DNA from: Haloferax larsenii JCM 13917
Lineage (GTDB): Archaea > Halobacteriota > Halobacteria > Halobacteriales > Haloferacaceae
DNA length: 64,000 nt
Assembly (NCBI RefSeq): GCF_000336955.1
Contig: NZ_AOLI01000025.1
Span: 11,637-75,636, forward strand
Reading direction: 5' to 3'
The notes beneath the pieces were generated by a model. That model was not told the origin of the DNA. It did no database searches and saw only the letters and a program-made list of their open reading frames with translations. Of the stretch, positions 1-64,000 are shown one piece after another. Both the position numbers and the translations under genes were made by a program. Each line of letters starts with the position of its first letter. Positions within the stretch are counted from its first letter, which is position 1.

Positions 1-96
1 CTCACTTATTCACTCGCTCACTCACTCACTTATTCACTCGCTCACTCACTCACTTATTCACTCGCTCACTCACTCACTTATTCACTCGCTCACTCA
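1..96. repeat. 24-bp tandem minisatellite, four perfect copies
   Basis: The unit begins ctcacttattcactcg and ends ctcactca. It occurs four times without a mismatch (1-24, 25-48, 49-72, 73-96) and then decays into cattcattcact before the stop codon of the gene at 102-863. The array is cut by the window edge, so the true copy number is unknown. The unit is itself built from short ctcact-like words. Read on the minus strand it contains in-frame stops, so it is 3' non-coding sequence of the CinA-like gene rather than a protein repeat. There are no spacers, so it is not CRISPR. Confidence 0.9.
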
Positions 97-101
97 CTCA
101 T

Positions 102-863
102 TCATTCACTTTCCTCCCGTGCGTCTTCGACCGCACGCTCACTCTCGTAGAGGTTCACGGTCGTCTTCTCACGGAACCACGCCATCGCGTCGTCGAGGAC
201 GACCGGGTCAGCACCGCTGAGTTTGATTCGCGTCGGGCCGCCTCGGTTGGGATAGCTCCCGACGTCCACGCCGAAGTTGGTCGCCACGGCACCGAGTTCG
301 CGGGCGACGGCACCTTCCGGTGCGTCGGCGTAGACCTCGCGCGAGGCCCTCTCACCAGCGAACCGCTCTGCAACCGTTTCGAACATCGGCTTCATCTCGG
401 TGGGGATACCCGGCAGCACGTAGACGTTCCCCGCTCGGCATCCGGGTGCGAGTCCCTCGTCGTTCGGGAGCACTTCGGCTCCCTCGGGCATCGAGGCGTA
501 CCACGCCACGTCGAGGTCGAAGTCGATGTCTGGCCGTCGTTCGAGAATTGCATCGATAGTCGCTTCGACCCGCTCGGCCGCGTCGTCGACAAGTACGAAC
601 TCACGACTGAGTCCGGCGGCGACAGCTTCCATGGTGATGTCGTCGGGCGTGCCGCCGAGACCACCGGTCGCGACGACCGCATCGAACGACGCGCTCCACT
701 CCGAGACAACCCCAGCGATGACGTCGTGGTCGTCCGGAACCGTCTGGATGCGCGCTACTGTCGCCCCTTCTTCGGTCAGCCGTCGGGCGAGCCACGTCGC
801 GTTCGTGTTCTCGATGTCGCCCGCGAGGAGTTCGTTGCCGACGGTGAGGATGGCGACGTGCAT
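102..863 (-). CDS. CinA-N/MoaB-like molybdopterin-binding domain protein
   Basis: This 253-residue protein carries the MoCF-biosynthesis/CinA N-terminal fold: TVGNELLAGDIENTNATWLA near residues 7-26, TGGLGGTPDD at 66-75 and a PGIPTEMK motif further on. In bacteria CinA-type proteins act as nicotinamide-nucleotide amidase or ADP-ribose pyrophosphatase, while MoaB/Mog proteins bind molybdopterin. The separate C-terminal amidase domain of full CinA is absent, so only the first domain is present and the substrate cannot be told. The ATG at 863 is the obvious start. The 3' end runs straight into the minisatellite at 1-96, and the last codons look like a worn copy of the repeat. Confidence 0.85.
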   Translation of the reverse strand: MHVAILTVGNELLAGDIENTNATWLARRLTEEGATVARIQTVPDDHDVIAGVVSEWSASFDAVVATGGLGGTPDDITMEAVAAGLSREFVLVDDAAERVEATIDAILERRPDIDFDLDVAWYASMPEGAEVLPNDEGLAPGCRAGNVYVLPGIPTEMKPMFETVAERFAGERASREVYADAPEGAVARELGAVATNFGVDVGSYPNRGGPTRIKLSGADPVVLDDAMAWFREKTTVNLYESERAVEDAREESE

Positions 864-1004
864 GAGTGACGATTGCCGTGTGGAGAGAAAGCCGTACTCG
901 TTTCAAGCGGAGTTCTCTCTCCTTGCAACCGCGGCGCACTGACACGCAACGATTAATCCACGCCGTGCCGTATTGTCACACACCATCGGGGTGGTGACAC
1001 AGAG

Positions 1005-1169
1005 ATGACCAAGCGAATCGTCTGCCGAGAGGCGGGCTACGATTGTGACTTCCAGGTCCAATCAGAGAACGAGGACGAACTCGTAGAGTTCGTCAAGGAA
1101 CATGCGATGAACACACACGGCACCGAACTGTCCGCGAGCGACATCCGCGGACTGGCAGTCGAGGTCTGA
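1005..1169 (+). CDS. DUF1059 small protein
   Basis: This is a 54-residue protein beginning MTKRIVCREAGYDCDFQVQS. Two cysteines (C7, C14) lie in the N-terminal part, and the second half (ELVEFVKEHAMNTHG) resembles the DUF1059 family of short proteins common in haloarchaea and bacteria. The function is unknown; the CREAGYDC spacing could bind a metal or be redox active, but only two cysteines are available. The gene stands alone between two minus-strand genes. The preceding 140 bases contain no clear Shine-Dalgarno sequence near the ATG. Confidence 0.85.
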   Translation: MTKRIVCREAGYDCDFQVQSENEDELVEFVKEHAMNTHGTELSASDIRGLAVEV

Positions 1170-1241
1170 CTGCCTCATTTTTGGGGTCCGACGCTCCCGA
1201 TACTCCGGCTTAGGTCCAGCACACCGCCGACCTGAGTGCCG

Positions 1242-1988
1242 TCACTTCGCTTCGACGCCAGCGCTGAGACTCTCTTCGACGGCCCGCTCGACGTGGAGCG
1301 CGGTCGTGTCGAAAAACGGTGTCTCGGGGCGGTCTGCTTGGTCGATGAGTTGCTCGATTTCCGTACAGCCGAGGACGACGCCCTCTGCGCCCTGTTCGAC
1401 GAGGTCGTCGACGACTTCGAGGTAGCGGTCGCGAGACGCGTCTCGAATCTCGCCTTTGGTCAACTCCTCGAAGACGATGCGGTCTACGTCCTCGCGGTCG
1501 GCTTCGTCGGGCACGACGATGTCGATGCCGTGCTGTGCGAAGCGCTCCCGGTAGAACGCGTCTTCCATCGTCACCGACGTTCCGAGCACGCCGACGGTGT
1601 CGATTCCAGCGTCCAGAATCGCGTCGGCGGCCGCGTCCACGATGTGAACGAACGGAATCGAGAGCGCGTCGGTGATGTCCGGTGCGACTTTGTGCATCGT
1701 GTTGGTGGCCATGATGACGAAGTCGGCACCGCCCGCTTCGAGGTCCTGTGCGGCATCGGCGAGGTACGACCCCGCTTCGCCCCACTGCTCGCTGGCGATG
1801 AATCCCTCGATGTCGGCGAAGTTGACGCTCCGAATCAGGATGTCGCCGGCGTGATGGCCGCCGTAGCGTTCGTTGACCGCGTCGTCGATGAGGCGGTAGT
1901 ACTCGACGGTCGATTTGCCGCTCATGCCGCCGAGGATACCAATCGTTCGCGGTTCGTCGCTGGTGTTCGCATTCGCACTCTCTGGCAT
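1242..1988 (-). CDS. Aspartate/glutamate racemase family protein
   Basis: This 248-residue protein is of the cofactor-independent Asp/Glu racemase family, which uses two acid/base residues to invert the alpha carbon. The second catalytic cysteine is present in LGCTE (C208). The first position is threonine (T95 in MATNTMH) instead of cysteine. The same Thr/Cys pair is known from the YgeA/L-DER branch, so this is a subfamily feature rather than damage. The open frame extends upstream to 2387, but the ATG at 1988 is chosen because GILGGMSGKST follows shortly after and an AT-rich aaatat lies directly upstream. The substrate cannot be deduced. Confidence 0.85.
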   Translation of the reverse strand: MPESANANTSDEPRTIGILGGMSGKSTVEYYRLIDDAVNERYGGHHAGDILIRSVNFADIEGFIASEQWGEAGSYLADAAQDLEAGGADFVIMATNTMHKVAPDITDALSIPFVHIVDAAADAILDAGIDTVGVLGTSVTMEDAFYRERFAQHGIDIVVPDEADREDVDRIVFEELTKGEIRDASRDRYLEVVDDLVEQGAEGVVLGCTEIEQLIDQADRPETPFFDTTALHVERAVEESLSAGVEAK

Positions 1989-2071
1989 ATATTTCGAGAG
2001 CGAACGCCACCCTATCAGCGAGACCCTTCCATAGAAGGGCCGCCCAGAACTCCTGAAAAATCTCCGCTCGC

Positions 2072-2797
2072 CTACTGGTTTCCGATGAGTTTCGCCTCCG
2101 CCTTGCGGAGGTGTTCGAGAAACGTCGCCTTCGAGACGCCGAGTTCGTCGGCCAACTCCTGTGCCGATACCTCTCGCGGCCAGTTGTAGTAGCCGTACCG
2201 CTTTGCGGTGCTCACCGCCTCGCGTTGTCGCGGGGTGAGCAACGTCGGCTCTCCCACCGACGGCGGGCGCACTGGCTCGGACGCCGGGGCGATTTTCGTG
2301 ACCGAAATCTCCGCGTCGCGGTCCTCCCGAATCTCGTCGAGCAGTCGCCCGAGCGACGACCGCGACGTGTGCGCGAGCAGGTTCCACGTCTCGACGCCGT
2401 CTTCGATTCGATAGGAGCTATCGACGAGCACGCCACGCGTCAGGAACGCCGAGCCGATTCCTTCGTCCACGTCGTATTCGATGAACACGTCCTGTGCGGC
2501 GTGGCCGATTGGCGACGCGAGTGCCCCTTCGCTCGCGGCCGTGCCGATCGGCTCGATGTGGTTGATAAACGAGACGTCGTGTGCGACTTCGATTGCCTGC
2601 GTCACGTGCTCGCGCGAGTCGCCGTAAATCGTACACCGCTCGTACGCCGAGGTGTCGTCGACCGCCGCACCGTGACCGATGAGGCCACTCCCCGCTTCGT
2701 CTGTGGAGATAATCCCCCAGCAGTCGGGATGCCAGACCTCGAGGGTGAGATTGAGGAGTTCCCGTTCACCGTTCGATGCGCTCATTGATGGGACCAT
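2072..2797 (-). CDS. Bat-type HTH_10 transcriptional regulator
   Basis: This 241-residue regulator of the bacterio-opsin-activator (Bat) family is unique to haloarchaea. Residues 1-180 form the Bat-specific alpha/beta domain with no recognisable PAS or GAF cofactor site. Residues 185-241 hold the HTH_10 helix-turn-helix (LTPRQREAVSTAKRYGYYNW, then ELADELGVSKATFLEHLRKAE). The start may be the ATG at 2797 or the one at 2785 (MSASNGE). It is divergent from the DUF4399 lipoprotein gene at 3014 across 216 AT-rich bases, so that gene is a plausible target, but this is inference. Confidence 0.88.
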   Translation of the reverse strand: MVPSMSASNGERELLNLTLEVWHPDCWGIISTDEAGSGLIGHGAAVDDTSAYERCTIYGDSREHVTQAIEVAHDVSFINHIEPIGTAASEGALASPIGHAAQDVFIEYDVDEGIGSAFLTRGVLVDSSYRIEDGVETWNLLAHTSRSSLGRLLDEIREDRDAEISVTKIAPASEPVRPPSVGEPTLLTPRQREAVSTAKRYGYYNWPREVSAQELADELGVSKATFLEHLRKAEAKLIGNQ

Positions 2798-3013
2798 GTT
2801 CGTCTGTCGTGAAAAATTGGACAGGTTGGCGGGAGGTCGTTCACGTGGCTGGCCTCACTGACTACGCCATTCGACAGCTTCCTCACCGTTATGTCAGATT
2901 TATTCTCCGATATGACACACATTCAAACTACAAATTTGGAATTTCCAGTCATTTTGTGCAAATAATCGGGATAGAACGTTATCGTTAGAAACCCTGAACG
3001 AAAACTCCGTGAC

Positions 3014-3922
3014 ATGTCTGATGACAGTGATTTTTCGAGACGGGCGTTCGTCGGAACGATTTCGAGTGCAGTCGCTGTCGGCCTCGCTGGTTGTACTGGA
3101 GACCAAACAGCGGGTGACGAGACTGAAACCGACGCGACGACGACGGAGAGACGAGAGACGTCGACCGAGTCCGGAGAGCCAACTACGACTGCTGAATCGG
3201 ATACGTCCACGACTGCCGAATCCGACGCGTACAGGAATGGCGTCGGCTCCGACGCCAGCATCACGTTCGAGGTGCCGTCGGCGGGGTCGGAACTCACCAG
3301 TACGTCAGTGCAGTGGAACGCCACCGCGGATGGGGCCACCATCGAGCAGTCGGGGGCGGTCTCGAAGGGCGCTGGTCACTATCACGTCATCGTCGACACC
3401 GACCCCGTGACACCGGGCGAAGTCATCCCCAGCGACGACTCGCATATCCACTACGGAAGCGGGCAGACAGATGGTGTCCTCGAACTCGAACCGGGTGACC
3501 ACACGCTCCACCTCCAAGTCGGTGATGGCAAACACAAGGCGATGGATTTGGTCGAGACTGTCGAGGTCACAGTCAGCGACGACGCGAGTCTCAGCCTCGA
3601 CACGAGTGTCGATGGGAGTGTCGTCGAGTGGGACGTCACCGCCGAGAAGTACACTATCGAGCCATCCAGCGAAGGCATTTCGTCCAACGCCGGACACCTC
3701 CACGCGATTATCGACACCGACCCCGTCCCGGTCGGCGACGTTATTCCGAGCGACGCACAGCACGTCCACTTCGGTGACGGGTCGACGAGCGGCCGTCTCG
3801 ACCTCGAAGCACAACTCGGCGACGAGTACGAACCGGGCGACCACACGATTCACTTCCAAGTCGGGTCGGGAACCCACCGGGCGACGATGGTCCACACCGA
3901 TACGACAGTCACGACCGAGTAG
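3014..3922 (+). CDS. Tat-exported lipoprotein with two DUF4399 repeats
   Basis: This 302-residue protein has a twin-arginine signal (RR at 9-10) and a lipobox ending LAGC (C27), so it should be exported folded and lipid-anchored outside the membrane. Residues 30-75 are a Thr/Ser/Glu-rich linker. Two homologous domains follow (about 80-180 and 190-300), each with the same histidine pattern: GHYHVIVDTDP and GHLHAIIDTDP, then SHIHYG and QHVHFG, then GDHTLHLQVG and GDHTIHFQVG. DUF4399 has no assigned function. The regular histidines on a surface protein suggest metal, perhaps copper, binding, but nothing here proves it. It is divergent from the Bat-like regulator at 2072-2797. Confidence 0.88.
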   Translation: MSDDSDFSRRAFVGTISSAVAVGLAGCTGDQTAGDETETDATTTERRETSTESGEPTTTAESDTSTTAESDAYRNGVGSDASITFEVPSAGSELTSTSVQWNATADGATIEQSGAVSKGAGHYHVIVDTDPVTPGEVIPSDDSHIHYGSGQTDGVLELEPGDHTLHLQVGDGKHKAMDLVETVEVTVSDDASLSLDTSVDGSVVEWDVTAEKYTIEPSSEGISSNAGHLHAIIDTDPVPVGDVIPSDAQHVHFGDGSTSGRLDLEAQLGDEYEPGDHTIHFQVGSGTHRATMVHTDTTVTTE

Positions 3923-3983
3923 ACACGACGCTCACGACCGAGTCGGTCTCACGTCGCGTTTGGTACAGTGGACGTTCACGTCC

Positions 3984-4066
3984 TCACGCTCGCTTCGCTC
4001 GCGTGAACCTCGGTCGGACGTGCTCGCTCACTTTGTTCGCTGTGCGCGACCTCCCTGGTTCAATCT
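3984..4066. repeat. tRNA-adjacent element with T-arm-like ends (copy 1)
   Basis: An inverted repeat TCACGC...GCGTGA around a tcgcttcgctc core (3984-4006) runs into TGAACCTCGG (4004). About 50 bases later comes CTGGTTCAATCTCG (4054-4067). The outer words TGAACC and GGTTCA are inverted copies of the universal tRNA T-loop box. The element lies 80 bases from the 3' end of tRNA-His. A similar arrangement is found next to tRNA-Asp at 57068-57186. Origin unknown; it may be debris of tRNA-targeted integration. Confidence 0.5.
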
Positions 4067-4147
4067 CGCAGTCGTACCTCACATCAAATTTCGAGAACAG
4101 GTTCGCGCACGCTACGCGGCGCTCACCGGTCGAAATTTGAAGAAGAG

Positions 4148-4221
4148 GTCCAGGTGCGAGAATTGAACCCGCGTCTCAGCCTCCACAAGGCTGAAGGATA
4201 GTCCACTACCCCAACCCGGAC
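4148..4221 (-). tRNA. tRNA-His (GTG anticodon)
   Basis: The reverse complement folds as a tRNA. The acceptor is TCCGGGT/ACCTGGA with one G:T pair, the D-arm is GGGGTAGTGGA, the anticodon stem-loop is CAGCC-TTGTGGA-GGCTG giving anticodon GTG, and the T-arm contains GGTTCAATTC. The histidine identity element G-1 is encoded (complement of c4221) and faces discriminator C73 (complement of g4148), so the cell need not add it after transcription. No CCA is encoded. A TATA-like element lies about 30 bases upstream (4251-4258). Confidence 0.95.
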
Positions 4222-4250
4222 ACGCTGCAACCATCTGTAATCCGCTACGA

Positions 4251-4258
4251 CTAAAATA
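4251..4258 (-). promoter_or_regulatory. TATA box of tRNA-His
   Basis: Read on the minus strand the sequence is TATTTTAG, centred about 33 bases before the tRNA 5' end. That is the spacing expected for an archaeal TATA box with transcription starting close to the mature end. Confidence 0.6.
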
Positions 4259-4345
4259 CGTTACGACTCGGGGGCAGTGCGACTCAGACCCGCACACTCT
4301 CCACCGGGAATCTTTTGCTCGTCACGGCCAAAGGGACGCCTACGC

Positions 4346-4807
4346 GTGGCTATCACGGACAAAATCTATCTCAAGAACCACCGCCAAATCGTCTCGCAAC
4401 TGGATACGAACATCCCAAAGCGCGTCTTTAGCGGTGCGACGCTCGAAATCCTCTACTCGGGCGAGGGGCTCTCGAAAGTCGACGACGCGACCCGTGACCG
4501 CCTGTTGGACTTCGCGCAGGACTTCCTCGACTGCGAGAACTCCGACGACATCTACACCGGATATCCCGAACGCAAGTTCATCAACTACCTCCTCGAACTG
4601 CGCGCGCAGGGGCTCGGCCCCGACGCTATTGTGGACGTGATGAGCGACGAGTACATGGTGTACGCCTATCCCGGCGACGTGCTCTCGTTCCTCGACAACT
4701 CGGTGCGGACGCTCGAATCGGTCGAAGCGCTCGCCGACGTGGAAGGAGACAGAGAGATGCTCGACGAAGCGCGGCGCGCGAAGAAAGACTTGGTCGGCCC
4801 GCGCTAA
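4346..4807 (+). CDS. Conserved haloarchaeal protein of unknown function
   Basis: This 153-residue acidic soluble protein probably starts at the GTG at 4346 (VAITDKIYLKNHRQIVSQLD). The upstream in-frame stretch 4277-4345 codes for an unlikely Pro/Arg-rich peptide and overlaps the promoter zone of tRNA-His. I recognise no catalytic motif and no membrane segment. The sequence is mainly helical and rich in charged residues, with SGEGLSKVDDATRDRLLDFA in the middle. It converges with the ribbon-helix-helix gene, leaving 23 bases between stop codons. The low-GTG-context start makes the N-terminus less certain than the gene. Confidence 0.75.
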   Translation: MAITDKIYLKNHRQIVSQLDTNIPKRVFSGATLEILYSGEGLSKVDDATRDRLLDFAQDFLDCENSDDIYTGYPERKFINYLLELRAQGLGPDAIVDVMSDEYMVYAYPGDVLSFLDNSVRTLESVEALADVEGDREMLDEARRAKKDLVGPR

Positions 4808-4830
4808 GTCGCCGCTTTCCGAACCGATTC

Positions 4831-5253
4831 TCAGCCGAGTTTGAACGGCGGTTCGTCACCCGACGCGTCGAGGTCTTCGAGTTGGATGACTTCCTCGACT
4901 TCGCCGGTGTCGTTTTCCAGTTGCTCCCGAAGGTAGTTCACGTAGCCTTTGTGTTCTTCGAGCTGCTCGCGGAGGTGTTCGGCCTCCAGTTCGAGGCGCT
5001 CGTGCTCGCGGATGAAACTCTTCGGCACTTCGACGGTCGGCGGGAACGACTCGTGTGTCTCGTCGCCCTCGCGTAGCCGGTCGAGTTCGTGTTCCGGGAC
5101 GACTTCCACCTGACCGTCGTGGGCAACTAACGTGTCCACGTAGTCGCGGAAAACGGCGGACAGGGAGATGTCCCGCTCTTCGGCTATCTCCCGAAGGGTC
5201 TCGAACGCGTCTTCGTTGACGCGAAACGAGATGGTCTTGTTCTTGTTGCCCAT
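4831..5253 (-). CDS. Ribbon-helix-helix protein with C-terminal coiled coil
   Basis: This is a 140-residue protein. Residues 4-50 (KTISFRVNEDAFETLREIAE, then SLSAVFRDYVDTLV) form a CopG/MetJ-like ribbon-helix-helix DNA-binding domain. Residues 85-125 have heptad-like Leu/Glu spacing (EHERLELEAEHLREQLEEHK) typical of a coiled coil, and the tail is acidic. RHH proteins bind operators as dimers or tetramers; here the coiled coil may add a second oligomerisation surface. The layout recalls the long cell-division regulator CdrL of haloarchaea, but I cannot tell orthology from sequence alone. It lies upstream of and in the same direction as no other gene, so its targets are unknown. Confidence 0.85.
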   Translation of the reverse strand: MGNKNKTISFRVNEDAFETLREIAEERDISLSAVFRDYVDTLVAHDGQVEVVPEHELDRLREGDETHESFPPTVEVPKSFIREHERLELEAEHLREQLEEHKGYVNYLREQLENDTGEVEEVIQLEDLDASGDEPPFKLG

Positions 5254-5350
5254 GATACTCGTCGGTCTGTAGTCTGGCCACTTAAGATTTCGTCAGACGA
5301 GAGAGCAAGCGCCGATTCCCGTCGAAAATGATGTGGTGGTCGCGTGGCCG

Positions 5351-5938
5351 TTATTCCAGTTCGTCGGAGCCTTCGAGACTCTCCAGCGCGGCAATCGAAG
5401 CCTGCTTGTACTCGTCGACGGGCAGGTCGTAGTTCTCGCCCGCCATCAACGCGTACTCGTTGCCTTCGTCGTCGAACGACTCGATACGTTCGAGCGTTCG
5501 CGTCGCCGTCTCAGAGACCCAGCGGTCGCGCGTCGCGGCATCGACTTCCGTGATGGACTCCGGTCGGACGGAGACGTTGATGGAGCCATCGTCCGTCTCG
5601 TAGGTCCGCGGCTTGCCGACGACGGCGACGTAGGCCGGGGGTTCGAGGTCGCGCAGTGCGCTTGCGGCCTCGGGCTGGTACTGCCCGGCGTAGACGAAGA
5701 ACGTCCCCGTCGGGTCGACGATGCGACCCCGCCAGTACTCGTTGTCCTCGCCCACGTCGTCTTTCTCGGTGAGGGTGCCGACGAGGAAGACGCGGTTGGC
5801 ACGCTCGCCCGTCGGGAGGAGGAGATAGACGGGTGCGCGCTCGTCGTCGGACTCTTTGAACGTGTAACCGGCGTCGTTGAACTCCTGTGCGAAGACGCGC
5901 CGGGCAACTTCTCGGGTTGGAATCTCGTTGGAACTCAT
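5351..5938 (-). CDS. rpap3: RPA-associated protein RPAP3
   Basis: This 195-residue protein is of the COG3390 family that accompanies archaeal RPA. It contains an OB-fold-like region (VFLVGTLTEKDDVGEDNEYW through FFVYAGQYQP, roughly residues 45-115) and an acidic C-terminus. In Haloferax, rpap genes are co-transcribed with their cognate rpa gene and are needed for its action in DNA damage survival. Here the stop codon of rpa3 (TAG, 5939-5941) is followed with no gap by the ATG at 5938, so translation is almost certainly coupled and the pair forms a two-gene operon. Confidence 0.93.
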   Translation of the reverse strand: MSSNEIPTREVARRVFAQEFNDAGYTFKESDDERAPVYLLLPTGERANRVFLVGTLTEKDDVGEDNEYWRGRIVDPTGTFFVYAGQYQPEAASALRDLEPPAYVAVVGKPRTYETDDGSINVSVRPESITEVDAATRDRWVSETATRTLERIESFDDEGNEYALMAGENYDLPVDEYKQASIAALESLEGSDELE

Positions 5939-6874
5939 CTACATCGACCTCGCTTTAATCAGCAGTTCTTCGACGTCCGCGGGTTCAGAGAGCCGTTCGA
6001 CCTCGTTCGCGAGAACGTAGCGGCCGAGGGTCGGCCCCGTGACCCGGTAGTAGACGCCGACGAGGTCGTCTCGCATCTCCTCTTCGACGATGGTGGTGTC
6101 GAGGGCGTCCATGGCCATCTGCTTCGCCTCATCCAGCTCGATACCCGTCAGTTCCTCGGTCATCTCGCGGTTGAAGATGACCTCGTGGACCTCGTTGCCG
6201 TCGTCGAGTACGGCCTTGATGCGAAGGTCGAATTCGCCTTCGACGTTGCCGTGTTCGGAACAGCGACCGTTCTGAAGGACGCGCGTACAGCCCTCTTCGG
6301 GACAGCGCTTGATGAGACCGCTTCCGGACTGGATGTCCACCAGCGCCCCCTCGACGCTCGTCGAGTCGTCGCCGACTTCGATATCCTCGTCGAGTTCCGT
6401 GATGCTCGTCGTTCGGTTGAGCTTCACGGAGAAGTTGCCCTGGTACTCGTCGGTGACGACGTTGCCGAGGGCGTACGATTTGCCTTCTTCGAGTTCGGGG
6501 AGTTCCGACGTGGTGAAGGAGACGAACTTCATCCGCCCGGAGTCGTCGCCGAGCAAGCCGACCTGTGCGATGGCCTCGCTCCGGGGTTCCCAGAGTTCGA
6601 CGACCTTCGCGCGCACGTCGACCCACTGTTCGTCCTCGTCGATGTCGTTGAGGAGCGTCTCCTCGTTGCCGCCGGCACCGCCGCCGAGTTCGTCGCGGTC
6701 GATGTCGGCCTCGTCGAGGTAGCTGTTGACGACACTCCGCCGTGCTTCGTCGACAGGGACGCGGTACTCGTTGACGAGACTCTCCAGTCGCTCTTCGACG
6801 TCGTCGACGGACACGTCTAGATGGTCCGAAAACTGTTCAGCTATCTCTGCTGCATGGGTTCGCAGATCAGTCAT
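5939..6874 (-). CDS. rpa3: Replication protein A, RPA3 type (ssDNA-binding)
   Basis: This 311-residue single-stranded DNA-binding protein has an N-terminal helical part (1-60), an OB fold (about 80-160) and a zinc-binding segment with C191, C196, C205 and H208 (CPEEGCTRVL then CSEHG) leading into a second beta-rich region. It coats ssDNA during replication and repair. Transcription probably starts near 6912: a TATA-like TTTTTATATG lies at 6937-6946 on the minus strand. Unusually for this genome there is a leader of about 38 bases carrying GGAGGCGAGG (6881-6890) before the ATG, so the gene may use Shine-Dalgarno initiation. First gene of the rpa3-rpap3 operon. Confidence 0.93.
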   Translation of the reverse strand: MTDLRTHAAEIAEQFSDHLDVSVDDVEERLESLVNEYRVPVDEARRSVVNSYLDEADIDRDELGGGAGGNEETLLNDIDEDEQWVDVRAKVVELWEPRSEAIAQVGLLGDDSGRMKFVSFTTSELPELEEGKSYALGNVVTDEYQGNFSVKLNRTTSITELDEDIEVGDDSTSVEGALVDIQSGSGLIKRCPEEGCTRVLQNGRCSEHGNVEGEFDLRIKAVLDDGNEVHEVIFNREMTEELTGIELDEAKQMAMDALDTTIVEEEMRDDLVGVYYRVTGPTLGRYVLANEVERLSEPADVEELLIKARSM

Positions 6875-6935
6875 GGTTTACCTCGCCTCCACCTTGGTTT
6901 CCATTGGGAGGCATACGCAGGTTGGATGCGTATTC

Positions 6936-6946
6936 ATATAAAAAGT
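6936..6946 (-). promoter_or_regulatory. TATA box of the rpa3-rpap3 operon
   Basis: An AT-only stretch (catataaaaag on the plus strand) is surrounded by GC-rich DNA and lies about 65 bases before the rpa3 ATG. It implies a leadered mRNA with the purine-rich GGAGGCGAGG close to the start. Confidence 0.55.
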
Positions 6947-7069
6947 TGCATAGGGCGGAGTGAAAGTGAATACTGCTATCCGTAGGGCCGGTAATGCGTC
7001 CGATTTAAACTCCAGTGTCGAACGCAGACGAGCGAGGAATTGATACGCCCGGGGCACGCACCGTGTTCC

Positions 7070-7354
7070 ATGGACGACCGCCTCGAAAGCATCATCCGAA
7101 GCGCTGCTCGAACCGCTGGTAAGCGCTACGAGGAGGTCAAACGCGCCTACAGCGACGGTCGCTCGTCGTCCGACGCTGTGGACTCCCTTCCGAAAGACGC
7201 CGAGGGACGCGCGAAAATCGTCTGTCGGCGACACGCGGAACGCCGCGCTGTGGCCATCGACGCGAAGGGCCGCCCCGCCTGCTTCGACCCCGACCATCCC
7301 GACTGTCAGGGCTGTGTCGAAGACGTTCGCGAAGGCATCGTCGAGACGTGGTAG
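7070..7354 (+). CDS. Small cysteine-containing haloarchaeal protein
   Basis: This 94-residue protein starts at the ATG at 7070 (MDDRLESIIRSAARTAGKRY). An in-frame ATG at 7040 would add ten poorly coded residues. The C-terminal half holds CRRHAERRAV and CFDPDHPDCQGC, giving four cysteines and two histidines that could bind zinc. I do not recognise a named family with certainty; similar short proteins are widespread in haloarchaea. It is divergent from rpa3 and followed by the nucleotidyltransferase gene 81 bases downstream. Confidence 0.75.
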   Translation: MDDRLESIIRSAARTAGKRYEEVKRAYSDGRSSSDAVDSLPKDAEGRAKIVCRRHAERRAVAIDAKGRPACFDPDHPDCQGCVEDVREGIVETW

Positions 7355-7401
7355 GGTGATGTGCGCCGAGACCTGACCGGATTGTCTCGCTCCGGGACGT
7401 G

Positions 7402-7419
7402 GTAGGATTTTTACCCTAC
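7402..7419. promoter_or_regulatory. Inverted repeat around the TATA box of the guanylyltransferase gene
   Basis: GTAGG (7402-7406) and CCTAC (7415-7419) flank the TATA-like tttttac at 7408-7414, about 25 bases before the ATG at 7436. The word GACGTGGTAGG occurs twice, at 7345-7355 and 7396-7406. A regulator bound here would block TBP. Confidence 0.4.
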
Positions 7420-7435
7420 GTCTCGACCTGCCGAT

Positions 7436-8440
7436 ATGGACCGCCCGCTCGTCGCACTCGTCCTTGCCGGTGGAACCGGCACCCGGCTCTATCCTGCCAG
7501 TCGAAGCGACCGTCCCAAGCAGTTCCTCCCGCTCGGTGGCGACCAGTCGCTCCTCTCGGCGACCGTCTCCCGCGCCGACTTCGCAGACCACGTCGTCGTC
7601 TCCACGCGCCCGGAGTTCGCCGACGACATCGCCGACCACGCACCCGACGCAGAGGTCGTCGTCGAACCCGCCGCGAAGGACACCGGCCCGGCGCTCGTCT
7701 ACGCGACCCACCGAATCGCCGAGCTGTACGACGACCCCGTCGTGGTCGTCCTCCCGAGCGACCACCACGTCGGCGACGGCTTCTCCGAGGCGATGGCTCG
7801 CGGCGCTCGCGTCGCCGCCGAGACCGATTCGCTCGTCGCCTTCGGCGTCGAACCCACCCGTCCCGACACCGGCTACGGCTACATCGAACCCGGCGCGTTC
7901 CACGGCGACTACGCCGCCCTCGCGACTTTTCACGAGAAACCCGACGCCGACACCGCAGAACGGTACGTCGAACAGGGCTATCTCTGGAACGCCGGGATGT
8001 TCGCGTGGACGCCCGACGCGCTCCTCGCGGCCGCCCGCGACTCGCCGCTCGAACCCCTCGTCGACGGTCTCGATGCCGGAACTGTCGAAGCCGGATTCGA
8101 CGCGGTAGAGCCACTCAGCATCGACTACGCGGTGATGGAACGCGCCGAGGACGCCGCGGTCGTCCCCGTCGAGTTCGAGTGGGACGACGTGGGGGCGTGG
8201 GACGCACTCGCTCGCGTCCTCGACGCCGACGAAGATGGAAACGTCGCACTCGGCGACGACCCGATAGTTGTCGATGCCGCCGACAACGTCGTGGCCACCG
8301 ATGGGGCGAACGTCTCGCTCGTCGGCGTCTCCGACCTCGCGGTGGTCGCGTGGGACGACCGAGTTCTCGTCGTCCCGAAAGACGAGGCGCAACGCGTCCG
8401 AGAAGTCGTCTCGCAGTTGCAGGACGACGGCGAGTTCTAA
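7436..8440 (+). CDS. Mannose-1-phosphate guanylyltransferase family nucleotidyltransferase
   Basis: This 334-residue sugar-phosphate nucleotidyltransferase matches GDP-mannose pyrophosphorylases. It has LAGGTGTRLYPASRSDRPKQ (residues 10-29) as the nucleotide-binding signature, LPSDHHV for metal/nucleotide contact, TGYGYIEPG, FHEKPD, YLWNAGMF, SIDYAVME and DVGAW. The product GDP-mannose feeds protein N-glycosylation and exopolysaccharide. The fused phosphomannose isomerase half seen in some bacteria is absent. A short leader and a TATA at 7408-7414 suggest leaderless expression. Exact substrate specificity (mannose, glucose or other) cannot be fixed by sequence. Confidence 0.9.
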   Translation: MDRPLVALVLAGGTGTRLYPASRSDRPKQFLPLGGDQSLLSATVSRADFADHVVVSTRPEFADDIADHAPDAEVVVEPAAKDTGPALVYATHRIAELYDDPVVVVLPSDHHVGDGFSEAMARGARVAAETDSLVAFGVEPTRPDTGYGYIEPGAFHGDYAALATFHEKPDADTAERYVEQGYLWNAGMFAWTPDALLAAARDSPLEPLVDGLDAGTVEAGFDAVEPLSIDYAVMERAEDAAVVPVEFEWDDVGAWDALARVLDADEDGNVALGDDPIVVDAADNVVATDGANVSLVGVSDLAVVAWDDRVLVVPKDEAQRVREVVSQLQDDGEF

Positions 8441-8506
8441 CCGTCGCGTTCTTCGCCGTCGAAGGTATCAGGTAGTATTACAGTCACAGGTTCTGTCACG
8501 CACCGT

Positions 8507-8911
8507 ATGTCCACCTCACCGCTCACCCGCCTCCGGCAGAACGCCACCGAAATCGTCTCGGTACTCGTCACCGGGGTGTGGCTTACCGCACTGCTGACCA
8601 GTCAGGACTGGTGGCTCGGCGCGCTTCTTCTCGGGTACGTGGTCGTCATCCCAATCACAGACATGCTCTTTGGGACCGACGAGGAGACCGAGGATGACCT
8701 TCCCGAACGGGAGGACTCGCTGTCTGAGCAGTCCACCCACTCGACTGCGGCGCAGACCGGCTCGGACCGTGACGCATTGCAAACGCTCCGTGACCGATAC
8801 GCTCGCGGCGAACTCACAGACGAGCAGTTCGACCGAAAACTGGAGGTACTTCTCGAAACGGAGACGCTCGAAGATATCGAAGACCGGTCGCGTGAGAAAG
8901 AACGGGCTTAG
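8507..8911 (+). CDS. SHOCT-domain membrane protein
   Basis: This is a 134-residue protein. Two hydrophobic segments (about 15-32 and 36-54) are followed by an acidic, probably disordered, linker (57-90). A SHOCT motif (LQTLRDRYARGELTDEQFDR) spans about residues 93-125. SHOCT domains are short oligomerisation or interaction modules at protein ends; the function is unknown. The stop TAG (8909-8911) overlaps the stop of the convergent SDR gene, so the two genes share one terminator-free junction. Confidence 0.85.
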   Translation: MSTSPLTRLRQNATEIVSVLVTGVWLTALLTSQDWWLGALLLGYVVVIPITDMLFGTDEETEDDLPEREDSLSEQSTHSTAAQTGSDRDALQTLRDRYARGELTDEQFDRKLEVLLETETLEDIEDRSREKERA

Positions 8912-9693
8912 TCGCTCGCGAGGCGCCCGCCGTCGACCGGCACGCACGCGCCCGTGACGAAACTCGCCCGGTCGCTGGCGAGGAACGCGACTACGTCACC
9001 CAGTTCGCGTGGGTCGCCGATTCTCCCGAGCGGGATGTCGTCGGCCCACGATTGCAAGCCCGCTTCGTAGGTGTCGTGGTCGCCGCGCTCGACCCCGGCC
9101 TCGACTAACTCTTCGATACGACTCGTCTCGTGTGCGGCGGGGAGAACGGCGTTCACGCGAACGCTCGGAGCGAGTTCCCGCGACAGCGACTTCACGAGGC
9201 CGATGACGCCGCGGCGGACCGCGTTCGAGAGGATGAGGTCGTCTGCGACTTCTTTGACCGTCGTGGACGTGATGCAGGTGATTGTTCCGGCGTCGCTGGC
9301 TTCGAGGTGTGGCCGGGCCGCCTTGACCGTCCAAACGGCGCTCATGACGAGCATGTCGAACGCGCCGTACCACTCTGCCTCCGTCACGTCGGTGAATTTA
9401 CCCGGTGGGACGCCCCCAGCCGAGGTGACGACGTGGTCGACCCCGCCGAACTCCTCGACGGCCGCCTCGACGAGCGCGTCGATGTCCTCCTTGCTCGTGA
9501 TGTCTGTTTCGACGCCGACGACCGACCCATCGAGCTCTGATAGCTCGCGCTCGGTCGATTCGAGGCGGTCGGGGTCGCGGCCGCAGATGACAACGTTCGC
9601 ACCCTCGTCGGCCAGCGCTTCGGCACTCCCTCGGCCGAGACCCGCGGAACTCGCCGTCACGATGACTGTGTCTCCTGCGATTCCGAGATTCAT
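8908..9693 (-). CDS. SDR-family oxidoreductase with atypical active site
   Basis: This 261-residue protein has the short-chain dehydrogenase/reductase fold. The dinucleotide-binding loop is ASSAGLGRGS (residues 14-23) and CGRDPDRL should select the cofactor phosphate. The C-terminal SFVTGACVPVDGGRLASD is typical of FabG relatives. However the catalytic YxxxK is replaced by S156 and R160 (SNAVR), and the usual NAG motif is SAG; only Ser143 of the tetrad remains. Such NxxxR-type SDRs exist as a divergent clade whose reactions are poorly known. The ATG at 9693 is preferred over the long upstream extension to 9834, which is low-complexity. Confidence 0.87.
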   Translation of the reverse strand: MNLGIAGDTVIVTASSAGLGRGSAEALADEGANVVICGRDPDRLESTERELSELDGSVVGVETDITSKEDIDALVEAAVEEFGGVDHVVTSAGGVPPGKFTDVTEAEWYGAFDMLVMSAVWTVKAARPHLEASDAGTITCITSTTVKEVADDLILSNAVRRGVIGLVKSLSRELAPSVRVNAVLPAAHETSRIEELVEAGVERGDHDTYEAGLQSWADDIPLGRIGDPRELGDVVAFLASDRASFVTGACVPVDGGRLASD

Positions 9694-9775
9694 AGCCGAG
9701 GGGACGAACGGCCGCCGCAAAAACGTGCGTGTTGGAGCAGAATGGTGCGGGAACGCGTCAGCGAGGCCGTTTTCG

Positions 9776-10267
9776 TTAGACCGTCTCGGCGTGCTTTCTG
9801 ACGCGAACTCGTCCGTCGCTGGTGACGCCGACAAAGAGCGTCTCTTTGACCTCTCGCCCCTCGACGGCGTCGCCTGCGGCGTCGGAGACGATTTTCATCA
9901 GGTCCGGCGCGGTGTGGTTCACTTTCACGCCCGCATCGTCGCAGGCGTCGTAGACGCGTTTCGGCACGTCGTAGAGGTCGCTCCCGGCCGCGACTTCGAT
10001 GCGGACCGGCGCGGTGAGCGCGTCGACGAACGTGACCGTCTCGCGGGCCTTCTCGACGTTGCTCCGCGCGCTGGACTCGATGCTGGAGACGTTCGCCCGA
10101 GAGGTGCCGAGGAACTCGGCGATAGTCGATTGCCGAACGCCCTGCTCGCGAAGTGCCAGCACCTCGGCCTGTCGGCGGGTGAGGACGCTCGCTTCGGGGT
10201 CGAACCCGGCCCGGTCGAGGAGTTCGTCGACATCCGGGACTGTCTCGTCGTCGCGTCCGTCGCTCAT
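9776..10267 (-). CDS. Tfx-family DNA-binding protein
   Basis: This 163-residue protein has a helix-turn-helix at about residues 28-72 (LTRRQAEVLALREQGVRQST, then AEFLGTSRANVSSIE) similar to Tfx of Methanothermobacter, which regulates the molybdenum formylmethanofuran dehydrogenase operon. The C-terminal domain (75-163) is an alpha/beta region common to Tfx proteins. Haloarchaea have no methanogenesis, so the target differs; a molybdenum or metal link is only a guess. It ends 83 bases before the SDR start and could be transcribed with it. Confidence 0.85.
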   Translation of the reverse strand: MSDGRDDETVPDVDELLDRAGFDPEASVLTRRQAEVLALREQGVRQSTIAEFLGTSRANVSSIESSARSNVEKARETVTFVDALTAPVRIEVAAGSDLYDVPKRVYDACDDAGVKVNHTAPDLMKIVSDAAGDAVEGREVKETLFVGVTSDGRVRVRKHAETV

Positions 10268-10341
10268 ACGTCGGGGTCGGACGGAGGGGTCAAAAAGATA
10301 CAGCAGGCTGTCTGTCCACTGCAGTCGCTTCCGGGTCGGTG

Positions 10342-10830
10342 TTACTCGCCCCAGAAGTTGTCTCGGCTGCCGAGTGCTTCCGGTCGCTTCGGCATCGTGC
10401 GCGTCTCGTCTTCGTCGTCCGAGTCGGCGTCGCCAGAATCGGCCTCGTCAGCCGCGGCCGTCGACTCTGCCGCGTCCTCGCCCTCGTCGGGGTCCAGCGG
10501 CAGTCGCTCGACGATTTTCTTCGCGCGAGCGTGGCTTCCCTTGACTTGGTCGATTCGGACGATAGCCCGAGCGTCGGGGAGGAGTCCGTCCACGAAGACG
10601 ATGAAGCCGTCTTCGGTTCGACCGACGCCAGCACCACTCTCGTGGATGTCCTCGACGGTAACGACGACTTCCTCACCGGGTCTGACTGGTTGCTGCTTCA
10701 GTTCGTAGATGGGCCGCTCGTAGTGGTCACACCACTCCGCGCCGCCGCGGTCGCCGTAGTATTGACACCCCATCCCGTTGATTCGCTCGGAGAAGCTGGG
10801 GCAGTCGTCCGCCAGTGGACAGTCCGACAT
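10342..10830 (-). CDS. TRAM-domain protein with N-terminal cysteine cluster
   Basis: This is a 162-residue protein. Four cysteines at 4, 10, 22 and 34 in the first 40 residues look like a zinc or Fe-S site. A TRAM domain follows at about 48-108 (GEEVVVTVEDIHESGAGVGR, then FVDGLLPDARAIVRID), a beta-barrel that binds RNA, particularly tRNA or rRNA. The remaining 50 residues are acidic and disordered. Haloarchaea carry several such small TRAM proteins, thought to act as RNA chaperones; this one is distinguished by the cysteine cluster. It is transcribed upstream of the Tfx gene, with 74 bases between. Confidence 0.85.
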   Translation of the reverse strand: MSDCPLADDCPSFSERINGMGCQYYGDRGGAEWCDHYERPIYELKQQPVRPGEEVVVTVEDIHESGAGVGRTEDGFIVFVDGLLPDARAIVRIDQVKGSHARAKKIVERLPLDPDEGEDAAESTAAADEADSGDADSDDEDETRTMPKRPEALGSRDNFWGE

Positions 10831-10952
10831 GTGGGGAGGTACACTAGGGGCACTCTAAACGCTTGCGGGTAGTCCTGGGGTTGCTGAAACCGCCTCTGCC
10901 GGCGTTATCCCGCCCCCGAAAGCCTTTCAGCCCTTCGCGCCAACCCCGCGAC

Positions 10953-11615
10953 ATGACCGAGCGCGTCCCCGAGTTCGCCCTCCTCATCGGCATCTTTCTC
11001 GGACTTTCGGCGACCGTCTCCGGTGCCGTCCTCACCGGCGAGTTGTTCCGTCCGCTTCTTACCGGCGTCGTCGTCTGCTATCCGTTTGCTGCCTTTGGCA
11101 TCGTTCGGTCCGAGGACCCGAGCGAGGCGATTCCGTCGAAATACGTCCTCGCGGTCGGTGTCGTCTTGGCCGGCGTGACGCTCGCTGCCGCGCTCTTCGA
11201 ACGCCCCCTCTCTGACTTCGTGGCCGGACTCTTCGCCGCGACGCTCGTTGCGCTTCCACCTGTCGCGTACGCGGTTCGGTACGGTGCGGGCGTCAACCCC
11301 TTGTCTCCCGCGCAGACGCTCGCCGTGACGAGTCTCTTGGGGGCGTTGTTCGTCGTCTCGGCCCCCGTCACAGGGGCGCTCGCGGCTGCTATTGGATTCC
11401 TCGTCACGCTCTCCGGTGCGCTCTACGCGGACACTCGCGGGTATCGACTGCCGCGGAAACACCAGCGCCTCGCCATCGCGGCCGGCGGACTACTCGGCAT
11501 CGGTATCGTCGGTGTCGCTGTCGTCTCTCGACTGCCCCTCGTCTCGGCGCTCGCGTCGGGTGCGGCGTTCGCACTCGCGCCGAGTCTGTTCGTCGCGCTC
11601 ACGCGTGAGCGGTGA
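10953..11615 (+). CDS. Polytopic membrane protein of unknown function
   Basis: This 220-residue protein has about six to seven hydrophobic segments, starting with FALLIGIFLGLSATVSGAVL. No transport or catalytic motif is visible. The ATG at 10953 is chosen because the upstream in-frame extension to 10863 is not hydrophobic and overlaps the promoter region. It converges with the radical SAM gene at 11691. No family name can be given with confidence. Confidence 0.8.
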   Translation: MTERVPEFALLIGIFLGLSATVSGAVLTGELFRPLLTGVVVCYPFAAFGIVRSEDPSEAIPSKYVLAVGVVLAGVTLAAALFERPLSDFVAGLFAATLVALPPVAYAVRYGAGVNPLSPAQTLAVTSLLGALFVVSAPVTGALAAAIGFLVTLSGALYADTRGYRLPRKHQRLAIAAGGLLGIGIVGVAVVSRLPLVSALASGAAFALAPSLFVALTRER

Positions 11616-11626
11616 CAGTCCATCCT

Positions 11627-11673
11627 GTGGACGACCTGCGAGGGAGAATTTGTAGTGGACGACCTGTGAGAGA
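11627..11673. repeat. Pair of 19-bp direct repeats between convergent genes
   Basis: GTGGACGACCTG followed by C/T-GAG-G/A-GA occurs at 11627-11645 and 11655-11673, 28 bases apart with two mismatches. It lies just after the stop of the membrane protein gene, in the gap to the convergent radical SAM gene. A gaaaattc palindrome follows near 11685. The region may serve as a bidirectional terminator or be a small local duplication. Confidence 0.5.
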
Positions 11674-11690
11674 CAAATCCGACTGAAAAT

Positions 11691-12686
11691 TCAGGCCAGA
11701 GGGGTCCGCTCGACGACCGTCCCGTCGAAGGTCGGGTACTGCTCGACGATTTCGCCGTCGTCGACGTCGCCGTCTTCTATCATCTCTTCGAGCAGCCACC
11801 ACGCGACCTCGACGTGGTTCGTCTTGACCGTGTAGAACTCCTCGGGGACGCCGAGTTCGGCGAACTTCTCGGCCGGTGTGTAGGTCTTTCCGTAGACGAG
11901 GGTGCCGTCTTCGGTCACTTCGTCGAAGGGGCGACGGAGGTTCTTCGCCATCCGCTTGAGTCGGTTTCTGTGCTGGGCGGCGTCTTTGAACACGGAGGTA
12001 CAGAAGTAGACGCGCTCGTGGTCGCCCATCTCGTCGAGGATGGCCTGCTTCGAGCCGTCGACTGCGGACATGTGGCCCTCTTGGAGTTCGTAGCCTTCCT
12101 GTTGCATCCGGCGGTAGTTCCCGTCGGACATCTCGAACTCGTTGACGTTGCAGAACTCCGCTGCGCCCTCGTCGAGGAAGTCGAGGAACTCCGTTTCCGC
12201 GCGGATACCCGGAATCTCGAAGGCGGGAGTCAGGCCTTCTTCACGGGCGATGTAGAGGATGTCTTCCCACTCGGTGCCGTGCATGTCGCCCCAGAGTTCG
12301 AGCGGCGGGTGGAAGCGAATCTCGTCGAGTCCGGCTTCGGCGAGACGGCGCATGTTCTCCCGACCGCCGGTGATGCCCGTATAGAGGTGGATGTGGTGGT
12401 CCTCGCCGAACTCGTCTTTCAGAAGCGAGATGTAGTGACAGGTCTTGTCGAGTGCTTCCTGTGGTTCGCCGCCGGTGATAGACGACCCGAGCGCGTCCAT
12501 GCGCTTTGCCTCCTCGATGACGTCCGAATCAGATTCGACCTTCCGCTCGTTGGCGTACACGTCCGTGACGTTCTTGCGATTCTCGCCGAGCGGGCAATAG
12601 AAACAATCACGCTGGTCGCAGTACCCGTAGACGAACAGCACCATCTTTCCTCCCATGGCGCACTGCTCGCAGCCCTTCGAGATCAT
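11691..12686 (-). CDS. Radical SAM protein, COG2108-like
   Basis: This 331-residue protein has a radical SAM core: the Fe-S cluster cysteines lie in GYCDQRDCFYCPLG (C23, C28, C31), SITGGEP binds the SAM amino group, and HIHLYTG follows. The cysteine spacing is CX4CX2C, one residue longer than the canonical CX3CX2C. Two further cysteines (C6, C9 in GCEQC) precede the core. The family resembles pyruvate-formate-lyase activases, but the substrate is unknown. The ATG at 12686 (MISKGCEQC) is chosen over the frame extending to 12794, whose extra residues overlap the divergent promoter of the peptidase gene. Confidence 0.85.
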   Translation of the reverse strand: MISKGCEQCAMGGKMVLFVYGYCDQRDCFYCPLGENRKNVTDVYANERKVESDSDVIEEAKRMDALGSSITGGEPQEALDKTCHYISLLKDEFGEDHHIHLYTGITGGRENMRRLAEAGLDEIRFHPPLELWGDMHGTEWEDILYIAREEGLTPAFEIPGIRAETEFLDFLDEGAAEFCNVNEFEMSDGNYRRMQQEGYELQEGHMSAVDGSKQAILDEMGDHERVYFCTSVFKDAAQHRNRLKRMAKNLRRPFDEVTEDGTLVYGKTYTPAEKFAELGVPEEFYTVKTNHVEVAWWLLEEMIEDGDVDDGEIVEQYPTFDGTVVERTPLA

Positions 12687-12836
12687 TCGTTGAACACACA
12701 GTATTCGTCCCACGGGCAAAAACCGTGCGAAACGCGGTTCGAGTGGACTCTGTCCATTCACCCCGTTTTCGAGTGGTGTGTCGACTCGAACCACACATGG
12801 ATTAGATTAAGTCCTCCCCGAAAATGAATTGGGATA

Positions 12837-14723
12837 ATGACAGAAGATGCTGACACATCCGTCTTGGAACGGTTGGCGAGTCTCCCGACAGCCATCCATC
12901 CCACTGCGTCACCGACTGGTGACAAAGTCGCCTTCTACTACGACGTCACCGGGCGCAACGAACTGCACGTCCTCGACGTCGAAACCGGTACTATCGAGCA
13001 GTGGAGCGACGGCGAAGTCCCGCGAAACGCCCGCTGGCCCGTCGTGTGGGGTGCCGACGGCGACCGCGTGTTCTTCCACCTCGACGACGACGGCGACGAG
13101 CAAAACGACATCTACGCTATCGACCGTTCGGGAACCGCAGAACCCGTCGTCGAGATGGACGGGCAAGTCACGCTCTCCGACGTGGGGTCCGACGGCGAGA
13201 CCCTCCTCGTCGGGTCGTCGCGAGACGGGCAGATGAATCTCTACCGACACGACCTCTCGGCCGACGAGACGACGAAACTCACCGACTACGACCGAGCAGT
13301 GTGGGGCGCGATTCTCTCGCCCGACTGCGACCGCATCGCCTACGGGACGAACGAATCCGACGACGACACCAACTACGACGTGTACGTCGCCGACATCGAC
13401 GGGTCGAACCCGCGAAACCTCGATATCGGTGAGACAGGCGCTGAGGCAATGCCCGTCGATTGGGGCCCGGAAGGCGACCGACTCCTCGTCTCGGACAACA
13501 CGCCCGACCTGAATCGCTGCGGCGTCTACGACCTCGCGACCGACGAGGTGACGTGGGTCGGAGACGGCGACTACGAAGAGGTCCCCATCGCGTTCCTCGC
13601 CGACGGAACGAAACTTCTCGCAACCCGAACACGCCGCGCTGCGACCGTCCCAGTTGTCTACGACATCGAATCGGGAACGGCCAACGAGTTCGACCTCCCG
13701 GAGGGTGTCTCCGTCTTCGGGCGGACGAGCGACCACTGCCTCTCGGACAATCGCGTGCTGGTCTCGCACACGACGCCGACGACTCGGAAAGAACTGCTGG
13801 CGTACGGCCTCGAAACCGACGCGGCCGAGACGCTTCTGGAAGCCGACCACGGCGACTTCTCCACCGACGACTTCGCGGACGCCGAGTACTTCCGCTTCGA
13901 GTCCGACGGCGTGCCGGAGACGCCTGCGAAGGCCGTCGAACACGACTCCTACGACGAACTGGAGATTGGCGCGCTGTTCTACGACTCCGGTGTTCGCCCG
14001 TCGCCGCTTATCGTGAACCCGCACGGTGGCCCCCGAGCGCAGGACAGCAAGTCGTTCGACCTCTACACGCAGTTCCTCGTCCAGTGTGGCTTCTCCGTCC
14101 TACAGGTCAACTACCGCGGCTCGACCGGTCGCGGCCGCGAGTTCGTCGAACAAATCTACGACGACTGGGGCGGCGCGGAACAAGGTGACGTCGCCACGGC
14201 GGTCGAACACGTCCTCGAAACCCACGACTGGATAGACGAGGACCGCGTCGTCGTCTTCGGTGGCTCCTACGGTGGCTACTCGGCGTACTGGCAGGCGGTG
14301 CAGTACCCCGACCTGTACGCCGCGAGCATCGCGTGGATTGGCCTCACCGACCTCCGGGAGATGTACGAGACCACGATGCCGCACTTCCGAACCGAACTGA
14401 TGGACGTCAACCTCGGTTCCCCCGACGAAAATCCCAACCTGTACACCGAGCGCTCGCCGATAACGCACGTCGAGAACGTCGATGCGCCGATGTTCATGGT
14501 CCACGGCGTCAACGACCGGCGGGTCCCCGTCTCGCAAGCGCGCTTGTTCCGCCACGCGCTCGACGACCACGGCTACGAAGAGGGCGTCGACTACGAATAC
14601 GAGGAACTCGGTGCGGAAGGCCACGCCTCGTCGGACATCGACCAGAAGATTCGGATGTTCGAACTGCTCGCGGACTTCCTCGACCGGCGCGTCGAGACGA
14701 CGACGGCCGCGGCCGACGACTGA
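12837..14723 (+). CDS. S9-family (prolyl oligopeptidase-type) serine peptidase
   Basis: This is a 628-residue protein. Residues 1-370 form a beta-propeller built of TolB-like repeats (each about 45 residues), which restricts entry to short peptides. Residues 380-620 form the alpha/beta hydrolase. The nucleophile is S477 in GGSYGGYSA, the acid is D560 in GVNDRRVP and the base is H596 in EGHAS. There is no signal peptide, so it is cytoplasmic and likely cleaves oligopeptides as an acylaminoacyl- or dipeptidyl-peptidase-like enzyme. The AT-rich gattagattaag at about 12801-12812 is a good TATA region for leaderless expression. Confidence 0.93.
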   Translation: MTEDADTSVLERLASLPTAIHPTASPTGDKVAFYYDVTGRNELHVLDVETGTIEQWSDGEVPRNARWPVVWGADGDRVFFHLDDDGDEQNDIYAIDRSGTAEPVVEMDGQVTLSDVGSDGETLLVGSSRDGQMNLYRHDLSADETTKLTDYDRAVWGAILSPDCDRIAYGTNESDDDTNYDVYVADIDGSNPRNLDIGETGAEAMPVDWGPEGDRLLVSDNTPDLNRCGVYDLATDEVTWVGDGDYEEVPIAFLADGTKLLATRTRRAATVPVVYDIESGTANEFDLPEGVSVFGRTSDHCLSDNRVLVSHTTPTTRKELLAYGLETDAAETLLEADHGDFSTDDFADAEYFRFESDGVPETPAKAVEHDSYDELEIGALFYDSGVRPSPLIVNPHGGPRAQDSKSFDLYTQFLVQCGFSVLQVNYRGSTGRGREFVEQIYDDWGGAEQGDVATAVEHVLETHDWIDEDRVVVFGGSYGGYSAYWQAVQYPDLYAASIAWIGLTDLREMYETTMPHFRTELMDVNLGSPDENPNLYTERSPITHVENVDAPMFMVHGVNDRRVPVSQARLFRHALDDHGYEEGVDYEYEELGAEGHASSDIDQKIRMFELLADFLDRRVETTTAAADD

Positions 14724-14785
14724 CCCCCGCCGTCGTCGGACGGTCCCCCGAAAACAGATATATCCCCACGGCATAGGTGCCACCA

Positions 14786-15928
14786 ATGCTCTTGGTCCTC
14801 TGTGTCGACCTCGACGACGACCTCGGCCGCAAGACGGGTCTCGATACGCCCGTCGTCGGTCGACAGAACGTCGAGGACGCGGCGGTCGCGCTCGCTACCG
14901 CCGACCCCGAGGACTCGGACGTGAACGTCCTGTTTCAGGGGATTCGCGTCCACGACGAACTCCTCGAAGAGGAAGACGAGGAGGTCGAAGTCGCCGCAGT
15001 CACCGGATTAGAGGGAAGCGACGTGAAGGCGAACCGCGCCATCGGCGAGGAGATAGACACCGTGCTCGCGAGCCTCTCGACCGGCGAACCCATCCACGCC
15101 ATCGTCATCTCTGACGGCGCACAGGACGAGTCTGTCCTGCCGGTCATCCGGTCTCGCGTCCCCATCGACGGGGTTCGCCGCGTGGTCGTCAGACAGGCTC
15201 AGAACCTCGAATCGATGTACTACACGATGAAGCAGGTCCTCGCCGACCCCGAGACCCGCGGGACCATTCTCGTCCCGCTCGGCATCCTGCTTCTCATCTA
15301 CCCCTTCGTCACTATCGCGAGTTTCTTCGACGTTCCGGGTGCTGTCGTCCTCGGTCTCATCTCTGCTCTGCTCGGACTGTACACGCTCTTCCGGGGTCTC
15401 GGACTGGAGTCCGCCGTCGACGAGGCGGCCGACCGCGCCCGCAACGTCCTCTACGCCGGTCGAGTGACCATCATCACCTACGTCGCTGCCGCCGCTCTCC
15501 TCGTCGTCGGCGGCGTCCGGGGCATCGAACTGCTCCAAACCGTCACGGACTCCGTCGGTGGCGATCCCGCGCCGGGACTCATCCTCGCAGCGCTCGTCCA
15601 CGGCGCTGTCGAGTGGTTCGCCGCCGCCGGCATCACGAGCAGTCTCGGGCAAGTGACAGACGAGTACCTCCACGAGCGGTTCAAGTGGCGCTATCTCAAC
15701 GCGCCGTTCTACGTGAGTGCTATCGCTATCGTCCTCTACGCACTCTCCGGGTTCTTCATCCCTGCCGGAACCGCTGGCGTGCAGACGTTCGAACTGCCCG
15801 GTCTCGCCGTCGCACTCACGGTCGGTACGCTCCTCGGTGTGCTGAGTACGCTCACTTTCGCAGTGGCTGAATCCCGCTACCCGACGGCTCCCGAGGGTGA
15901 CCAACCCACCTCTGTCACCCACGACTGA
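14786..15928 (+). CDS. DUF373 family membrane protein
   Basis: This 380-residue protein belongs to DUF373, an archaeal family. Residues 1-150 are a soluble alpha/beta domain (LLVLCVDLDDDLGRKTGLDT, then VISDGAQDESVLPVI). The rest contains about six or seven membrane segments, from GTILVPLGILLLIYPFVTIA onward. The function is unknown; the N-terminal domain has conserved Asp-rich loops that could bind a metal or nucleotide. The ATG at 14786 is taken; a GTG three codons earlier (14777) is also possible. It follows the S9 peptidase by 62 bases. Confidence 0.88.
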   Translation: MLLVLCVDLDDDLGRKTGLDTPVVGRQNVEDAAVALATADPEDSDVNVLFQGIRVHDELLEEEDEEVEVAAVTGLEGSDVKANRAIGEEIDTVLASLSTGEPIHAIVISDGAQDESVLPVIRSRVPIDGVRRVVVRQAQNLESMYYTMKQVLADPETRGTILVPLGILLLIYPFVTIASFFDVPGAVVLGLISALLGLYTLFRGLGLESAVDEAADRARNVLYAGRVTIITYVAAAALLVVGGVRGIELLQTVTDSVGGDPAPGLILAALVHGAVEWFAAAGITSSLGQVTDEYLHERFKWRYLNAPFYVSAIAIVLYALSGFFIPAGTAGVQTFELPGLAVALTVGTLLGVLSTLTFAVAESRYPTAPEGDQPTSVTHD

Positions 15929-16013
15929 GCCGCCGACTGGTAGCTGTTTTCACCACAACCGAGCCGTCGATATGAAAAACGAGTCCCGACTACTGTCTAC
16001 GGACGCGTGCCAA

Positions 16014-16856
16014 CTACCGCTCGCGGACGACGACGAACTCCGCAAGGTCGCGGAGATAGTCGAGCGATTCCGAGTCGCCGACGCCGGATGATTCGAGCGC
16101 TTGGAGCGCGGCGTCGGCCCGATTCCGAGCCCGGTTGTTCGCTTCTTCGGGCGTCAGGTCAGTCACTTGGACGAGCGAGGGGCGACCCATCTCGGCGTCC
16201 TGTCCGGTCGGTTTGCCCAGCTCTTCCGCGTCGGCAGTCGCGTCGAGCACGTCGTCTCGAATCTGGAAGGCGACGCCGACCTGTTCTGCGTAGTCGCCGA
16301 AGGCCTCCACGACGTGCGCGTCGGCGTGGGCGGCGACAGCACCTAACTCGGCCGCAGCGCGGAAGAGCGCGCCCGTCTTCCGGCGGGCGAGCTCCATGTA
16401 TTCGGCTTCGTTCGACGGGATGGCGACGATTTCAGTCGCTTCTCCCTCGCCGAGTTCGACCATCGACTCGGCGACGATTTGCATGGCCCGGTCACTCGAC
16501 GAGAGGAGCGCGAAGGCCTCTCCGAGCAGGCCGTCCGAGGCGGTGATGGCCGGTCCGTAGCCGTACTCGGCCCACGCGCTCGGTGTCCCGCGGCGGATGT
16601 CCGAGCGGTCGATGATGTCGTCGATGACGAGCGAGGCGTTGTGAACGAGTTCGATGCCGACCGCGAAGTCGACGGCGTCTTCGGGGGCACCACCGATGGC
16701 CTCGCACGCGAGGATGGTGACGGCGGGGCGAACGCGCTTGCCCCCCGCCAGAGCGACGTGGTCCAGTTGGTCGGCGAGTTCCGACGGCTCGACCGCCGAG
16801 ACGACCTCTTCGAGGCGGTCGTTTACCATCGTGACCCGGCGCTCCAGGTATTCCAT
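16014..16856 (-). CDS. idsA: Isoprenyl diphosphate synthase (geranylgeranyl/farnesyl type)
   Basis: This is a 280-residue trans-prenyltransferase. The two Asp-rich Mg sites are DDIID (79-83) and DDVLD (201-205), with GGKRVRP (38-44) binding diphosphate. It condenses isopentenyl diphosphate with allylic diphosphates to give the C20 chain for archaeol lipids, and possibly longer chains for quinones. A haloarchaeal cell usually has several paralogues, so chain length here is inferred, not read. The protein is shorter than the 350-residue bacterial octaprenyl enzymes, in favour of C15-C20. It is downstream of etfA in the same orientation but separated by a terminator-like hairpin. Confidence 0.88.
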   Translation of the reverse strand: MEYLERRVTMVNDRLEEVVSAVEPSELADQLDHVALAGGKRVRPAVTILACEAIGGAPEDAVDFAVGIELVHNASLVIDDIIDRSDIRRGTPSAWAEYGYGPAITASDGLLGEAFALLSSSDRAMQIVAESMVELGEGEATEIVAIPSNEAEYMELARRKTGALFRAAAELGAVAAHADAHVVEAFGDYAEQVGVAFQIRDDVLDATADAEELGKPTGQDAEMGRPSLVQVTDLTPEEANNRARNRADAALQALESSGVGDSESLDYLRDLAEFVVVRER

Positions 16857-16970
16857 TGTCGGTTCGTAGGGTTGGGTAGGGAAGTACGTACCGGATTTCC
16901 GGAAACTGTGTGCGGACTCGCCCGTGGGCGGTCGGTTTCTGACCGAAAAAGAACGACGTGATTTTGCTGA

Positions 16971-16989
16971 GGACGGTCACAGACCGTCC
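16971..16989 (-). terminator. Hairpin terminator after etfBA
   Basis: GGACGGTC (16971-16978) pairs perfectly with GACCGTCC (16982-16989) around the loop aca. Fifteen bases beyond the etfA stop, and followed on the minus strand by T-rich sequence (TTCTTTTTC at about 16945-16953), it is well placed to end the etfB-etfA transcript before idsA. Confidence 0.6.
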
Positions 16990-17003
16990 ACAGTGCAAAC
17001 GCT

Positions 17004-17957
17004 CTATTCGAACTGCTCGATGAGTTCGGGAACGACTTCGAACAGGTCGCCGACGATACCGTAGTCGGCGATGTCGAAGATTGGCGCGTCGGGGTCGGTG
17101 TTGATGGCGACGATGTTTTCGGCGCCCTTCATCCCGGCGACGTGCTGAACCGCGCCGGAGATACCGACGGCGATGTAGAACTTCGGCGTCACGACTTTGC
17201 CGGACTGGCCGACCTGCCGGTCCTTCGGGAGCCAGCCGTTGTCGACGATGGGGCGGGAAGACGACAGGGTCGCATCGAGCGCGTCGGCGAGTTCCTGGAC
17301 GAGTTCGATGTTCTCTTCTTCCTCGATACCGCGGCCGACGGAGACGAGCACGTCCGCGTCCGCGATGTCGACGTCGCCGGAGCCGACCTCTTCGAATCCA
17401 GTTACGCGCGAGCGCACGCGGGAGTCGTCGATTTCGACGTCGAAGGCCTCGACGGCGGGTTCGCCAGCGGTTTCCGCGACGTCCCACTCACCGGGGCGGA
17501 TGGTGACGGCAGCCGTGCCAGCGTCGACTTCGACGGTCGATTCGACCTTCGAGGCGTACATCTCACGCGTGACGGTGAGGGAACCCTCGTTCTCCAGTCC
17601 GACTGCGTCGGTGACGAGCGGGAGGTCGAGTTGCTCGGCGACGGCGGGCGCGTAGTCGAGGCCGTTGACGGTGTTGCCCATCAGGACGTACGTCGGGTCG
17701 AGTTCCTCGTACAGCGCCGTGACGGCCTGCACGTAGACGTCGTGGTTGAACTCGTCGCCTTCGGCGACGGTGTGGATGGTGTCGACGCCGTCGAGCGAGA
17801 GTTCCTCGGCGAAGGCGTCCACGTCGCCGCCGATGACCGCGAGGTGCAGGTCGCCGCCCGACTGCGAGGCGAGGTCGCTGCCGGCGGTGACGAGTTCGAA
17901 CGACACGTCGCGGAGTTCGCCGCGGCGGTGCTCGGTGATTGCGAGAACGTCGCTCAT
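17004..17957 (-). CDS. etfA: Electron transfer flavoprotein alpha subunit
   Basis: This is a 317-residue protein. Residues 1-190 form the ETF N-terminal domain. The C-terminal FAD domain contains VSVGRGIEEEENIELVQELA, then SRPIVDNGWLPKDRQVGQSG and KFYIAVGISGAVQH, which bind FAD. With EtfB it carries electrons from acyl-CoA or other flavin dehydrogenases to the quinone pool through an ETF:quinone oxidoreductase, which is not in this window. Its ATG overlaps the etfB stop in ATGA (17954-17957), so the two subunits are translationally coupled. Confidence 0.96.
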   Translation of the reverse strand: MSDVLAITEHRRGELRDVSFELVTAGSDLASQSGGDLHLAVIGGDVDAFAEELSLDGVDTIHTVAEGDEFNHDVYVQAVTALYEELDPTYVLMGNTVNGLDYAPAVAEQLDLPLVTDAVGLENEGSLTVTREMYASKVESTVEVDAGTAAVTIRPGEWDVAETAGEPAVEAFDVEIDDSRVRSRVTGFEEVGSGDVDIADADVLVSVGRGIEEEENIELVQELADALDATLSSSRPIVDNGWLPKDRQVGQSGKVVTPKFYIAVGISGAVQHVAGMKGAENIVAINTDPDAPIFDIADYGIVGDLFEVVPELIEQFE

Positions 17958-18748
17958 TGGGCACCCACCCCCTTCTCGCGGAGGACGGTCGCAAGTTCGG
18001 CGGCCTGCTCCCCGGCGTCACCGTCGAAGTAGACGGCGTCGGACTCCGTCTCTGGTTCGTACATGTCGGTCAGTTCGAGGTCGGACTCGACGGCGGACGC
18101 GTCGAGACCGAGGTCCGAAAGCGACATCGGCTTGATTTCCTTCGACTGGGCCTGGCGAATCCCACGCAGACTGGCGTATCGGGGTTCGTTGATACCAGTC
18201 TGGATGCTGAGAACCGCCGGCAGGTCGACTTCCGTGAGTTCCTCGACACCGCCTTCGAGTTCGCGGCGGACGTTCGCCACGTCGCCTTCGAGGTCGAGGT
18301 CGAGGTCGTTGACGACCGCGGCCCACTCGAAGTCGATTGCGGACGCCAGCGAGACACCCGTCGCACCGAAACTGTCGTCGTTCGCCTGCACGCCCGTGAG
18401 GACGAAGTCAGGCTCTTCGGCTTCGACGACGGCCGACAGCAGGCGTGTCTTCGCACCCACGTCCAGCAGGTCGACGTCTTCGAGCGCGTCGTCCCACACG
18501 CGGATGGCGCGGTCGACGCCTTTCGCGAGAGCCATCCGGATGGTCTCTTCGGACCGCTCCGGGCCGATGGTCACACTGACGACTTCGATGTCGTCGTTCT
18601 CCTCGGCGAGTTGGACCGCCTCTTCGACCGCGTACTCGTCCCACTCGTTGAGGTCGTACTCGAGGAACTGTTCCGCGACGTGAAGGCCGTCGAGTTCGAA
18701 GTCCTCTTCGACCTCGGCAACCTCCTTGACGGTTACGAGAACTTTCAT
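17954..18748 (-). CDS. etfB: Electron transfer flavoprotein beta subunit
   Basis: This 264-residue partner of EtfA starts at the ATG at 18748 (MKVLVTVKEVAEV); the codon before it is TTG. It has the EtfB fold with an ANDDSFGATG motif corresponding to the AMP-binding loop of ETF-beta. The heterodimer with EtfA holds FAD and AMP. Catalytic type (simple versus bifurcating) cannot be decided from this subunit. It is first gene of the etfB-etfA operon, with an AT-rich promoter region at 18749-18780 on the minus strand. Confidence 0.95.
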   Translation of the reverse strand: MKVLVTVKEVAEVEEDFELDGLHVAEQFLEYDLNEWDEYAVEEAVQLAEENDDIEVVSVTIGPERSEETIRMALAKGVDRAIRVWDDALEDVDLLDVGAKTRLLSAVVEAEEPDFVLTGVQANDDSFGATGVSLASAIDFEWAAVVNDLDLDLEGDVANVRRELEGGVEELTEVDLPAVLSIQTGINEPRYASLRGIRQAQSKEIKPMSLSDLGLDASAVESDLELTDMYEPETESDAVYFDGDAGEQAAELATVLREKGVGAQ

Positions 18749-18818
18749 CAACGTTCACTATTGAAAGGGGGCGAGTAAACGTTTTCGCCCCGTGGCCGAG
18801 GTCGCCGCCGTCTTCCGA

Positions 18819-19961
18819 TTATTCTTCGAGGTCGTCCTCGTCCGGGAGGGAAATGAGATTCTCCCGTCCGAGCCGAAGCTTCTCGACGCGACCGTTGTCC
18901 GCCATCGCCGATAAGAGTTGCGAGACTTTGGCGTCCGACCACCCCGTCTCCTTGACGATGTTGGCCTGCTTCATCCGGCCGCCGTTCTGTTCGAGAAGCA
19001 GTTCGACCCGCTCTTCGTCCGACAGGAGTTCGAGGTCGACTTCGTCGTCGCTGCCGTTCCTTTCGTCTTCGTCGGCTGGCTGTTCCGGGACTGGCGACGG
19101 CTCGTGCGTTGGCTCGACGGCCCCACTCTGGGGTGGCTCTTCGTCGGACGAAACAGCGACACCATCGCCGTCCGTCGGGCGACGACGGGTGAATGCGACG
19201 ACCGCGATACCGACGAGTGCGACTGCCGCGAGGCCGCCAATGATGAGGTCCCACGGCAACTGGGTGGGGCCTGGGCCGGCCGTCGGACGGTAGCTCACGC
19301 GCAACTCGTCGACGGACTCGAAGGTTCGCGGACCTTCGACGACGACGGAGTTGTTCTCCAGTGGGATGTTCGTACTGTTCACCGCGTATCGCGGCGGTGT
19401 CCGTATCGTGAGGTTTTGATTCGAGCGAACTGAAGTGAGCCACAGTTGGTCTCGCCCCGTCGAGAAGGCGTCGCCGAGTCGGAGGCCGTCGTCTGTCTGT
19501 TCGAGGAAGTTCGTCCACGTGAACGAAAGGACCAAGACACCGGTCTCGTTCTCGACGAACCCGCGTCTCGTCGTGTTCTCGATCGACATCTGTCGTCCCG
19601 TGTGGTCAGACACGTCCGTGCTGATTCTCTCGAAGAGCGCTTCGTCGAATCCGACGTCCGTCTCTCCGCGTTCGAAGTCTCCCGCGAACTGCTCGAATGC
19701 CGCCGTATCGTTGTCCGTTTCGAGCGTATACCGCATCTCGATGTGCCACTCGGCAGCACGGTCGTCACGAAGTTCGATGATAATCTCCGTCGTCGGCGTC
19801 TGTTCGATTCCCGACTGTTGGGCGAGCACCGCTCGGTCTCCGAGCGCCGCCGCTGTACCACTCTCGTGTGGGGCTGGACCGAGCGACTGGGCTGCCGCGA
19901 TTGGTGTCGCAACACCAGCGACGAGAGCGAGGAGGGCAACGATGACGGCGGCGCTCCGCAT
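18819..19961 (-). CDS. Membrane-spanning winged-helix regulator with extracellular sensor domain
   Basis: This 380-residue protein has an N-terminal signal peptide (MRSAAVIVALLALVAGVATP), then an extracellular domain of about 210 residues with several N-glycosylation sequons (ENTT, NLTI, NSTN). One membrane span lies near 240-262 (DLIIGGLAAVALVGIAVVAF). An acidic cytoplasmic linker leads to a winged helix at about 315-375 (ELLSDEERVELLLEQNGGRM, then DAKVSQLLSAMADNGRVEKL). It therefore looks like a one-component transmembrane regulator that senses outside and binds DNA inside. It is divergent from the secreted protein gene at 20082 across 120 bases. The ligand is unknown. Confidence 0.87.
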   Translation of the reverse strand: MRSAAVIVALLALVAGVATPIAAAQSLGPAPHESGTAAALGDRAVLAQQSGIEQTPTTEIIIELRDDRAAEWHIEMRYTLETDNDTAAFEQFAGDFERGETDVGFDEALFERISTDVSDHTGRQMSIENTTRRGFVENETGVLVLSFTWTNFLEQTDDGLRLGDAFSTGRDQLWLTSVRSNQNLTIRTPPRYAVNSTNIPLENNSVVVEGPRTFESVDELRVSYRPTAGPGPTQLPWDLIIGGLAAVALVGIAVVAFTRRRPTDGDGVAVSSDEEPPQSGAVEPTHEPSPVPEQPADEDERNGSDDEVDLELLSDEERVELLLEQNGGRMKQANIVKETGWSDAKVSQLLSAMADNGRVEKLRLGRENLISLPDEDDLEE

Positions 19962-20081
19962 ACCTGAAACCGTTTCGTCCGGCGATGAAAACGCTTTCCA
20001 TCGACGTGACCGTGTTATTCCGTAGTAACGTCGGCTCGTAAGAGGGTCATTTTAGTACCGCCGTCGTGTACCGTCACGGCG

Positions 20082-21407
20082 ATGAAGGCCCTCCCGCTCG
20101 TCCTCGCTCTCGTCTTGGTGGCCTCACCAGCTCTCGGTGCGGTCGGCCCGGGTACAGGGGACCTCGCGGACGCGTCCAACGGAACACAGGTTCAGACCTC
20201 GTCGAACGGGACAATTCGCGTCCTCGACATCCCAGACTCGTCGGTCGTCAAGTCGACAGTCGACACTCAACACGTCGACCTCGGCCCCTCGATTGACTTC
20301 GCCGGACTCAGAGCGGGAAGTCAGATTCAGACGCTGTCCTCTCTCGAACGCATCGAGTCGGCCAGCGACGAGGGTGTGCGACAGCAACTGATTCTCGGCG
20401 AGATAAACCAAATCGAGCAGCGAGCTATCGCGCTCCAGAGTGCGCAACAAAACGCCATCGAAGCGTACAACAGCGGAGATATCGCTGCTCGAGAGCTGCT
20501 CGTCGAACTCGCTCGCATCGACGCCGAGGCACGCGAACTCAACGAGCGTCGTATCGAACTCCGCGAAGTTGCGACACAGACTCCTGACTTCTCTGTCGAC
20601 CCCGGACGACTCGCCGCACTCGAACGGGAGCTGGATACGTTCACTAGCCCCGTCCGAAAACACGCTGTGTCGGTTCTCACGGGCGACGAGCCATCGACGC
20701 GATTCTTCGTTCGGACGAGTGCGGATGGGATCGTTCTCAGTGTCATCTCGGACGACACATACATTCGGGAGACCTACCGGAGCGACCTACGTGACCGGGA
20801 CCAGAGCGGTGTCACGCCGACGGAGGCACTCGACAAAGTCGCCGAGAACTATCCGCTTGTCTGGAACAGTCGGGCGACACAGAACGGTGCCGACGTGGTC
20901 GGTGCTGGAAACAGCTATCTCGTCCGCGTCAATCACGGCCGTGGACAGCTCTTCGCGTACGTCGATAGCGGGAGTGCAGAAGTGTTCAAAGAAGCCCAAA
21001 TCCGCCCGCTCGACACGGTCTCGAACGGGACGGTCGCAACCGAGGTCAAAGACGGGCTCAGACTGTCTGCCAATCGGACCTACCCGGGCGGTCCGCTTCG
21101 AATCCAACTGAACGAGACTGAGTCGGGCGACCCGGTCGACGCCAACGTAACGCTCGGACTGGAAGCGAGCCGCGAGAGTACGCTCCTCGGGCGGACCGGT
21201 TCGGACGGGGCAATTTGGACTGTCTCACCGGCGAGTCGGTTCACCATTACGGTCATCAGAGGCAACGCCGCGGTCGTCCTCACCGTCTCTCCGACGCCGG
21301 TTCCCCAACTGGCGACGAACGAGACCCAGACGAACGAGACGACTCTGACACCGGCGAGCGAGCTGTCGGCGGATAGCTCGGTGACACCGGAACGAACTCC
21401 CGCGTAA
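20082..21407 (+). CDS. Secreted/cell-surface protein of unknown function
   Basis: This 441-residue protein has a Sec signal peptide (MKALPLVLALVLVASPALGA). Residues 95-165 are strongly helical and coiled-coil-like (EINQIEQRAIALQSAQQNAI). The 185-300 region is a mixed domain, and 320-405 looks like a carboxypeptidase-regulatory/Ig-like sandwich (GPLRIQLNETESGDPVDANV). Sequons NGT, NRT, NET and NVT are frequent. The Thr/Asn-rich tail ends without a membrane anchor. No family function is known to me. The TATA-like cattttagtacc (20049-20060) is about 26 bases before a leaderless start. It is followed by the pilin-like gene. Confidence 0.85.
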   Translation: MKALPLVLALVLVASPALGAVGPGTGDLADASNGTQVQTSSNGTIRVLDIPDSSVVKSTVDTQHVDLGPSIDFAGLRAGSQIQTLSSLERIESASDEGVRQQLILGEINQIEQRAIALQSAQQNAIEAYNSGDIAARELLVELARIDAEARELNERRIELREVATQTPDFSVDPGRLAALERELDTFTSPVRKHAVSVLTGDEPSTRFFVRTSADGIVLSVISDDTYIRETYRSDLRDRDQSGVTPTEALDKVAENYPLVWNSRATQNGADVVGAGNSYLVRVNHGRGQLFAYVDSGSAEVFKEAQIRPLDTVSNGTVATEVKDGLRLSANRTYPGGPLRIQLNETESGDPVDANVTLGLEASRESTLLGRTGSDGAIWTVSPASRFTITVIRGNAAVVLTVSPTPVPQLATNETQTNETTLTPASELSADSSVTPERTPA

Positions 21408-21471
21408 CCACTCTCTTTCGGGTTCTCACCGACCGAACCTTCTTATCGGGTGACGCGGCCACTCCGTCTCG

Positions 21472-21954
21472 ATGCCTCGACAACTTGCTTCCGACACCCG
21501 AGGGTCGACCGTTTTGATTGGTGGCGTCCTCATGGTTGGTATCGTCGTCGTCATCGCGGGCGTGGTCGGTGCTGCCGCGTTCGACGTGGCGGAATCGACG
21601 CCCACGCCGAATCAACCGACGATGCTTTCGCTCTCGGTCACCGGGAGTGCGTTCGAACTGACGCACGACGCGGGAGCGCCGGTACAAGTTTCGTCGCTTC
21701 GGCTCCGAGTTTCGATAAATGGTGAGGAGTTACGTCACCAACCACCGGTGCCGTTCTTCTCGGCGGCGGGGTTCAAGCCGGGGCCGACCGGGCCGTTCAA
21801 CACAGCATCGGATGAGACGTGGACTGTTGGAGAGACGGCAGGGTTCGAACTCGCAGGGACGAACGCCCCGACAGTGACTTCCGGTGCTCGGGTCGTCGTC
21901 CGAGTCTACGAGGAAGACACGCTCGTTGCAGTCGTTCGAGCGACGGCGAGCTAA
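21472..21954 (+). CDS. Type IV pilin-like surface protein
   Basis: This is a 160-residue protein. A short basic leader (MPRQLASDTRG) precedes a hydrophobic H-domain (STVLIGGVLMVGIVVVIAGV), the layout of haloarchaeal type IV pilins and pilin-like adhesins processed by PibD. The remainder is a beta-rich domain ending in VVVRVYEEDTLVAVV. The leader is cleaved before the H-domain, probably after Gly or Arg. It lies 64 bases after the secreted protein gene and in the same direction, so they may act together at the surface. No pilus assembly ATPase (PilB) is nearby. Confidence 0.85.
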   Translation: MPRQLASDTRGSTVLIGGVLMVGIVVVIAGVVGAAAFDVAESTPTPNQPTMLSLSVTGSAFELTHDAGAPVQVSSLRLRVSINGEELRHQPPVPFFSAAGFKPGPTGPFNTASDETWTVGETAGFELAGTNAPTVTSGARVVVRVYEEDTLVAVVRATAS

Positions 21955-22009
21955 GTGTGTCGAGGCGGCAGAAAGGGCGCAAGTCGATGAAACGTTTCGC
22001 GACGGGGAC

Positions 22010-22633
22010 TTATTCCTCGGGGGCGCGCGCGATGGTGACGATAGCGCGGGGACTGCCGGGCTGTCGCTGGAGAATGTGGTGTTCGATGTCGACGAACCCC
22101 GCCGCTTCGAACATCCGGTCGGCTTCTTCTTCGTCGTAGAAGAGCATGATTGCGTCGGCGAGTTTCTGGAAGAGGCTGTTCTTCGGGTCGTCGGGCCCGA
22201 CGACGAGAACCTTGTTCCCCGGCTTGACGACGCGCCGGAACTCTTCGAGTGCGGTCACGGGATTCGGCCAGTACTCGATAGACCCGGACGACCAGATGAT
22301 ATCGAAGGAGTTGTCGGCAAACGGCAGCCGTTCGGCGTCGCCGCGGTAGAACCGGACTTGGTCGTTCTTTCCGAACTTCTTCCACGCCTTCTGCATCTGG
22401 TGGATACTCTGGTCGAGACCGTGCACGTCGTCCGTATAGCGGAGCAGACCTTCGGTACCGAAGCCGGTCCCGCACCCGACGTCGAGGACGCGGTCACCCT
22501 CTTGGATACCGAGTAGTTCGAGCGCCTCGTCGCGCATCTCCTCGTTCCAGATGAACGGGTTCACCTGGTCGTACACCTTCGAGAGGTACTTGTAAAACAG
22601 GCGGGCCCGGGCTTTGTTTTCGAGGACTCCCAT
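22010..22633 (-). CDS. SAM-dependent methyltransferase, MPBQ/quinone-type
   Basis: This 207-residue class I methyltransferase has SAM motif I VLDVGCGTGFG (49-59), an acidic turn HGLDQSIHQM, and motif GDAERLPFADNSFDIIWSSG (20 residues). It resembles the VTE3/MPBQ methyltransferases of plants, a family with archaeal relatives, which methylate 2-methyl-6-prenyl-benzoquinols. In haloarchaea a role in methylating menaquinone is reasonable but inferred. The ATG at 22633 is chosen; the longer frame to 22900 would overlap atpH. A TATA-like gttatca about 26 bases upstream fits leaderless expression. Confidence 0.87.
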   Translation of the reverse strand: MGVLENKARARLFYKYLSKVYDQVNPFIWNEEMRDEALELLGIQEGDRVLDVGCGTGFGTEGLLRYTDDVHGLDQSIHQMQKAWKKFGKNDQVRFYRGDAERLPFADNSFDIIWSSGSIEYWPNPVTALEEFRRVVKPGNKVLVVGPDDPKNSLFQKLADAIMLFYDEEEADRMFEAAGFVDIEHHILQRQPGSPRAIVTIARAPEE

Positions 22634-22750
22634 CGCGCCGGGATTAGGACTCACCGATGATAACGGTGCGGATTCACCGCGCAGCTCCGTGCTTTCGAAG
22701 CCCAGACGGTGTCGACTATTCGGTCGTTTCTCAGCACTGTTCCGCAAACA

Positions 22751-22760
22751 CCTTATACAG
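22751..22760 (+). promoter_or_regulatory. TATA box of the A-type ATP synthase operon
   Basis: The sequence ccttatacag lies 30-39 bases before the atpH ATG at 22790. The expected start of transcription is near 22780, giving a leader of about ten bases. The methyltransferase gene is transcribed in the other direction from the same 156-base gap. Confidence 0.55.
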
Positions 22761-22789
22761 CGCTTGTGCAACTTCCCTGTGATACGAGT

Positions 22790-23122
22790 ATGCCGAGACA
22801 AGAGGTTCTCGAGAAAATAAAATCGGCCGAGCAGGAGGCCGACGACATCATCGAAGAGGCCGAGGCGGAACGCGAAGATCTCGTCGCGGAGGCGCGCCAC
22901 GAGGCAGACGAGATCCGCTCCGAGGCCGAGCAGGAGGCCGACGAACTCGAATCAGAGCGCTTGGCGGAGGGGCGCAAAGACATCGAGAAGGAGCGTGAAC
23001 GCATCCTCGAAGAAGGCGAATCGGCGCGGGACGAACTGGTCGCCGACGCGGAAGACCGCATCGACGAGGCGGTCGAGTACGCCGTCGGCAAATTCGAGGA
23101 GGCGGTGAATGCTCAGACCTGA
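22790..23122 (+). CDS. atpH: A-type ATP synthase subunit H (peripheral stalk)
   Basis: This 110-residue, highly charged, almost wholly helical protein (SAEQEADDIIEEAEAEREDL and similar) has an Ala/Glu heptad pattern. It forms the right-handed coiled coil of the peripheral stalk with subunit E. The ATG at 22790 is the first gene start of the operon; the frame extends upstream to 22709 but the extra residues are non-helical. The 3' end overlaps the start of atpI by 14 bases. Confidence 0.93.
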   Translation: MPRQEVLEKIKSAEQEADDIIEEAEAEREDLVAEARHEADEIRSEAEQEADELESERLAEGRKDIEKERERILEEGESARDELVADAEDRIDEAVEYAVGKFEEAVNAQT

Positions 23123-25319
23123 GCAGATGAGCAAGGTCTCGGTGACCGGTTCCAAGGGCATCATGTCCGAGGTCATCGAGACTGTCCACGACCTTCGACT
23201 GCTCCACGTCACCGAATACGACGGGTCGTGGCAGGAGGAGTTCGGTTTCGACACGGGGACTCCCATCGAGGGAGCGGAGGACGCCTCCGAGAAGCTCGTC
23301 ACCGTTCGTTCGCTCAAGAGCATTCTCGGCGTCACCGAAGACGACGCCGGTCGCCAGCGTATCGTCCCCGACGACGCGCTCGGTGAACCGCTCGAACAGA
23401 TTCGCGAGCGCGTCAACGAACTCGACGACCGTCGCTCCGAACTCGAAGGAAAGCTTCGTGAGGTAGACGAGGAGATCGACGCGATGAAGCCGTTCGTCGA
23501 CCTCGGCCTCGACCTCGACTTGCTCTCGGGATACGACTCCCTGCAAGTCGTCGTTGGACAAGGGAAGGCCGACGAAGTCGAGCGGGCAATCGTCGATGCC
23601 GACAGCATCGGCGCCTTCGAAATCTTCTCGGGCGACCGCACGCTCGCTGTCTTTGGTCGCCCCGCCGAGGGCGCTTCCGAGATGGCGATTACGGATGCAC
23701 TCGTCGGCGTCGAGTTCGCGACGCTCGAAATCCCGGACGCTTCGGGAAGCCCCGAAGATTACATCCGCGACCTCAAACAGCAGAAGCGCGAAATCGAATC
23801 CAAGCTCGAAACCGTCGAGTCTGAGCTTCGTGATACCGCGGTCGAAGAAGGCGAGTTCCTTCTTGCCGCCGAAGAGCGACTCGCCATCGACGTCCAGAAG
23901 ACCGAAGCGCCGTTGTCGTTCGCGACGACGGAGAACGCATTCGTCGCCGAAGGTTGGATTCCGACCGAGCGATACAACGAGTTCGCGAAGTCACTGAAAG
24001 ACGCGGTCGGCGAACACGTCGAAGTCGAAGAACTCGAACGCGCGGAATTCTCCCACGACGGTACCGACCACGCGCGTGAGCACGTTTCCGATAACACGGG
24101 CACGCCCACTGCGACTGACGGTGGGACGGTCACGATGGCGAATGACGAACCGCCGGTCGTCCAGAACAACAGCGGCGCTGTCAAGCCGTTCGAAATCCTC
24201 GTTCAGGCGGTCAACCGCCCGAACTACTACGAGTTCGACCCGACGGTCGTCCTGTTCCTCACGTTCCCGGCGTTCTTCGGGTTCATGATTGGGGACTTCG
24301 GATATGGCCTCATCTACACCGCTATCGGGTACTATCTCTACGCAGGCTTCGACTCTGACGCGTTCAAGAGTATGGGCGGGATGACGATTACGGCCGGTAT
24401 CTTCACCACGATATTCGGCATCCTCTATGGGGAAATCTTCGGATTCCACCTCATAACGGAGTACTTCTGGAAAGGCGTGCTCCACATGTCTCACCCGCCG
24501 ATCGAGAAGGGTCTCTCGCCGGCCACCTCTGAGTGGGCACTCGCGTGGCTCACCGTGAGCGTCGCCGTCGGTATCCTGCACCTGAACATCGGCTACATCT
24601 TCGACTTCGTCGAGAAGTCGCAACTCCACGGCCTGAAAGAGGCAATCCTCGAAACCGGTTCGTGGATACTCATGCTGAACGGCCTGTGGATCTGGATCTT
24701 CAGCGACGCACTCGGTGGCGTCCCACCGGAGTTCCTGTTCACCACGTTCGCGAGCGACGGACTCATCCCGCTCGGCTTCTCCGGCTTCTCGTTCGCCGTC
24801 GGTTGGGGTGGCCTCGGGTTGTACCTCCTCGGCGCGGCACTGCTCGGGATGGCCGAGGTGGCCGAACTCGCCGAGTTCGCCGCCCCGCTCTCGAACGTCC
24901 TGTCGTACACTCGTCTCGGCGCGGTCCTCATCGCGAAGGCGTCGATGGCGTTCGCAGTCAACCTGCTCGTCTTCGGTGTGTACGTCGACGACCACGGGGG
25001 CTGGCACTTCGGTCTCGGTGGAATGCCTGACGCCGCTGCTGTGGCGGCACTCGGACCGGGTGAAACGCTAGCCTACCACGGATACGAAGTGACCAACGTC
25101 CTCTTTGGTGGGCTGTTCCACTCTGGCGCGGCTGGCGTCGTCGGTGGGCTGCTCGTCCTGGTCGTTGGCCACGTTGTCGTCCTCGCACTCGGTGTCACGA
25201 GTGCAGGTCTGCAGGCCGTCCGTCTCGAATACGTCGAGTTCTTCGGCAAGTTCTTCGAGGGCGGTGGCCGCGAGTACGAACCGTTCGGCTACGACCGTCA
25301 GTTCACCACCGAAGACTGA
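23109..25319 (+). CDS. atpI: A-type ATP synthase subunit I (a)
   Basis: This is the 736-residue proton-path subunit. Residues 1-370 are the cytoplasmic domain that grips the stalk; residues 370-736 contain seven to eight membrane helices, beginning YEFDPTVVLFLTFPAFFGFM. The conserved arginine expected in helix 7 is in the segment LSNVLSYTRLGAVLIAKASM (TRLGA). A stretch at about 325-350 (Thr/Asp-rich, TGTPTATDGGTVTMANDE) is an insertion or linker. Together with the ring of AtpK it forms the H+ (or Na+) channel. Its start overlaps atpH. Confidence 0.95.
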   Translation: MLRPEQMSKVSVTGSKGIMSEVIETVHDLRLLHVTEYDGSWQEEFGFDTGTPIEGAEDASEKLVTVRSLKSILGVTEDDAGRQRIVPDDALGEPLEQIRERVNELDDRRSELEGKLREVDEEIDAMKPFVDLGLDLDLLSGYDSLQVVVGQGKADEVERAIVDADSIGAFEIFSGDRTLAVFGRPAEGASEMAITDALVGVEFATLEIPDASGSPEDYIRDLKQQKREIESKLETVESELRDTAVEEGEFLLAAEERLAIDVQKTEAPLSFATTENAFVAEGWIPTERYNEFAKSLKDAVGEHVEVEELERAEFSHDGTDHAREHVSDNTGTPTATDGGTVTMANDEPPVVQNNSGAVKPFEILVQAVNRPNYYEFDPTVVLFLTFPAFFGFMIGDFGYGLIYTAIGYYLYAGFDSDAFKSMGGMTITAGIFTTIFGILYGEIFGFHLITEYFWKGVLHMSHPPIEKGLSPATSEWALAWLTVSVAVGILHLNIGYIFDFVEKSQLHGLKEAILETGSWILMLNGLWIWIFSDALGGVPPEFLFTTFASDGLIPLGFSGFSFAVGWGGLGLYLLGAALLGMAEVAELAEFAAPLSNVLSYTRLGAVLIAKASMAFAVNLLVFGVYVDDHGGWHFGLGGMPDAAAVAALGPGETLAYHGYEVTNVLFGGLFHSGAAGVVGGLLVLVVGHVVVLALGVTSAGLQAVRLEYVEFFGKFFEGGGREYEPFGYDRQFTTED

Positions 25320-25427
25320 GTGAACAGGCGGTACCTTCTTTATCGACCGCACCGATAGCGGCTGCTCTCCCGGAATCACGCACGACAGCCGCCCGAATGC
25401 CGTATTTCAGCCGATTATTTTGGGAAC

Positions 25428-25434
25428 CTTTATG
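25428..25434 (+). promoter_or_regulatory. Possible internal promoter for atpK
   Basis: The only sizeable gap in the operon (25320-25494, 175 bases) contains cctttatga, a TATA-like word preceded by purine-rich ttttgggaa, about 60 bases before the atpK ATG. An extra promoter would raise the dose of the ring subunit, which is needed in about ten copies per enzyme. Confidence 0.4.
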
Positions 25435-25494
25435 AGACGTCTTGCAACACATACGAACGTTCGGAGACGACAATCCGGTACTCAGGAACATACA

Positions 25495-25752
25495 ATGATT
25501 GAAGCAATTGAACCCCTCATGACTGCACTGCAGAATGAAACCGCTTCCTCGCCTGCCATCACCGAAGGCGCTGCGGCGGCCCTTTCGGTCGGTATCGCCG
25601 CTTTCGCAGCCGGATACGCCGAGCGCGGCATCGGTTCCGCTGCGATGGGCGCCATCGCCGAGGACGAGTCTCTCTTCGTCAACGGGCTGATCCTCACGGT
25701 TCTTCCCGAAACCCTCGTCATCCTCGCACTGGTCGTTGTCTTCGCGGCCTAA
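25495..25752 (+). CDS. atpK: A-type ATP synthase subunit K (c ring)
   Basis: This 85-residue proteolipid has two membrane helices. The first spans about 25-42 (GAAAALSVGIAAFAAG), the polar loop is YAERGIGSAAMGAIAEDESL, and the second spans about 63-84, with the ion-binding carboxylate E72 in VLPETLVIL. The N-terminal 20 residues form a short leader that may be cleaved or lie outside the membrane. It is a single-hairpin subunit, unlike the fused multi-hairpin K subunits of some methanogens. The ATG at 25495 is used, not the out-of-context one at 25420. Confidence 0.94.
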   Translation: MIEAIEPLMTALQNETASSPAITEGAAAALSVGIAAFAAGYAERGIGSAAMGAIAEDESLFVNGLILTVLPETLVILALVVVFAA

Positions 25753-25773
25753 GCACCCCTCCCTTTCCCCATT

Positions 25774-26358
25774 ATGAGTTTGGATAACGTCGTTGAGGAT
25801 ATCCGAGACGAAGCCCGCGCACGCGCAGAGGAAATCAGGCAGAACGGCCAGGAACGAGCGGACGAAATCGTCGCTGAAGCCGAAGCAGACGCCGAAGAAA
25901 TCCTCGAATCGCGCACGGCCGAAATCGAGCAGCAACTCGAACGAGAGCGAGAACAGTCGCTCTCCAGCGCGAAGCTCGAAGCCAAGCAGGCTCGGCTGAG
26001 CGCCCGCCGAGACGTGCTTCAGCGTGTCCGTGAGCAGGTCGAAAGCGAACTCGCCGACCTCGAAGGCGACCGTCGCGAGGAGCTGACCCGTACGCTCCTC
26101 GATGCGGCAGCGGTCGAATTCGAAGACGAGGACGAAGTCCACGTCTACGGTCGTGCCGACGACGCCGACATGCTCGAAGACATCCTTGCCGACTACGACA
26201 GATACGAAGTGTCTGGTGAGCGCGACTGCCTCGGTGGCGTCGTGGTCGAAGGCACGAATTCGCGCGTTCGGGTGAACAACACCTTCGACTCGGTCCTCGA
26301 TTCAGTCTGGGAGGACAACCTGAAGGAAGTGAGTGCGCGACTGTTCGACGACCAATGA
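25774..26358 (+). CDS. atpE: A-type ATP synthase subunit E (peripheral stalk)
   Basis: This is a 194-residue protein. Residues 1-105 are an Ala/Glu-rich long helix (VVEDIRDEARARAEEIRQNG) that coils with AtpH. Residues 110-194 are a compact alpha/beta head (FEDEDEVHVYGRADDADMLE, then GGVVVEGTNSRVRVNNTFDS) that docks on the catalytic A3B3 ring. It starts 21 bases after atpK and its stop overlaps the atpC start in ATGA. Confidence 0.95.
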   Translation: MSLDNVVEDIRDEARARAEEIRQNGQERADEIVAEAEADAEEILESRTAEIEQQLEREREQSLSSAKLEAKQARLSARRDVLQRVREQVESELADLEGDRREELTRTLLDAAAVEFEDEDEVHVYGRADDADMLEDILADYDRYEVSGERDCLGGVVVEGTNSRVRVNNTFDSVLDSVWEDNLKEVSARLFDDQ

Positions 26359-27401
26359 GCACAGCTGGCGGCTCGAATCCGGAGTACGTCATCGCTCGGG
26401 TACGAGCGAGACGAAGCGCCCTCTTCGGGGACGAAGAGTACCGCAAGCTGGTCCGCATGGGTCCGGCCGAAATCGCCCGGTTCATGGAGGAGTCGGAGTA
26501 CGAGACGGAGATCAACGCGCTGGGAAGCCGATTCTCGGGCGTCGACCTCATCGAGTACGCGCTGAACGCCAACATGGCGAAGCAGTTCAACGACATCCTC
26601 GACTGGGCCGGTGGTCGACTCTACGACCTCATCGCCCGGTACCTTCGAAAGTTCGACGCGTGGAACGTCAAGACGGTCCTGCGTGGAATCTACGCGGGGT
26701 CGTCCCGCGAGGAGGTCAAATCCGACCTCATCCGCGCTGGTGAGTTCGACGACCGACTCATCGAGCGACTGCTCGATGCGACCGAAATCGAAGAAGTGGT
26801 CGAAATCCTCTCCGGGACGATGTTCGGAGACGGGCTTGAGGCCGCGTTCGAAGATTACGAGGAAGCCGGTGTCCTCGTGCCGTTAGAGAACGCTGTCGAC
26901 CGCGCGTTCTACGAGCAACTGCTGGAGAACTTGGTCGTCGGTGAGGAAGCAGAACAGTATCGTGAGTTCCTCGAAGCGGAGATCGACTTCCGAAACGCCC
27001 GAAACGCACTCCGAATCGCTCGCAGTGGTGCCGACCTCGATCCTGCAGATTATTTCATCGAAGGTGGCACGCTGTTCCGAGCGTCGGAGATTACGGCGTT
27101 AGCGACCAGTACCAGCGAACTGGTCTCGAAGATTTCGGACAGTCAGTACGGTGACCGCCTCTCTGGTGCCATCTCGGACCTCGAGGCGGCAGACAGCCTC
27201 ATTAGTTTCGAGCGCGCCCTCGATTCGGCGCTGCTCGAGTACGCTGACACGCTCGGCTACGTGTTCCCGCTGTCTGTCACGCCGGTCATCTCGTACATTC
27301 TCGCCAAGGAACGCGAAGTCGACAACATTCGGGCGATTGCCCGCGGCCGCGAGGCCGGGCTTGGTCCCGACGAAATCGAGGAGGAACTGGTCATCCAATG
27401 A
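26355..27401 (+). CDS. atpC: A-type ATP synthase subunit C (d)
   Basis: This 348-residue helical funnel protein joins the central stalk to the K ring. It has the typical repeated helical bundles (YEEAGVLVPLENAVDRAFYE is one example) and VISYILAKEREVDNIRAIAR near residues 310-330, the most conserved segment of the family. The start overlaps the atpE stop and its stop overlaps the atpF start, so expression is tightly coupled. Confidence 0.95.
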   Translation: MSTAGGSNPEYVIARVRARRSALFGDEEYRKLVRMGPAEIARFMEESEYETEINALGSRFSGVDLIEYALNANMAKQFNDILDWAGGRLYDLIARYLRKFDAWNVKTVLRGIYAGSSREEVKSDLIRAGEFDDRLIERLLDATEIEEVVEILSGTMFGDGLEAAFEDYEEAGVLVPLENAVDRAFYEQLLENLVVGEEAEQYREFLEAEIDFRNARNALRIARSGADLDPADYFIEGGTLFRASEITALATSTSELVSKISDSQYGDRLSGAISDLEAADSLISFERALDSALLEYADTLGYVFPLSVTPVISYILAKEREVDNIRAIARGREAGLGPDEIEEELVIQ

Positions 27402-27718
27402 GCCAGGAAATCGCAGTTATCGGCAGTCCCGACTTCACGACGGGCTTTCGACTTGCGGGCGTCCGCAAGTTCGAGAACGTCCCGGACGAAGACAAGGACG
27501 AAGCACTCGACGAGGCCGTGACGCAGACGCTCGAGGACGAGGATGTCGGCATCATCGTGATGCACGAAGACGACCTCGACTACCTCTCGCGTAACGCCCG
27601 CAAGTCGGTCGAGCAGAGTATCGAGCCAACGCTCGTGACGCTCGGCGGTTCCGGCGGCGCAAGCGGCCTCCGCGACCAGATCAAGAGAGCTATCGGTATC
27701 GATCTGATGGACGAATAA
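27398..27718 (+). CDS. atpF: A-type ATP synthase subunit F
   Basis: This is a 106-residue alpha/beta protein ([20 protein letters not shown], then [20 protein letters not shown]) of the central stalk, homologous to V-ATPase F and CheY-like in fold. It rotates with subunit D and helps couple ATP hydrolysis to ion flow. ATGA overlap with atpC; five bases before atpA. Confidence 0.95.
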
Positions 27719-27723
27719 CAAAC

Positions 27724-29484
27724 ATGAGTCAGGCAACACAAGATTCCGTTCGCGAGGACGGCATCATCGCAAGCGTGAGTGGTCCGGTCGTGACCGCCCG
27801 TGACCTTGACGCCCGTATGAACGACGTTGTGTACGTCGGCGACGAAGGGCTGATGGGCGAGGTTATCGAAATCGAGGGCGACCTCACGACCATTCAGGTG
27901 TACGAGGAGACTTCGGGCGTCGGTCCCGGCGAACCCGTCGAGAACACGGGCGAGCCGCTGACCGTCGACCTCGGTCCCGGCATGCTGGACGCCATCTACG
28001 ACGGTGTCCAGCGTCCGCTGGACGTGCTCGAGTCCAAGATGGGCTCGCCGTACCTCGACCGCGGTGTCGACGCACCCGGTATCGACCTGGAGAAGAAATG
28101 GGAGTTCGAACCGACGGTCTCCGAAGGCGACGAAGTCGCCCCCGGTGACGTCGTCGGTACGGTTCCCGAAACCGTGACCATCGAACACAAGGTCATGGTC
28201 CCGCCGGACTTCGAAGGTGGCGAAGTCGTCGCCGCCAACGAAGGCGAGTTCTCCGTCACCGAGGCGGTCGTCGAACTCGACAACGGCGAAGAAGTGACGA
28301 TGCACCAGGAGTGGCCGGTTCGGAAGGCGCGTCCCGCGGCAGAGAAGAAGACGCCCCGCGAACCGCTCGTCTCCGGGCAGCGTATCCTCGACGGTCTGTT
28401 CCCCATCGCGAAGGGTGGGACGGCCGCGATTCCGGGTCCGTTCGGGTCCGGAAAGACGGTTACGCAGCACCAGCTCGCCAAGTGGGCTGACGCAGACATC
28501 GTCGTCTACGTCGGCTGTGGTGAGCGTGGCAACGAGATGACCGAAGTCATCGAGGACTTCCCGGAACTCGACGACCCGAAGACCGGGAACCCGCTCATGG
28601 CGCGGACGTCGCTCATCGCGAACACGTCCAACATGCCCGTGGCGGCCCGCGAGTCCTGTATCTACACCGGTATCACCATCGCGGAGTACTACCGCGACAT
28701 GGGGTACGACGTGGCACTCATGGCCGACTCCACCTCGCGGTGGGCAGAGGCCATGCGCGAGATTTCCTCGCGTCTCGAAGAGATGCCCGGCGAAGAGGGG
28801 TACCCCGCGTACCTCGCCGCGCGTCTCTCCGAGTTCTACGAGCGCGCAGGGTACTTCACGACCGTCAACGGCAACGAGGGTTCGGTCTCCGTCATCGGCG
28901 CAGTTTCGCCGCCGGGCGGTGACTTCTCCGAGCCGGTCACGCAGAACACTCTGCGTATCGTGAAGACCTTCTGGGCACTCGACGCCGACCTCGCAGAGCG
29001 TCGCCACTTCCCGGCAATCAACTGGAACGAGTCCTACTCGCTCTACCAGGACCAGCTCGACCCGTGGTTCGTCGAGAACGTCGAGGACGACTGGCCCGAA
29101 GAGCGACAGTGGGCGGTCGACGTGCTCGACGAAGAGAACGAGCTTCAGGAAATCGTTCAGCTCGTCGGTAAGGACGCCCTGCCGGAGGACCAGCAGCTGA
29201 CCCTCGAAGTCGCTCGCTATCTCCGCGAGGCGTACCTGCAGCAGAACGCGTTCCACCCGACGGACACGTACTGTGAGCCAGAGAAGACCTACGGTATCCT
29301 CACCGCCATCCACACGTTCAACGACGAGGCGTTCAAGGCGCTCGAAGCCGGCGTCCCCGTCGAAGAAATCCAGGCCATCGAAGCGGTTCCCCGTCTGAAC
29401 CGTATCGGTGTGCAGGAAGACTGGGAGGCGTACATCGAGGACCTCAAGGCAGAGATCACCGAGCAACTCCGCGAGCTGTACTGA
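27724..29484 (+). CDS. atpA: A-type ATP synthase catalytic subunit A
   Basis: This 586-residue catalytic subunit has Walker A GPFGSGKT at residues 238-245 (K244 binds phosphate). An archaeal/V-type insertion (non-homologous region, about 115-185) precedes the nucleotide-binding core. Further on are [11 protein letters not shown] and [20 protein letters not shown]. It alternates with subunit B in an A3B3 hexamer. There is no intein at the Walker A site, where several archaeal atpA genes have one. The first in-frame ATG at 27724 is chosen. Confidence 0.97.
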
Positions 29485-29488
29485 GATC

Positions 29489-30892
29489 ATGAAGGAATAC
29501 CAGACTATCACCGAAATCAGCGGCCCGCTGGTGTTCGCCGAGGTTGACGAGCCGATCGGTTACGACGAAATCGTCGAAATCGAGACGCCGCAAGGCGAGA
29601 CCAAGCGTGGACAGGTCCTCGAATCGAGTGAGGGCCTCGTCGCGATTCAGGTGTTCGAAGGAACCACCGGTATCGACCGAAACGCGTCCGTCAAGTTCCT
29701 CGGCGAGACGCTCAAGATGCCCGTGACCGAGGACCTCCTCGGTCGCGTGCTCGACGGGTCCGGCCAGCCTATCGACGGCGGCCCGGAAATCGTCCCCGAC
29801 GAGCGCCGTGACATCGTCGGCGCAGCAATCAACCCCTACTCCCGCGAGTACCCCGAGGAGTTCATCCAGACTGGCGTCTCCGCCATCGACGGCATGAACA
29901 CCCTCGTCCGTGGTCAGAAGCTCCCCATCTTCTCCGCGTCGGGGCTTCCCCACAACGACCTCGCACTGCAGGTCGCCCGTCAGGCGACCGTGCTCGAAGA
30001 GGAAGGCGACGAAGACTCCGAGTTCGCTGTGGTCTTCGGCGCGATGGGTATCACGCAGGAAGAGGCCAACGAGTTCATGGAGGACTTCGAGCGCACGGGT
30101 GCACTCGAGCGCTCCGTCGTCTTCACGAACCTCGCGGACGACCCCGCAGTCGAGCGGACGGTCACGCCGCGTCTCGCCCTCACCACGGCCGAGTACCTCG
30201 CGTTCGACAAGGACTACCACGTCCTCGTCATCCTGACCGACATGACCAACTACTGTGAGGCGCTCCGCGAAATCGGTGCGGCTCGCGAAGAGGTCCCCGG
30301 TCGCCGTGGCTACCCGGGTTACATGTACACTGACCTTGCGCAGCTCTACGAGCGCGCAGGTCGTATCGAGGGTCGCGAAGGGTCTGTCACCCAGATTCCC
30401 ATCCTCACGATGCCGGGTGACGACGACACGCACCCGATTCCGGACCTGACCGGCTACATTACGGAAGGTCAGATCTACATCGACCGCGACCTCAACTCGC
30501 AGGGCATCCGCCCGCCGATCAATCCGCTTCCGTCCCTCTCGCGTCTGATGGACGACGGTATCGGTGAGGGTCTCACCCGCGAAGACCACGCCGACGTGTC
30601 CGACCAGATGTACGCGGCGTACGCAGAGGGTGAAGACCTCCGCGACCTCGTGAACATTGTCGGTCGCGAGGCGCTGTCCGAGCGTGACAACAAGTACCTC
30701 GACTTCGCAGAGCGCTTCGAAGAGGAGTTCGTCGACCAGGGATTCGACACGAACCGCACCATCGACGACACGCTCGACATCGGGTGGGACCTCCTCTCGA
30801 TGCTGCCGAAGTCCGAGCTCAACCGTATCGACGAAGAGCTCATCGAGGACTACTACCGCGACGAAGCCGAGACCGTCGAAGCGGACGCCTAA
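29489..30892 (+). CDS. atpB: A-type ATP synthase subunit B (regulatory nucleotide-binding)
   Basis: This is a 467-residue protein. It lacks a proper Walker A lysine motif ([20 protein letters not shown] in that place), as expected for the non-catalytic subunit. SRWAEALREIG-like sequence appears as [20 protein letters not shown]. The ATG at 29489 follows atpA by four bases. It ends 132 bases before the Bat regulator at 31025, and this is where the uninterrupted operon ends. Confidence 0.96.
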
Positions 30893-31024
30893 CTCGGCGA
30901 CTTCGATTCTTTCTTCGGACGCGATTTCCTTCCGAGAGCGGTCGCTTTCGTCCGCGCTCCCGTGAGTACGCTGTCGAACCGTCCGAGAGCGAGGTTCCTT
31001 GTGCTACCAGCGTGTGTATGAGGT

Positions 31025-33010
31025 ATGTCAATTGCTTCGCCGCAGGCGCGTGTCTTCTCTGTCGTCGGCGACGACATCCGAGCACGAGTCGAACGCGAAC
31101 TCTCGTCGTTCGACGTCGAAGCCGTCGACTCGGCCGACGCTGTCGAGCGACGACTCGCCGAAGACTCTGCGGACTGCATCGTCATCGACACGGACTCACC
31201 AGCAACCGTGACAGCCATCAGCGAGACTGGCGTTCCGGTCGTCGTACTGGTCTCTCCGGACGCCGACCTCTCGCCGGGGGACGCACTCGATGCCGGTGCG
31301 GAAGACGTCGTTCCCGTCGTCGAGTCTAACCTCTTCGACCGACTCGGTGCCCGCGTCGCCAGCGTCGTGTCGTGGCACGACCGTCACGAGGAGGCGACAG
31401 ACCGGATTACCGAAGACCTGAAAGAACGGGCGATGGACGAAGCGCCCGTCGGAATCACTATCTCGGACGGCTCGCTCCCCGACCACCCGCTCGTCTACGC
31501 CAACGACGCGTTCGAGTCGATGACGGGGTACACCATCGAAGAGGCGCTGGGTCGAAACTGCCGATATCTGCAGGGTGACAAGACGAACCAAGAGCGCGTC
31601 GCCGAACTTCGCCGCGCAATCGATGCCGAGGAGTCGGCGTCGGTCGAACTGCTGAACTACCGGCGAGACGGCTCGACCTTCTGGAATCGCGTCGATATCG
31701 CGCCGCTTCCCGGTCCCGATGGCTCCGTGACTCACTACGTCGGTTTCCAGACGGACATCACAGAGCGCGTCCGCGCCGAGCAGGCCGCAGAGCGGTACGC
31801 CGCCCGCGTCGAAGAAGAACGCGCCCGACTCCAGAATCTCGTCGACCACATCGAAGGACTGCTCGAAGATGTCACGGGCGCGCTCGTCCGCGCGGAGACG
31901 CGCGCGGAACTCGAAACGACAGTGTGTGAGAAAATCGCCGCGTCGCCGTCGTTCGAGGGCGCGTGGATTGGCGACGTCGACCTCTCGCCGAAGGAAATCG
32001 TGCCGAACGAGTGGGCCGGAGCCGAATCGGCCACGCTGTCGGAACTCCGAATCGACCGCGACGACGACACCGACCCGACCGCGCTCGCCGCCACGACCGG
32101 GGAGGTACGGTCACAGACGGCTTCGGATGGCCGCCTCCACGCCGACGTGTCGCTGCCATTTACGAACGTTATCGCCGTCCCGCTCGTCCACCGTGATACG
32201 ATGTACGGTGTGTTGAGCGTGTACGCGACAGCGGCCGTCGACGAGTACGTACAGGCCGTCTTCGGGACGCTCGGCAGAGCAGTTGGGGCCGCCATCGACG
32301 CGTTCGAGAGCCGACGGACGCTCATGTCCAACGAGGTTCTCGAACTCGAACTCGAAATCACGGACTCGACACAGCCCCTCGCCACGCTCGCCACCTCGTG
32401 GGGATGTCGGCTCGAATACGAAGGGTCGGTTCCGCACGATGACGGGACGGTGAGCCTCTTCGTCTCGACGACGCCCCCGACCGCCGGCGAGGATATCGAC
32501 ACCGAAGAAACGTCCGAATTCGGTGCTGAGGGTATCGTACGCGTCTCGCAACTCCCGCGGGGAGACGACGCCGGACTGTACGAAATCATTCTCGCATCAG
32601 ATTCGCTTTTACACCTCGTCGCCGACGCGAGCGGCCGGATATCAGACCTCGAAGTCGACACCGACGGGACCCGACTGACCGTCGTAGTCCCGGACCGCGC
32701 ACTCGGTCGGTCGCTTCTCGACGACCTGAAAACGGTCGCACGGGGTGTCGAGCTCCGTGCCGTCAGGGACCGTGCGGTCCCGCCGCAGACCCAGCGAGAG
32801 TTTGCCGCGAGCGTCGGTGCAGAACTCACCGACAGACAGCGAACTGCGCTCCAACTGGCGTACCTCGGCGGCTTCTTCGAGTGGCCCCACGGGGTGAAAG
32901 GCGACGAACTCGCCGAGGCGATGGGTGTCTCCCGACCGACGTACCACCAGCATCTCCGTGCGGCCGAGCGAAAGCTGGTCACTCGGTTTTTCGAGAGCGA
33001 GGTTCTGTAG
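31025..33010 (+). CDS. Bat-type regulator with LOV photosensor domain
   Basis: This is a 661-residue regulator. Residues 8-110 look like a pseudo-receiver. Residues about 135-250 are a LOV domain with the photoactive cysteine in GRNCRYLQG (C179), the flavin contacts of NYRRDGSTFWN, and Q242 in GFQTDIT. A GAF domain follows at about 270-420 and the Bat domain at 430-590. The HTH_10 motif lies at about 600-655 (LTDRQRTALQLAYLGGFFEW, then MGVSRPTYHQHLRAAERKLV). LOV domains form a flavin-cysteine adduct in blue light, so this protein should sense blue light or redox state and change transcription. It sits between atpB and atpD in the same direction. Confidence 0.9.
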   Translation: MSIASPQARVFSVVGDDIRARVERELSSFDVEAVDSADAVERRLAEDSADCIVIDTDSPATVTAISETGVPVVVLVSPDADLSPGDALDAGAEDVVPVVESNLFDRLGARVASVVSWHDRHEEATDRITEDLKERAMDEAPVGITISDGSLPDHPLVYANDAFESMTGYTIEEALGRNCRYLQGDKTNQERVAELRRAIDAEESASVELLNYRRDGSTFWNRVDIAPLPGPDGSVTHYVGFQTDITERVRAEQAAERYAARVEEERARLQNLVDHIEGLLEDVTGALVRAETRAELETTVCEKIAASPSFEGAWIGDVDLSPKEIVPNEWAGAESATLSELRIDRDDDTDPTALAATTGEVRSQTASDGRLHADVSLPFTNVIAVPLVHRDTMYGVLSVYATAAVDEYVQAVFGTLGRAVGAAIDAFESRRTLMSNEVLELELEITDSTQPLATLATSWGCRLEYEGSVPHDDGTVSLFVSTTPPTAGEDIDTEETSEFGAEGIVRVSQLPRGDDAGLYEIILASDSLLHLVADASGRISDLEVDTDGTRLTVVVPDRALGRSLLDDLKTVARGVELRAVRDRAVPPQTQREFAASVGAELTDRQRTALQLAYLGGFFEWPHGVKGDELAEAMGVSRPTYHQHLRAAERKLVTRFFESEVL

Positions 33011-33173
33011 GCGACTTCCCCCGCCCCGTCCTGTCCCGCCTCGACTCCGGGGAGAACGTGTTGGCCGGCTACCACGTCGTCGCGGCTCCCCCTGCCGCCT
33101 GCCCTGTTTTCGCCCCGGACAGCGGGCCAGACAGTAAAAGATTAACACCCCAGGCGAACAACCCTCGCCAAAG

Positions 33174-33854
33174 ATGGCCGAAGACGTCAAGCCGACCCGC
33201 AAGAACCTGATGGCGATCGAAGATCGCATCGAACTCTCTGAGCGGGGTCACGACACGCTCGAACAGAAGCGGGACGGCCTCATCATGGAGTTCATGGACA
33301 TCCTCGACCAGGCACAGGACGTGCGGGCGAACCTGAACGCGGACTACGAGCGCGCCCAGAACAAGATTAACATGGCTCGCGCCATGGAGGGTGACGTCAC
33401 GGTTCGCGGTGCTGCCGCAGCGCTGAAAGAGTACCCCGAGATTACGACGCAGTCGAAGAACATCATGGGCGTCGTCGTCCCGCAAATCGAGTCCTCGCGC
33501 GTCAAAAAGAGCCTCGACCAGCGCGGCTACGGTCTGCTCGGTTCTTCGGCCCGCATCGACGAGGCTGCCGACGCCTACGAGGAACTGCTCGAATCCATCA
33601 TCCTCGCCGCGGAAGTCGAGACGGCGATGAAGAAGATGCTCGAAGAGATCGAGACGACGAAGCGCCGTGTCAACGCGCTCGAATTCAAACTGCTTCCCGA
33701 ACTCTACGAGAACCAAGAGTACATCGAGCAGAAGCTCGAAGAGCAAGAGCGCGAGGAAATCTTCCGCCTCAAGAAGATCAAAGCCAAGAAGGAAGAAGAA
33801 GAGAAGGAAGCGCGAGAGGCCGAACAAGCCGCCGAAGCCGCTACTGCGGACTAA
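33174..33854 (+). CDS. atpD: A-type ATP synthase subunit D
   Basis: This 226-residue central-stalk protein has two long antiparallel helices ([20 protein letters not shown] near the N-terminus, and [20 protein letters not shown] at 140-160). It ends in an acidic/basic tail ([20 protein letters not shown]). Unlike the other subunits it is separated from the operon by the Bat gene. A TATA-like aaaagattaac (33136-33146) 28-38 bases before the ATG suggests its own promoter. Confidence 0.95.
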
Positions 33855-33930
33855 TCTCGTCACTTCTCTGCGGTATCTTCTCGGTCGCCCCACCGACCAC
33901 TTTTCGTCGCGCAACCGCGTAGGTAGTGGT

Positions 33931-34317
33931 ATGGCCTGTCCCGAGTGTGGTGGTGCGACAGTCCGGTACGTCGTTCCCGAAGACCTGCGAACGTACGCTC
34001 CCGAATCGACCGATATCGTCGCGCTGTGCGGCGATTGCCTGCACGTCTCCCCGGCGACCGTCGCGGGGGCACAAGTCGACGAGGCGAAGCAACTCGTCGA
34101 TGTCATCCCGGACGGTGACGGCGGCGCGGCCCTCGCTGTCGCGCTTGGGTTGCTCGACTCGCTGGCGCTCAACCGTTCCGGTATCGTGGAGTGTCTCGAA
34201 TACGCCGAGGAGTCGGGCGTCGACGTGCATCTGGCGCTCGATAGACTCGCCCACGGATTCCCCGATGCGCACGTCGACCTCGAACGACGCCGCAGTCAAC
34301 TCACGGCGTTTTTCTGA
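33931..34317 (+). CDS. Small zinc-ribbon-like protein of unknown function
   Basis: This is a 128-residue protein. The cysteine pairs CPEC (3-6) and CGDC (about 33-36) form a treble-clef-like zinc ribbon; the rest is helical (ALAVALGLLDSLALNRSGIV). No enzymatic motif is visible. It lies 76 bases after atpD, in the same direction, so co-transcription is possible. It converges with aRF1 across a hairpin-bearing gap. Haloarchaeal homologues exist by memory as an uncharacterised family, but I could not verify this. Confidence 0.8.
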   Translation: MACPECGGATVRYVVPEDLRTYAPESTDIVALCGDCLHVSPATVAGAQVDEAKQLVDVIPDGDGGAALAVALGLLDSLALNRSGIVECLEYAEESGVDVHLALDRLAHGFPDAHVDLERRRSQLTAFF

Positions 34318-34393
34318 CGAGTCGAACAGTCGCTCTTCGCGGGGTGAAGTGCTGAGGCTAGCGGCTGTGGTGTCTATGCTACTGACTGGTGGA

Positions 34394-34420
34394 GTGCCGC
34401 GGCTATCGGCCGATAGGCAC
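34394..34420. terminator. Palindrome/hairpin between convergent genes
   Basis: A perfect 14-bp palindrome CTATCGGCCGATAG (34403-34416) is flanked by GTGCC (34394-34398) and GGCAC (34416-34420), so a longer bulged stem can form. It lies between the stop of the zinc-ribbon gene and the stop of aRF1. A bidirectional transcription terminator is the simplest reading. Confidence 0.5.
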
Positions 34421-34485
34421 GGCGCTCGCGTTGCCTAGTGATTCGTCTCTCGCGCTTGCGCGCGAAGACGCCGAGGAGAAAGTGC

Positions 34486-35730
34486 TTAGACGCCCGTGGA
34501 GTACCGGAGAATTCCGGCGATACCACCGAACGCGTCGTAGAGCTGTTCGCCCTTTTCGAAGTCGGTGCTGATGAACTTCGTCTCGGTGCCGCGCTGGTCG
34601 GCGATGTCCATCAGGAACTCGATGACGTCCTCGCGGGACTCGGCTTCGACTTCGGTGCCGTCCTCACACTCGTGAGTGGGCGTGTTGTGCCGGTGATCGA
34701 CGAGTTCGTACTCTTCGTTCCCGTTGCAGTCGTAGATGACGACGTCTTGGCGGAGGTCCTCGGAGATGAGGAGGCGGTCGACAGACCCCATCACGAGGTT
34801 CTTCCGCGTCGGCTCGAACCCGTAGGTGGACTCGTTGCCGCGGTGGAGTTTCTCGAAGAACTCCTCCATCTGCTTTTTGTCCTTGATGACCTCCTGGTCG
34901 GCCAGCACGTCCTGTCCGGCGTCGACGAGGTCGTAGAGGCCGGATTCGTCCGTGTAGGCGACGTCGAACTTGCCGACGACGAGGTCCTGCAGTTCGTGGT
35001 GGAGATAGTCACCGTCGAGGAACTCGTCTTTCGTCGGCGAGGGACCGCCCACGAGGATGCCGTCCATGTCGTGACGTTGGGGGACGAACAGGTCGTTCGC
35101 CATGCCAGCGACTTCCTGATAGAAGTTGTCGATAGCTTCGAGGCGCAGGCGGGCGAAACGCTGGGCGGACTGACCACCTTTGCGCTGCTTCCCCGGGACG
35201 AGCGACGAGGCGCTCTTGACCGGTTCCACGCGCTTGCCTTTCAGCCATCCGACGTTGGCCTCGCGGCGGTCGAGGACGACGAGCCCGAACAGACCCTTGT
35301 CCATGAGCATGTCCTCGAGGGGCCCGGTGAGGAAGTTCGAGTCACAGTGGTACCGGAACGACTGGATGGGTTCCGGCGGGCTTTCGAGTACCTTCGTGAC
35401 CATGTTCGTCTGGCCACCGCCGGAGTCGACCGCACCAGAGAACATCACGATGCCGTTGTCTGGCGGGAAGTTACCGTAGTATCGGAGCCGGTCTTTGATG
35501 CTCGTCAGGGCGTCCTGCACGTTCGTCCGCGTCTGCTTGGACTTGATGTTGGACGCTTCGCTGTGTTCTGTGATGACGTGTTCGACCACGTCGGAAATCT
35601 GCTTGTCTTCTGGGATGTAGATGGTGACGAGCTGAGTTCCGGAGCCTTCGAATTCTTTGAGGTCCTCGATGACCTTCTTGAATTCATACTTTCGCCGGTC
35701 TTCGCTCGCCTCCTCGGCGTCGCTACTCAT
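34486..35730 (-). CDS. prf1: Peptide chain release factor aRF1
   Basis: This 414-residue omnipotent release factor recognises all three stop codons and releases the peptide. The stop-codon motifs are NIKS (61-64) and YxCxxxF (Y127-F133). The hydrolysis motif is GGQ (185-187). The C-terminal half is the mini-domain that binds the GTPase partner. The ATG at 35730 is preferred; the codon before it is GTG. The TATA-like TTACTTAG about 25-32 bases upstream on the minus strand supports leaderless initiation. It is divergent from minD4. Confidence 0.96.
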   Translation of the reverse strand: MSSDAEEASEDRRKYEFKKVIEDLKEFEGSGTQLVTIYIPEDKQISDVVEHVITEHSEASNIKSKQTRTNVQDALTSIKDRLRYYGNFPPDNGIVMFSGAVDSGGGQTNMVTKVLESPPEPIQSFRYHCDSNFLTGPLEDMLMDKGLFGLVVLDRREANVGWLKGKRVEPVKSASSLVPGKQRKGGQSAQRFARLRLEAIDNFYQEVAGMANDLFVPQRHDMDGILVGGPSPTKDEFLDGDYLHHELQDLVVGKFDVAYTDESGLYDLVDAGQDVLADQEVIKDKKQMEEFFEKLHRGNESTYGFEPTRKNLVMGSVDRLLISEDLRQDVVIYDCNGNEEYELVDHRHNTPTHECEDGTEVEAESREDVIEFLMDIADQRGTETKFISTDFEKGEQLYDAFGGIAGILRYSTGV

Positions 35731-35821
35731 CACTCCACATAGTCCCGCCAGCGGCTAAGTAACCTTTGACTGTCCACGTGGCGAGCTATCGTGTCACACC
35801 CATGACGGCGCTCGGAGAACA

Positions 35822-35828
35822 TTTATGG
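35822..35828 (+). promoter_or_regulatory. TATA box of minD4
   Basis: The AT-rich word catttatgg lies 33-40 bases before the minD4 ATG at 35861. It predicts a leader of about ten bases. Confidence 0.5.
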
Positions 35829-35860
35829 TGCTGTCACGGTAGGGTTTCGACGTTGGAATC

Positions 35861-38026
35861 ATGGCACGGGTGTACGCAATTGCCAGCGCGAAAGGCGGGG
35901 TTGGAAAAACGACGACGACAGCCAACCTTGGAACCGTCCTCGCGATGGCCGGTCACGAGGTTGTCGTCATCGACGGTGACCTCGGGATGCCGAATCTCGC
36001 TGGTGCCCTCGGTGTCGACCCAGACGGGGCGACGCTTCACGACGTCCTCAACGACGACGTAGACATCACGTCGGCTATTTACGAGGGGCCGGCGGGTCTC
36101 GACGTCGTCCCCGGGTCGAACGCGCTGGAAGCGTTTGCCCGAACTGACGCCAAAGGACTCGAAGCGGCTGTCGACCAGCTCGACGACTACGACGTCGTCA
36201 TCGTCGACACCGGTGCGGGCCTGAGCAACGACACGTTCGTCCCCCTGAAGTTCGCCGACGACGTGGTACTCGTCACGACGACCGAACGAGAGGCACTCGG
36301 CGACACCGAGAAGACGCGACAACTCGCCGAGCGCATCGGCGCGTCAATCGTCGGTGCCGTCCTCACCCGTGTCGACGAGTCGAACCCGAACGCCGAGGTG
36401 GTCGCGTCGATTCTGGATGCTGGCGTCGTCGCCGTCGTCCCCGAAGACCCGGCTATTCGTGACGCGCTCGACAGCCAAGTTCCCGTCGTCCTCCGCACAC
36501 CTGACAGTATCTCGGCGGCAGGCTACCGCGCGCTCGCGGAGGCACTCACCGGAGAGCCGGTTCCGGTCCCCGACGAGACCGGAGCAGCCACCGACGACGA
36601 CCACACGACTGAAACGACAAAGCAGGACGTCCAAGAGTCGGAGTCAACGCAGGTCGTCACTACTGATTCGTCTTCCGCACCCGACACCGAACTCCCTGAA
36701 GCCGACCCCGAGGCGGAATCCGAACCGTCGTCGGACACCGGTCGAACCACTTCTGAACCGGACTCGATGGATGTCTCGGAACCGGAGCCAGCGACGCCGT
36801 CCGACAGCTCGTCGGAAGCTGAACCGACGCCGGTCGCCTCAGAGGACTCCGTCGACACGACCGAGTCGACGACCGAAGACCCGCTTGCGCCAGACGCAGA
36901 CGCTGGCGAGTTCGAAGCCGCAGATACCACTGACGAATTCGAAGCCGCAGATACCACTGACGCGACGGACTCGAACGCGCGGGAGACGTCGGGTGCGGAC
37001 ACTGACGACTCCACTGCGGTCCACACTGCCGAGGACTCCCCGACAGAGGCAGGCGAGTCGTCGATGCCGACCGCCGAGGAGACTACCGACGCGACTCCCG
37101 AACCGGACCCGACGGACGCACCGGAAGACCCGCTCGCTGCTGACGTGGGCGAAGACCCATTGGCGGCTGAGTCGTCCGAAGACCCGTTAGCGGGCGATGC
37201 GGTCGACGAAGACCCGTTGGCGGGTGAGGTGGTCGACGAAGACCCACTCGCTGCCGACGCGACCGACTCGGAATCACTGGTCGAAGCGTCGAAGGCGGCG
37301 GCCGACGAGGTGCTGAACAAGAACAAGAACAAGCGAGACGCTGAACCGAAGCCTGCTTCGGAGTCGGAACTGGGAACGGAGCCAGAACCGGAGTCGACTG
37401 CGGAACCGGAACCTGCCGCAGAGCCGGAACCGACGATGGAACCGGAGTCGACGACTGAGTCCTCCCCGGAAAGACAGCCGACTGAGGATTCGGCCTCGAC
37501 GACTGACTCGTCGGACACGCCCGAGCCAATCGTCGAAGACGACATCATCGTCGCACCGGTCGAAGAGGAACACGTCGAAGACGAAGACCCGACAGACACC
37601 GACTCGCAGGTGCCGTTTGCCGCCGGAAGTGACGGTAAGCCCGCGGTGCGTGACGACTCGGCGGAGCCACAGGCCCCGCCGACCGAGACACAGGACCCGA
37701 CGGCAACGCCTCGAGACCAGCCGCAGTCGCCCGAACCCACCGAGTCCCGCGCACCTGCTGACCGGACAGCACCACCTGAGTCGACCACTCCCTCCGAACC
37801 CACCGAACAGTCGGGTGAACCGCTCGTCCAAGACCCATCGAGTGCGGATGACGACGAACCCCTCGTCGCAGAGGCGGAGTCTGAACCGGACGACGACGCG
37901 GACGGGACCGGCGAGGACGAAGAAGAGGGCGTCTACACGACGACGCTCGTCGAAGAAATCGACTCACTGGACGAAGACGGAGACGACAAGAAGAAGAAAG
38001 GCTTCTTTAGCCGCTTCCTCGGCTAA
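35861..38026 (+). CDS. minD4: MinD-family ATPase, MinD4-like, with long acidic tail
   Basis: This is a 721-residue protein. Residues 1-235 are a MinD/ParA ATPase with deviant Walker A KGGVGKT (K11, K16) and VVIDGDLGMPNLAGAL. Residues 236-705 are almost only D, E, S, T, P and A, with EDPLA repeats near residues 424-470. The last residues, KKKKGFFSRFLG, closely resemble the membrane-targeting helix KKGFLKRLFGG of bacterial MinD. In Haloferax volcanii a MinD4 protein oscillates pole to pole and positions archaella and chemosensory arrays, and this is probably its counterpart. The tail holds recent DNA duplications (36911-36962). Confidence 0.9.
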   Translation: MARVYAIASAKGGVGKTTTTANLGTVLAMAGHEVVVIDGDLGMPNLAGALGVDPDGATLHDVLNDDVDITSAIYEGPAGLDVVPGSNALEAFARTDAKGLEAAVDQLDDYDVVIVDTGAGLSNDTFVPLKFADDVVLVTTTEREALGDTEKTRQLAERIGASIVGAVLTRVDESNPNAEVVASILDAGVVAVVPEDPAIRDALDSQVPVVLRTPDSISAAGYRALAEALTGEPVPVPDETGAATDDDHTTETTKQDVQESESTQVVTTDSSSAPDTELPEADPEAESEPSSDTGRTTSEPDSMDVSEPEPATPSDSSSEAEPTPVASEDSVDTTESTTEDPLAPDADAGEFEAADTTDEFEAADTTDATDSNARETSGADTDDSTAVHTAEDSPTEAGESSMPTAEETTDATPEPDPTDAPEDPLAADVGEDPLAAESSEDPLAGDAVDEDPLAGEVVDEDPLAADATDSESLVEASKAAADEVLNKNKNKRDAEPKPASESELGTEPEPESTAEPEPAAEPEPTMEPESTTESSPERQPTEDSASTTDSSDTPEPIVEDDIIVAPVEEEHVEDEDPTDTDSQVPFAAGSDGKPAVRDDSAEPQAPPTETQDPTATPRDQPQSPEPTESRAPADRTAPPESTTPSEPTEQSGEPLVQDPSSADDDEPLVAEAESEPDDDADGTGEDEEEGVYTTTLVEEIDSLDEDGDDKKKKGFFSRFLG
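36911..36962 (+). repeat. In-frame 27-bp duplication in the MinD4 tail
   Basis: The 25-base word starting ttcgaagccgcagatacc occurs identically at 36911-36935 and 36938-36962 (period 27). It encodes FEAADTTDE followed by FEAADTTDA. Exact DNA identity shows the duplication is recent or actively maintained. Confidence 0.85.
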
Positions 38027-38065
38027 ACGAGAAGGCCTATTAATCGCGTCTGCCGATGACCCGGT

Positions 38066-38203
38066 ATGACAGAATCAGAGTCCATTCCGTTCTGGTGGGT
38101 CGTGTTGTTCCTGCTTCTCGCGCTCGGTAGCGGCGCTGCGGCCGTGTTCTCGGTCGGCGGGTCGCTCGTCTCGGGGACGGTCGCACTCCCACTTCTCTTC
38201 TGA
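38066..38203 (+). CDS. 45-residue membrane microprotein downstream of minD4
   Basis: The predicted protein is MTESESIPFWWVVLFLLLAL followed by a Gly/Ala/Val/Leu-rich second half ending LPLLF. The first 35 bases after the minD4 stop are AT-rich, and the ATG at 38066 starts 40 bases after that stop. One or two membrane spans are likely. It is too short to detect by long-ORF rules but has no frame problems. It could be co-transcribed with minD4 and act as its membrane partner, which is inference. Confidence 0.65.
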   Translation: MTESESIPFWWVVLFLLLALGSGAAAVFSVGGSLVSGTVALPLLF

Positions 38204-38234
38204 AAAAATTCGAACGCGGTCGTTTCGACCGACG

Positions 38235-40001
38235 TTACATCGACTCGGGAGCCTCGACGCCGATGATATCGAGCGCGTTGGCTACCGTGTGCTTCGAGGA
38301 TTCGACGAGTGCGAGGCGGGCCGCGGCGACCTCCTCGTCGTCGGCCGAGAGGACCGGACACTCGCGGTAGAACCGGTTGAACACTTCGGCGAACTGGCGG
38401 GCGAACGTCGCAATGGTGTGAGGTTCGAGGTCGTCGGCCGCCTCCTCGACGACGGCAGGGAAGCGTGCGATGACGCGCAGCAGTTCGCGCTCTGCGTCCG
38501 TGTCGAGGACCGAGGGGTCGACGTCACTCGCATCGAGACCGGCGGCGGCCGCCTCGTCGGTGATGCCGCAACAGCGCGCGTGGACGTACTGGATGTACGG
38601 TGCGGACTGGGCTTCGAAGTTGAGCGCCTGGTCCCACTCGAAGGTGATGGACTTGGTGGGCTGTTTGGAGACGATATCGTAGCGAACCGCGCCGATACCG
38701 ACCTGGCGAGCGATGCGTTCGATGTCGTCTTCGTCGAGGTCGTCGTTGCGGATGCGGTCTTCCATGCGCGTCTCGACTTCCTCGCGGGCGCGGTCGATTG
38801 CCTCGTCGAGCAGGTCGTCGAGCATGACGCCGGTCCCTTCACGGGTGGACATTCCGAGACCGCCGGGGAGGTTGACCCACGAGAAGATGACGTTCTCCAG
38901 TTTGTCCACGTCGTTGCCGAGGAGGTCGAGGGCGGCGCGAAGTTGGCCAGCCTGCAGTTTGTGGTCCTCGCCGAGGACGGTCACGGCGCGGTCGTAGTTG
39001 TCGAATTTCCACTCGTGGTGGGCGAGGTCGCGGGTCGTGTAGAGCGACGTGCCGTCCGAGCGGAGGAACACGAGGTTCTTTTCGATATCGTACTCGTCGA
39101 GTTCGAGTTGCCACGCGTCTTCCTCGTAGACGGCCTGGTCGGTCTCTTTGAGACGCTCTGCGAGGTCGCGGGTACGCCCGTCGAACATGAAGCGCGTCTC
39201 TTTGACGAACTCGTCGAACTCCGCGGGGAGACGGGCGAGACACTCGCGCATGCCGCCGAGCACTTGGTCGACGACGGTCTCGACGCGGGCGTAGGTCTCT
39301 TCGTCGCCTTCTTCGATACCCTGCAGAATCTCCGTAATCTCGGCTTCTGCGGCCTCGACCTCGTCGGGGTCGGCTTCTTCGAGGAAGGCGTTGCCCTTCT
39401 GGTAGTACCGCACGAGGTCGTACTCGATGCGGTCGCGGTCGGGTTCGCTGTCGAGGTCGTCCTCGTCGAACGTCTCGTAGGCCCACGTGAAGACGGCCAT
39501 CTGGCGACCGGCGTCGTTCACGTAGTAGTGTCGCTCGACGTCGTTGCCGGCGAAATCCAGCAGGTTGGCGACGGCGTCGCCGACGATGGGGTTGCGGGCG
39601 CGCCCGACGTGGACCGGGCCGGTCGGGTTCGCACTCGTGTGCTCGACGACGACGCTGTCGCCGGTCGAGGGGAGACGGCCGTACTCGACGTCTTCGGCCG
39701 CGGCGGTGAGTGTGTCGTCGTAGTAGGCGTCGGTCACGTGGAAGTTGACGTACGGTCCCTGCGTGTCGACCGCGGCGAGGTAGTCGTAGCCGTCGACGGA
39801 GATTTCCTCGGCGATGTCGGCGGCAACCGACGGTGGCGCAGCGCCGACGACCCCGGCCAGTCGGAACGCCACGCTGGAAGCGAGTGTCGCGGGTACGTCT
39901 TCCGGTGGCTCCTCGACCCCGAGGTCGTCGTCCGGCAGGTCGAGCGACGAAAGCGCCGCAGAGAGCGCCGCTTCGACCTCCTCACGGAACTGTCTGAACA
40001 T
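38235..40001 (-). CDS. argS: Arginyl-tRNA synthetase
   Basis: This is a 588-residue class I synthetase. The N-terminal tRNA-recognition domain (1-115) is followed by the HIGH-like [12 protein letters not shown] (about 124-135). The KMSKS position reads [10 protein letters not shown], where the usual second lysine is missing, as in many ArgRS. The anticodon-binding domain is C-terminal, rich in acidic residues. The ATG at 40001 ([13 protein letters not shown]) is chosen; the GTG at 40007 would add two residues. Its upstream region has two adjacent palindromes and a TATA-like TTTAGCC at about 40025-40031. Confidence 0.95.
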
Positions 40002-40026
40002 GCTCACGGGTTCTCGGCAGACGGCT

Positions 40027-40050
40027 AAAGGCCTTTCCGAACCGGTTCGG
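40027..40050. promoter_or_regulatory. Two adjacent palindromes upstream of argS
   Basis: The palindromes are AAAGGCCTTT (40027-40036) and CCGAACCGGTTCGG (40037-40050), both perfect and touching. They start 26 bases before the argS ATG and overlap its likely TATA region, so they may form an operator or structured mRNA element. Confidence 0.45.
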
Positions 40051-40110
40051 GGCGGGCCGACTGCGACCCTCGCTGGCGACTGACTGTCGCCCCAGCGGTC
40101 GCCGTCTGAA

Positions 40111-40130
40111 CTACCTTACTAGTTAGGTAG
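40111..40130 (+). promoter_or_regulatory. 20-bp near-perfect palindromic operator before the zinc microprotein
   Basis: CTACCTtACTAGTtAGGTAG is palindromic apart from one mismatched pair (positions 7 and 14). It covers the TATA position (about 25 bases before the upstream ORF start at 40138), where a dimeric regulator would block transcription. Confidence 0.55.
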
Positions 40131-40137
40131 AACTGGT

Positions 40138-40197
40138 ATGCTGACACCGGACAAAGGAATGAATGAGGCAGGAGGAACCTGCCACCCCCAACAATGA
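40138..40197 (+). CDS. Upstream ORF (leader peptide), 19 residues
   Basis: The peptide is MLTPDKGMNEAGGTCHPQQ. Its stop TGA (40195-40197) overlaps the ATG of the zinc microprotein (40194-40196) in an ATGA arrangement. Within the ORF a hairpin GGCAGG (40167-40172), aggaa, CCTGCC (40078-like arm at 40178-40183) encloses the Shine-Dalgarno GGAGG of the next gene (40171-40175). Translating ribosomes would open it. The role is inferred; no conservation was tested. Confidence 0.5.
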   Translation: MLTPDKGMNEAGGTCHPQQ

Positions 40198-40346
40198 GCC
40201 GATGCAACTACTGCGACGCGTTCGTATCGAGCAACTTCATACGCGTGTTCGGTGACGACAAAGGGCGCGTCTTCGCCTGTCCGAACTGTTCGGCGAACGC
40301 CGGCGTCTCCCAAGTGAGCGCCGAGCGAAAGGCGGCGGGTCTCTAA
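40194..40346 (+). CDS. 50-residue double-CxxC zinc-finger microprotein
   Basis: The protein starts MSRCNYCDAF, with a first CxxC at residues 4-7 and a second in FACPNCSANAG (about 29-32), so four cysteines should bind one zinc. Between them FVSSNFIRVFGDDKG forms a beta-hairpin. Similar haloarchaeal one-domain zinc fingers exist and some affect swarming, biofilm or stress. It has a leader with an operator, an upstream ORF and a hairpin over its Shine-Dalgarno sequence. It is followed by a 293-base gap before rbkR and is probably monocistronic. Confidence 0.82.
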   Translation: MSRCNYCDAFVSSNFIRVFGDDKGRVFACPNCSANAGVSQVSAERKAAGL

Positions 40347-40639
40347 GCCTCGCTTGGTCCTGCCGACCCCGGCCCTACGTGTGTCTCCACACGTCCCACA
40401 CACCGCACATGCGCTGACCAACCTCCCCCGATTCCCAACCCCCACCCACCCCACTCCTCTCGTTTATCACCCTTCCCAGCGACGCGACCGTCCGCTTCTC
40501 GCTTTGCTGGACCGACCGACGGACTTACCACTCGCCACCCGAAAGTCAGACTACGAGCGGCTCGGAACTCGCCCATCTCATTTCTGGAACGCATCTCACA
40601 TACGATACGCTTATGGGTCGAGCGTTCGAAGCCACGAGT

Positions 40640-41353
40640 ATGTCAGAATCGGCAGTCGCCAGCGAGGTCGGGTACGACGAGTTGGCAACGCTGAAGCTCG
40701 TTGCCCTCGACGGCGGGCGCGCTGAACCTGTCAAGGTCTCTTGTTCTGGACTTGCAGACAGGTTAGACGTCTCTAACCAGACGGCGTCGCGTCGCCTGCA
40801 ACGCCTCGAAGAAGGTGACTACATCGACCGAGAGGTCGTCTCGGACGGCCAGTGGATTACGATAACCGAGGCCGGCGAATCCGCACTCCGCCGAGAGTAC
40901 GCCGACTATCGACGTATCTTCGAGACGCCGTCGATGGTCGTCCTCGAAGGCGAGGTGACAGGCGGCATGGGCGAAGGTCGCCACTACATCTCGCTTCCGG
41001 GATACATGGAGCAGTTCACCGAACGACTGGGTTACGAACCCTTCCCGGGAACGCTGAACGTTCGGCTCAGCGACGATGCAATTCGTGCCCGCGCTGGGAT
41101 GTCCGCACTCGACGCCGTCCCAATCGACGGCTGGGAAGACGACGAACGGACCTTTGGTCCGGCGACTTGCTACGCCGCAGTCGTCGAAGCGGACGACGAG
41201 ACGTACGACCCGGTCCACATCATCGTCCCCGAGCGAACCCACCACGACGAGTCACAACTGGAGATTATCGCGCCCGACAAACTCCGTGACGAACTCGACC
41301 TGAAAGACGGCGACATCGTCACGGTTCGCGTCGAGGAGGTCGAGACGGAATGA
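40640..41353 (+). CDS. rbkR: RbkR: regulator fused to CTP-dependent riboflavin kinase
   Basis: This is a 237-residue bifunctional protein. Residues 1-85 are a winged helix ([20 protein letters not shown]) and residues 90-237 the CTP-dependent riboflavin kinase ([18 protein letters not shown], then [13 protein letters not shown]). The kinase makes FMN; the HTH part represses or activates riboflavin genes, as described for archaeal RbkR. The ATG at 40640 is chosen; the frame extending to 40613 is not needed. The start overlaps nothing, but the stop overlaps ribB in ATGA, so kinase and synthase are co-translated. Confidence 0.93.
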
Positions 41354-42033
41354 GTCGCTCCGCGGAGACGGACCTCGACCCGACAGAACGCGTCGTGGAG
41401 GCGTTCCGTGCGGGTGATCCGGTCCTCGTCCACGACTTCGACGACCGCGAGGGCGAGACGGACCTCGTCTACCCCGCGGGAGCGGTCACGCCGGCCGAAG
41501 TCGCCCGCATGCGCAACGACGCCGGCGGTCTCGTCTGCGTCGCGCTCCCGGACGACGTGGCCGAAACGCTTGGGCTCCCGTTCATGGACGACGTGCTCGA
41601 CCACCCGGCCGCGGCCGCCCACGACCTCGCGTACGACTCGCGCTCGTCGTTTTCCTTCACGGTGAACCACCGCGACTCTTTTACCGGAATCACCGACCGC
41701 GACCGGGCGATGACCATCTCGCGGCTCGCGCCCGTTGCCGAACTGGCTCGCGCGGGTGACTACGACGCCGACGACTTCGGCGGCGAGTTCCGCGCCCCCG
41801 GCCACGTCCACCTGCTTCGCGGTGCGCCCAACCTCCTCGACGACCGACAGGGCCACACCGAACTCGGTCTCGCACTCGCCGACCATGCCACGCTGCCGCC
41901 AGCCGTGGTCGTCTGCGAGATGCTCGACGACGAGACGGGCGCGGCCCTCTCGAAAGCCGACGCCCGCGAGTACGCCGGGCGACACGACCTCGCGTTCGTC
42001 GACGGCGACCGCCTGCTTTCGGACCTCTCGTAA
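41350..42033 (+). CDS. ribB: 3,4-dihydroxy-2-butanone-4-phosphate synthase
   Basis: This 227-residue enzyme makes the four-carbon precursor of riboflavin from ribulose 5-phosphate. Acidic metal-binding motif DDREGETDL lies near residues 31-39 and DRAMTISRL at about 115-123. The GTP cyclohydrolase II fusion of bacterial RibBA is absent. It is coupled to rbkR by the ATGA overlap. Confidence 0.94.
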
Positions 42034-42043
42034 AGTCCCTTCT

Positions 42044-42931
42044 TCAGATTTCGTCCCGCCACGACCACTCCGGTTTCCACCCGAGGAGGCGCGCCGCCTT
42101 CGCAGTCGAGACGAGTGATTCGTGTCCCGAGAGGTCGCCGCGAACCTCGGCGTCCGGGTACACGTCACGCGCAATTTCGGCCGATTCGATTGTCGTCGAG
42201 GTGTCGGCGGCGGCCGCCCAGAACACTTCGTGGCCCTCGAAGTCGGCTTCGATGGCCCGCCGAACGAGTCTCGCGGCGTCGTCGCGGCCGAGGTACGCAA
42301 AGAGCGTGTTTCGCGCCGTGTGAAAGACCCCGGATTCGCGGAGTCCGTCGAGTGTTCGGTCCTGCTCGGCGAACGTCTGTATGGCTTCTTTTCTACTTGG
42401 CATCCACGGGAAGCGGAGGCTGGCAATCGTGGATGGCGCGTCAGCCCTGCGAGCGAACCCCGCGGCCGTCTCTTCGGCAACGTACTTGCCGAGACCGTAG
42501 GGGTTCGACGGCGTCGCTCGGTGTGTCTCGTCGACAGGCAGGAAGTCGATTCGCGCGGGGTCGGGCTCGAACCCGCCGCCGATGGCGCTCATGCTCGACG
42601 CGAGGGCCACGGTGTCGATGCCGAGGGCGGCCGCCGCTTCGAGAACGACGTAGGTCGATTGGACGTTGCTCTCGAAGACGCGGTGGCCGGGGTCGTGGGT
42701 CGGCGTCGAGATGGTTCCGAGGTGGACGACGGCGTCGGCATCGACGGCCGCGAGCGTCGCCGTAAGGTCGCCGGAGTCCAACGCGCTCACACGGTAGTCG
42801 TGGTCTGCACGGTCGGACCCGCCACTGCGACTCACGTTGGTGACTGTGTACCCGTGGTCACGAAGGTGGTCGATGACCGTCGGTCCGATGTTACCCGTCC
42901 CGCCCGTGACGACGACGGATTCGAGAGTCAT
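42044..42931 (-). CDS. NAD-dependent epimerase/dehydratase
   Basis: This is a 295-residue extended SDR. The Rossmann signature is VVVTGGTGNIGPTVIDHL and the catalytic YxxxK lies in NPYGLGKYVAE (Y and K separated by three residues), with ASSMSAIGG for the serine. The substrate is probably a nucleotide sugar, but C-terminal specificity motifs are not clear. The ATG at 42931 (MTLESVVVTGG) is used. It converges with ribB with only ten bases between stops, and is divergent from ilvE. Confidence 0.88.
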   Translation of the reverse strand: MTLESVVVTGGTGNIGPTVIDHLRDHGYTVTNVSRSGGSDRADHDYRVSALDSGDLTATLAAVDADAVVHLGTISTPTHDPGHRVFESNVQSTYVVLEAAAALGIDTVALASSMSAIGGGFEPDPARIDFLPVDETHRATPSNPYGLGKYVAEETAAGFARRADAPSTIASLRFPWMPSRKEAIQTFAEQDRTLDGLRESGVFHTARNTLFAYLGRDDAARLVRRAIEADFEGHEVFWAAAADTSTTIESAEIARDVYPDAEVRGDLSGHESLVSTAKAARLLGWKPEWSWRDEI

Positions 42932-43022
42932 ACTGCGATATGGCAACACATCGCCAAAAACGGTCTGGGACGCTGTGGCCGGTTCGTCATGATTTTAGAG
43001 GGGGGCCACCGAAGGCCTGTAC

Positions 43023-43961
43023 ATGGGATTCGACGACATGGACGTGTCCACGATTTGGATGAACGGCGAATACGTGGACTGGGAGGACGCACAGATTCAC
43101 GTCCTCACGCACGGACTCCACTACGGCACGGGCATTTTCGAGGGCGTTCGCGCCTACGACACCGACCGCGGTCCGGCTATCTTCCGCTGGGAAGAACACC
43201 TCGAACGCCTCTACAACTCCGCGAAGCCGTACGACATGGATATCGAGTACTCGCCGGAGGAACTCACCGAGGCGACGCTGGAAGTCGTCCGGCGCAACGA
43301 CCTCGACGGCTGTTACATCCGTCCGATTGCCTACTACGGCTACGACTCGCTCGGCGTCAGCCCCAAGGACAACCCGACGGACGTCGCAATCGCGGCGTGG
43401 CCGTGGGGAACCTACCTCGGCGAGGACGCGCTCGAAAACGGCGTCGACGTGATGGTCTCGTCGTGGCGCAAGCACGCCTCCAGCCAGATTCCGACGAACG
43501 CGAAGACGACCGGTCTCTACGTGAACTCCCTCCTCGCTGGTGAGGAAGCGCGTCGCAACGGCTACGTCGAAGCCATCGTCCTGAACAAGGAAGGCAACGT
43601 CGCCGAAGGCCCCGGCGAGAACATCTTCATGGTCCGCGACGGGAAGATTTACACCCCCGGTCTCTCCCAGAGCATCCTCGACGGTATCACCCGCGACACC
43701 GTCATCACGCTCGCTCGCGAGCGCGGCTACGAAGTCGACGACAGCGCCGTCATCAGCCGCGGCGAACTCCACACCGCCGACGAACTGTTCTTCACCGGCA
43801 GCGCCGCCGAAGTCACGCCCATCCGCAAGGTGGACAACGTCATCATCGGCGAGGGCACCCGCGGTCCCGTCACGGAAGAACTCCAGACGGCCTTCTTCGA
43901 CCTCGTGGAGCGTCGCACCGACGACCACGAAGAGTGGTTCACCTACGTCGAAGAGCAGTAA
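43023..43961 (+). CDS. ilvE: Branched-chain amino acid aminotransferase
   Basis: This 312-residue class IV PLP enzyme transfers the amino group to leucine, isoleucine and valine keto acids. The PLP lysine is K161 in NAKTTGLYVNSLLA. It also has the conserved HGLHYGTGIFEGVRAY (30-45) and GPGENIFMVRDG. The TTG/ATG start at 43023 follows a short divergent region. Expected cytoplasmic and PLP-dependent, with no targeting signal. Confidence 0.95.
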   Translation: MGFDDMDVSTIWMNGEYVDWEDAQIHVLTHGLHYGTGIFEGVRAYDTDRGPAIFRWEEHLERLYNSAKPYDMDIEYSPEELTEATLEVVRRNDLDGCYIRPIAYYGYDSLGVSPKDNPTDVAIAAWPWGTYLGEDALENGVDVMVSSWRKHASSQIPTNAKTTGLYVNSLLAGEEARRNGYVEAIVLNKEGNVAEGPGENIFMVRDGKIYTPGLSQSILDGITRDTVITLARERGYEVDDSAVISRGELHTADELFFTGSAAEVTPIRKVDNVIIGEGTRGPVTEELQTAFFDLVERRTDDHEEWFTYVEEQ

Positions 43962-44045
43962 ACCTTCGAAAATTTGTTTTTTGGAGATTGTACCGCCAGT
44001 CGCAACACCCTGCCAGAGGTGTCACACCCGTGGACCGGTGGGTAA

Positions 44046-44666
44046 CTATTCGTCTTCCTCGGTCACTTCGATAGTGTACTCGTCGATGTGTTCTTGCTCT
44101 GCGAACCCGGCCGAGAGGACACGTGTGAGGGCTTCTTCGACCTTCTCACCGGTCTCTTCGATATCTTCGGGGTCGACTTCCATCACGAAGCCGGTGGTGA
44201 TGTTCGGGGCGGTCGGCATGAAGATAATCTCCTTGCCGTCAGACGTCGTCTTCCCCGTCTTGAACGCGGTCATTCGGATACCTGGCCACGTTTCGAGACG
44301 GACCGGCTTCTGGAGGTCTTCGGTTCCGGTGAGTGCAGTTTCGACCGCGAGTTTCGAGGCGTTGTAGACGATACGAACGAGCGGGACCTTGTTCATCGAG
44401 GCGTCGAGGCCCGCTTCGATGAGCCGACCGGCCGTGGTCCGCATGAGATAGCCGACCGAGAGGACCAGCAGAAGGAAGATGATGATAGCGACGAAGAAGC
44501 CGAACACCTCGGAGAGAAAACTGAACTCACCTTCGACCTGCAGTAGCGTCGCGACGCCCGGTATCTTGACGATGCTACTGTAGAGGATAGACAGCACGTA
44601 CAGAATGACAATCAGCGGAACGAGAACTACGAGACCGCTGGCGAAGTCGCGTCTCCACGAGGACAT
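44046..44666 (-). CDS. DUF502 membrane protein
   Basis: This is a 206-residue protein with two membrane segments in the first half (about 12-30 and 50-72) and a soluble C-terminal domain (MTAFKTGKTTSDGKEIIFMP, then VMEVDPEDIEETGEKVEEAL). The DUF502 family is broadly distributed and has no firm function; a role in cell-envelope homeostasis has been suggested. It converges with ilvE and lies 102 bases from the proline dehydrogenase gene. Confidence 0.88.
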   Translation of the reverse strand: MSSWRRDFASGLVVLVPLIVILYVLSILYSSIVKIPGVATLLQVEGEFSFLSEVFGFFVAIIIFLLLVLSVGYLMRTTAGRLIEAGLDASMNKVPLVRIVYNASKLAVETALTGTEDLQKPVRLETWPGIRMTAFKTGKTTSDGKEIIFMPTAPNITTGFVMEVDPEDIEETGEKVEEALTRVLSAGFAEQEHIDEYTIEVTEEDE

Positions 44667-44768
44667 TGATACGCGGTACGTGAACCTGCGGGCTTAAGGG
44701 GATTTCTAGTGCGAATGGTGATACTGGGCCAGAACGCGGCGTGGCCCGCGACGGCGTGTCGCCTCCCG

Positions 44769-45608
44769 TTAGATGCCGAGGACGGCGCGAATCGCGAACA
44801 GCGCGTTTTCCTTGCGCTCTCGGACGCGACGGTAGAAGTACTGGAACCACTTGCCGCCGTAGGGGGCATACTGCCAGACTTCGACGCCCTCGGAGGCGAG
44901 GTCGCGCTGGGCGTCTTCGCGCACGCCCATGAGCATCTGTATCTCGTAGTCGGTGTCGTACTCCTGTCCGAGTTCGCGGGCGTACGAAATCATCTCGGGG
45001 TCGTGGCTCCCGACCGCGATGCTGCCGGTGTACTCCCGGAAGAGATACGCGAGCAGTTCTTTGTACACCTCGTCGACCTTCGCTTTCTTCTTGTGGGCGA
45101 CGCTCGCGGGTTCGTCGTACGCGCCTTTCACCAGTCGAATCTTCCCCGGCACGTCCGAGAGGCGTTCGAGGTCGTCGGGCGTGCGCTTCAGGTTCGCCTG
45201 CACGCACAGACCCATCCCGCCTTCGAACTCGCGAGCGAGTTCCTCGAACGAATCCAACGTCGCGTCCGTGGTCTCGTGATCCTCCATGTCACACCACAGG
45301 AACACGTCGTGTTCGTCCGCCGCCTCGGCGATTCGGCGGTAGTTCTCGGCGAACACGTCGTCACCCATGTCGAGGCCGATTTGTGACGGCTTGACCGACA
45401 CGCAGGCGTCGAGGTCGGTCTCCGCGATGTCCTCCACGAGTTGCACGTAGGCGTCGGCGTCCTCGTCGGCGGGGCCGCGTTCGTGGTAGTGCTCGCCGAG
45501 CAGGTTGAGGATGACAGCGACGCCTTCGTCGTTCATCTGTCGCGCGTGGTCGAGTGCTTCTGCCGGCGACTCACCGGCGACGAACTTGCTCGCGATGGGA
45601 GGAATCAT
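44769..45608 (-). CDS. putA: Proline dehydrogenase
   Basis: This is a 279-residue FAD-dependent TIM-barrel enzyme oxidising proline to pyrroline-5-carboxylate. It has SVKPSQIGLD, IRLVKGAYDEPASVAHKKK, VGSHDPEMI, and QMLMGVREDAQRDLA near the C-terminus, the FAD- and substrate-contacting residues of monofunctional PutA/PRODH. The pyrroline-carboxylate dehydrogenase of bifunctional PutA is absent. The ATG at 45608 (MIPPIASKFVAGE) is preferred; longer frames reach 46463 but run through Arg-rich non-coding sequence. Confidence 0.92.
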   Translation of the reverse strand: MIPPIASKFVAGESPAEALDHARQMNDEGVAVILNLLGEHYHERGPADEDADAYVQLVEDIAETDLDACVSVKPSQIGLDMGDDVFAENYRRIAEAADEHDVFLWCDMEDHETTDATLDSFEELAREFEGGMGLCVQANLKRTPDDLERLSDVPGKIRLVKGAYDEPASVAHKKKAKVDEVYKELLAYLFREYTGSIAVGSHDPEMISYARELGQEYDTDYEIQMLMGVREDAQRDLASEGVEVWQYAPYGGKWFQYFYRRVRERKENALFAIRAVLGI

Positions 45609-45734
45609 ACTGAAAGATAACCAGCGTTTGGTATTCAGAGTTATCATCCGTCGGCTGCGTAATCGGGGGACACCGCCGACACGGCTCCGAGCGAAACCGT
45701 CGGAACTTACACCCCTCCGTGCGCAGTCACGCGT

Positions 45735-46277
45735 ATGGTCGTCTCTCTCGTCGTCACTGCGTTCTGGGCGATGTTGCCCGCGTACGTCCCGAACAACGCT
45801 GCGGTCCTCGCCGGGGGCGGAAGGCCGATAGACGGCGGCCGTATGCTGGGCGACCGTCGCCTCCTCGGTGACGGGAAGACGTGGCGCGGAACGGCCGCGG
45901 GAACACTCGCGGGAACATTGCTCGCTGTCGCCCTCAACGCGCTCGTCCCGTCGGCTTCCGCCGCAATCGGGGTCGACCTCCCCACCTTCCCACTTACTGC
46001 CGCATTCGGGCTCGCGCTCGGCGCGATGCTCGGTGACATCGGTGCCTCCTTCCTCAAGCGACGCTCGGGTCGCGAGCGCGGTGCCGCGTTCCCCGGCCTC
46101 GACCAACTCGACTTCGTCGTCGGTGCGCTCGTCCTCGCCTTCGTCGCCGCTCCCGGGTGGTTCTCGGCGACGTTCACGCTCCCCGTGCTCGCCGTCGTCC
46201 TCGTGATGACGCCGGTTCTCCACGTCGTCACCAACGTCGGTGCATACTTCCTGGGCCTGAAGAACGAGCCGTGGTGA
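45735..46277 (+). CDS. carS: CDP-archaeol synthase
   Basis: This 180-residue integral membrane protein (about five membrane spans) activates 2,3-digeranylgeranyl glycerol phosphate with CTP to CDP-archaeol, the precursor of archaeal phospholipids. The DUF46 signature [13 protein letters not shown] (45-57) is present, as is [20 protein letters not shown]. It starts a short gap before pyrE2 and is divergent from the proline dehydrogenase gene. Confidence 0.93.
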
Positions 46278-46380
46278 CTTTCCTTTCTCTCCTTTGGGGC
46301 CACCTCCGACGACTCGCAGCTTGACGCTGCCGCTCCGAACCAACCCGCTTAAGCGCCTCTGTGAACCCTCTCGAAACAAG

Positions 46381-46911
46381 ATGGCGAACACAGAACTCAT
46401 CGCGGCGCTTCGTGACGCCGACGCGGTCCAGTTCGGCGAGTTCGAACTCTCCCACGGCGGCACGTCCGACTACTACGTCGACAAGTACCTCTTCGAGACC
46501 GACCCCCGGTGTCTGAAGCTCATCGCCGAAGCGTTTGCGGAGCTCGTCGAAGACGACGAAAAGCTCGCGGGCGTCGCTCTCGGCGCCGTTCCGCTCGTCG
46601 CGGCCACGGCAGTCGAAACCGAGAAACCCTACGTCATCGCCCGAAAGAAGGCCAAGGAGTACGGTACGGCGAAGCGAATCGAAGGCGCACTGGAGGAAGG
46701 CGAAGAAGTCGTCGTCCTCGAAGACATCGCGACGACCGGCCAGAGCGCCGTCGACGCCGTCGAAGCACTCCGCGACGCCGGCGCAGTCGTCGACCGCGTC
46801 ATCGTCGTCGTCGACCGCCAAGAAGGTGCGGACGAACTGCTCGCGGAACACGACATCGAACTCCAGTCGCTTCTCACCGCCGAGGACCTGCTCGCCGACG
46901 CCGACAACTGA
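46381..46911 (+). CDS. pyrE2: Orotate phosphoribosyltransferase
   Basis: This 176-residue enzyme adds orotate to PRPP to form OMP in pyrimidine synthesis. The PRPP motif is [13 protein letters not shown] (110-122). The orotate-binding loop is [13 protein letters not shown] (24-36). In H. volcanii the pyrE2 gene is the uracil selection marker, and the neighbouring genes here match what I recall of that locus. The ATG at 46381 is used; the longer frame starts in the preceding gap. It is followed by the GfcR-like gene. Confidence 0.94.
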
Positions 46912-46992
46912 GACGCGATACACGCATGTGAGTAATTCGCGTGCGAAAGCCAATCGAAATATTCATTTTTGTGCAAACACGAGGGCGAAGGC

Positions 46993-47706
46993 ATGAACAG
47001 AGCAGAGAAGGCCGCACTCCAGCTACAGGCGGTGTCGGTGCTCCGGATGCTCAAAGAGACCCGGACCTACGACGAACTCGCCGAGTTGACTGGGCTGCCG
47101 GCCGGCGACCTTAACCGCTACGTCAACGGGCACGTCTTGCCCGGCGTCGAGCGCGCCCGTGAGGTCGTCGAAGGTGTCGGACGCGACGCGCTCGCCGACG
47201 AACTCGAAGCGCGCGTCCGCTTCGACGACGAGGGCTACGTCGACAACTCCGACGTCGTCTTCGACCAGTCGTTCCTCGACCTCGTCGCGCCCGTTGCAGC
47301 GAACACCCTCGGTTTCGAGCGCCCGGACGTGGTCTTGACGGCCGCGACCGACGGTATCACCCTCGGTGCCGCCATGGCGAGTTACTTCGGCGCGCGCCTC
47401 GCGTACGCGAAGAAATCGAAAGAGACCGCCGTCGAGGACTTCATCGAGTCCCGACAGCGCCTCGCTTCCGGTATCGAACTGACCTACTACCTCCCTGCGA
47501 GCGCCATCGACGCGGGCGAGCGCGTCCTCGTCGTGGACGACCTCATCCGCTCCGGCGAGACGCAGGAACTCCTCTTGGACATCGCCCTGCAGGCTGACGC
47601 CGACATCGCGGGTGTCTTCGCTCTCATCGCCGTCGGTGACGAGGGTACGTCCCGTGCGGCCGAACTCACGGACGCCCCAATCGGCGCACTCAGCGTCTTC
47701 GAGTAA
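46993..47706 (+). CDS. GfcR-like HTH regulator with phosphoribosyltransferase domain
   Basis: This is a 237-residue protein. Residues 1-75 are a helix-turn-helix (YDELAELTGLPAGDLNRYVN); residues 85-237 are a PRTase fold with the PRPP motif VVDDLIRSGET (180-190). This is the organisation of PyrE-like regulators such as GfcR of H. volcanii, which control sugar metabolism by sensing PRPP or a related ligand. The location beside pyrE2 and an NCS2 permease suggests nucleobase or PRPP sensing here. The ATG at 46993 is chosen. Upstream is CACGC (46921-46925)...GCGTG (46939-46943). Confidence 0.88.
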   Translation: MNRAEKAALQLQAVSVLRMLKETRTYDELAELTGLPAGDLNRYVNGHVLPGVERAREVVEGVGRDALADELEARVRFDDEGYVDNSDVVFDQSFLDLVAPVAANTLGFERPDVVLTAATDGITLGAAMASYFGARLAYAKKSKETAVEDFIESRQRLASGIELTYYLPASAIDAGERVLVVDDLIRSGETQELLLDIALQADADIAGVFALIAVGDEGTSRAAELTDAPIGALSVFE

Positions 47707-47861
47707 ACTGTCGGCGCTGCTTCGGTGGGGACACTTCCCGACGGAGCGGCCACCGTGCTGACGCGATAAACGGTTCTAACCTCACTCTCAGTTTGACAAC
47801 CGAATAACACCAGTGGGTTAAATTCTATTGTATTCTACTCGCAAATAGTCATGCTCGTGCT

Positions 47862-47906
47862 GGTGTGTTTCATCAAACACACCATTTAATACACGAACGT
47901 GTGTAT
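47862..47906 (+). promoter_or_regulatory. Two inverted repeats at the NCS2 permease promoter
   Basis: GGTGTGTTT-CATC-AAACACACC (47862-47883) is a perfect 9-bp hairpin. ATACAC-GAACGT-GTGTAT (47889-47906) is a second inverted repeat overlapping the TATA-like gtatatt (47903-47909). With transcription expected near 47932, the second sits where a repressor would act. The region is much more AT-rich than its surroundings. Confidence 0.55.
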
Positions 47907-47967
47907 ATTCGGAGCTATCGATGGTAATGCTTATGTGTGGAATCGCGGGTATGCTTACTCGTGCATT

Positions 47968-49380
47968 ATGGGGCTCACTGAAACCCTCGCAGATTACTTC
48001 GACGTGCATAAACACGGGTCCTCAGTCGGGACCGAGATTATCGCGGGGATAACGACATTCCTGACGATGTCGTACATCGTCGTCGTCAACCCGTCGATTC
48101 TCGCAGAAAACCCGGATATTCCTGGCCTCGATGGCATCGCCATCACGGGCTACACCTTCGGTGAGGTGCAGTCGATGCTCGCCGTGGTGACTATCGTTGC
48201 GGCGGCTATCGCGACGCTCGTCATGGCGTTCTACGCCAACCGGCCTTTCGCGCAAGCGCCCGGACTCGGGTTGAACGCGTTCTTCGCGTTCACCGTCGTC
48301 GGCGCGCTGGGTATCCCGTGGCAGACGGCACTCGCCGCCGTCTTCGTCGAGGGACTGGTCTTCATCGCGCTCACCGCTGTGGGCGCGCGTGAAGCCATCA
48401 TCAAGATATTCCCCCAACCGGTCAAGATGGCCGTCGGAACCGGTATCGGTCTGTTCTTGACTATCATCGGTCTGCAGGCGATGGGCATCGTCGTCGACGA
48501 CACTGCAACGCTCATCACGCTCGGCAACCTCGCTTCTGACCCGGTCGCCGTCGTCTCTATCGTCGGCCTGTTCGTCACGTTCGCCCTCTACGCGGCGGGC
48601 ATCCCCGGGTCGATTATCCTCGGTATCGTGTTCACCACCGCTCTTGGGTGGGGACTCACCACCTTTGGCTTCGTTTCCCCTGAGGCTGAACTCGTCGCCG
48701 GCTCGTCAGCCGCGACCTACGACGTGACGCCGCTGGTCGGCGCGTTCGTCTCCGGGTTCGGCAACGTCGAAGCGTTCAGTTTCGCCCTCATCGTCTTCAC
48801 GTTCTTCTTCGTGGACTTCTTCGATACCGCCGGCACGCTCGTCGGCGTCGGGCAGGTCGCTGGCTTCCTCGACGAGAACGGTGACCTCCCGGACATCGAC
48901 AAGCCGCTCATGGCCGACGCGGTCGGTACCACCGCTGGCGCGATGATTGGCACCTCGACCGTCACGACCTACATCGAATCCGCGACCGGCGTCGAAGAAG
49001 GCGGCCGCACGGGCCTCACCGCGCTCGTCGTCGCACTTCTCTTCCTCGCCTCGCTCGCGCTCGTCCCCCTCGCGACGGCCGTTCCCCTCTACGCCTCGCA
49101 CATCGCGCTCGTCGTCATCGGCGTCGTGATGCTCCAGAACGTCGTCGACATCGACTGGGACGACATCACCAACACGATTCCGGCCGGGATGACCATCCTC
49201 GTCATGCCCTTCACGTACTCTATCGCCTACGGCATCGCCGCGGGAATCATCTCGTACCCGCTCGTGAAGGTCGCTGCAGGAGACTACGACGACGTCAGCG
49301 CGGGCCAGTGGGTCCTCGCGCTCCTGTTCGTCGTCTACTTCGTCGTCCGGACGTCCGGGATGCTTCAGGCACAGGTCTGA
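47968..49380 (+). CDS. NCS2-type nucleobase permease (AzgA/Pbu-like)
   Basis: This is a 470-residue transporter with about 13 membrane spans. The family motif FVDFFDTAGTLVGVGQVAGF is near residues 290-309, and SATGVEEGGRTGLTALV follows. AzgA-type members carry adenine, guanine, hypoxanthine or xanthine in symport with protons or sodium. Substrate and ion cannot be fixed by sequence. The ATG at 47968 (MGLTETLADYFDVHKHG) is chosen; the longer frame starts in the regulatory region. Confidence 0.92.
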   Translation: MGLTETLADYFDVHKHGSSVGTEIIAGITTFLTMSYIVVVNPSILAENPDIPGLDGIAITGYTFGEVQSMLAVVTIVAAAIATLVMAFYANRPFAQAPGLGLNAFFAFTVVGALGIPWQTALAAVFVEGLVFIALTAVGAREAIIKIFPQPVKMAVGTGIGLFLTIIGLQAMGIVVDDTATLITLGNLASDPVAVVSIVGLFVTFALYAAGIPGSIILGIVFTTALGWGLTTFGFVSPEAELVAGSSAATYDVTPLVGAFVSGFGNVEAFSFALIVFTFFFVDFFDTAGTLVGVGQVAGFLDENGDLPDIDKPLMADAVGTTAGAMIGTSTVTTYIESATGVEEGGRTGLTALVVALLFLASLALVPLATAVPLYASHIALVVIGVVMLQNVVDIDWDDITNTIPAGMTILVMPFTYSIAYGIAAGIISYPLVKVAAGDYDDVSAGQWVLALLFVVYFVVRTSGMLQAQV

Positions 49381-49475
49381 GGCGACGGTCTTCTCTTCTC
49401 TCCTCTTCTCACTGCGGTTTGCATCGCCGACACACAGCTCCGCCGTGCTTTTTATATCGGACTCCATAGCAGGCG

Positions 49476-49733
49476 ATGATGTCGAACCTCACGCTCTACG
49501 AACTCCCCGGCTGTCCGTACTGTGACAAGGTCAAGAACAAACTCGCCGACCTCGACCTGGAGTACGATTCGGTGGAAGTTCCCCGCGCACACCCAGAACG
49601 AACCGAAGTCAAAGAGATTAGCGGCCAGACCGGTGTTCCGGTTCTCGTCGACGAGAAACACGACATCGAGGGGATGTCGGAGTCCAGCGACATCGTCGAA
49701 TACCTCGACGAGACCTACGGCTCGGCGTCGTAA
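49476..49733 (+). CDS. Glutaredoxin-like protein
   Basis: This is an 85-residue thioredoxin-fold protein. The redox motif is CPYC (C13, C16), followed by VKNKLADLDLEYDSVEV, TGVPVLVDEK (the cis-Pro loop) and SSDIVEYLDE. It fits the glutathione-S-transferase-N/glutaredoxin group; haloarchaea use gamma-glutamylcysteine instead of glutathione, so the thiol partner is likely different. The ATG at 49476 or 49479 starts right after a TATA-like tttttatatc (49450-49458). Confidence 0.9.
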   Translation: MMSNLTLYELPGCPYCDKVKNKLADLDLEYDSVEVPRAHPERTEVKEISGQTGVPVLVDEKHDIEGMSESSDIVEYLDETYGSAS

Positions 49734-49858
49734 ACAGACGACTCGGCCCGAAGCGCTCGCTCTCGACCCGTCCTCGTTTTCACTTCGATTTTCGGTCCTA
49801 CAGGTACGCTGGAAGCCACGAAAAGACAAAGCGGCGCGTCAGGACGAGCGTCCCACCG

Positions 49859-50833
49859 TCAGATTTCGGCGGGGTCGCGGGCGCGCTCGCGAATCAGGTC
49901 GCGAATCTCGTCGGGGTCGTCGATGGCGGCCAGTTCGTCGCAACTGACGATGCCGGTTCCATCGACCGATTCGCGCTTCTGTTTCTCCTCGACGAAGTAC
50001 ACAGAGCGCGTGCGCGTCACCTCACCCAACGAGGACATGATTTGTGCGCGCTTCTCGGCGCTCCGCGTGAACGACGAGTGGCCGGTGAGGACGTTCGTGT
50101 GCTTGCGCCGGCCGGAGTCCTCGCTCACCGCCTTGAACGGTGCGCGGGAGGTCGGGTGGACGGTAAAGCCCGCCTGCGTGAGGACGGAGAGGACGTGTTC
50201 GTCGTCGGGGTCGGCTGCCGGGTCGTCCGGCGTAGGTTCTGCGTCGCGGACCTCTTCTGCGCCCGTGAGCACGTCGACCGGGTTCGAAAACGGCCGGTCG
50301 AACATCTCTTCGAGTTGAATGGCCACTTCGATGCTCGCGTTCATCCCGTCTTCGTACTTCGAGACGGTGCGGCGCGAGACGCCGAGTTCCTTCGCGAGCC
50401 GGCCGAGGCTCCAGCCGCGTTCCTGTCGTTCTTCGGAGAGGATGTCGCCGTCGATGCTCACATAGAGGCCGCCGGGTGCGGCGTAGATGAGCGGCGGGAC
50501 TCCCTCGACGAACAGGTCCATCGCGGTGTCGGGGTTCAACACCGGGACGCCGTGGCGGAAGTAGACGACGCCCGGTTTCAGGTCTTCGTCGCGAGTGCGT
50601 AGTCCGACGACCATCGGCGTCGCGTCGAGGTACGAACCGAGGCGTCGCATCTCGGAACCGGTGACGCCGTCGAAGGCGTCGATGTTCCCGAGTATTTTGA
50701 GGAGCAACAAGTCCTCACCTCTGCGTGCGGCGAGGTCGAAGCTCTTGGGCCGGATGGCAATCCGGTCGCTCACGACGAACCCCGCATCTTGGAGCATCGC
50801 GGCGATGTTGCCAACCAGCGCTGACCGGGACAT
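49859..50833 (-). CDS. COG1395-like archaeal HTH regulator
   Basis: This is a 324-residue protein. Residues 1-130 are an alpha/beta endonuclease-like domain ([20 protein letters not shown]). Residues 135-200 are a Cro/XRE helix-turn-helix ([20 protein letters not shown], then [20 protein letters not shown]). Residues 210-324 are a second alpha/beta domain. The family is archaeal and its target is unknown. The ATG at 50833 is used; the frame to 50920 is not needed. It is divergent from tiaS. Confidence 0.87.
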
Positions 50834-50919
50834 AGGGGGCAATAAGCGATTCGGCCCATAAAGCGTTTTCCCCGCGCGTGGCCCCGATGTCCCCCGATTC
50901 CTCCTGTTCTTCGACGACA

Positions 50920-50928
50920 TTTATATAG
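50920..50928 (+). promoter_or_regulatory. TATA box of tiaS
   Basis: tttatatag lies about 50-58 bases before the tiaS ATG at 50978, so a leader of about 30 bases is expected. It is a strong match surrounded by GC-rich DNA. Confidence 0.6.
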
Positions 50929-50977
50929 TCGCCTCTGACCCGAAAGGCGTTACTGCGTTCTTCGGCTAGCTTCGGCG

Positions 50978-52246
50978 ATGACCGTCATCGGCCTCGACGA
51001 CACCGACTCCCGGACGCTCGGGATGTGTACGACGTACCTCGCGACGCTCGTCGCCGAGGCCATCGAACAGGAAGGCGGCGCTGTCGAGCGCCTGCTTCTC
51101 ATTCGGCTCAACCCCGCGGTCGAACACAAGACGCGGGGAAACGCCGCGTTAGCCATTCACACCGACGCACCCGCCGGGACCGCCTTCGACGTTGCGCGGG
51201 CCGAACTCGAACGCTGGGCGGTCGTCGACGACGACCGGACGAGTCCGGGCCTCGTCGTCGCACCGGGGTCGCCCGATACTGTCTCGACTGCCGTCGAGGA
51301 GTTCGCCCGCGACGCCGTCCGCGACTTCCACGACACTGACCGCGCCGTCGAACTCGCGACCGAATCCGGTTTCCTGAGCCAAGGGTGGCACGGTGGTCGC
51401 GGCCGAATCGGTGCCCTCGCCGCCGTCGGCGCGTGGGCCGCGTTCGACGAGTGGACGTACGAACACATCTCGTATCGCGAGTTCCACCGTTGCGGGACGC
51501 CGCGAGAGGTCGACTTCGATTCGGTGTTCGAGGCCGCAGACGCCGGTTACCCGGACGCGTGGGACACGGTCGACCAGGTAGAGGGCGAAGCAGTCTGTGT
51601 CCCGAACGCGCCGGGGCCGATTCTCCACGGTATCCGCGGCGACGACCCCGAGACGGTCCGGTCGGTCGCTGCCGACATCGTCTCGGAACCAATCGACCGC
51701 TCGGCGACGTTTCTCACGAATCAGGGGACGGACGCCCACCTTCGGGATGGGTCGCTCTCGGACCTCCGAGATGAGCGGGCGTATCGCGTCACAGGCTCGG
51801 TCGCGTCGAAACCGGAGACGCGAACCGGCGGCCACGTCTTTTTCGACCTCTCCGAGGACGATGCGACGATTACCGTGGCGGCGTTCGAACCGACGAAGCG
51901 TTTCCGTGACCACGTTCGCTCGCTCCGCGTTGGCGACCGCCTCACCGTCTGTGGAGAAGTGTCCGATGGGACGCTCAAACTCGAAAAGTTCGCCGTGCGA
52001 GACCTCGTTCGCACGGAACTCGCGACGCCGACATGTCGAGACTGTGGGCGGACGATGAAGAGCGCCGGGCGAAACCAGGGCTATCGCTGCCGCGACTGTG
52101 GGACCGATGCACCCGGAAAGGTCGAGACGCCACTCGACAGAGCGCTCGAAGTGGGGTGGTACGAGGTGCCGCCGTGCGCCCGTCGCCACATTGCGAAACC
52201 ACTCGTCCGAGGCGGATTCGACGCACCGACACACCCCGAGCGGTAG
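50978..52246 (+). CDS. tiaS: tRNA(Ile2) 2-agmatinylcytidine synthetase TiaS
   Basis: This 422-residue enzyme attaches agmatine to cytidine 34 of tRNA-Ile(CAU), so that it reads AUA instead of AUG. The N-terminal IGLDDTDSRTLGMCTTYLA (4-22) is the signature of the TiaS family. An OB fold (about 270-335) precedes a zinc ribbon CRDCGR...CRDCG near 350-375. The enzyme is found only in archaea. Its promoter is the TATA at 50920. Confidence 0.93.
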   Translation: MTVIGLDDTDSRTLGMCTTYLATLVAEAIEQEGGAVERLLLIRLNPAVEHKTRGNAALAIHTDAPAGTAFDVARAELERWAVVDDDRTSPGLVVAPGSPDTVSTAVEEFARDAVRDFHDTDRAVELATESGFLSQGWHGGRGRIGALAAVGAWAAFDEWTYEHISYREFHRCGTPREVDFDSVFEAADAGYPDAWDTVDQVEGEAVCVPNAPGPILHGIRGDDPETVRSVAADIVSEPIDRSATFLTNQGTDAHLRDGSLSDLRDERAYRVTGSVASKPETRTGGHVFFDLSEDDATITVAAFEPTKRFRDHVRSLRVGDRLTVCGEVSDGTLKLEKFAVRDLVRTELATPTCRDCGRTMKSAGRNQGYRCRDCGTDAPGKVETPLDRALEVGWYEVPPCARRHIAKPLVRGGFDAPTHPER

Positions 52247-52356
52247 CACTTGCTCTCATCGTTCGCTAACGGGAGACAACGTTATTTCGTGACACGTCTA
52301 CAAATAGATGAGAGGCGTGTTCCGAACGACAGGTCCCACAGGGCGCTCTAACTCCG

Positions 52357-54312
52357 ATGCCACGAGATAGTGACTCTATTCGAGAGCGAATCTACGCGAC
52401 GTTTGCAGACGATTCGCTCGACTTCGAAGCCTCCGTACAGACGGCGCTTGAGTACACTGCCAACTATCTCGGCGTCGAGTACGGCTTTTTGACTCGAATC
52501 GAAAGCGGCGAGCAACGCATACTGCAGGCCGTTGGCTCGCACGAACTCCTCCAACCCGGTGAGTCGTGTCCGCTCGAACAAGCCTACTGTCGGCGGACGA
52601 TAGAGATTCCGGGAACGCTGAGCACCCAAGACGCCGCAGCGTCTTCCGCCGTCTCAACAGAGGCGTTCGAAACGTTCGAACTCGGGTGCTACATCGGCAC
52701 GAAAGTCGTCGTCGACGACGAGGTGTACGGTACTGTCTGCTTCGGCGACTCGGACCCACGTGGCGAGTCGTTTTCCGAATCCGAGGGCATGCTGGTCGAA
52801 CTCGTCGGGCAACTGGTCTCTCAGGCGCTCGAACGACGAGCCTATCAGCAGACGCTCGCAGACCAGAACCGACAACTCGAAACCGAACGCCAAACGTTCG
52901 AGGAGATTGCCGAGACGACGTTCGACGTAATCTACCGAATCAACATTCAAGGGCTGTTTACGTACGCTTCCTCGTCGATCGAGCGCGTCACCGGCTACAC
53001 ACCAGACGAACTGGTCGGAACGTCGTTTACCGAATATGTCCGTGAGTCGTCGCTGCCGCAGACTATCGAGGCCTTCGACCAACTACTGGGCGGTGATCCG
53101 GTCGAACATCTCGAACTTGAGTTCGAAACGAAGGGCGGCGGGACTGTCACGCTGGAAGTCAATGCACGCCCCATCTACAGTGACGGCACGGTCAGATTGA
53201 TTCAGGGAGTGGCCCGCGATATCTCGAAACGAGTCGAACAGGAACGCGAACTTCGGCTTCAACACCGGGCGCTCGAAGACACGGATGTCGGCATCACTAT
53301 CGCCGAAGCGGCGAACCCGGAGTTCGTCATCACCTATGCGAACGAAGCCTTCGAAGCGTTGACCGGCTATTCACGCGACGATATCACTGGACACCCGTAT
53401 CGTGATTTCTTCGCGGAGGGCACCAAGTCTACGGAAGCAGGCGATATCAGTGAGGTGCTAGCGACGGGCGATTCCAGCGTGTTCGACCTACTCGTCACTC
53501 GGCAGGACGACACACCCCTCTGGTGCCGTACGTCTATCAGCCCCGTCACAGACGAGTTCGGCGAGGTGACACACTACGTCGGATTCCACGAAAACGTCAC
53601 CGAGGAAAAGCGAACTGTCCGGTTGGTCGAACTTCTCAACCGAGTTCTCAGACACAACTTGCGAAACAGTATGAACGTCATCCTCGGGAACATCGAGTTG
53701 TTGAACGACCCTGAGATGGCGTCCGTAGCTATCGGCCGTATCCGTGAACGCGGACACGACTTGGTTCGGTTGAGCGAACGCGCTCAGGAACTGAAGCGGT
53801 ACGCACATCGGGAACGCGACCCGCAGCGTCTCGACCCGAAAGAACTCGTCGCTCGTATCGTCGAGCAACACGAGGCGTCGAACCCACAAGCCACAATCAC
53901 CGCCGACGTGCAGTCCGAACGCGACATCTGCGCCGGGAGCGAACTCAGTCGCGCGCTTTCGGAACTCGTGGCGAACGCGATTTCGCACCATCCCACTGAC
54001 TCGGCCCGCGTGTCGATATCGGTCGCCGACGCTGGAGACCAGATACGAATCGAAGTCGTCGACGACGGGGAGGGAGTCTCACCTAGTGAGACCTCGTTCG
54101 TTCAGATGGGACGCGAGACGGATTTGGAGCACGGGAGCAGTATGGGTCTGTGGCTGGTCAATTGGATTGTCACCCGATACGGCGGGTCGTTCCAAATCGG
54201 CCCTGCTGACGAGGACAACCAGGGGACGCGTGCGACGATTCTCGTCCCGTCTATCGACGCCGAGACCAGTGTCGAAGCGGCGGCGAAGCCATCGACAGCA
54301 CTCTTCTGGTAA
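52357..54312 (+). CDS. PAS/GAF sensor histidine kinase
   Basis: This is a 651-residue soluble kinase. A GAF domain (about 20-165) with several cysteines is followed by two PAS domains (about 180-300 and 305-425). The dimerisation/phosphoacceptor helix holds H433 in RVLRHNLRNSMNVILGN, and the ATPase domain has ELVANAISHH, VDDGEGVS and GSSMGLWLVN. No response regulator is adjacent, as is usual for orphan haloarchaeal kinases. There are no membrane spans; signals are probably light, redox or small ligands bound in GAF or PAS. Confidence 0.9.
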   Translation: MPRDSDSIRERIYATFADDSLDFEASVQTALEYTANYLGVEYGFLTRIESGEQRILQAVGSHELLQPGESCPLEQAYCRRTIEIPGTLSTQDAAASSAVSTEAFETFELGCYIGTKVVVDDEVYGTVCFGDSDPRGESFSESEGMLVELVGQLVSQALERRAYQQTLADQNRQLETERQTFEEIAETTFDVIYRINIQGLFTYASSSIERVTGYTPDELVGTSFTEYVRESSLPQTIEAFDQLLGGDPVEHLELEFETKGGGTVTLEVNARPIYSDGTVRLIQGVARDISKRVEQERELRLQHRALEDTDVGITIAEAANPEFVITYANEAFEALTGYSRDDITGHPYRDFFAEGTKSTEAGDISEVLATGDSSVFDLLVTRQDDTPLWCRTSISPVTDEFGEVTHYVGFHENVTEEKRTVRLVELLNRVLRHNLRNSMNVILGNIELLNDPEMASVAIGRIRERGHDLVRLSERAQELKRYAHRERDPQRLDPKELVARIVEQHEASNPQATITADVQSERDICAGSELSRALSELVANAISHHPTDSARVSISVADAGDQIRIEVVDDGEGVSPSETSFVQMGRETDLEHGSSMGLWLVNWIVTRYGGSFQIGPADEDNQGTRATILVPSIDAETSVEAAAKPSTALFW

Positions 54313-54354
54313 CGCTCGCTCGCCGGCGTGCTCTCGTGACGTCCGTGGTCCGTG

Positions 54355-54798
54355 TCACTTCCTGACGACGAGAATCGCCGTGTTCTCGCGACGGTCCACG
54401 AACGAACTCCCGGCAGGTGGTTTCACGTCGACGACGAGCGTGCCGTCCTCTCTGTTTGCGCTGAGTTCGGCTTCGACTGTCGCCGTCGCCGTCCCGTCGC
54501 CGCCCGTCTTCTCTGCCACGACGTCGCCGAGTTCGGCAGTTCCGGATTTCACGACGACGGTCGCTCCTTCGACGGGGTTCCCCTCGTGGTCGACGACGGT
54601 GAACGTGATATCGTGAGTGCCCGGTTCGACGACATCGGGACTCGGCTTGACGTTGAGTTCCGACGTGGCGAGTCCCTGCACTCCCGAGAGCATGTTGAGC
54701 ATGACGCTCATGCTGGCGACGCCGACGACGAGTGCGACGACGAGACGAACTGGGAGTCCTTCGATAGCGCGCGTGTCTGACCGGAATGCTTCGAGCAT
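54355..54798 (-). CDS. Small membrane-anchored Ig-like protein
   Basis: This is a 147-residue protein. One N-terminal membrane segment (about 18-40: VRLVVALVVGVASMSVMLNM) is followed by an extracellular beta-sandwich (PSPDVVEPGTHDITFTVVDH, then GATVVVKSGTAELGDVV) of the carboxypeptidase-regulatory/Ig-like type. The arrangement (short charged N-terminus, H-domain, exported sandwich) resembles pilin-like proteins, but the PibD site is not clear. The TATA tttatata (54821-54828, minus) gives a leaderless start. Confidence 0.83.
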   Translation of the reverse strand: MLEAFRSDTRAIEGLPVRLVVALVVGVASMSVMLNMLSGVQGLATSELNVKPSPDVVEPGTHDITFTVVDHEGNPVEGATVVVKSGTAELGDVVAEKTGGDGTATATVEAELSANREDGTLVVDVKPPAGSSFVDRRENTAILVVRK

Positions 54799-54820
54799 GG
54801 GCCGTCTGGCCGCGGTTTCG

Positions 54821-54828
54821 TATATAAA
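54821..54828. promoter_or_regulatory. Bidirectional TATA between the Ig-like and HerA-like genes
   Basis: tatataaa on the plus strand reads TTTATATA on the minus strand. It is 23-30 bases before the Ig-like ATG at 54798, and 46-53 bases before the HerA-like ATG at 54874. It may serve both genes. Confidence 0.5.
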
Positions 54829-54873
54829 CCCTCGTCCGGGGGTTCAAGTCGGAAGCCGGGACCACGAGGTCCC

Positions 54874-55953
54874 ATGCACGTTATCGGCCGCGACGCAGAC
54901 GCAGGCGGCCCAGTCTGTGACCTCGGAACGTACCGCGCCCGCGACGGGAGCACCGGAGCACCCGTCGGCCTCGACGTAAACCACCCTCACGCGGCGGTCG
55001 TCGTCGGCAAACGCGGGAGCGGGAAGTCGCACACGCTCGGCGTCGTCGCCGAAGGGCTAGCTCGCGCCGAGGGTGTCGCACCAATCGTCGTGGACCCGAT
55101 GGGTGTCTTTTCGGGACTCACGGCTGCCCCAATCGATGGAACGGTCCATCATGACCCGACAGTCCGCGCAAGTGCCCTCCCGCCTAGCGCGTGGCCCGAC
55201 CTCCTCGGACTCGACCCAACTAGCTCGGTTGGGTCGCTCGTCTGGCAAGTCGCTGCTGAGACCGACTCACTCGCCGAGATGCAGTCAGCAGTCGCCGACG
55301 CCGACGTGACGGCCGCCACGCGACGGGCTGCCGCGAATCACCTCGCGCTCGCCGACTCGTGGGATGTGTTCGGCCCCGATGGGATAGCAGTCTCCGACCT
55401 TTGCAGCCCGACACCGGACGTCCTCGACCTTTCCGGGATGGACGAGCGCCCTGCGAGCGCCGTCGTTCGCGTCGTCGCCCGAGGGGTGTACGAGGCCCGC
55501 GTCGCAAGCGCGGTGGACCACCTCCCGTGGCTCCTCGTGGACGAGGCGCACGCCTTTGTCGGCGGCGTGGCAGACCCGGCGCTTCGAACGATTCTCACGC
55601 GTGGGCGCGCACCCGGTGTCGGACTCGTCCTCGCAACGCAGCGCCCATCTGCACTCCCCGATGTCGCCGTCTCGCAGGCCGACCTCCGCATCGTCCACCG
55701 GCTCACCGCCGGACCGGACGTGTCGGCGATGGCCGCCGCCGACCCGACGTATCTCGATTCGAATCTCGAATCTCGGCTCCCTCGAAAACTGGGCTGTGCG
55801 CTCGTCGTGGACGACACGACCGAATCGGTTCACGACGTACGCGTCCGTGAGCGCGACACGCCCGACGGTGGTTCGACACCCGTCGCGGTCTCGGAGCGCG
55901 ACGCGACCCCCGCCTCCGTTCCGACCCACGACGCTTCCGAAACCATGGAGTAG
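54874..55953 (+). CDS. HerA/DUF87-like ATPase
   Basis: This is a 359-residue P-loop ATPase. Walker A is GKRGSGKS (45-52), Walker B is LLVDEAHAF near 225, and LATQRPSALPDVAVSQADLR is the sensor motif. The HerA/FtsK fold makes hexameric DNA translocases. The typical HAS barrel of HerA is reduced or absent here, and NurA is not adjacent, so it is a short orphan version. Function in DNA processing is inferred. Confidence 0.87.
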   Translation: MHVIGRDADAGGPVCDLGTYRARDGSTGAPVGLDVNHPHAAVVVGKRGSGKSHTLGVVAEGLARAEGVAPIVVDPMGVFSGLTAAPIDGTVHHDPTVRASALPPSAWPDLLGLDPTSSVGSLVWQVAAETDSLAEMQSAVADADVTAATRRAAANHLALADSWDVFGPDGIAVSDLCSPTPDVLDLSGMDERPASAVVRVVARGVYEARVASAVDHLPWLLVDEAHAFVGGVADPALRTILTRGRAPGVGLVLATQRPSALPDVAVSQADLRIVHRLTAGPDVSAMAAADPTYLDSNLESRLPRKLGCALVVDDTTESVHDVRVRERDTPDGGSTPVAVSERDATPASVPTHDASETME

Positions 55954-55974
55954 TCCCTCCGGGTCAGGGTTGGT

Positions 55975-56310
55975 ATGGACCGCTCGGAACTCGCATTGGT
56001 CGCCGTCGGTGGCTTTCTCGGTGCGACGCTCCGCTATCTCGTCGGCGTCGCCATCCCCGGAACCGGCGGGACGCTCGCGGTGAACGTCCTCGGGAGTTTC
56101 GTCCTCGGGGCGTTCATCACCACCGTCTCGTCACGGCGAGCGCAGTGGCTCTTCGGGTCGGGAGTCCTCTCCTCGTTTACGACCTACAGCACGTTCGCCG
56201 TCCAGACGGCCGGGCTCTCGATGACCGGTGGCCTGCTCAACATCGGCGCGAACTACGCCCTCGGCTTCGTCGCCGCGGGACTCGGCATCGCCCTCGGGAG
56301 GCGACAATGA
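55975..56310 (+). CDS. crcB1: Fluoride channel CrcB/Fluc, first subunit
   Basis: This 111-residue protein has four membrane segments. Its motifs are GGFLGATLRY (12-21), NVLGSFVLGAF and SFTTYSTFAVQ, the Phe-box of Fluc channels. Two unequal copies assemble as a dual-topology-type heterodimer that exports fluoride. The stop overlaps the start of crcB2 (ATGA). It follows the HerA-like gene by 21 bases, too close for a fluoride riboswitch. Confidence 0.93.
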   Translation: MDRSELALVAVGGFLGATLRYLVGVAIPGTGGTLAVNVLGSFVLGAFITTVSSRRAQWLFGSGVLSSFTTYSTFAVQTAGLSMTGGLLNIGANYALGFVAAGLGIALGRRQ

Positions 56311-56663
56311 GCCTCACACTCACCTCGGCACTCCTCGTCGGCCTCGGCGGAATGGCCGGGGCGACCTCGCGGCACGTCGTAGACCAACAACTCGTCGGCA
56401 AGTGGAGTACCTTCACCGTCAACGTCCTCGGGAGCATCGCACTGGGGTTCATCGTCACTGCGCCCGTGGGCGACGTGACCGCGACGCTCGCCGGAACAGG
56501 GTTCTGCGGCGCGTTCACGACCTTTTCGTCCTTTGCGGTCGGTGTTGCCGAACTCGTGGACGTCGGCGACTACCGGACGGCCGCCTGGTACGCTTTCGGA
56601 ACGTTGCTGGCGGCGCTGGTCGGCGTGGTGATTGGTGGGGCGGTTGGTGGGAGTGTTGGGTAG
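56307..56663 (+). CDS. crcB2: Fluoride channel CrcB/Fluc, second subunit
   Basis: This is the 118-residue partner with GGMAGATSRHVVDQQ, NVLGSIALGF and FTTFSSFAVGVAE. The conserved Arg after GATxR is present. The two ORFs probably have opposite membrane orientations. The ATG at 56307 overlaps the crcB1 stop, so 1:1 synthesis is likely. No fluoride riboswitch was found upstream of the pair. Confidence 0.93.
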   Translation: MSLTLTSALLVGLGGMAGATSRHVVDQQLVGKWSTFTVNVLGSIALGFIVTAPVGDVTATLAGTGFCGAFTTFSSFAVGVAELVDVGDYRTAAWYAFGTLLAALVGVVIGGAVGGSVG

Positions 56664-56779
56664 GGCGTCGGCGAAAGGCCAGTTCGGTTCGTCTTTCGGA
56701 CGTGACTCTTCGAACAGTGCGGTGGATGCCGATTGGGCTGTTCCGGTACCGTTAACGGAATTCAATCATATATTTTGAC

Positions 56780-57040
56780 ATGAGCGTCGGTTCAGGTCTC
56801 GCCCTTCCCTTGCTTATCCCTGGGGTGTTCGTTAGCCTGCTCGGTGCTGTGATGCTGGTGAAACCACGACAGTCCGCGCGCGTCCTCGAACAACTGAACG
56901 CTATCGGGAGCAAACGCAACTTACGGACCGTCGAACCCGCAGACTGGAATGTCACGCTCACCCGGGCCGTCGGTGGAGTCATCTTTCTGATGGGGGTCGC
57001 CTTCCTGCTGCTGGTACTTTCGAGAGCCGGTGGAGGGTGA
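56780..57040 (+). CDS. Small two-span membrane protein
   Basis: This is an 86-residue protein with hydrophobic segments at about 8-28 (LALPLLIPGVFVSLLGAVML) and 64-83 (VGGVIFLMGVAFLLLVLSRA). The family is unknown. The AT-rich atatatttt lies only 7-15 bases before the ATG, so it cannot act as the usual TATA for this start. Before it CCGTTAACGG (56749-56758) is a perfect palindrome. Confidence 0.78.
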   Translation: MSVGSGLALPLLIPGVFVSLLGAVMLVKPRQSARVLEQLNAIGSKRNLRTVEPADWNVTLTRAVGGVIFLMGVAFLLLVLSRAGGG

Positions 57041-57067
57041 AGTCACACTCCACGTTGAATAATATAT

Positions 57068-57186
57068 CCGAGGCGGGAGTGCCGCGAGCGGAGCGAGTGG
57101 CACGTCGGCGAGGCTCTGCCTCGCCGGGATTTGAACCTCAGTCGCTCTGCTCGCTGACGCTCGCGTCGCTCCTTGGTTCAAATCCC
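57068..57186. repeat. tRNA-adjacent element with T-arm-like ends (copy 2)
   Basis: It starts with ccgaggcggga (57068-57078), identical to the 3' end region of tRNA-Asp. A hairpin GTGCC...GGCAC around gcgagcggagcgagt follows (57079-57103). Then gggatttgaacc (57126-57137) and ggttcaaatccc (57175-57186), a perfect 12-bp inverted repeat of the tRNA T-arm box, lie 37 bases apart. The region resembles 3984-4066 beside tRNA-His. Possibly relics of tRNA genes or of integration at tRNA 3' ends. Confidence 0.55.
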
Positions 57187-57262
57187 TCTGTGGGGTATTT
57201 ACGAGAATTACGCTCGCGCCAAGACGAGACTCGGCGCTTAGGAAGTAATTCATCGAAAAGTA

Positions 57263-57335
57263 CGCCCGAGGCGGGATTTGAACCCGCGTCACGACCGTGA
57301 CAGGGTCGTATGATGGGCCACTACACCACCCGGGC
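57263..57335 (-). tRNA. tRNA-Asp (GTC), second copy
   Basis: The reverse complement has acceptor GCCCGGG/CTCGGGC, discriminator G73, anticodon stem-loop CGACC-CTGTCAC-GGTCG with anticodon GTC, and T-arm GGTTCAAAT. It is identical along all 73 bases to the copy at 57365-57437 and is 29 bases downstream of it, so both come from one transcript. Confidence 0.95.
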
Positions 57336-57364
57336 TTACTGAAGTGAGTTTGCGGTACGGAGAG

Positions 57365-57437
57365 CGCCCGAGGCGGGATTTGAACCCGCGTCACGACCGT
57401 GACAGGGTCGTATGATGGGCCACTACACCACCCGGGC
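57365..57437 (-). tRNA. tRNA-Asp (GTC), first copy
   Basis: Same sequence as the copy at 57263-57335, giving a tandem identical pair. Identity over 73 bases but a diverged spacer points to a duplication kept by gene conversion or selection. The TATA at 57466-57479 lies 29-42 bases upstream. No CCA is encoded. Confidence 0.95.
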
Positions 57438-57465
57438 CCTCCGTCTGCAATCATTCGTAACCGAG

Positions 57466-57479
57466 GTTTATAGATAAGA
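57466..57479 (-). promoter_or_regulatory. TATA box of the tRNA-Asp pair
   Basis: On the minus strand cttatctataaacc is an AT-rich word with TATAAA, at the distance expected before a tRNA start at 57437. Confidence 0.6.
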
Positions 57480-57533
57480 CTTACCATCTGAAACGGCCTT
57501 GGCCTGCGGTACCGCGATTCCTGCCCCGAAGAC

Positions 57534-57542
57534 CTTTATATC
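57534..57542 (+). promoter_or_regulatory. Likely promoter(s) of the rpo operon
   Basis: ctttatatc here predicts a start near 57566 and a leader of about 140 bases. A weaker tgttaaat at 57631-57638 would give a leader of about 40 bases. Between them is a small hairpin (cttcgacgaag near 57613). The leader may be regulated, or one of the two elements may be spurious. Confidence 0.45.
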
Positions 57543-57704
57543 GGGATTTCCCATGCCAATACGTGACGATTCGCGCATCTCCGGTGCGTGACCTCCGGTA
57601 GCTCAGCCTTTCTTCGACGAAGTTGGGAAGTGTTAAATGGGTGGCTCCCAAAATCTGCCGTAGTATCCCGTGACAGCTTCTTCCAGCACCCAGCAGCACC
57701 ATAC

Positions 57705-57932
57705 ATGGTAGACGTAAGCCAACACAAACTGGTTCCGGAGCACACGGTTCTCGACGACGAGGAAGTCGAGAGCGTGTTGCAGGAGTACAACGTCGAGAAG
57801 ACGAACCTGCCGAAGATCAAGCGCAAGGACCCGGCGCTCCCCGACGACGCGGAGCCCGGCGATGTCATCAAGATCGTTCGGAATTCGCGAACGACCGACA
57901 AGGCGGTCGTATATCGATTGGTGATCGAATGA
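57705..57932 (+). CDS. rpoH: RNA polymerase subunit H (Rpo5)
   Basis: This is a 75-residue subunit beginning [20 protein letters not shown], homologous to the C-terminal part of eukaryotic RPB5. It contacts DNA downstream in the jaw. Start MVDV is chosen; the longer frame to 57588 runs through the leader. Its stop overlaps the rpoB2 start in ATGA. In haloarchaea rpoH heads the operon H-B2-B1-A1-A2. Confidence 0.95.
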
Positions 57933-59494
57933 ACCGACAAGCGCGACGCGAGGTCTCTCGCAAGTACTTCTCTGAAGAACGGCTCGCTGAACATCACTTC
58001 CGCTCGTTCAACGCGTTCCTCGAACGCGGCATGTCGGATGTCGTCGAGGAGAAGGCGACCATCGAGACGGACATCGGTGACAAGGAGGGCGAAGAGCCGG
58101 TCTACGTCGAACTCGGTGGCGTCCGCGTCGAGACGCCCCGTGTCCGCGAGGCCGACGGCTCTGAAGAACTTCTCTTCCCGCAGGAAGCGCGCCTGCGTAA
58201 CATCACCTACTCCGCCCCCGTGTTCATGGAGATGTCCATCGTCCGCGGCGGCGAAGAAGAAGAGGAAGTCGTCGTCGACACCGCCGAGACGAAGGTGGGC
58301 CGGATGCCCATCATGGTCGGCTCCTCGAAGTGTAACATCGCCGAACTCTCTGACGCGGACCTCGTCGAAATCGGCGAAGACCCCGTCGACCCCGGCGGTT
58401 ACTTCATCGTCAACGGTTCCGAGCGCGTCCTCATGACGTCCGAGGACCTGGCTCCGAACAAGATTCTCGCCGAGTACGACACGAAGTACGGCGACGAGAT
58501 TCAGGTCGCAAAGACGTTCAGCCAGCGCCGCGGGTACCGCGCGCTCGTTCTCTGTGAGCGCAACCGTGAGGGCCTGCTCGAAGTGTCGTTCCCGTCTGTC
58601 TCCGGGAGCGTCAACTTCGTCACGCTCGTCCGCGCGCTCGGTCTCGAATCCGACGAGGAAATCGTCCACCGCGTCTCCGAGGACCCGGAGATTGTGAAGT
58701 TCATGCTCGAAAACCTCGAAGAGGCCGACGTTCAGACCCAAGAGCAGGCCATCGAGGCACTCGGTAAGCGCGTCGCTGGTGGGCAGGGGAAGAACTACCA
58801 GCTCAAGCGCGCCAACTACGTCATCGACCGCTACCTTCTGCCGCACCTCCACGAGGAGGGCGCAGAAGAAGAGGAAGTGCGCATGAACAAAGCGTACTAC
58901 CTCTGCCGGATGGCCGAGGCGTGTTTCGAACTCGCACTCGGTCGGCGCGACTCCGACGACAAGGACCACTACGCCAACAAACGCCTCAAGGTCTCCGGCG
59001 ACCTGATGAAGGACCTCTTCCGCACTGCGCTCAACAAGCTGGCACGCGACGTGAAGTACCAGCTCGAACGCGCCAACATGCGTAACCGTAACCTCACGGT
59101 GAACACCGTCGTCCGTTCCGACGTGCTCACCGAGCGTCTCGAACACCCGATTGCGACCGGGAACTGGGTGGGCGGACGCTCCGGCGTCTCTCAGCTCGTC
59201 GACCGGACCGACTACATGGGTGTGCTGTCTCACCTGCGTCGCCTCCGTAGTCCGCTGTCGCGGTCACAGCCTCACTTCGAGGCACGCGACCTGCACGCGA
59301 CCCAGTGGGGTCGCATCTGTCCCTCCGAGACCCCCGAGGGACCGAACTGTGGGCTGGTGAAGAACTTCGCGCAGGCGATGGAACTCTCCCAGAACGTCGA
59401 AGACGAACAGGCACTGAAGCGAGAACTTGCGTCGATGGGTGTCGAGGGTATCCCCGGCATCGACAGCGTCGACGCCACACCCGCAGACGACTAA
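57929..59494 (+). CDS. rpoB2: RNA polymerase subunit B'' (Rpo2N)
   Basis: This 521-residue N-terminal half of the B subunit contains the protrusion and lobe domains, and [20 protein letters not shown] leads into the fork region. In haloarchaea and some methanogens the B gene is split, and here the break is between rpoB2 and rpoB1, one base apart (stop TAA 59492-59494, next ATG 59496). Start overlaps rpoH. Confidence 0.96.
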
Positions 59495-59495
59495 C

Positions 59496-61325
59496 ATGGC
59501 TCAGGCACAGCGAGAAGCGAAAGTATACGTCAACGGTAGTCTCGTCGGGACGCATCCCGACCCCGAACAGCTCGCGGCGCAGATTCGCGAGGCACGTCGC
59601 CGCGGCGACGTCAGCCAGATGGTGAACGTCTCCGTCAAGGAGCGCACCCGCGAAGTCATCATCAACGCCGACGCCGGCCGCGCCCGCCGTCCGCTCATCG
59701 TCGTCGAAGACGGTGAGCCGCTCCTCGGCGACGAACACGTCGAGGCACTCGAAAACAACGAACTCGACTTCAACGACATGGTCGAACGCGGCCTCGTCGA
59801 GTTCATCGACGCCGAAGAGGAAGAAGACATCTACGTCGGCGTCGACGAGGACGAACTGACCGAGGACCACACGCACCTCGAAATCGACCCACAGCTCATC
59901 TTCGGTATCGGTGCCGGGATGATTCCGTACCCGGAACACAACGCCTCGCCGCGTATTACGATGGGTGCAGGGATGATGAAGCAGTCGCTGGGACTTCCGG
60001 CGGCGAACTACCGAATCCGTCCCGACACCCGACAGCACCTCCTTCACTACCCGCAGCTCTCGATGGTCAAGACCCAGACCACAGAGCAGATTGGGTTCGA
60101 CGAGCGACCGGCGGCACAGAACTTCGTCGTCGCCGTGATGTCCTACGAGGGCTTCAACATCGAGGACGCGCTCGTCATGAACAAGGGCTCTGTCGAACGC
60201 GCCCTTTCGCGTTCGCACTTCTTCCGTACCTACGAAGGCGAAGAGCGCCGCTACCCCGGCGGTCAGGAAGACCGCTTCGAGATTCCGTCGCAGGACGTGC
60301 GCGGTGCGCGCGGTGAAGACGCCTACTCGCACCTCGACGAAGACGGCCTCGTCAACCCCGAGACGGTCGTCGACGAGAACTCCGTCCTCCTCGGGAAGAC
60401 GTCGCCGCCGCGGTTCCTCGAAGAACCCGACGACATGGCAGGTCTCTCGCCGCAGAAGCGCCGCGAGACCTCCGTCACGATGCGCTCGGGCGAATCCGGT
60501 GTCGTCGACACGGTCACGCTGATGGAGGGTGAAGACGGCTCGAAACTCGCCAAGGTCTCCGTGCGCGACCAGCGCGTCCCGGAACTCGGCGACAAGTTCG
60601 CATCCCGTCACGGTCAGAAGGGTGTCGTGGGCCACTTGGCTCCGCAGGAAGACATGCCCTTCACCGCCGACGGCGTCGTGCCGGACCTCATCATCAACCC
60701 GCACGCGCTGCCGTCGCGGATGACGGTCGGTCACGTGCTGGAGATGCTCGGCGGCAAGGTCGGTGCGCTCGAAGGTCGGCGCGTCGACGGGACCGCCTTC
60801 CAAGGCGAGTCCGAAGACGAACTTCGGTCTGCGCTGGAAGAACGCGGCTACATGTCTTCCGGGAAGGAGGTCATGTACTCCGGTGTCACCGGCGAGAAGG
60901 TCGAAGCCGAGATTTTCGTCGGCATCATCTTCTACCACAAGCTGTACCACATGGTGAGCAACAAGCTGCACGCCCGCTCGCGCGGTCCCGTGCAGGTTCT
61001 CACCCGCCAGCCCACCGAGGGTCGCGCCCGCGAGGGTGGGCTTCGTCTCGGTGAGATGGAGCGTGACACCGTCATCGGGCACGGCGCGGCGATGGTGCTG
61101 CAGGAGCGCCTGCTCGACTCCTCCGACAAGGAGAGCGTCTACATCTCCGCGGACACCGGCATGGTCGCCGTCGAGGACCGCGACCAGCGCCGTATCTACG
61201 ACCCGGTCACGGGCGACGAGGACAACATCCACGAAATCGACATCAGCTACGCGTTCAAGCTGCTGCTCGACGAGATGGTCGCACTCGGCGTGCGCCCGCG
61301 AATCGAACTGAAGGACGCGGTCTAA
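59496..61325 (+). CDS. rpoB1: RNA polymerase subunit B' (Rpo2C)
   Basis: This 609-residue C-terminal half of B contains the hybrid-binding and wall domains. [20 protein letters not shown] binds the active-site region, and [14 protein letters not shown] precedes the C-terminal clamp. In other archaeal B' proteins a C-terminal zinc ribbon follows; here the equivalent region (about 549-578) has no cysteine, and I see none in the whole protein. Start ATG 59496. Confidence 0.96.
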
Positions 61326-61331
61326 CTACAC

Positions 61332-64000
61332 ATGTCAATACAGACACCCAAAGAAATCGGAAGTATCCAGTTCGGGTTGATGGACCCGGAGACGTACCGA
61401 GACATGTCCGCGACGAAGGTCATCACCGCGGACACCTACGACGACGACGGTTACCCCATCGACATGGGTCTCATGGACCCGCGTCTGGGCGTCATCGACC
61501 CCGGTCTGCAGTGCCGCACCTGCGGCCAGCACTCGGGGTCGTGCAACGGTCACTTCGGCCACATCGAACTGGCCGCCCCCGTCATCCACGTCGGTTTCAC
61601 GAAGCTCATCCGTCGCCTGCTCCGCTCGACGTGTCGCGAGTGCGGTCGCCTCGCGCTCACGCAGGAAGAAGCAGACGACTACCGCGACAAACTCGGTCGC
61701 ACGAAGGAACTCGGCGACGACTGGAGCGACGTGATGAAGTCGGCAGTTCGGCAGGCCCGCAAGGCCCACCGCTGTCCGCACTGTAGCTCCCCCCAGCACG
61801 ACATCAAACACGAGAAGCCGACGACCTACTACGAGGTCCAGAACGTGCTCGCCGGGGACTTCTCCGAGCGCATCGCCGAAGCGATGCAGCCGGACCCCGA
61901 CGACGAGGACGACGAAGGCATCTCGCCGGTCGACCTCGCCGAGAAGGCCGACCTCCCGGCAGAGCGCGTCAACCAAGTGCTCGCCGGTGAGTTCCGCCCC
62001 GTCGGCGACGACCGCAAGGCGCTGGAGAAGGCACTCGGTATCGACCTGACCGAAGAGGACATGAACAAGCTGATGCCCTCGGACATCCGCGACTGGTTCG
62101 AGGACATCCCGGACGAGGACCTCGTCACGCTCGGTATCGACCCCGACCGGTCGCGCCCCGAGTGGATGATTCTGACCGTCCTCCCCGTCCCGCCGGTCAC
62201 CGCTCGACCGTCGATTACGCTCGACAACGGCCAGCGCTCCGAGGACGACCTGACCCACAAGCTCGTCGACATCATCCGCATCAACCAGCGGTTCATGGAG
62301 AACCGCGAGGCCGGTGCGCCGCAGCTGATTATCGAGGACCTGTGGGAACTGCTCCAGTACCACGTCACCACGTTCATCGACAACGAGATTTCGGGAACAC
62401 CGCCGGCACGTCACCGCTCCGGCCGCCCACTCAAGACGCTCAGCCAGCGTCTGAAAGGGAAGGAAGGTCGCTTCCGTGGCTCGCTGTCCGGTAAGCGTGT
62501 CAACTTCTCCGCGCGTACCGTCATCTCGCCGGACCCGACGCTCTCGCTCAACGAGGTCGGTGTCCCGGACCGCGTCGCCACCGAGATGACTCAGACGATG
62601 AACGTCACCGACCGCAACATCGACGAGGCTCGACAGTACGTCCGTAACGGACCCGAGAGCCACCCCGGTGCGAACTACGTCCGTCGTCCCGACGGCCGTC
62701 GCCTGAAGGTGACAGAGAAGAACTGCGAGGAACTCGCAGAGAAGGTCGAAGTCGGCTGGGAGGTCAACCGCCACCTCGTCGACGGCGACATCGTTATCTT
62801 CAACCGACAGCCATCGCTGCACCGGATGTCCATCATGGCGCACGAAGTCGTCGTGATGCCGTACAAGACGTTCCGCCTGAACACTGTCGTCTGCCCGCCG
62901 TACAACGCAGACTTCGACGGCGACGAGATGAACATGCACGCCCTCCAGAACGAGGAGGCCCGTGCCGAGGCGCGCGTCCTCATGCGCGTCCAAGAGCAGA
63001 TTCTCTCGCCGCGCTTCGGTGAGAACATCATCGGGGCCATTCAGGACCACATTTCGGGTACGTACCTGCTGACCCACGACAACCCGCACTTCGTCGAGAC
63101 GCAGGCGCTCGACCTGCTTCGCGCGACGCGCGTGGACACGCTCCCCGAACCCGCAGGCGAAGACGACGACGGCACCCCGTACTGGACGGGACACCAGATC
63201 TTCTCCGAACTCCTGCCTGACGACCTGAACATGGAGTTCACGTCGAAGGTCGGCGACACCGTCGTCATCGAGGACGGTCAACTCCTCGAAGGCACCATCG
63301 ACGAGGACGCAGTCGGTGCCTTCGGTGGCGAGATTGTGGACGTGCTCGCGAAGGACTACTCGAAGACGCGCTCGCGCATCTTCATCAACGAGATTGCCTC
63401 GCTGGCGATGCGCGCCATCATGCACTTCGGGCTGTCTATCGGTATCGACGACGAGTCGATTCCGGACGAAGCGACCGCACAGGTCGACGAAGCCATCGAC
63501 GCCGCCTACGACAAGATTCAGGAACTCATCGAGATTTACGAGGCGGGCGAACTCGAATCGCTGCCCGGTCGCTCGGTCGACGAGACGCTCGAAATGAAGA
63601 TTATGCAGCGTCTCGGCAAGGCACGTGACTCTGCTGGTGAAATCGCAGAGGACCACTTCGACGAGGACAACCCGGCAGTGGTGATGTCCAAGTCCGGTGC
63701 GCGTGCATCCATGCTCAACCTGACGCAGATGGCTGGCTGTGTCGGCCAGCAGGCAGTTCGTGGCGAGCGCATCAACCGCGGGTACGAAGAGCGTACCCTG
63801 AGCCACTACCAGAAAGGCGACCTCTCGGCAGAGGCCCACGGCTTCGTCGAGAACTCCTACTGTGCCGGTCTCACCCCGCGTGAGTTCTTCTTCCACGCGA
63901 TGGGTGGCCGCGAGGGGCTTGTCGACACTGCAGTCCGTACCTCGAAGTCCGGGTACCTGCAGCGTCGTCTCATCAACGCCCTGTCCGAACTCGAAGCGCA
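61332..64000 (+). CDS. rpoA1: RNA polymerase subunit A' (Rpo1N), cut by window end
   Basis: The frame is open from the ATG at 61332 to the window end (889 codons). The N-terminal zinc site is CRTCGQHSGSCNGH (C61, C64, C71, H74), and a second site comes from CRECG and CPHC. The catalytic magnesium loop is NADFDGDEMN (residues 525-534, with Asp 527, 529, 531). No intein interrupts it up to the end. Partial at the 3' end; A'' should follow. Confidence 0.95.
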   Translation, partial: MSIQTPKEIGSIQFGLMDPETYRDMSATKVITADTYDDDGYPIDMGLMDPRLGVIDPGLQCRTCGQHSGSCNGHFGHIELAAPVIHVGFTKLIRRLLRSTCRECGRLALTQEEADDYRDKLGRTKELGDDWSDVMKSAVRQARKAHRCPHCSSPQHDIKHEKPTTYYEVQNVLAGDFSERIAEAMQPDPDDEDDEGISPVDLAEKADLPAERVNQVLAGEFRPVGDDRKALEKALGIDLTEEDMNKLMPSDIRDWFEDIPDEDLVTLGIDPDRSRPEWMILTVLPVPPVTARPSITLDNGQRSEDDLTHKLVDIIRINQRFMENREAGAPQLIIEDLWELLQYHVTTFIDNEISGTPPARHRSGRPLKTLSQRLKGKEGRFRGSLSGKRVNFSARTVISPDPTLSLNEVGVPDRVATEMTQTMNVTDRNIDEARQYVRNGPESHPGANYVRRPDGRRLKVTEKNCEELAEKVEVGWEVNRHLVDGDIVIFNRQPSLHRMSIMAHEVVVMPYKTFRLNTVVCPPYNADFDGDEMNMHALQNEEARAEARVLMRVQEQILSPRFGENIIGAIQDHISGTYLLTHDNPHFVETQALDLLRATRVDTLPEPAGEDDDGTPYWTGHQIFSELLPDDLNMEFTSKVGDTVVIEDGQLLEGTIDEDAVGAFGGEIVDVLAKDYSKTRSRIFINEIASLAMRAIMHFGLSIGIDDESIPDEATAQVDEAIDAAYDKIQELIEIYEAGELESLPGRSVDETLEMKIMQRLGKARDSAGEIAEDHFDEDNPAVVMSKSGARASMLNLTQMAGCVGQQAVRGERINRGYEERTLSHYQKGDLSAEAHGFVENSYCAGLTPREFFFHAMGGREGLVDTAVRTSKSGYLQRRLINALSELEA

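Follow-up and report, generated by a model that had tools for sequence, protein, structure and literature searches.

The stretch of DNA analyzed here, hereafter the window, comprises 64,000 nt of Haloferax larsenii JCM 13917 (contig NZ_AOLI01000025.1, forward-strand positions 11,637 to 75,636), and harbors a gene encoding a 50-residue zinc microprotein which matches the DUF7563 profile (PF24444) with 63.8 bits, above the curated cut-off of 27, and in which four cysteines are conserved in the alignment (Table 1). This gene is followed on its 3′ side by rbkR (40613 to 41353), which specifies a riboflavin kinase/regulator, and then by ribB, while argS is located divergently on its 5′ side; the locus was present in all 15 Haloferax genomes. 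Because HVO_0326 and HVO_0327 of Haloferax volcanii represent rbkR and ribB, respectively (PMC8305020), and are likewise adjoined by HVO_0325, the zinc microprotein gene should, by position, be the orthologue of HVO_0325. Deletion of the latter produced no phenotype in growth, bile-acid, biofilm, or swarming assays, none of which represents a light-dark or low-oxygen test (PMC6562870), and no discussion of the HVO_0325 promoter or leader was found in the literature searched. A small RNA, HVO_0325s, has been reported in H. volcanii and was 2-fold upregulated in the strains described (PMC11899642); in the window, positions 40347 to 40639 form the gap separating the zinc microprotein gene from rbkR. 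A PDB search with the DUF7563 protein returned insignificant matches only (E of 0.22 or worse), and the single-sequence structure prediction of the 50-residue product (pLDDT of 47.7) was too poor for use. A nearly universal, MPxC-type DUF7563 paralogue constitutes an extra copy in the other Haloferax genomes; no match to it was obtained in two closely related genomes (G000 and G003).

Table 1. Features of the zinc microprotein locus and of the linked bat gene (window coordinates)
Feature	Position	Strand	Basis
bat orthologue, 661 aa, candidate regulator acting at the palindrome	31025..33010	+	homology, Pfam, motif, ORF
20-bp palindrome CTACCTTACTAGTTAGGTAG, one mismatched pair	40111..40130	.	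conserved; bop/hop/crtB motif elsewhere
Putative Bat-type UAS, 16-bp core ACCTTACTAGTTAGGT	40113..40128	.	within the 20-bp palindrome
TATA-like box TATGCT (in most relatives TATATC or a similar sequence)	40137..40142	+	A+T peak in 116 promoters
Reported 19-codon leader ORF MLTPDKGMNEAGGTCHPQQ; judged not functional	40138..40197	+	not conserved; upstream of predicted start
Predicted transcription start	40165..40167	+	UAS and TATA distances
Predicted 5′-terminal mRNA hairpin, arms 40167-40172 and 40178-40183, loop AGGAA	40167..40183	+	conserved, arms vary
DUF7563 zinc microprotein, 50 aa, Cys4	40194..40346	+	PF24444, alignment

The first-pass annotation of this DNA had described a near-perfect palindrome acting as an operator upstream of the zinc microprotein gene, a description which was borne out both in its letters and by comparison, as the palindrome is retained in 15 of 15 Haloferax genomes and in four genomes of genus g85 (L123 to L126). 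Its occurrence exceeds chance expectation: the zinc-gene promoter site scores 16/16, while among 3,000 random 165-nt windows of the same genome a score of 13/16 was reached once and never surpassed. The core is, moreover, the sole site with at most one mismatch in its own genome, and the motif with up to two mismatches is practically private to the zinc-gene promoter in 14 Haloferax genomes. Two sites with two mismatches were encountered in the own genome, one of which (55214 to 55229) resembles a UAS and was set aside as a chance match since it lies inside an ORF, the other being located at G000:C12:216436. The DUF7563 orthologue of genus g85, which preserves the operator and the hairpin described below, occupies another locus, where it is divergent from a gene for an Lrp/AsnC-like regulator whose C terminus is Cys-rich (TRASH-like).

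Outside the DUF7563 promoters of Haloferax and g85, 12 exact matches to ACCYWACYAGTWRGGT were found. Six of these are positioned upstream of halorhodopsin genes (L261, L262, and L270 to L273), one upstream of a bacteriorhodopsin gene adjoining a bat gene (L260), and one upstream of the phytoene synthase gene crtB (L269), with the protein names being taken from a reading of the translations; the remaining four (L266, L267, L268, and L274) had no gene assigned or an apparently unrelated one. In a second and independent promoter set, collected by bacteriorhodopsin homology from Halorientalis, Natronomonas, Halosimplex, and others, a start was usable at 10 loci, of which nine carry a 13-15/16 match situated 41 to 42 nt before the ATG. 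The palindrome also fits ACCnnACTAGTTnGG, which we take to be the published consensus of the upstream activator sequence (UAS) of Bat. On the promoter matches, the palindrome is best read as a Bat UAS; in Halobacterium, such sequences mediate the action of Bat at bop, brp, bat, and crtB1 (PMC1885257, PMC1502140, PMC1447603). The operator is thus recognizable, contrary to the first-pass view of a layered control system not recognized from described haloarchaeal genes, and both the operator and its regulator are of a known kind.

A candidate regulator is encoded 7.2 kb from the zinc microprotein gene (6.8 to 10.9 kb in the nine genomes measured). This full-length Bat orthologue harbors PAS, GAF, BAT, and HTH_10 domains according to Pfam, its PAS domain carries the LOV-type motif GRNCRYLQ, and it is 60% identical over 496 aa to the Bat encoded beside bacteriorhodopsin in L260; an orthologue was found in each of the 14 Haloferax genomes searched. 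Rhodopsin (PF01036) was absent from 13 of these 14 genomes, in line with the loss of rhodopsin reported in Haloferax (PMC1885257), and the lone rhodopsin-bearing genome contains its copy at G010:C13:126610-127272 (L293). In the window, bat is flanked by A-type ATP synthase genes (encoding an alpha/beta-type subunit and subunit D; 29486 to 33854). As atp genes are color-coded in one study's map of bacteriorhodopsin-linked regions (PMC1885257), this arrangement may be a remnant of a bacteriorhodopsin-linked cluster.

The layout resembles that of the Halobacterium purple-membrane regulon in that the palindromic operator lies directly upstream of the TATA box, in the distance from the operator to the start (here a predicted one), and in the presence of a nearby gene for a Bat protein with the same four domains. 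It differs in that the presumptive target gene encodes a DUF7563 zinc microprotein and is found mostly in rhodopsin-less genomes, and in that the mRNA is predicted to possess a 5′-UTR with a terminal hairpin. A further likeness exists to the small bop regulators Brz and Brb (PMC2253796, PMC3184054), among which a small zinc-finger protein is connected with Bat, although here the zinc gene itself bears the operator and its placement relative to rhodopsin genes differs. Because Brz acts with Bat at bop (PMC2253796, PMC3184054), it is plausible, by analogy, that the zinc microprotein represents a target or a partner of Bat.

Two measures of distance, from the UAS and from the TATA box, agree in predicting transcription to start at the foot of the hairpin. 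The distance from the end of the UAS to the hairpin foot is 38 to 40 nt in 19 of 19 orthologues, compared to 41 to 42 nt from the end of the UAS to the ATG of bop and hop, whose transcripts are taken to be leaderless on the example of bop, and the hairpin foot follows the center of the TATA-like box by approximately 27 nt. When 116 promoters were aligned on the first paired base of the stem, a purine-rich A peak appeared at −37 to −34, accompanied by A+T peaks at −30 to −25 (up to 88%) and at −11/−10. In its sequence composition this pattern is the BRE/TATA/−10 layout of haloarchaeal promoters (PMC4983044), which would place the first base of the stem at the transcription start.

The hairpin itself had been proposed by the first-pass annotation from the pairing of GGCAGG with CCTGCC; these letters were confirmed, and the stem is conserved in relatives. 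Taken alone, the hairpin of the window is modest (−11.1 kcal/mol, z = −1.8). A stem is, however, located shortly before the ATG in all 19 orthologues (15 of Haloferax and four of g85), in the form of GGCAG(G)/(C)CTGCC, AGCAG/CTGCT, or GGGCGGCG/CGCCGCTC. Of 138 DUF7563 upstream regions collected from Halobacteria, 57% carry a strong stem (score of 17 or more) in the 42 nt that precede the ATG; the corresponding share was 7% for dinucleotide shuffles, 11% for more distal upstream segments, and 17% for the other genes of the window. When stem, spacing, and the position of the TATA box were required jointly, 92 of 137 DUF7563 promoters qualified (67%, a proportion which, given the relatedness of the DUF7563 sequences, does not represent 92 independent events), with 46% having at least 6 bp. 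The same joint pattern was observed in five of 230 control genes (2.2%; none with at least 6 bp), these being the genes with intergenic promoters in stretches totaling 400 kb of the genome to which the window belongs. Rfam covariance models gave no match at the hairpins of eight loci (E up to 1). Some members lack the hairpin, namely a Halorubrum-like group (L128, L142, L143, and L192), in which a conserved "ATGACCCACGATACC" stretch occupies its place, as well as L127, L131, and L234.

Covariation was scored by script for each sequence, since the hairpins of the H. volcanii group were not brought into register when the short leaders were aligned with MAFFT. Loop length varied from 3 to 12 nt and 35 distinct perfectly paired stems were recorded in the DUF7563 promoters, for which reason a function as RNA is favored over one as a rigid DNA operator. 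At the first non-Watson-Crick pair outside the stem, G-U exceeded A-C in the mRNA sense by 39 to 4 when counted by sequence (105 to 115 in shuffles), an asymmetry which is in itself suggestive, as only 11 to 4 (p = 0.12) remained after collapsing to distinct stems. Due to the weakness of this collapsed bias, the preference for RNA rests mainly on the variable loop length and the position at +1. That position is also the classical one for a repressor, and the inverted repeat could accordingly be a DNA operator, recognized by a repressor or by the microprotein itself, with the RNA hairpin being incidental. Lineage-specific arms separated by loops of such different lengths are, however, unlike the fixed spacing of a dimer site, and we regard a DNA operator at the start as unlikely.

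That the palindrome is read by a regulator other than Bat, for instance by RbkR or by a different HTH_10 protein, was also considered, given that rbkR adjoins the zinc microprotein gene and that many further HTH_10 proteins are encoded in Haloferax. Against this stands the finding that, in other genera, rhodopsin and crtB genes are marked by this operator. RbkR, in particular, was rejected because rbkR has no DUF7563 gene upstream of it in 40 other genomes and because the motif marks rhodopsin genes; in addition, the operator and its gene lie at another locus in g85, and rbkR appears, as read by eye, to possess a leaderless promoter of its own (cttatg approximately 28 nt before 40640). A different reader of the palindrome is consequently deemed distinctly improbable.

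Palindrome and hairpin were thus conserved in the relatives compared, while the leader ORF and its stop overlap, the remaining elements of the original proposal, were not. According to that proposal, translation of the 19-codon ORF would open the hairpin, expose a ribosome site (GGAGG, 40171 to 40175), and couple translation to that of the zinc microprotein gene through an ATGA overlap (40194 to 40197). The letters of all three elements are as had been stated. In the closest relative (L002, 97% identical), the loss of one base throws the leader ORF out of frame, so that it no longer ends at the ATGA, and an ATG-to-TGA ORF ending in the start of the gene is missing in 13 of the 15 Haloferax species. 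The second species with an ATG-started overlap (L014) would encode an unrelated 21-residue peptide, MLPGDDSRTTGRRPAVPTTHP. In both cases the ATG is provided by the TATGCT variant of a TATA-like box that elsewhere is mostly TATATC-like, and the overlap arises by coincidence, where ATGAGN at the start of the gene meets a single open frame. The ATG of the leader ORF is consequently situated within the TATA-like box, and from the predicted start it follows that it lies approximately 28 nt outside the transcript. A start downstream of 40140 and a stop overlap not shared by close relatives had both been named as evidence against the leader; the overlap is indeed not conserved, and the start placed here, by prediction, is of the kind named. 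The leader ORF is probably neither transcribed nor a real gene.

The GGAGG motif lies 18 nt from the ATG of the zinc microprotein gene, is changed to GGAGA in L002, and is absent from the other 13 Haloferax genomes. Shine-Dalgarno motifs are not used in the 5′-UTRs of H. volcanii and have been proposed to aid re-initiation inside operons, at 5 ± 2 nt (PMC3986360). A hairpin serving as a mask for such a motif was rejected, as the loop is not conserved. The resemblance to a coupled upstream ORF is superficial and limited to a single sequence, and, even though operons of H. volcanii commonly contain ATGA overlaps (PMC3986360) and upstream ORFs have been proposed in long haloarchaeal leaders (PMC4983044), we consider control by leader translation highly improbable.

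We propose instead, with a probability of about 0.72, that a Bat-type promoter drives the DUF7563 zinc microprotein gene and that the resulting mRNA begins with a stem-loop. Bat, an activator with PAS (LOV-type), GAF, and HTH_10 domains, would bind the palindrome that immediately precedes the TATA box and recruit the basal machinery to TATGCT, which is a poor TATA sequence and would constitute a weak box; light or oxygen may thereby exert control over the gene. The RNA would begin at the hairpin foot, yielding a 5′-UTR of approximately 27 to 29 nt that opens with the stem-loop, and translation would proceed from the ATG some 10 nt past the stem, employing neither a Shine-Dalgarno motif nor a leader peptide. 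The 5′-terminal hairpin probably sets the lifetime of the mRNA, ribosome loading, or both, the message being leadered rather than leaderless, and may delay degradation that proceeds from the 5′ end. It is also conceivable, though quite unlikely in our estimation, that the 5′-terminal stem-loop, which accompanies DUF7563 genes through many families of Halobacteria with altered arms, is a cis-regulatory RNA recognized by the DUF7563 protein in an autoregulatory manner; in Haloferax, this autoregulatory loop would be fed by a light/oxygen input through Bat that was kept after the loss of rhodopsin, and a zinc microprotein would have taken the place of a light pump in the nearly single-target Bat regulon. 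Neither the use of a Bat operator ahead of a DUF7563 gene in a genus largely devoid of rhodopsins nor a class-wide hairpin at the 5′ terminus of DUF7563 mRNAs was found in the literature searched.

In salt-loving archaea, the Bat operator normally switches on the genes of light pumps (rhodopsins). Among organisms whose mRNAs are mostly leaderless, a leader that is structured from its first nucleotide onward would be unusual. If the proposed reading is right, Haloferax, a non-phototrophic genetic model, retains a photoreceptor-like Bat whose best predicted binding site in the genome belongs to one zinc microprotein gene. This would offer a concrete hypothesis for the role of Bat in the absence of rhodopsins, and would suggest an input, open to testing, for a DUF7563 gene that could be deleted with no phenotype in the assays tried.
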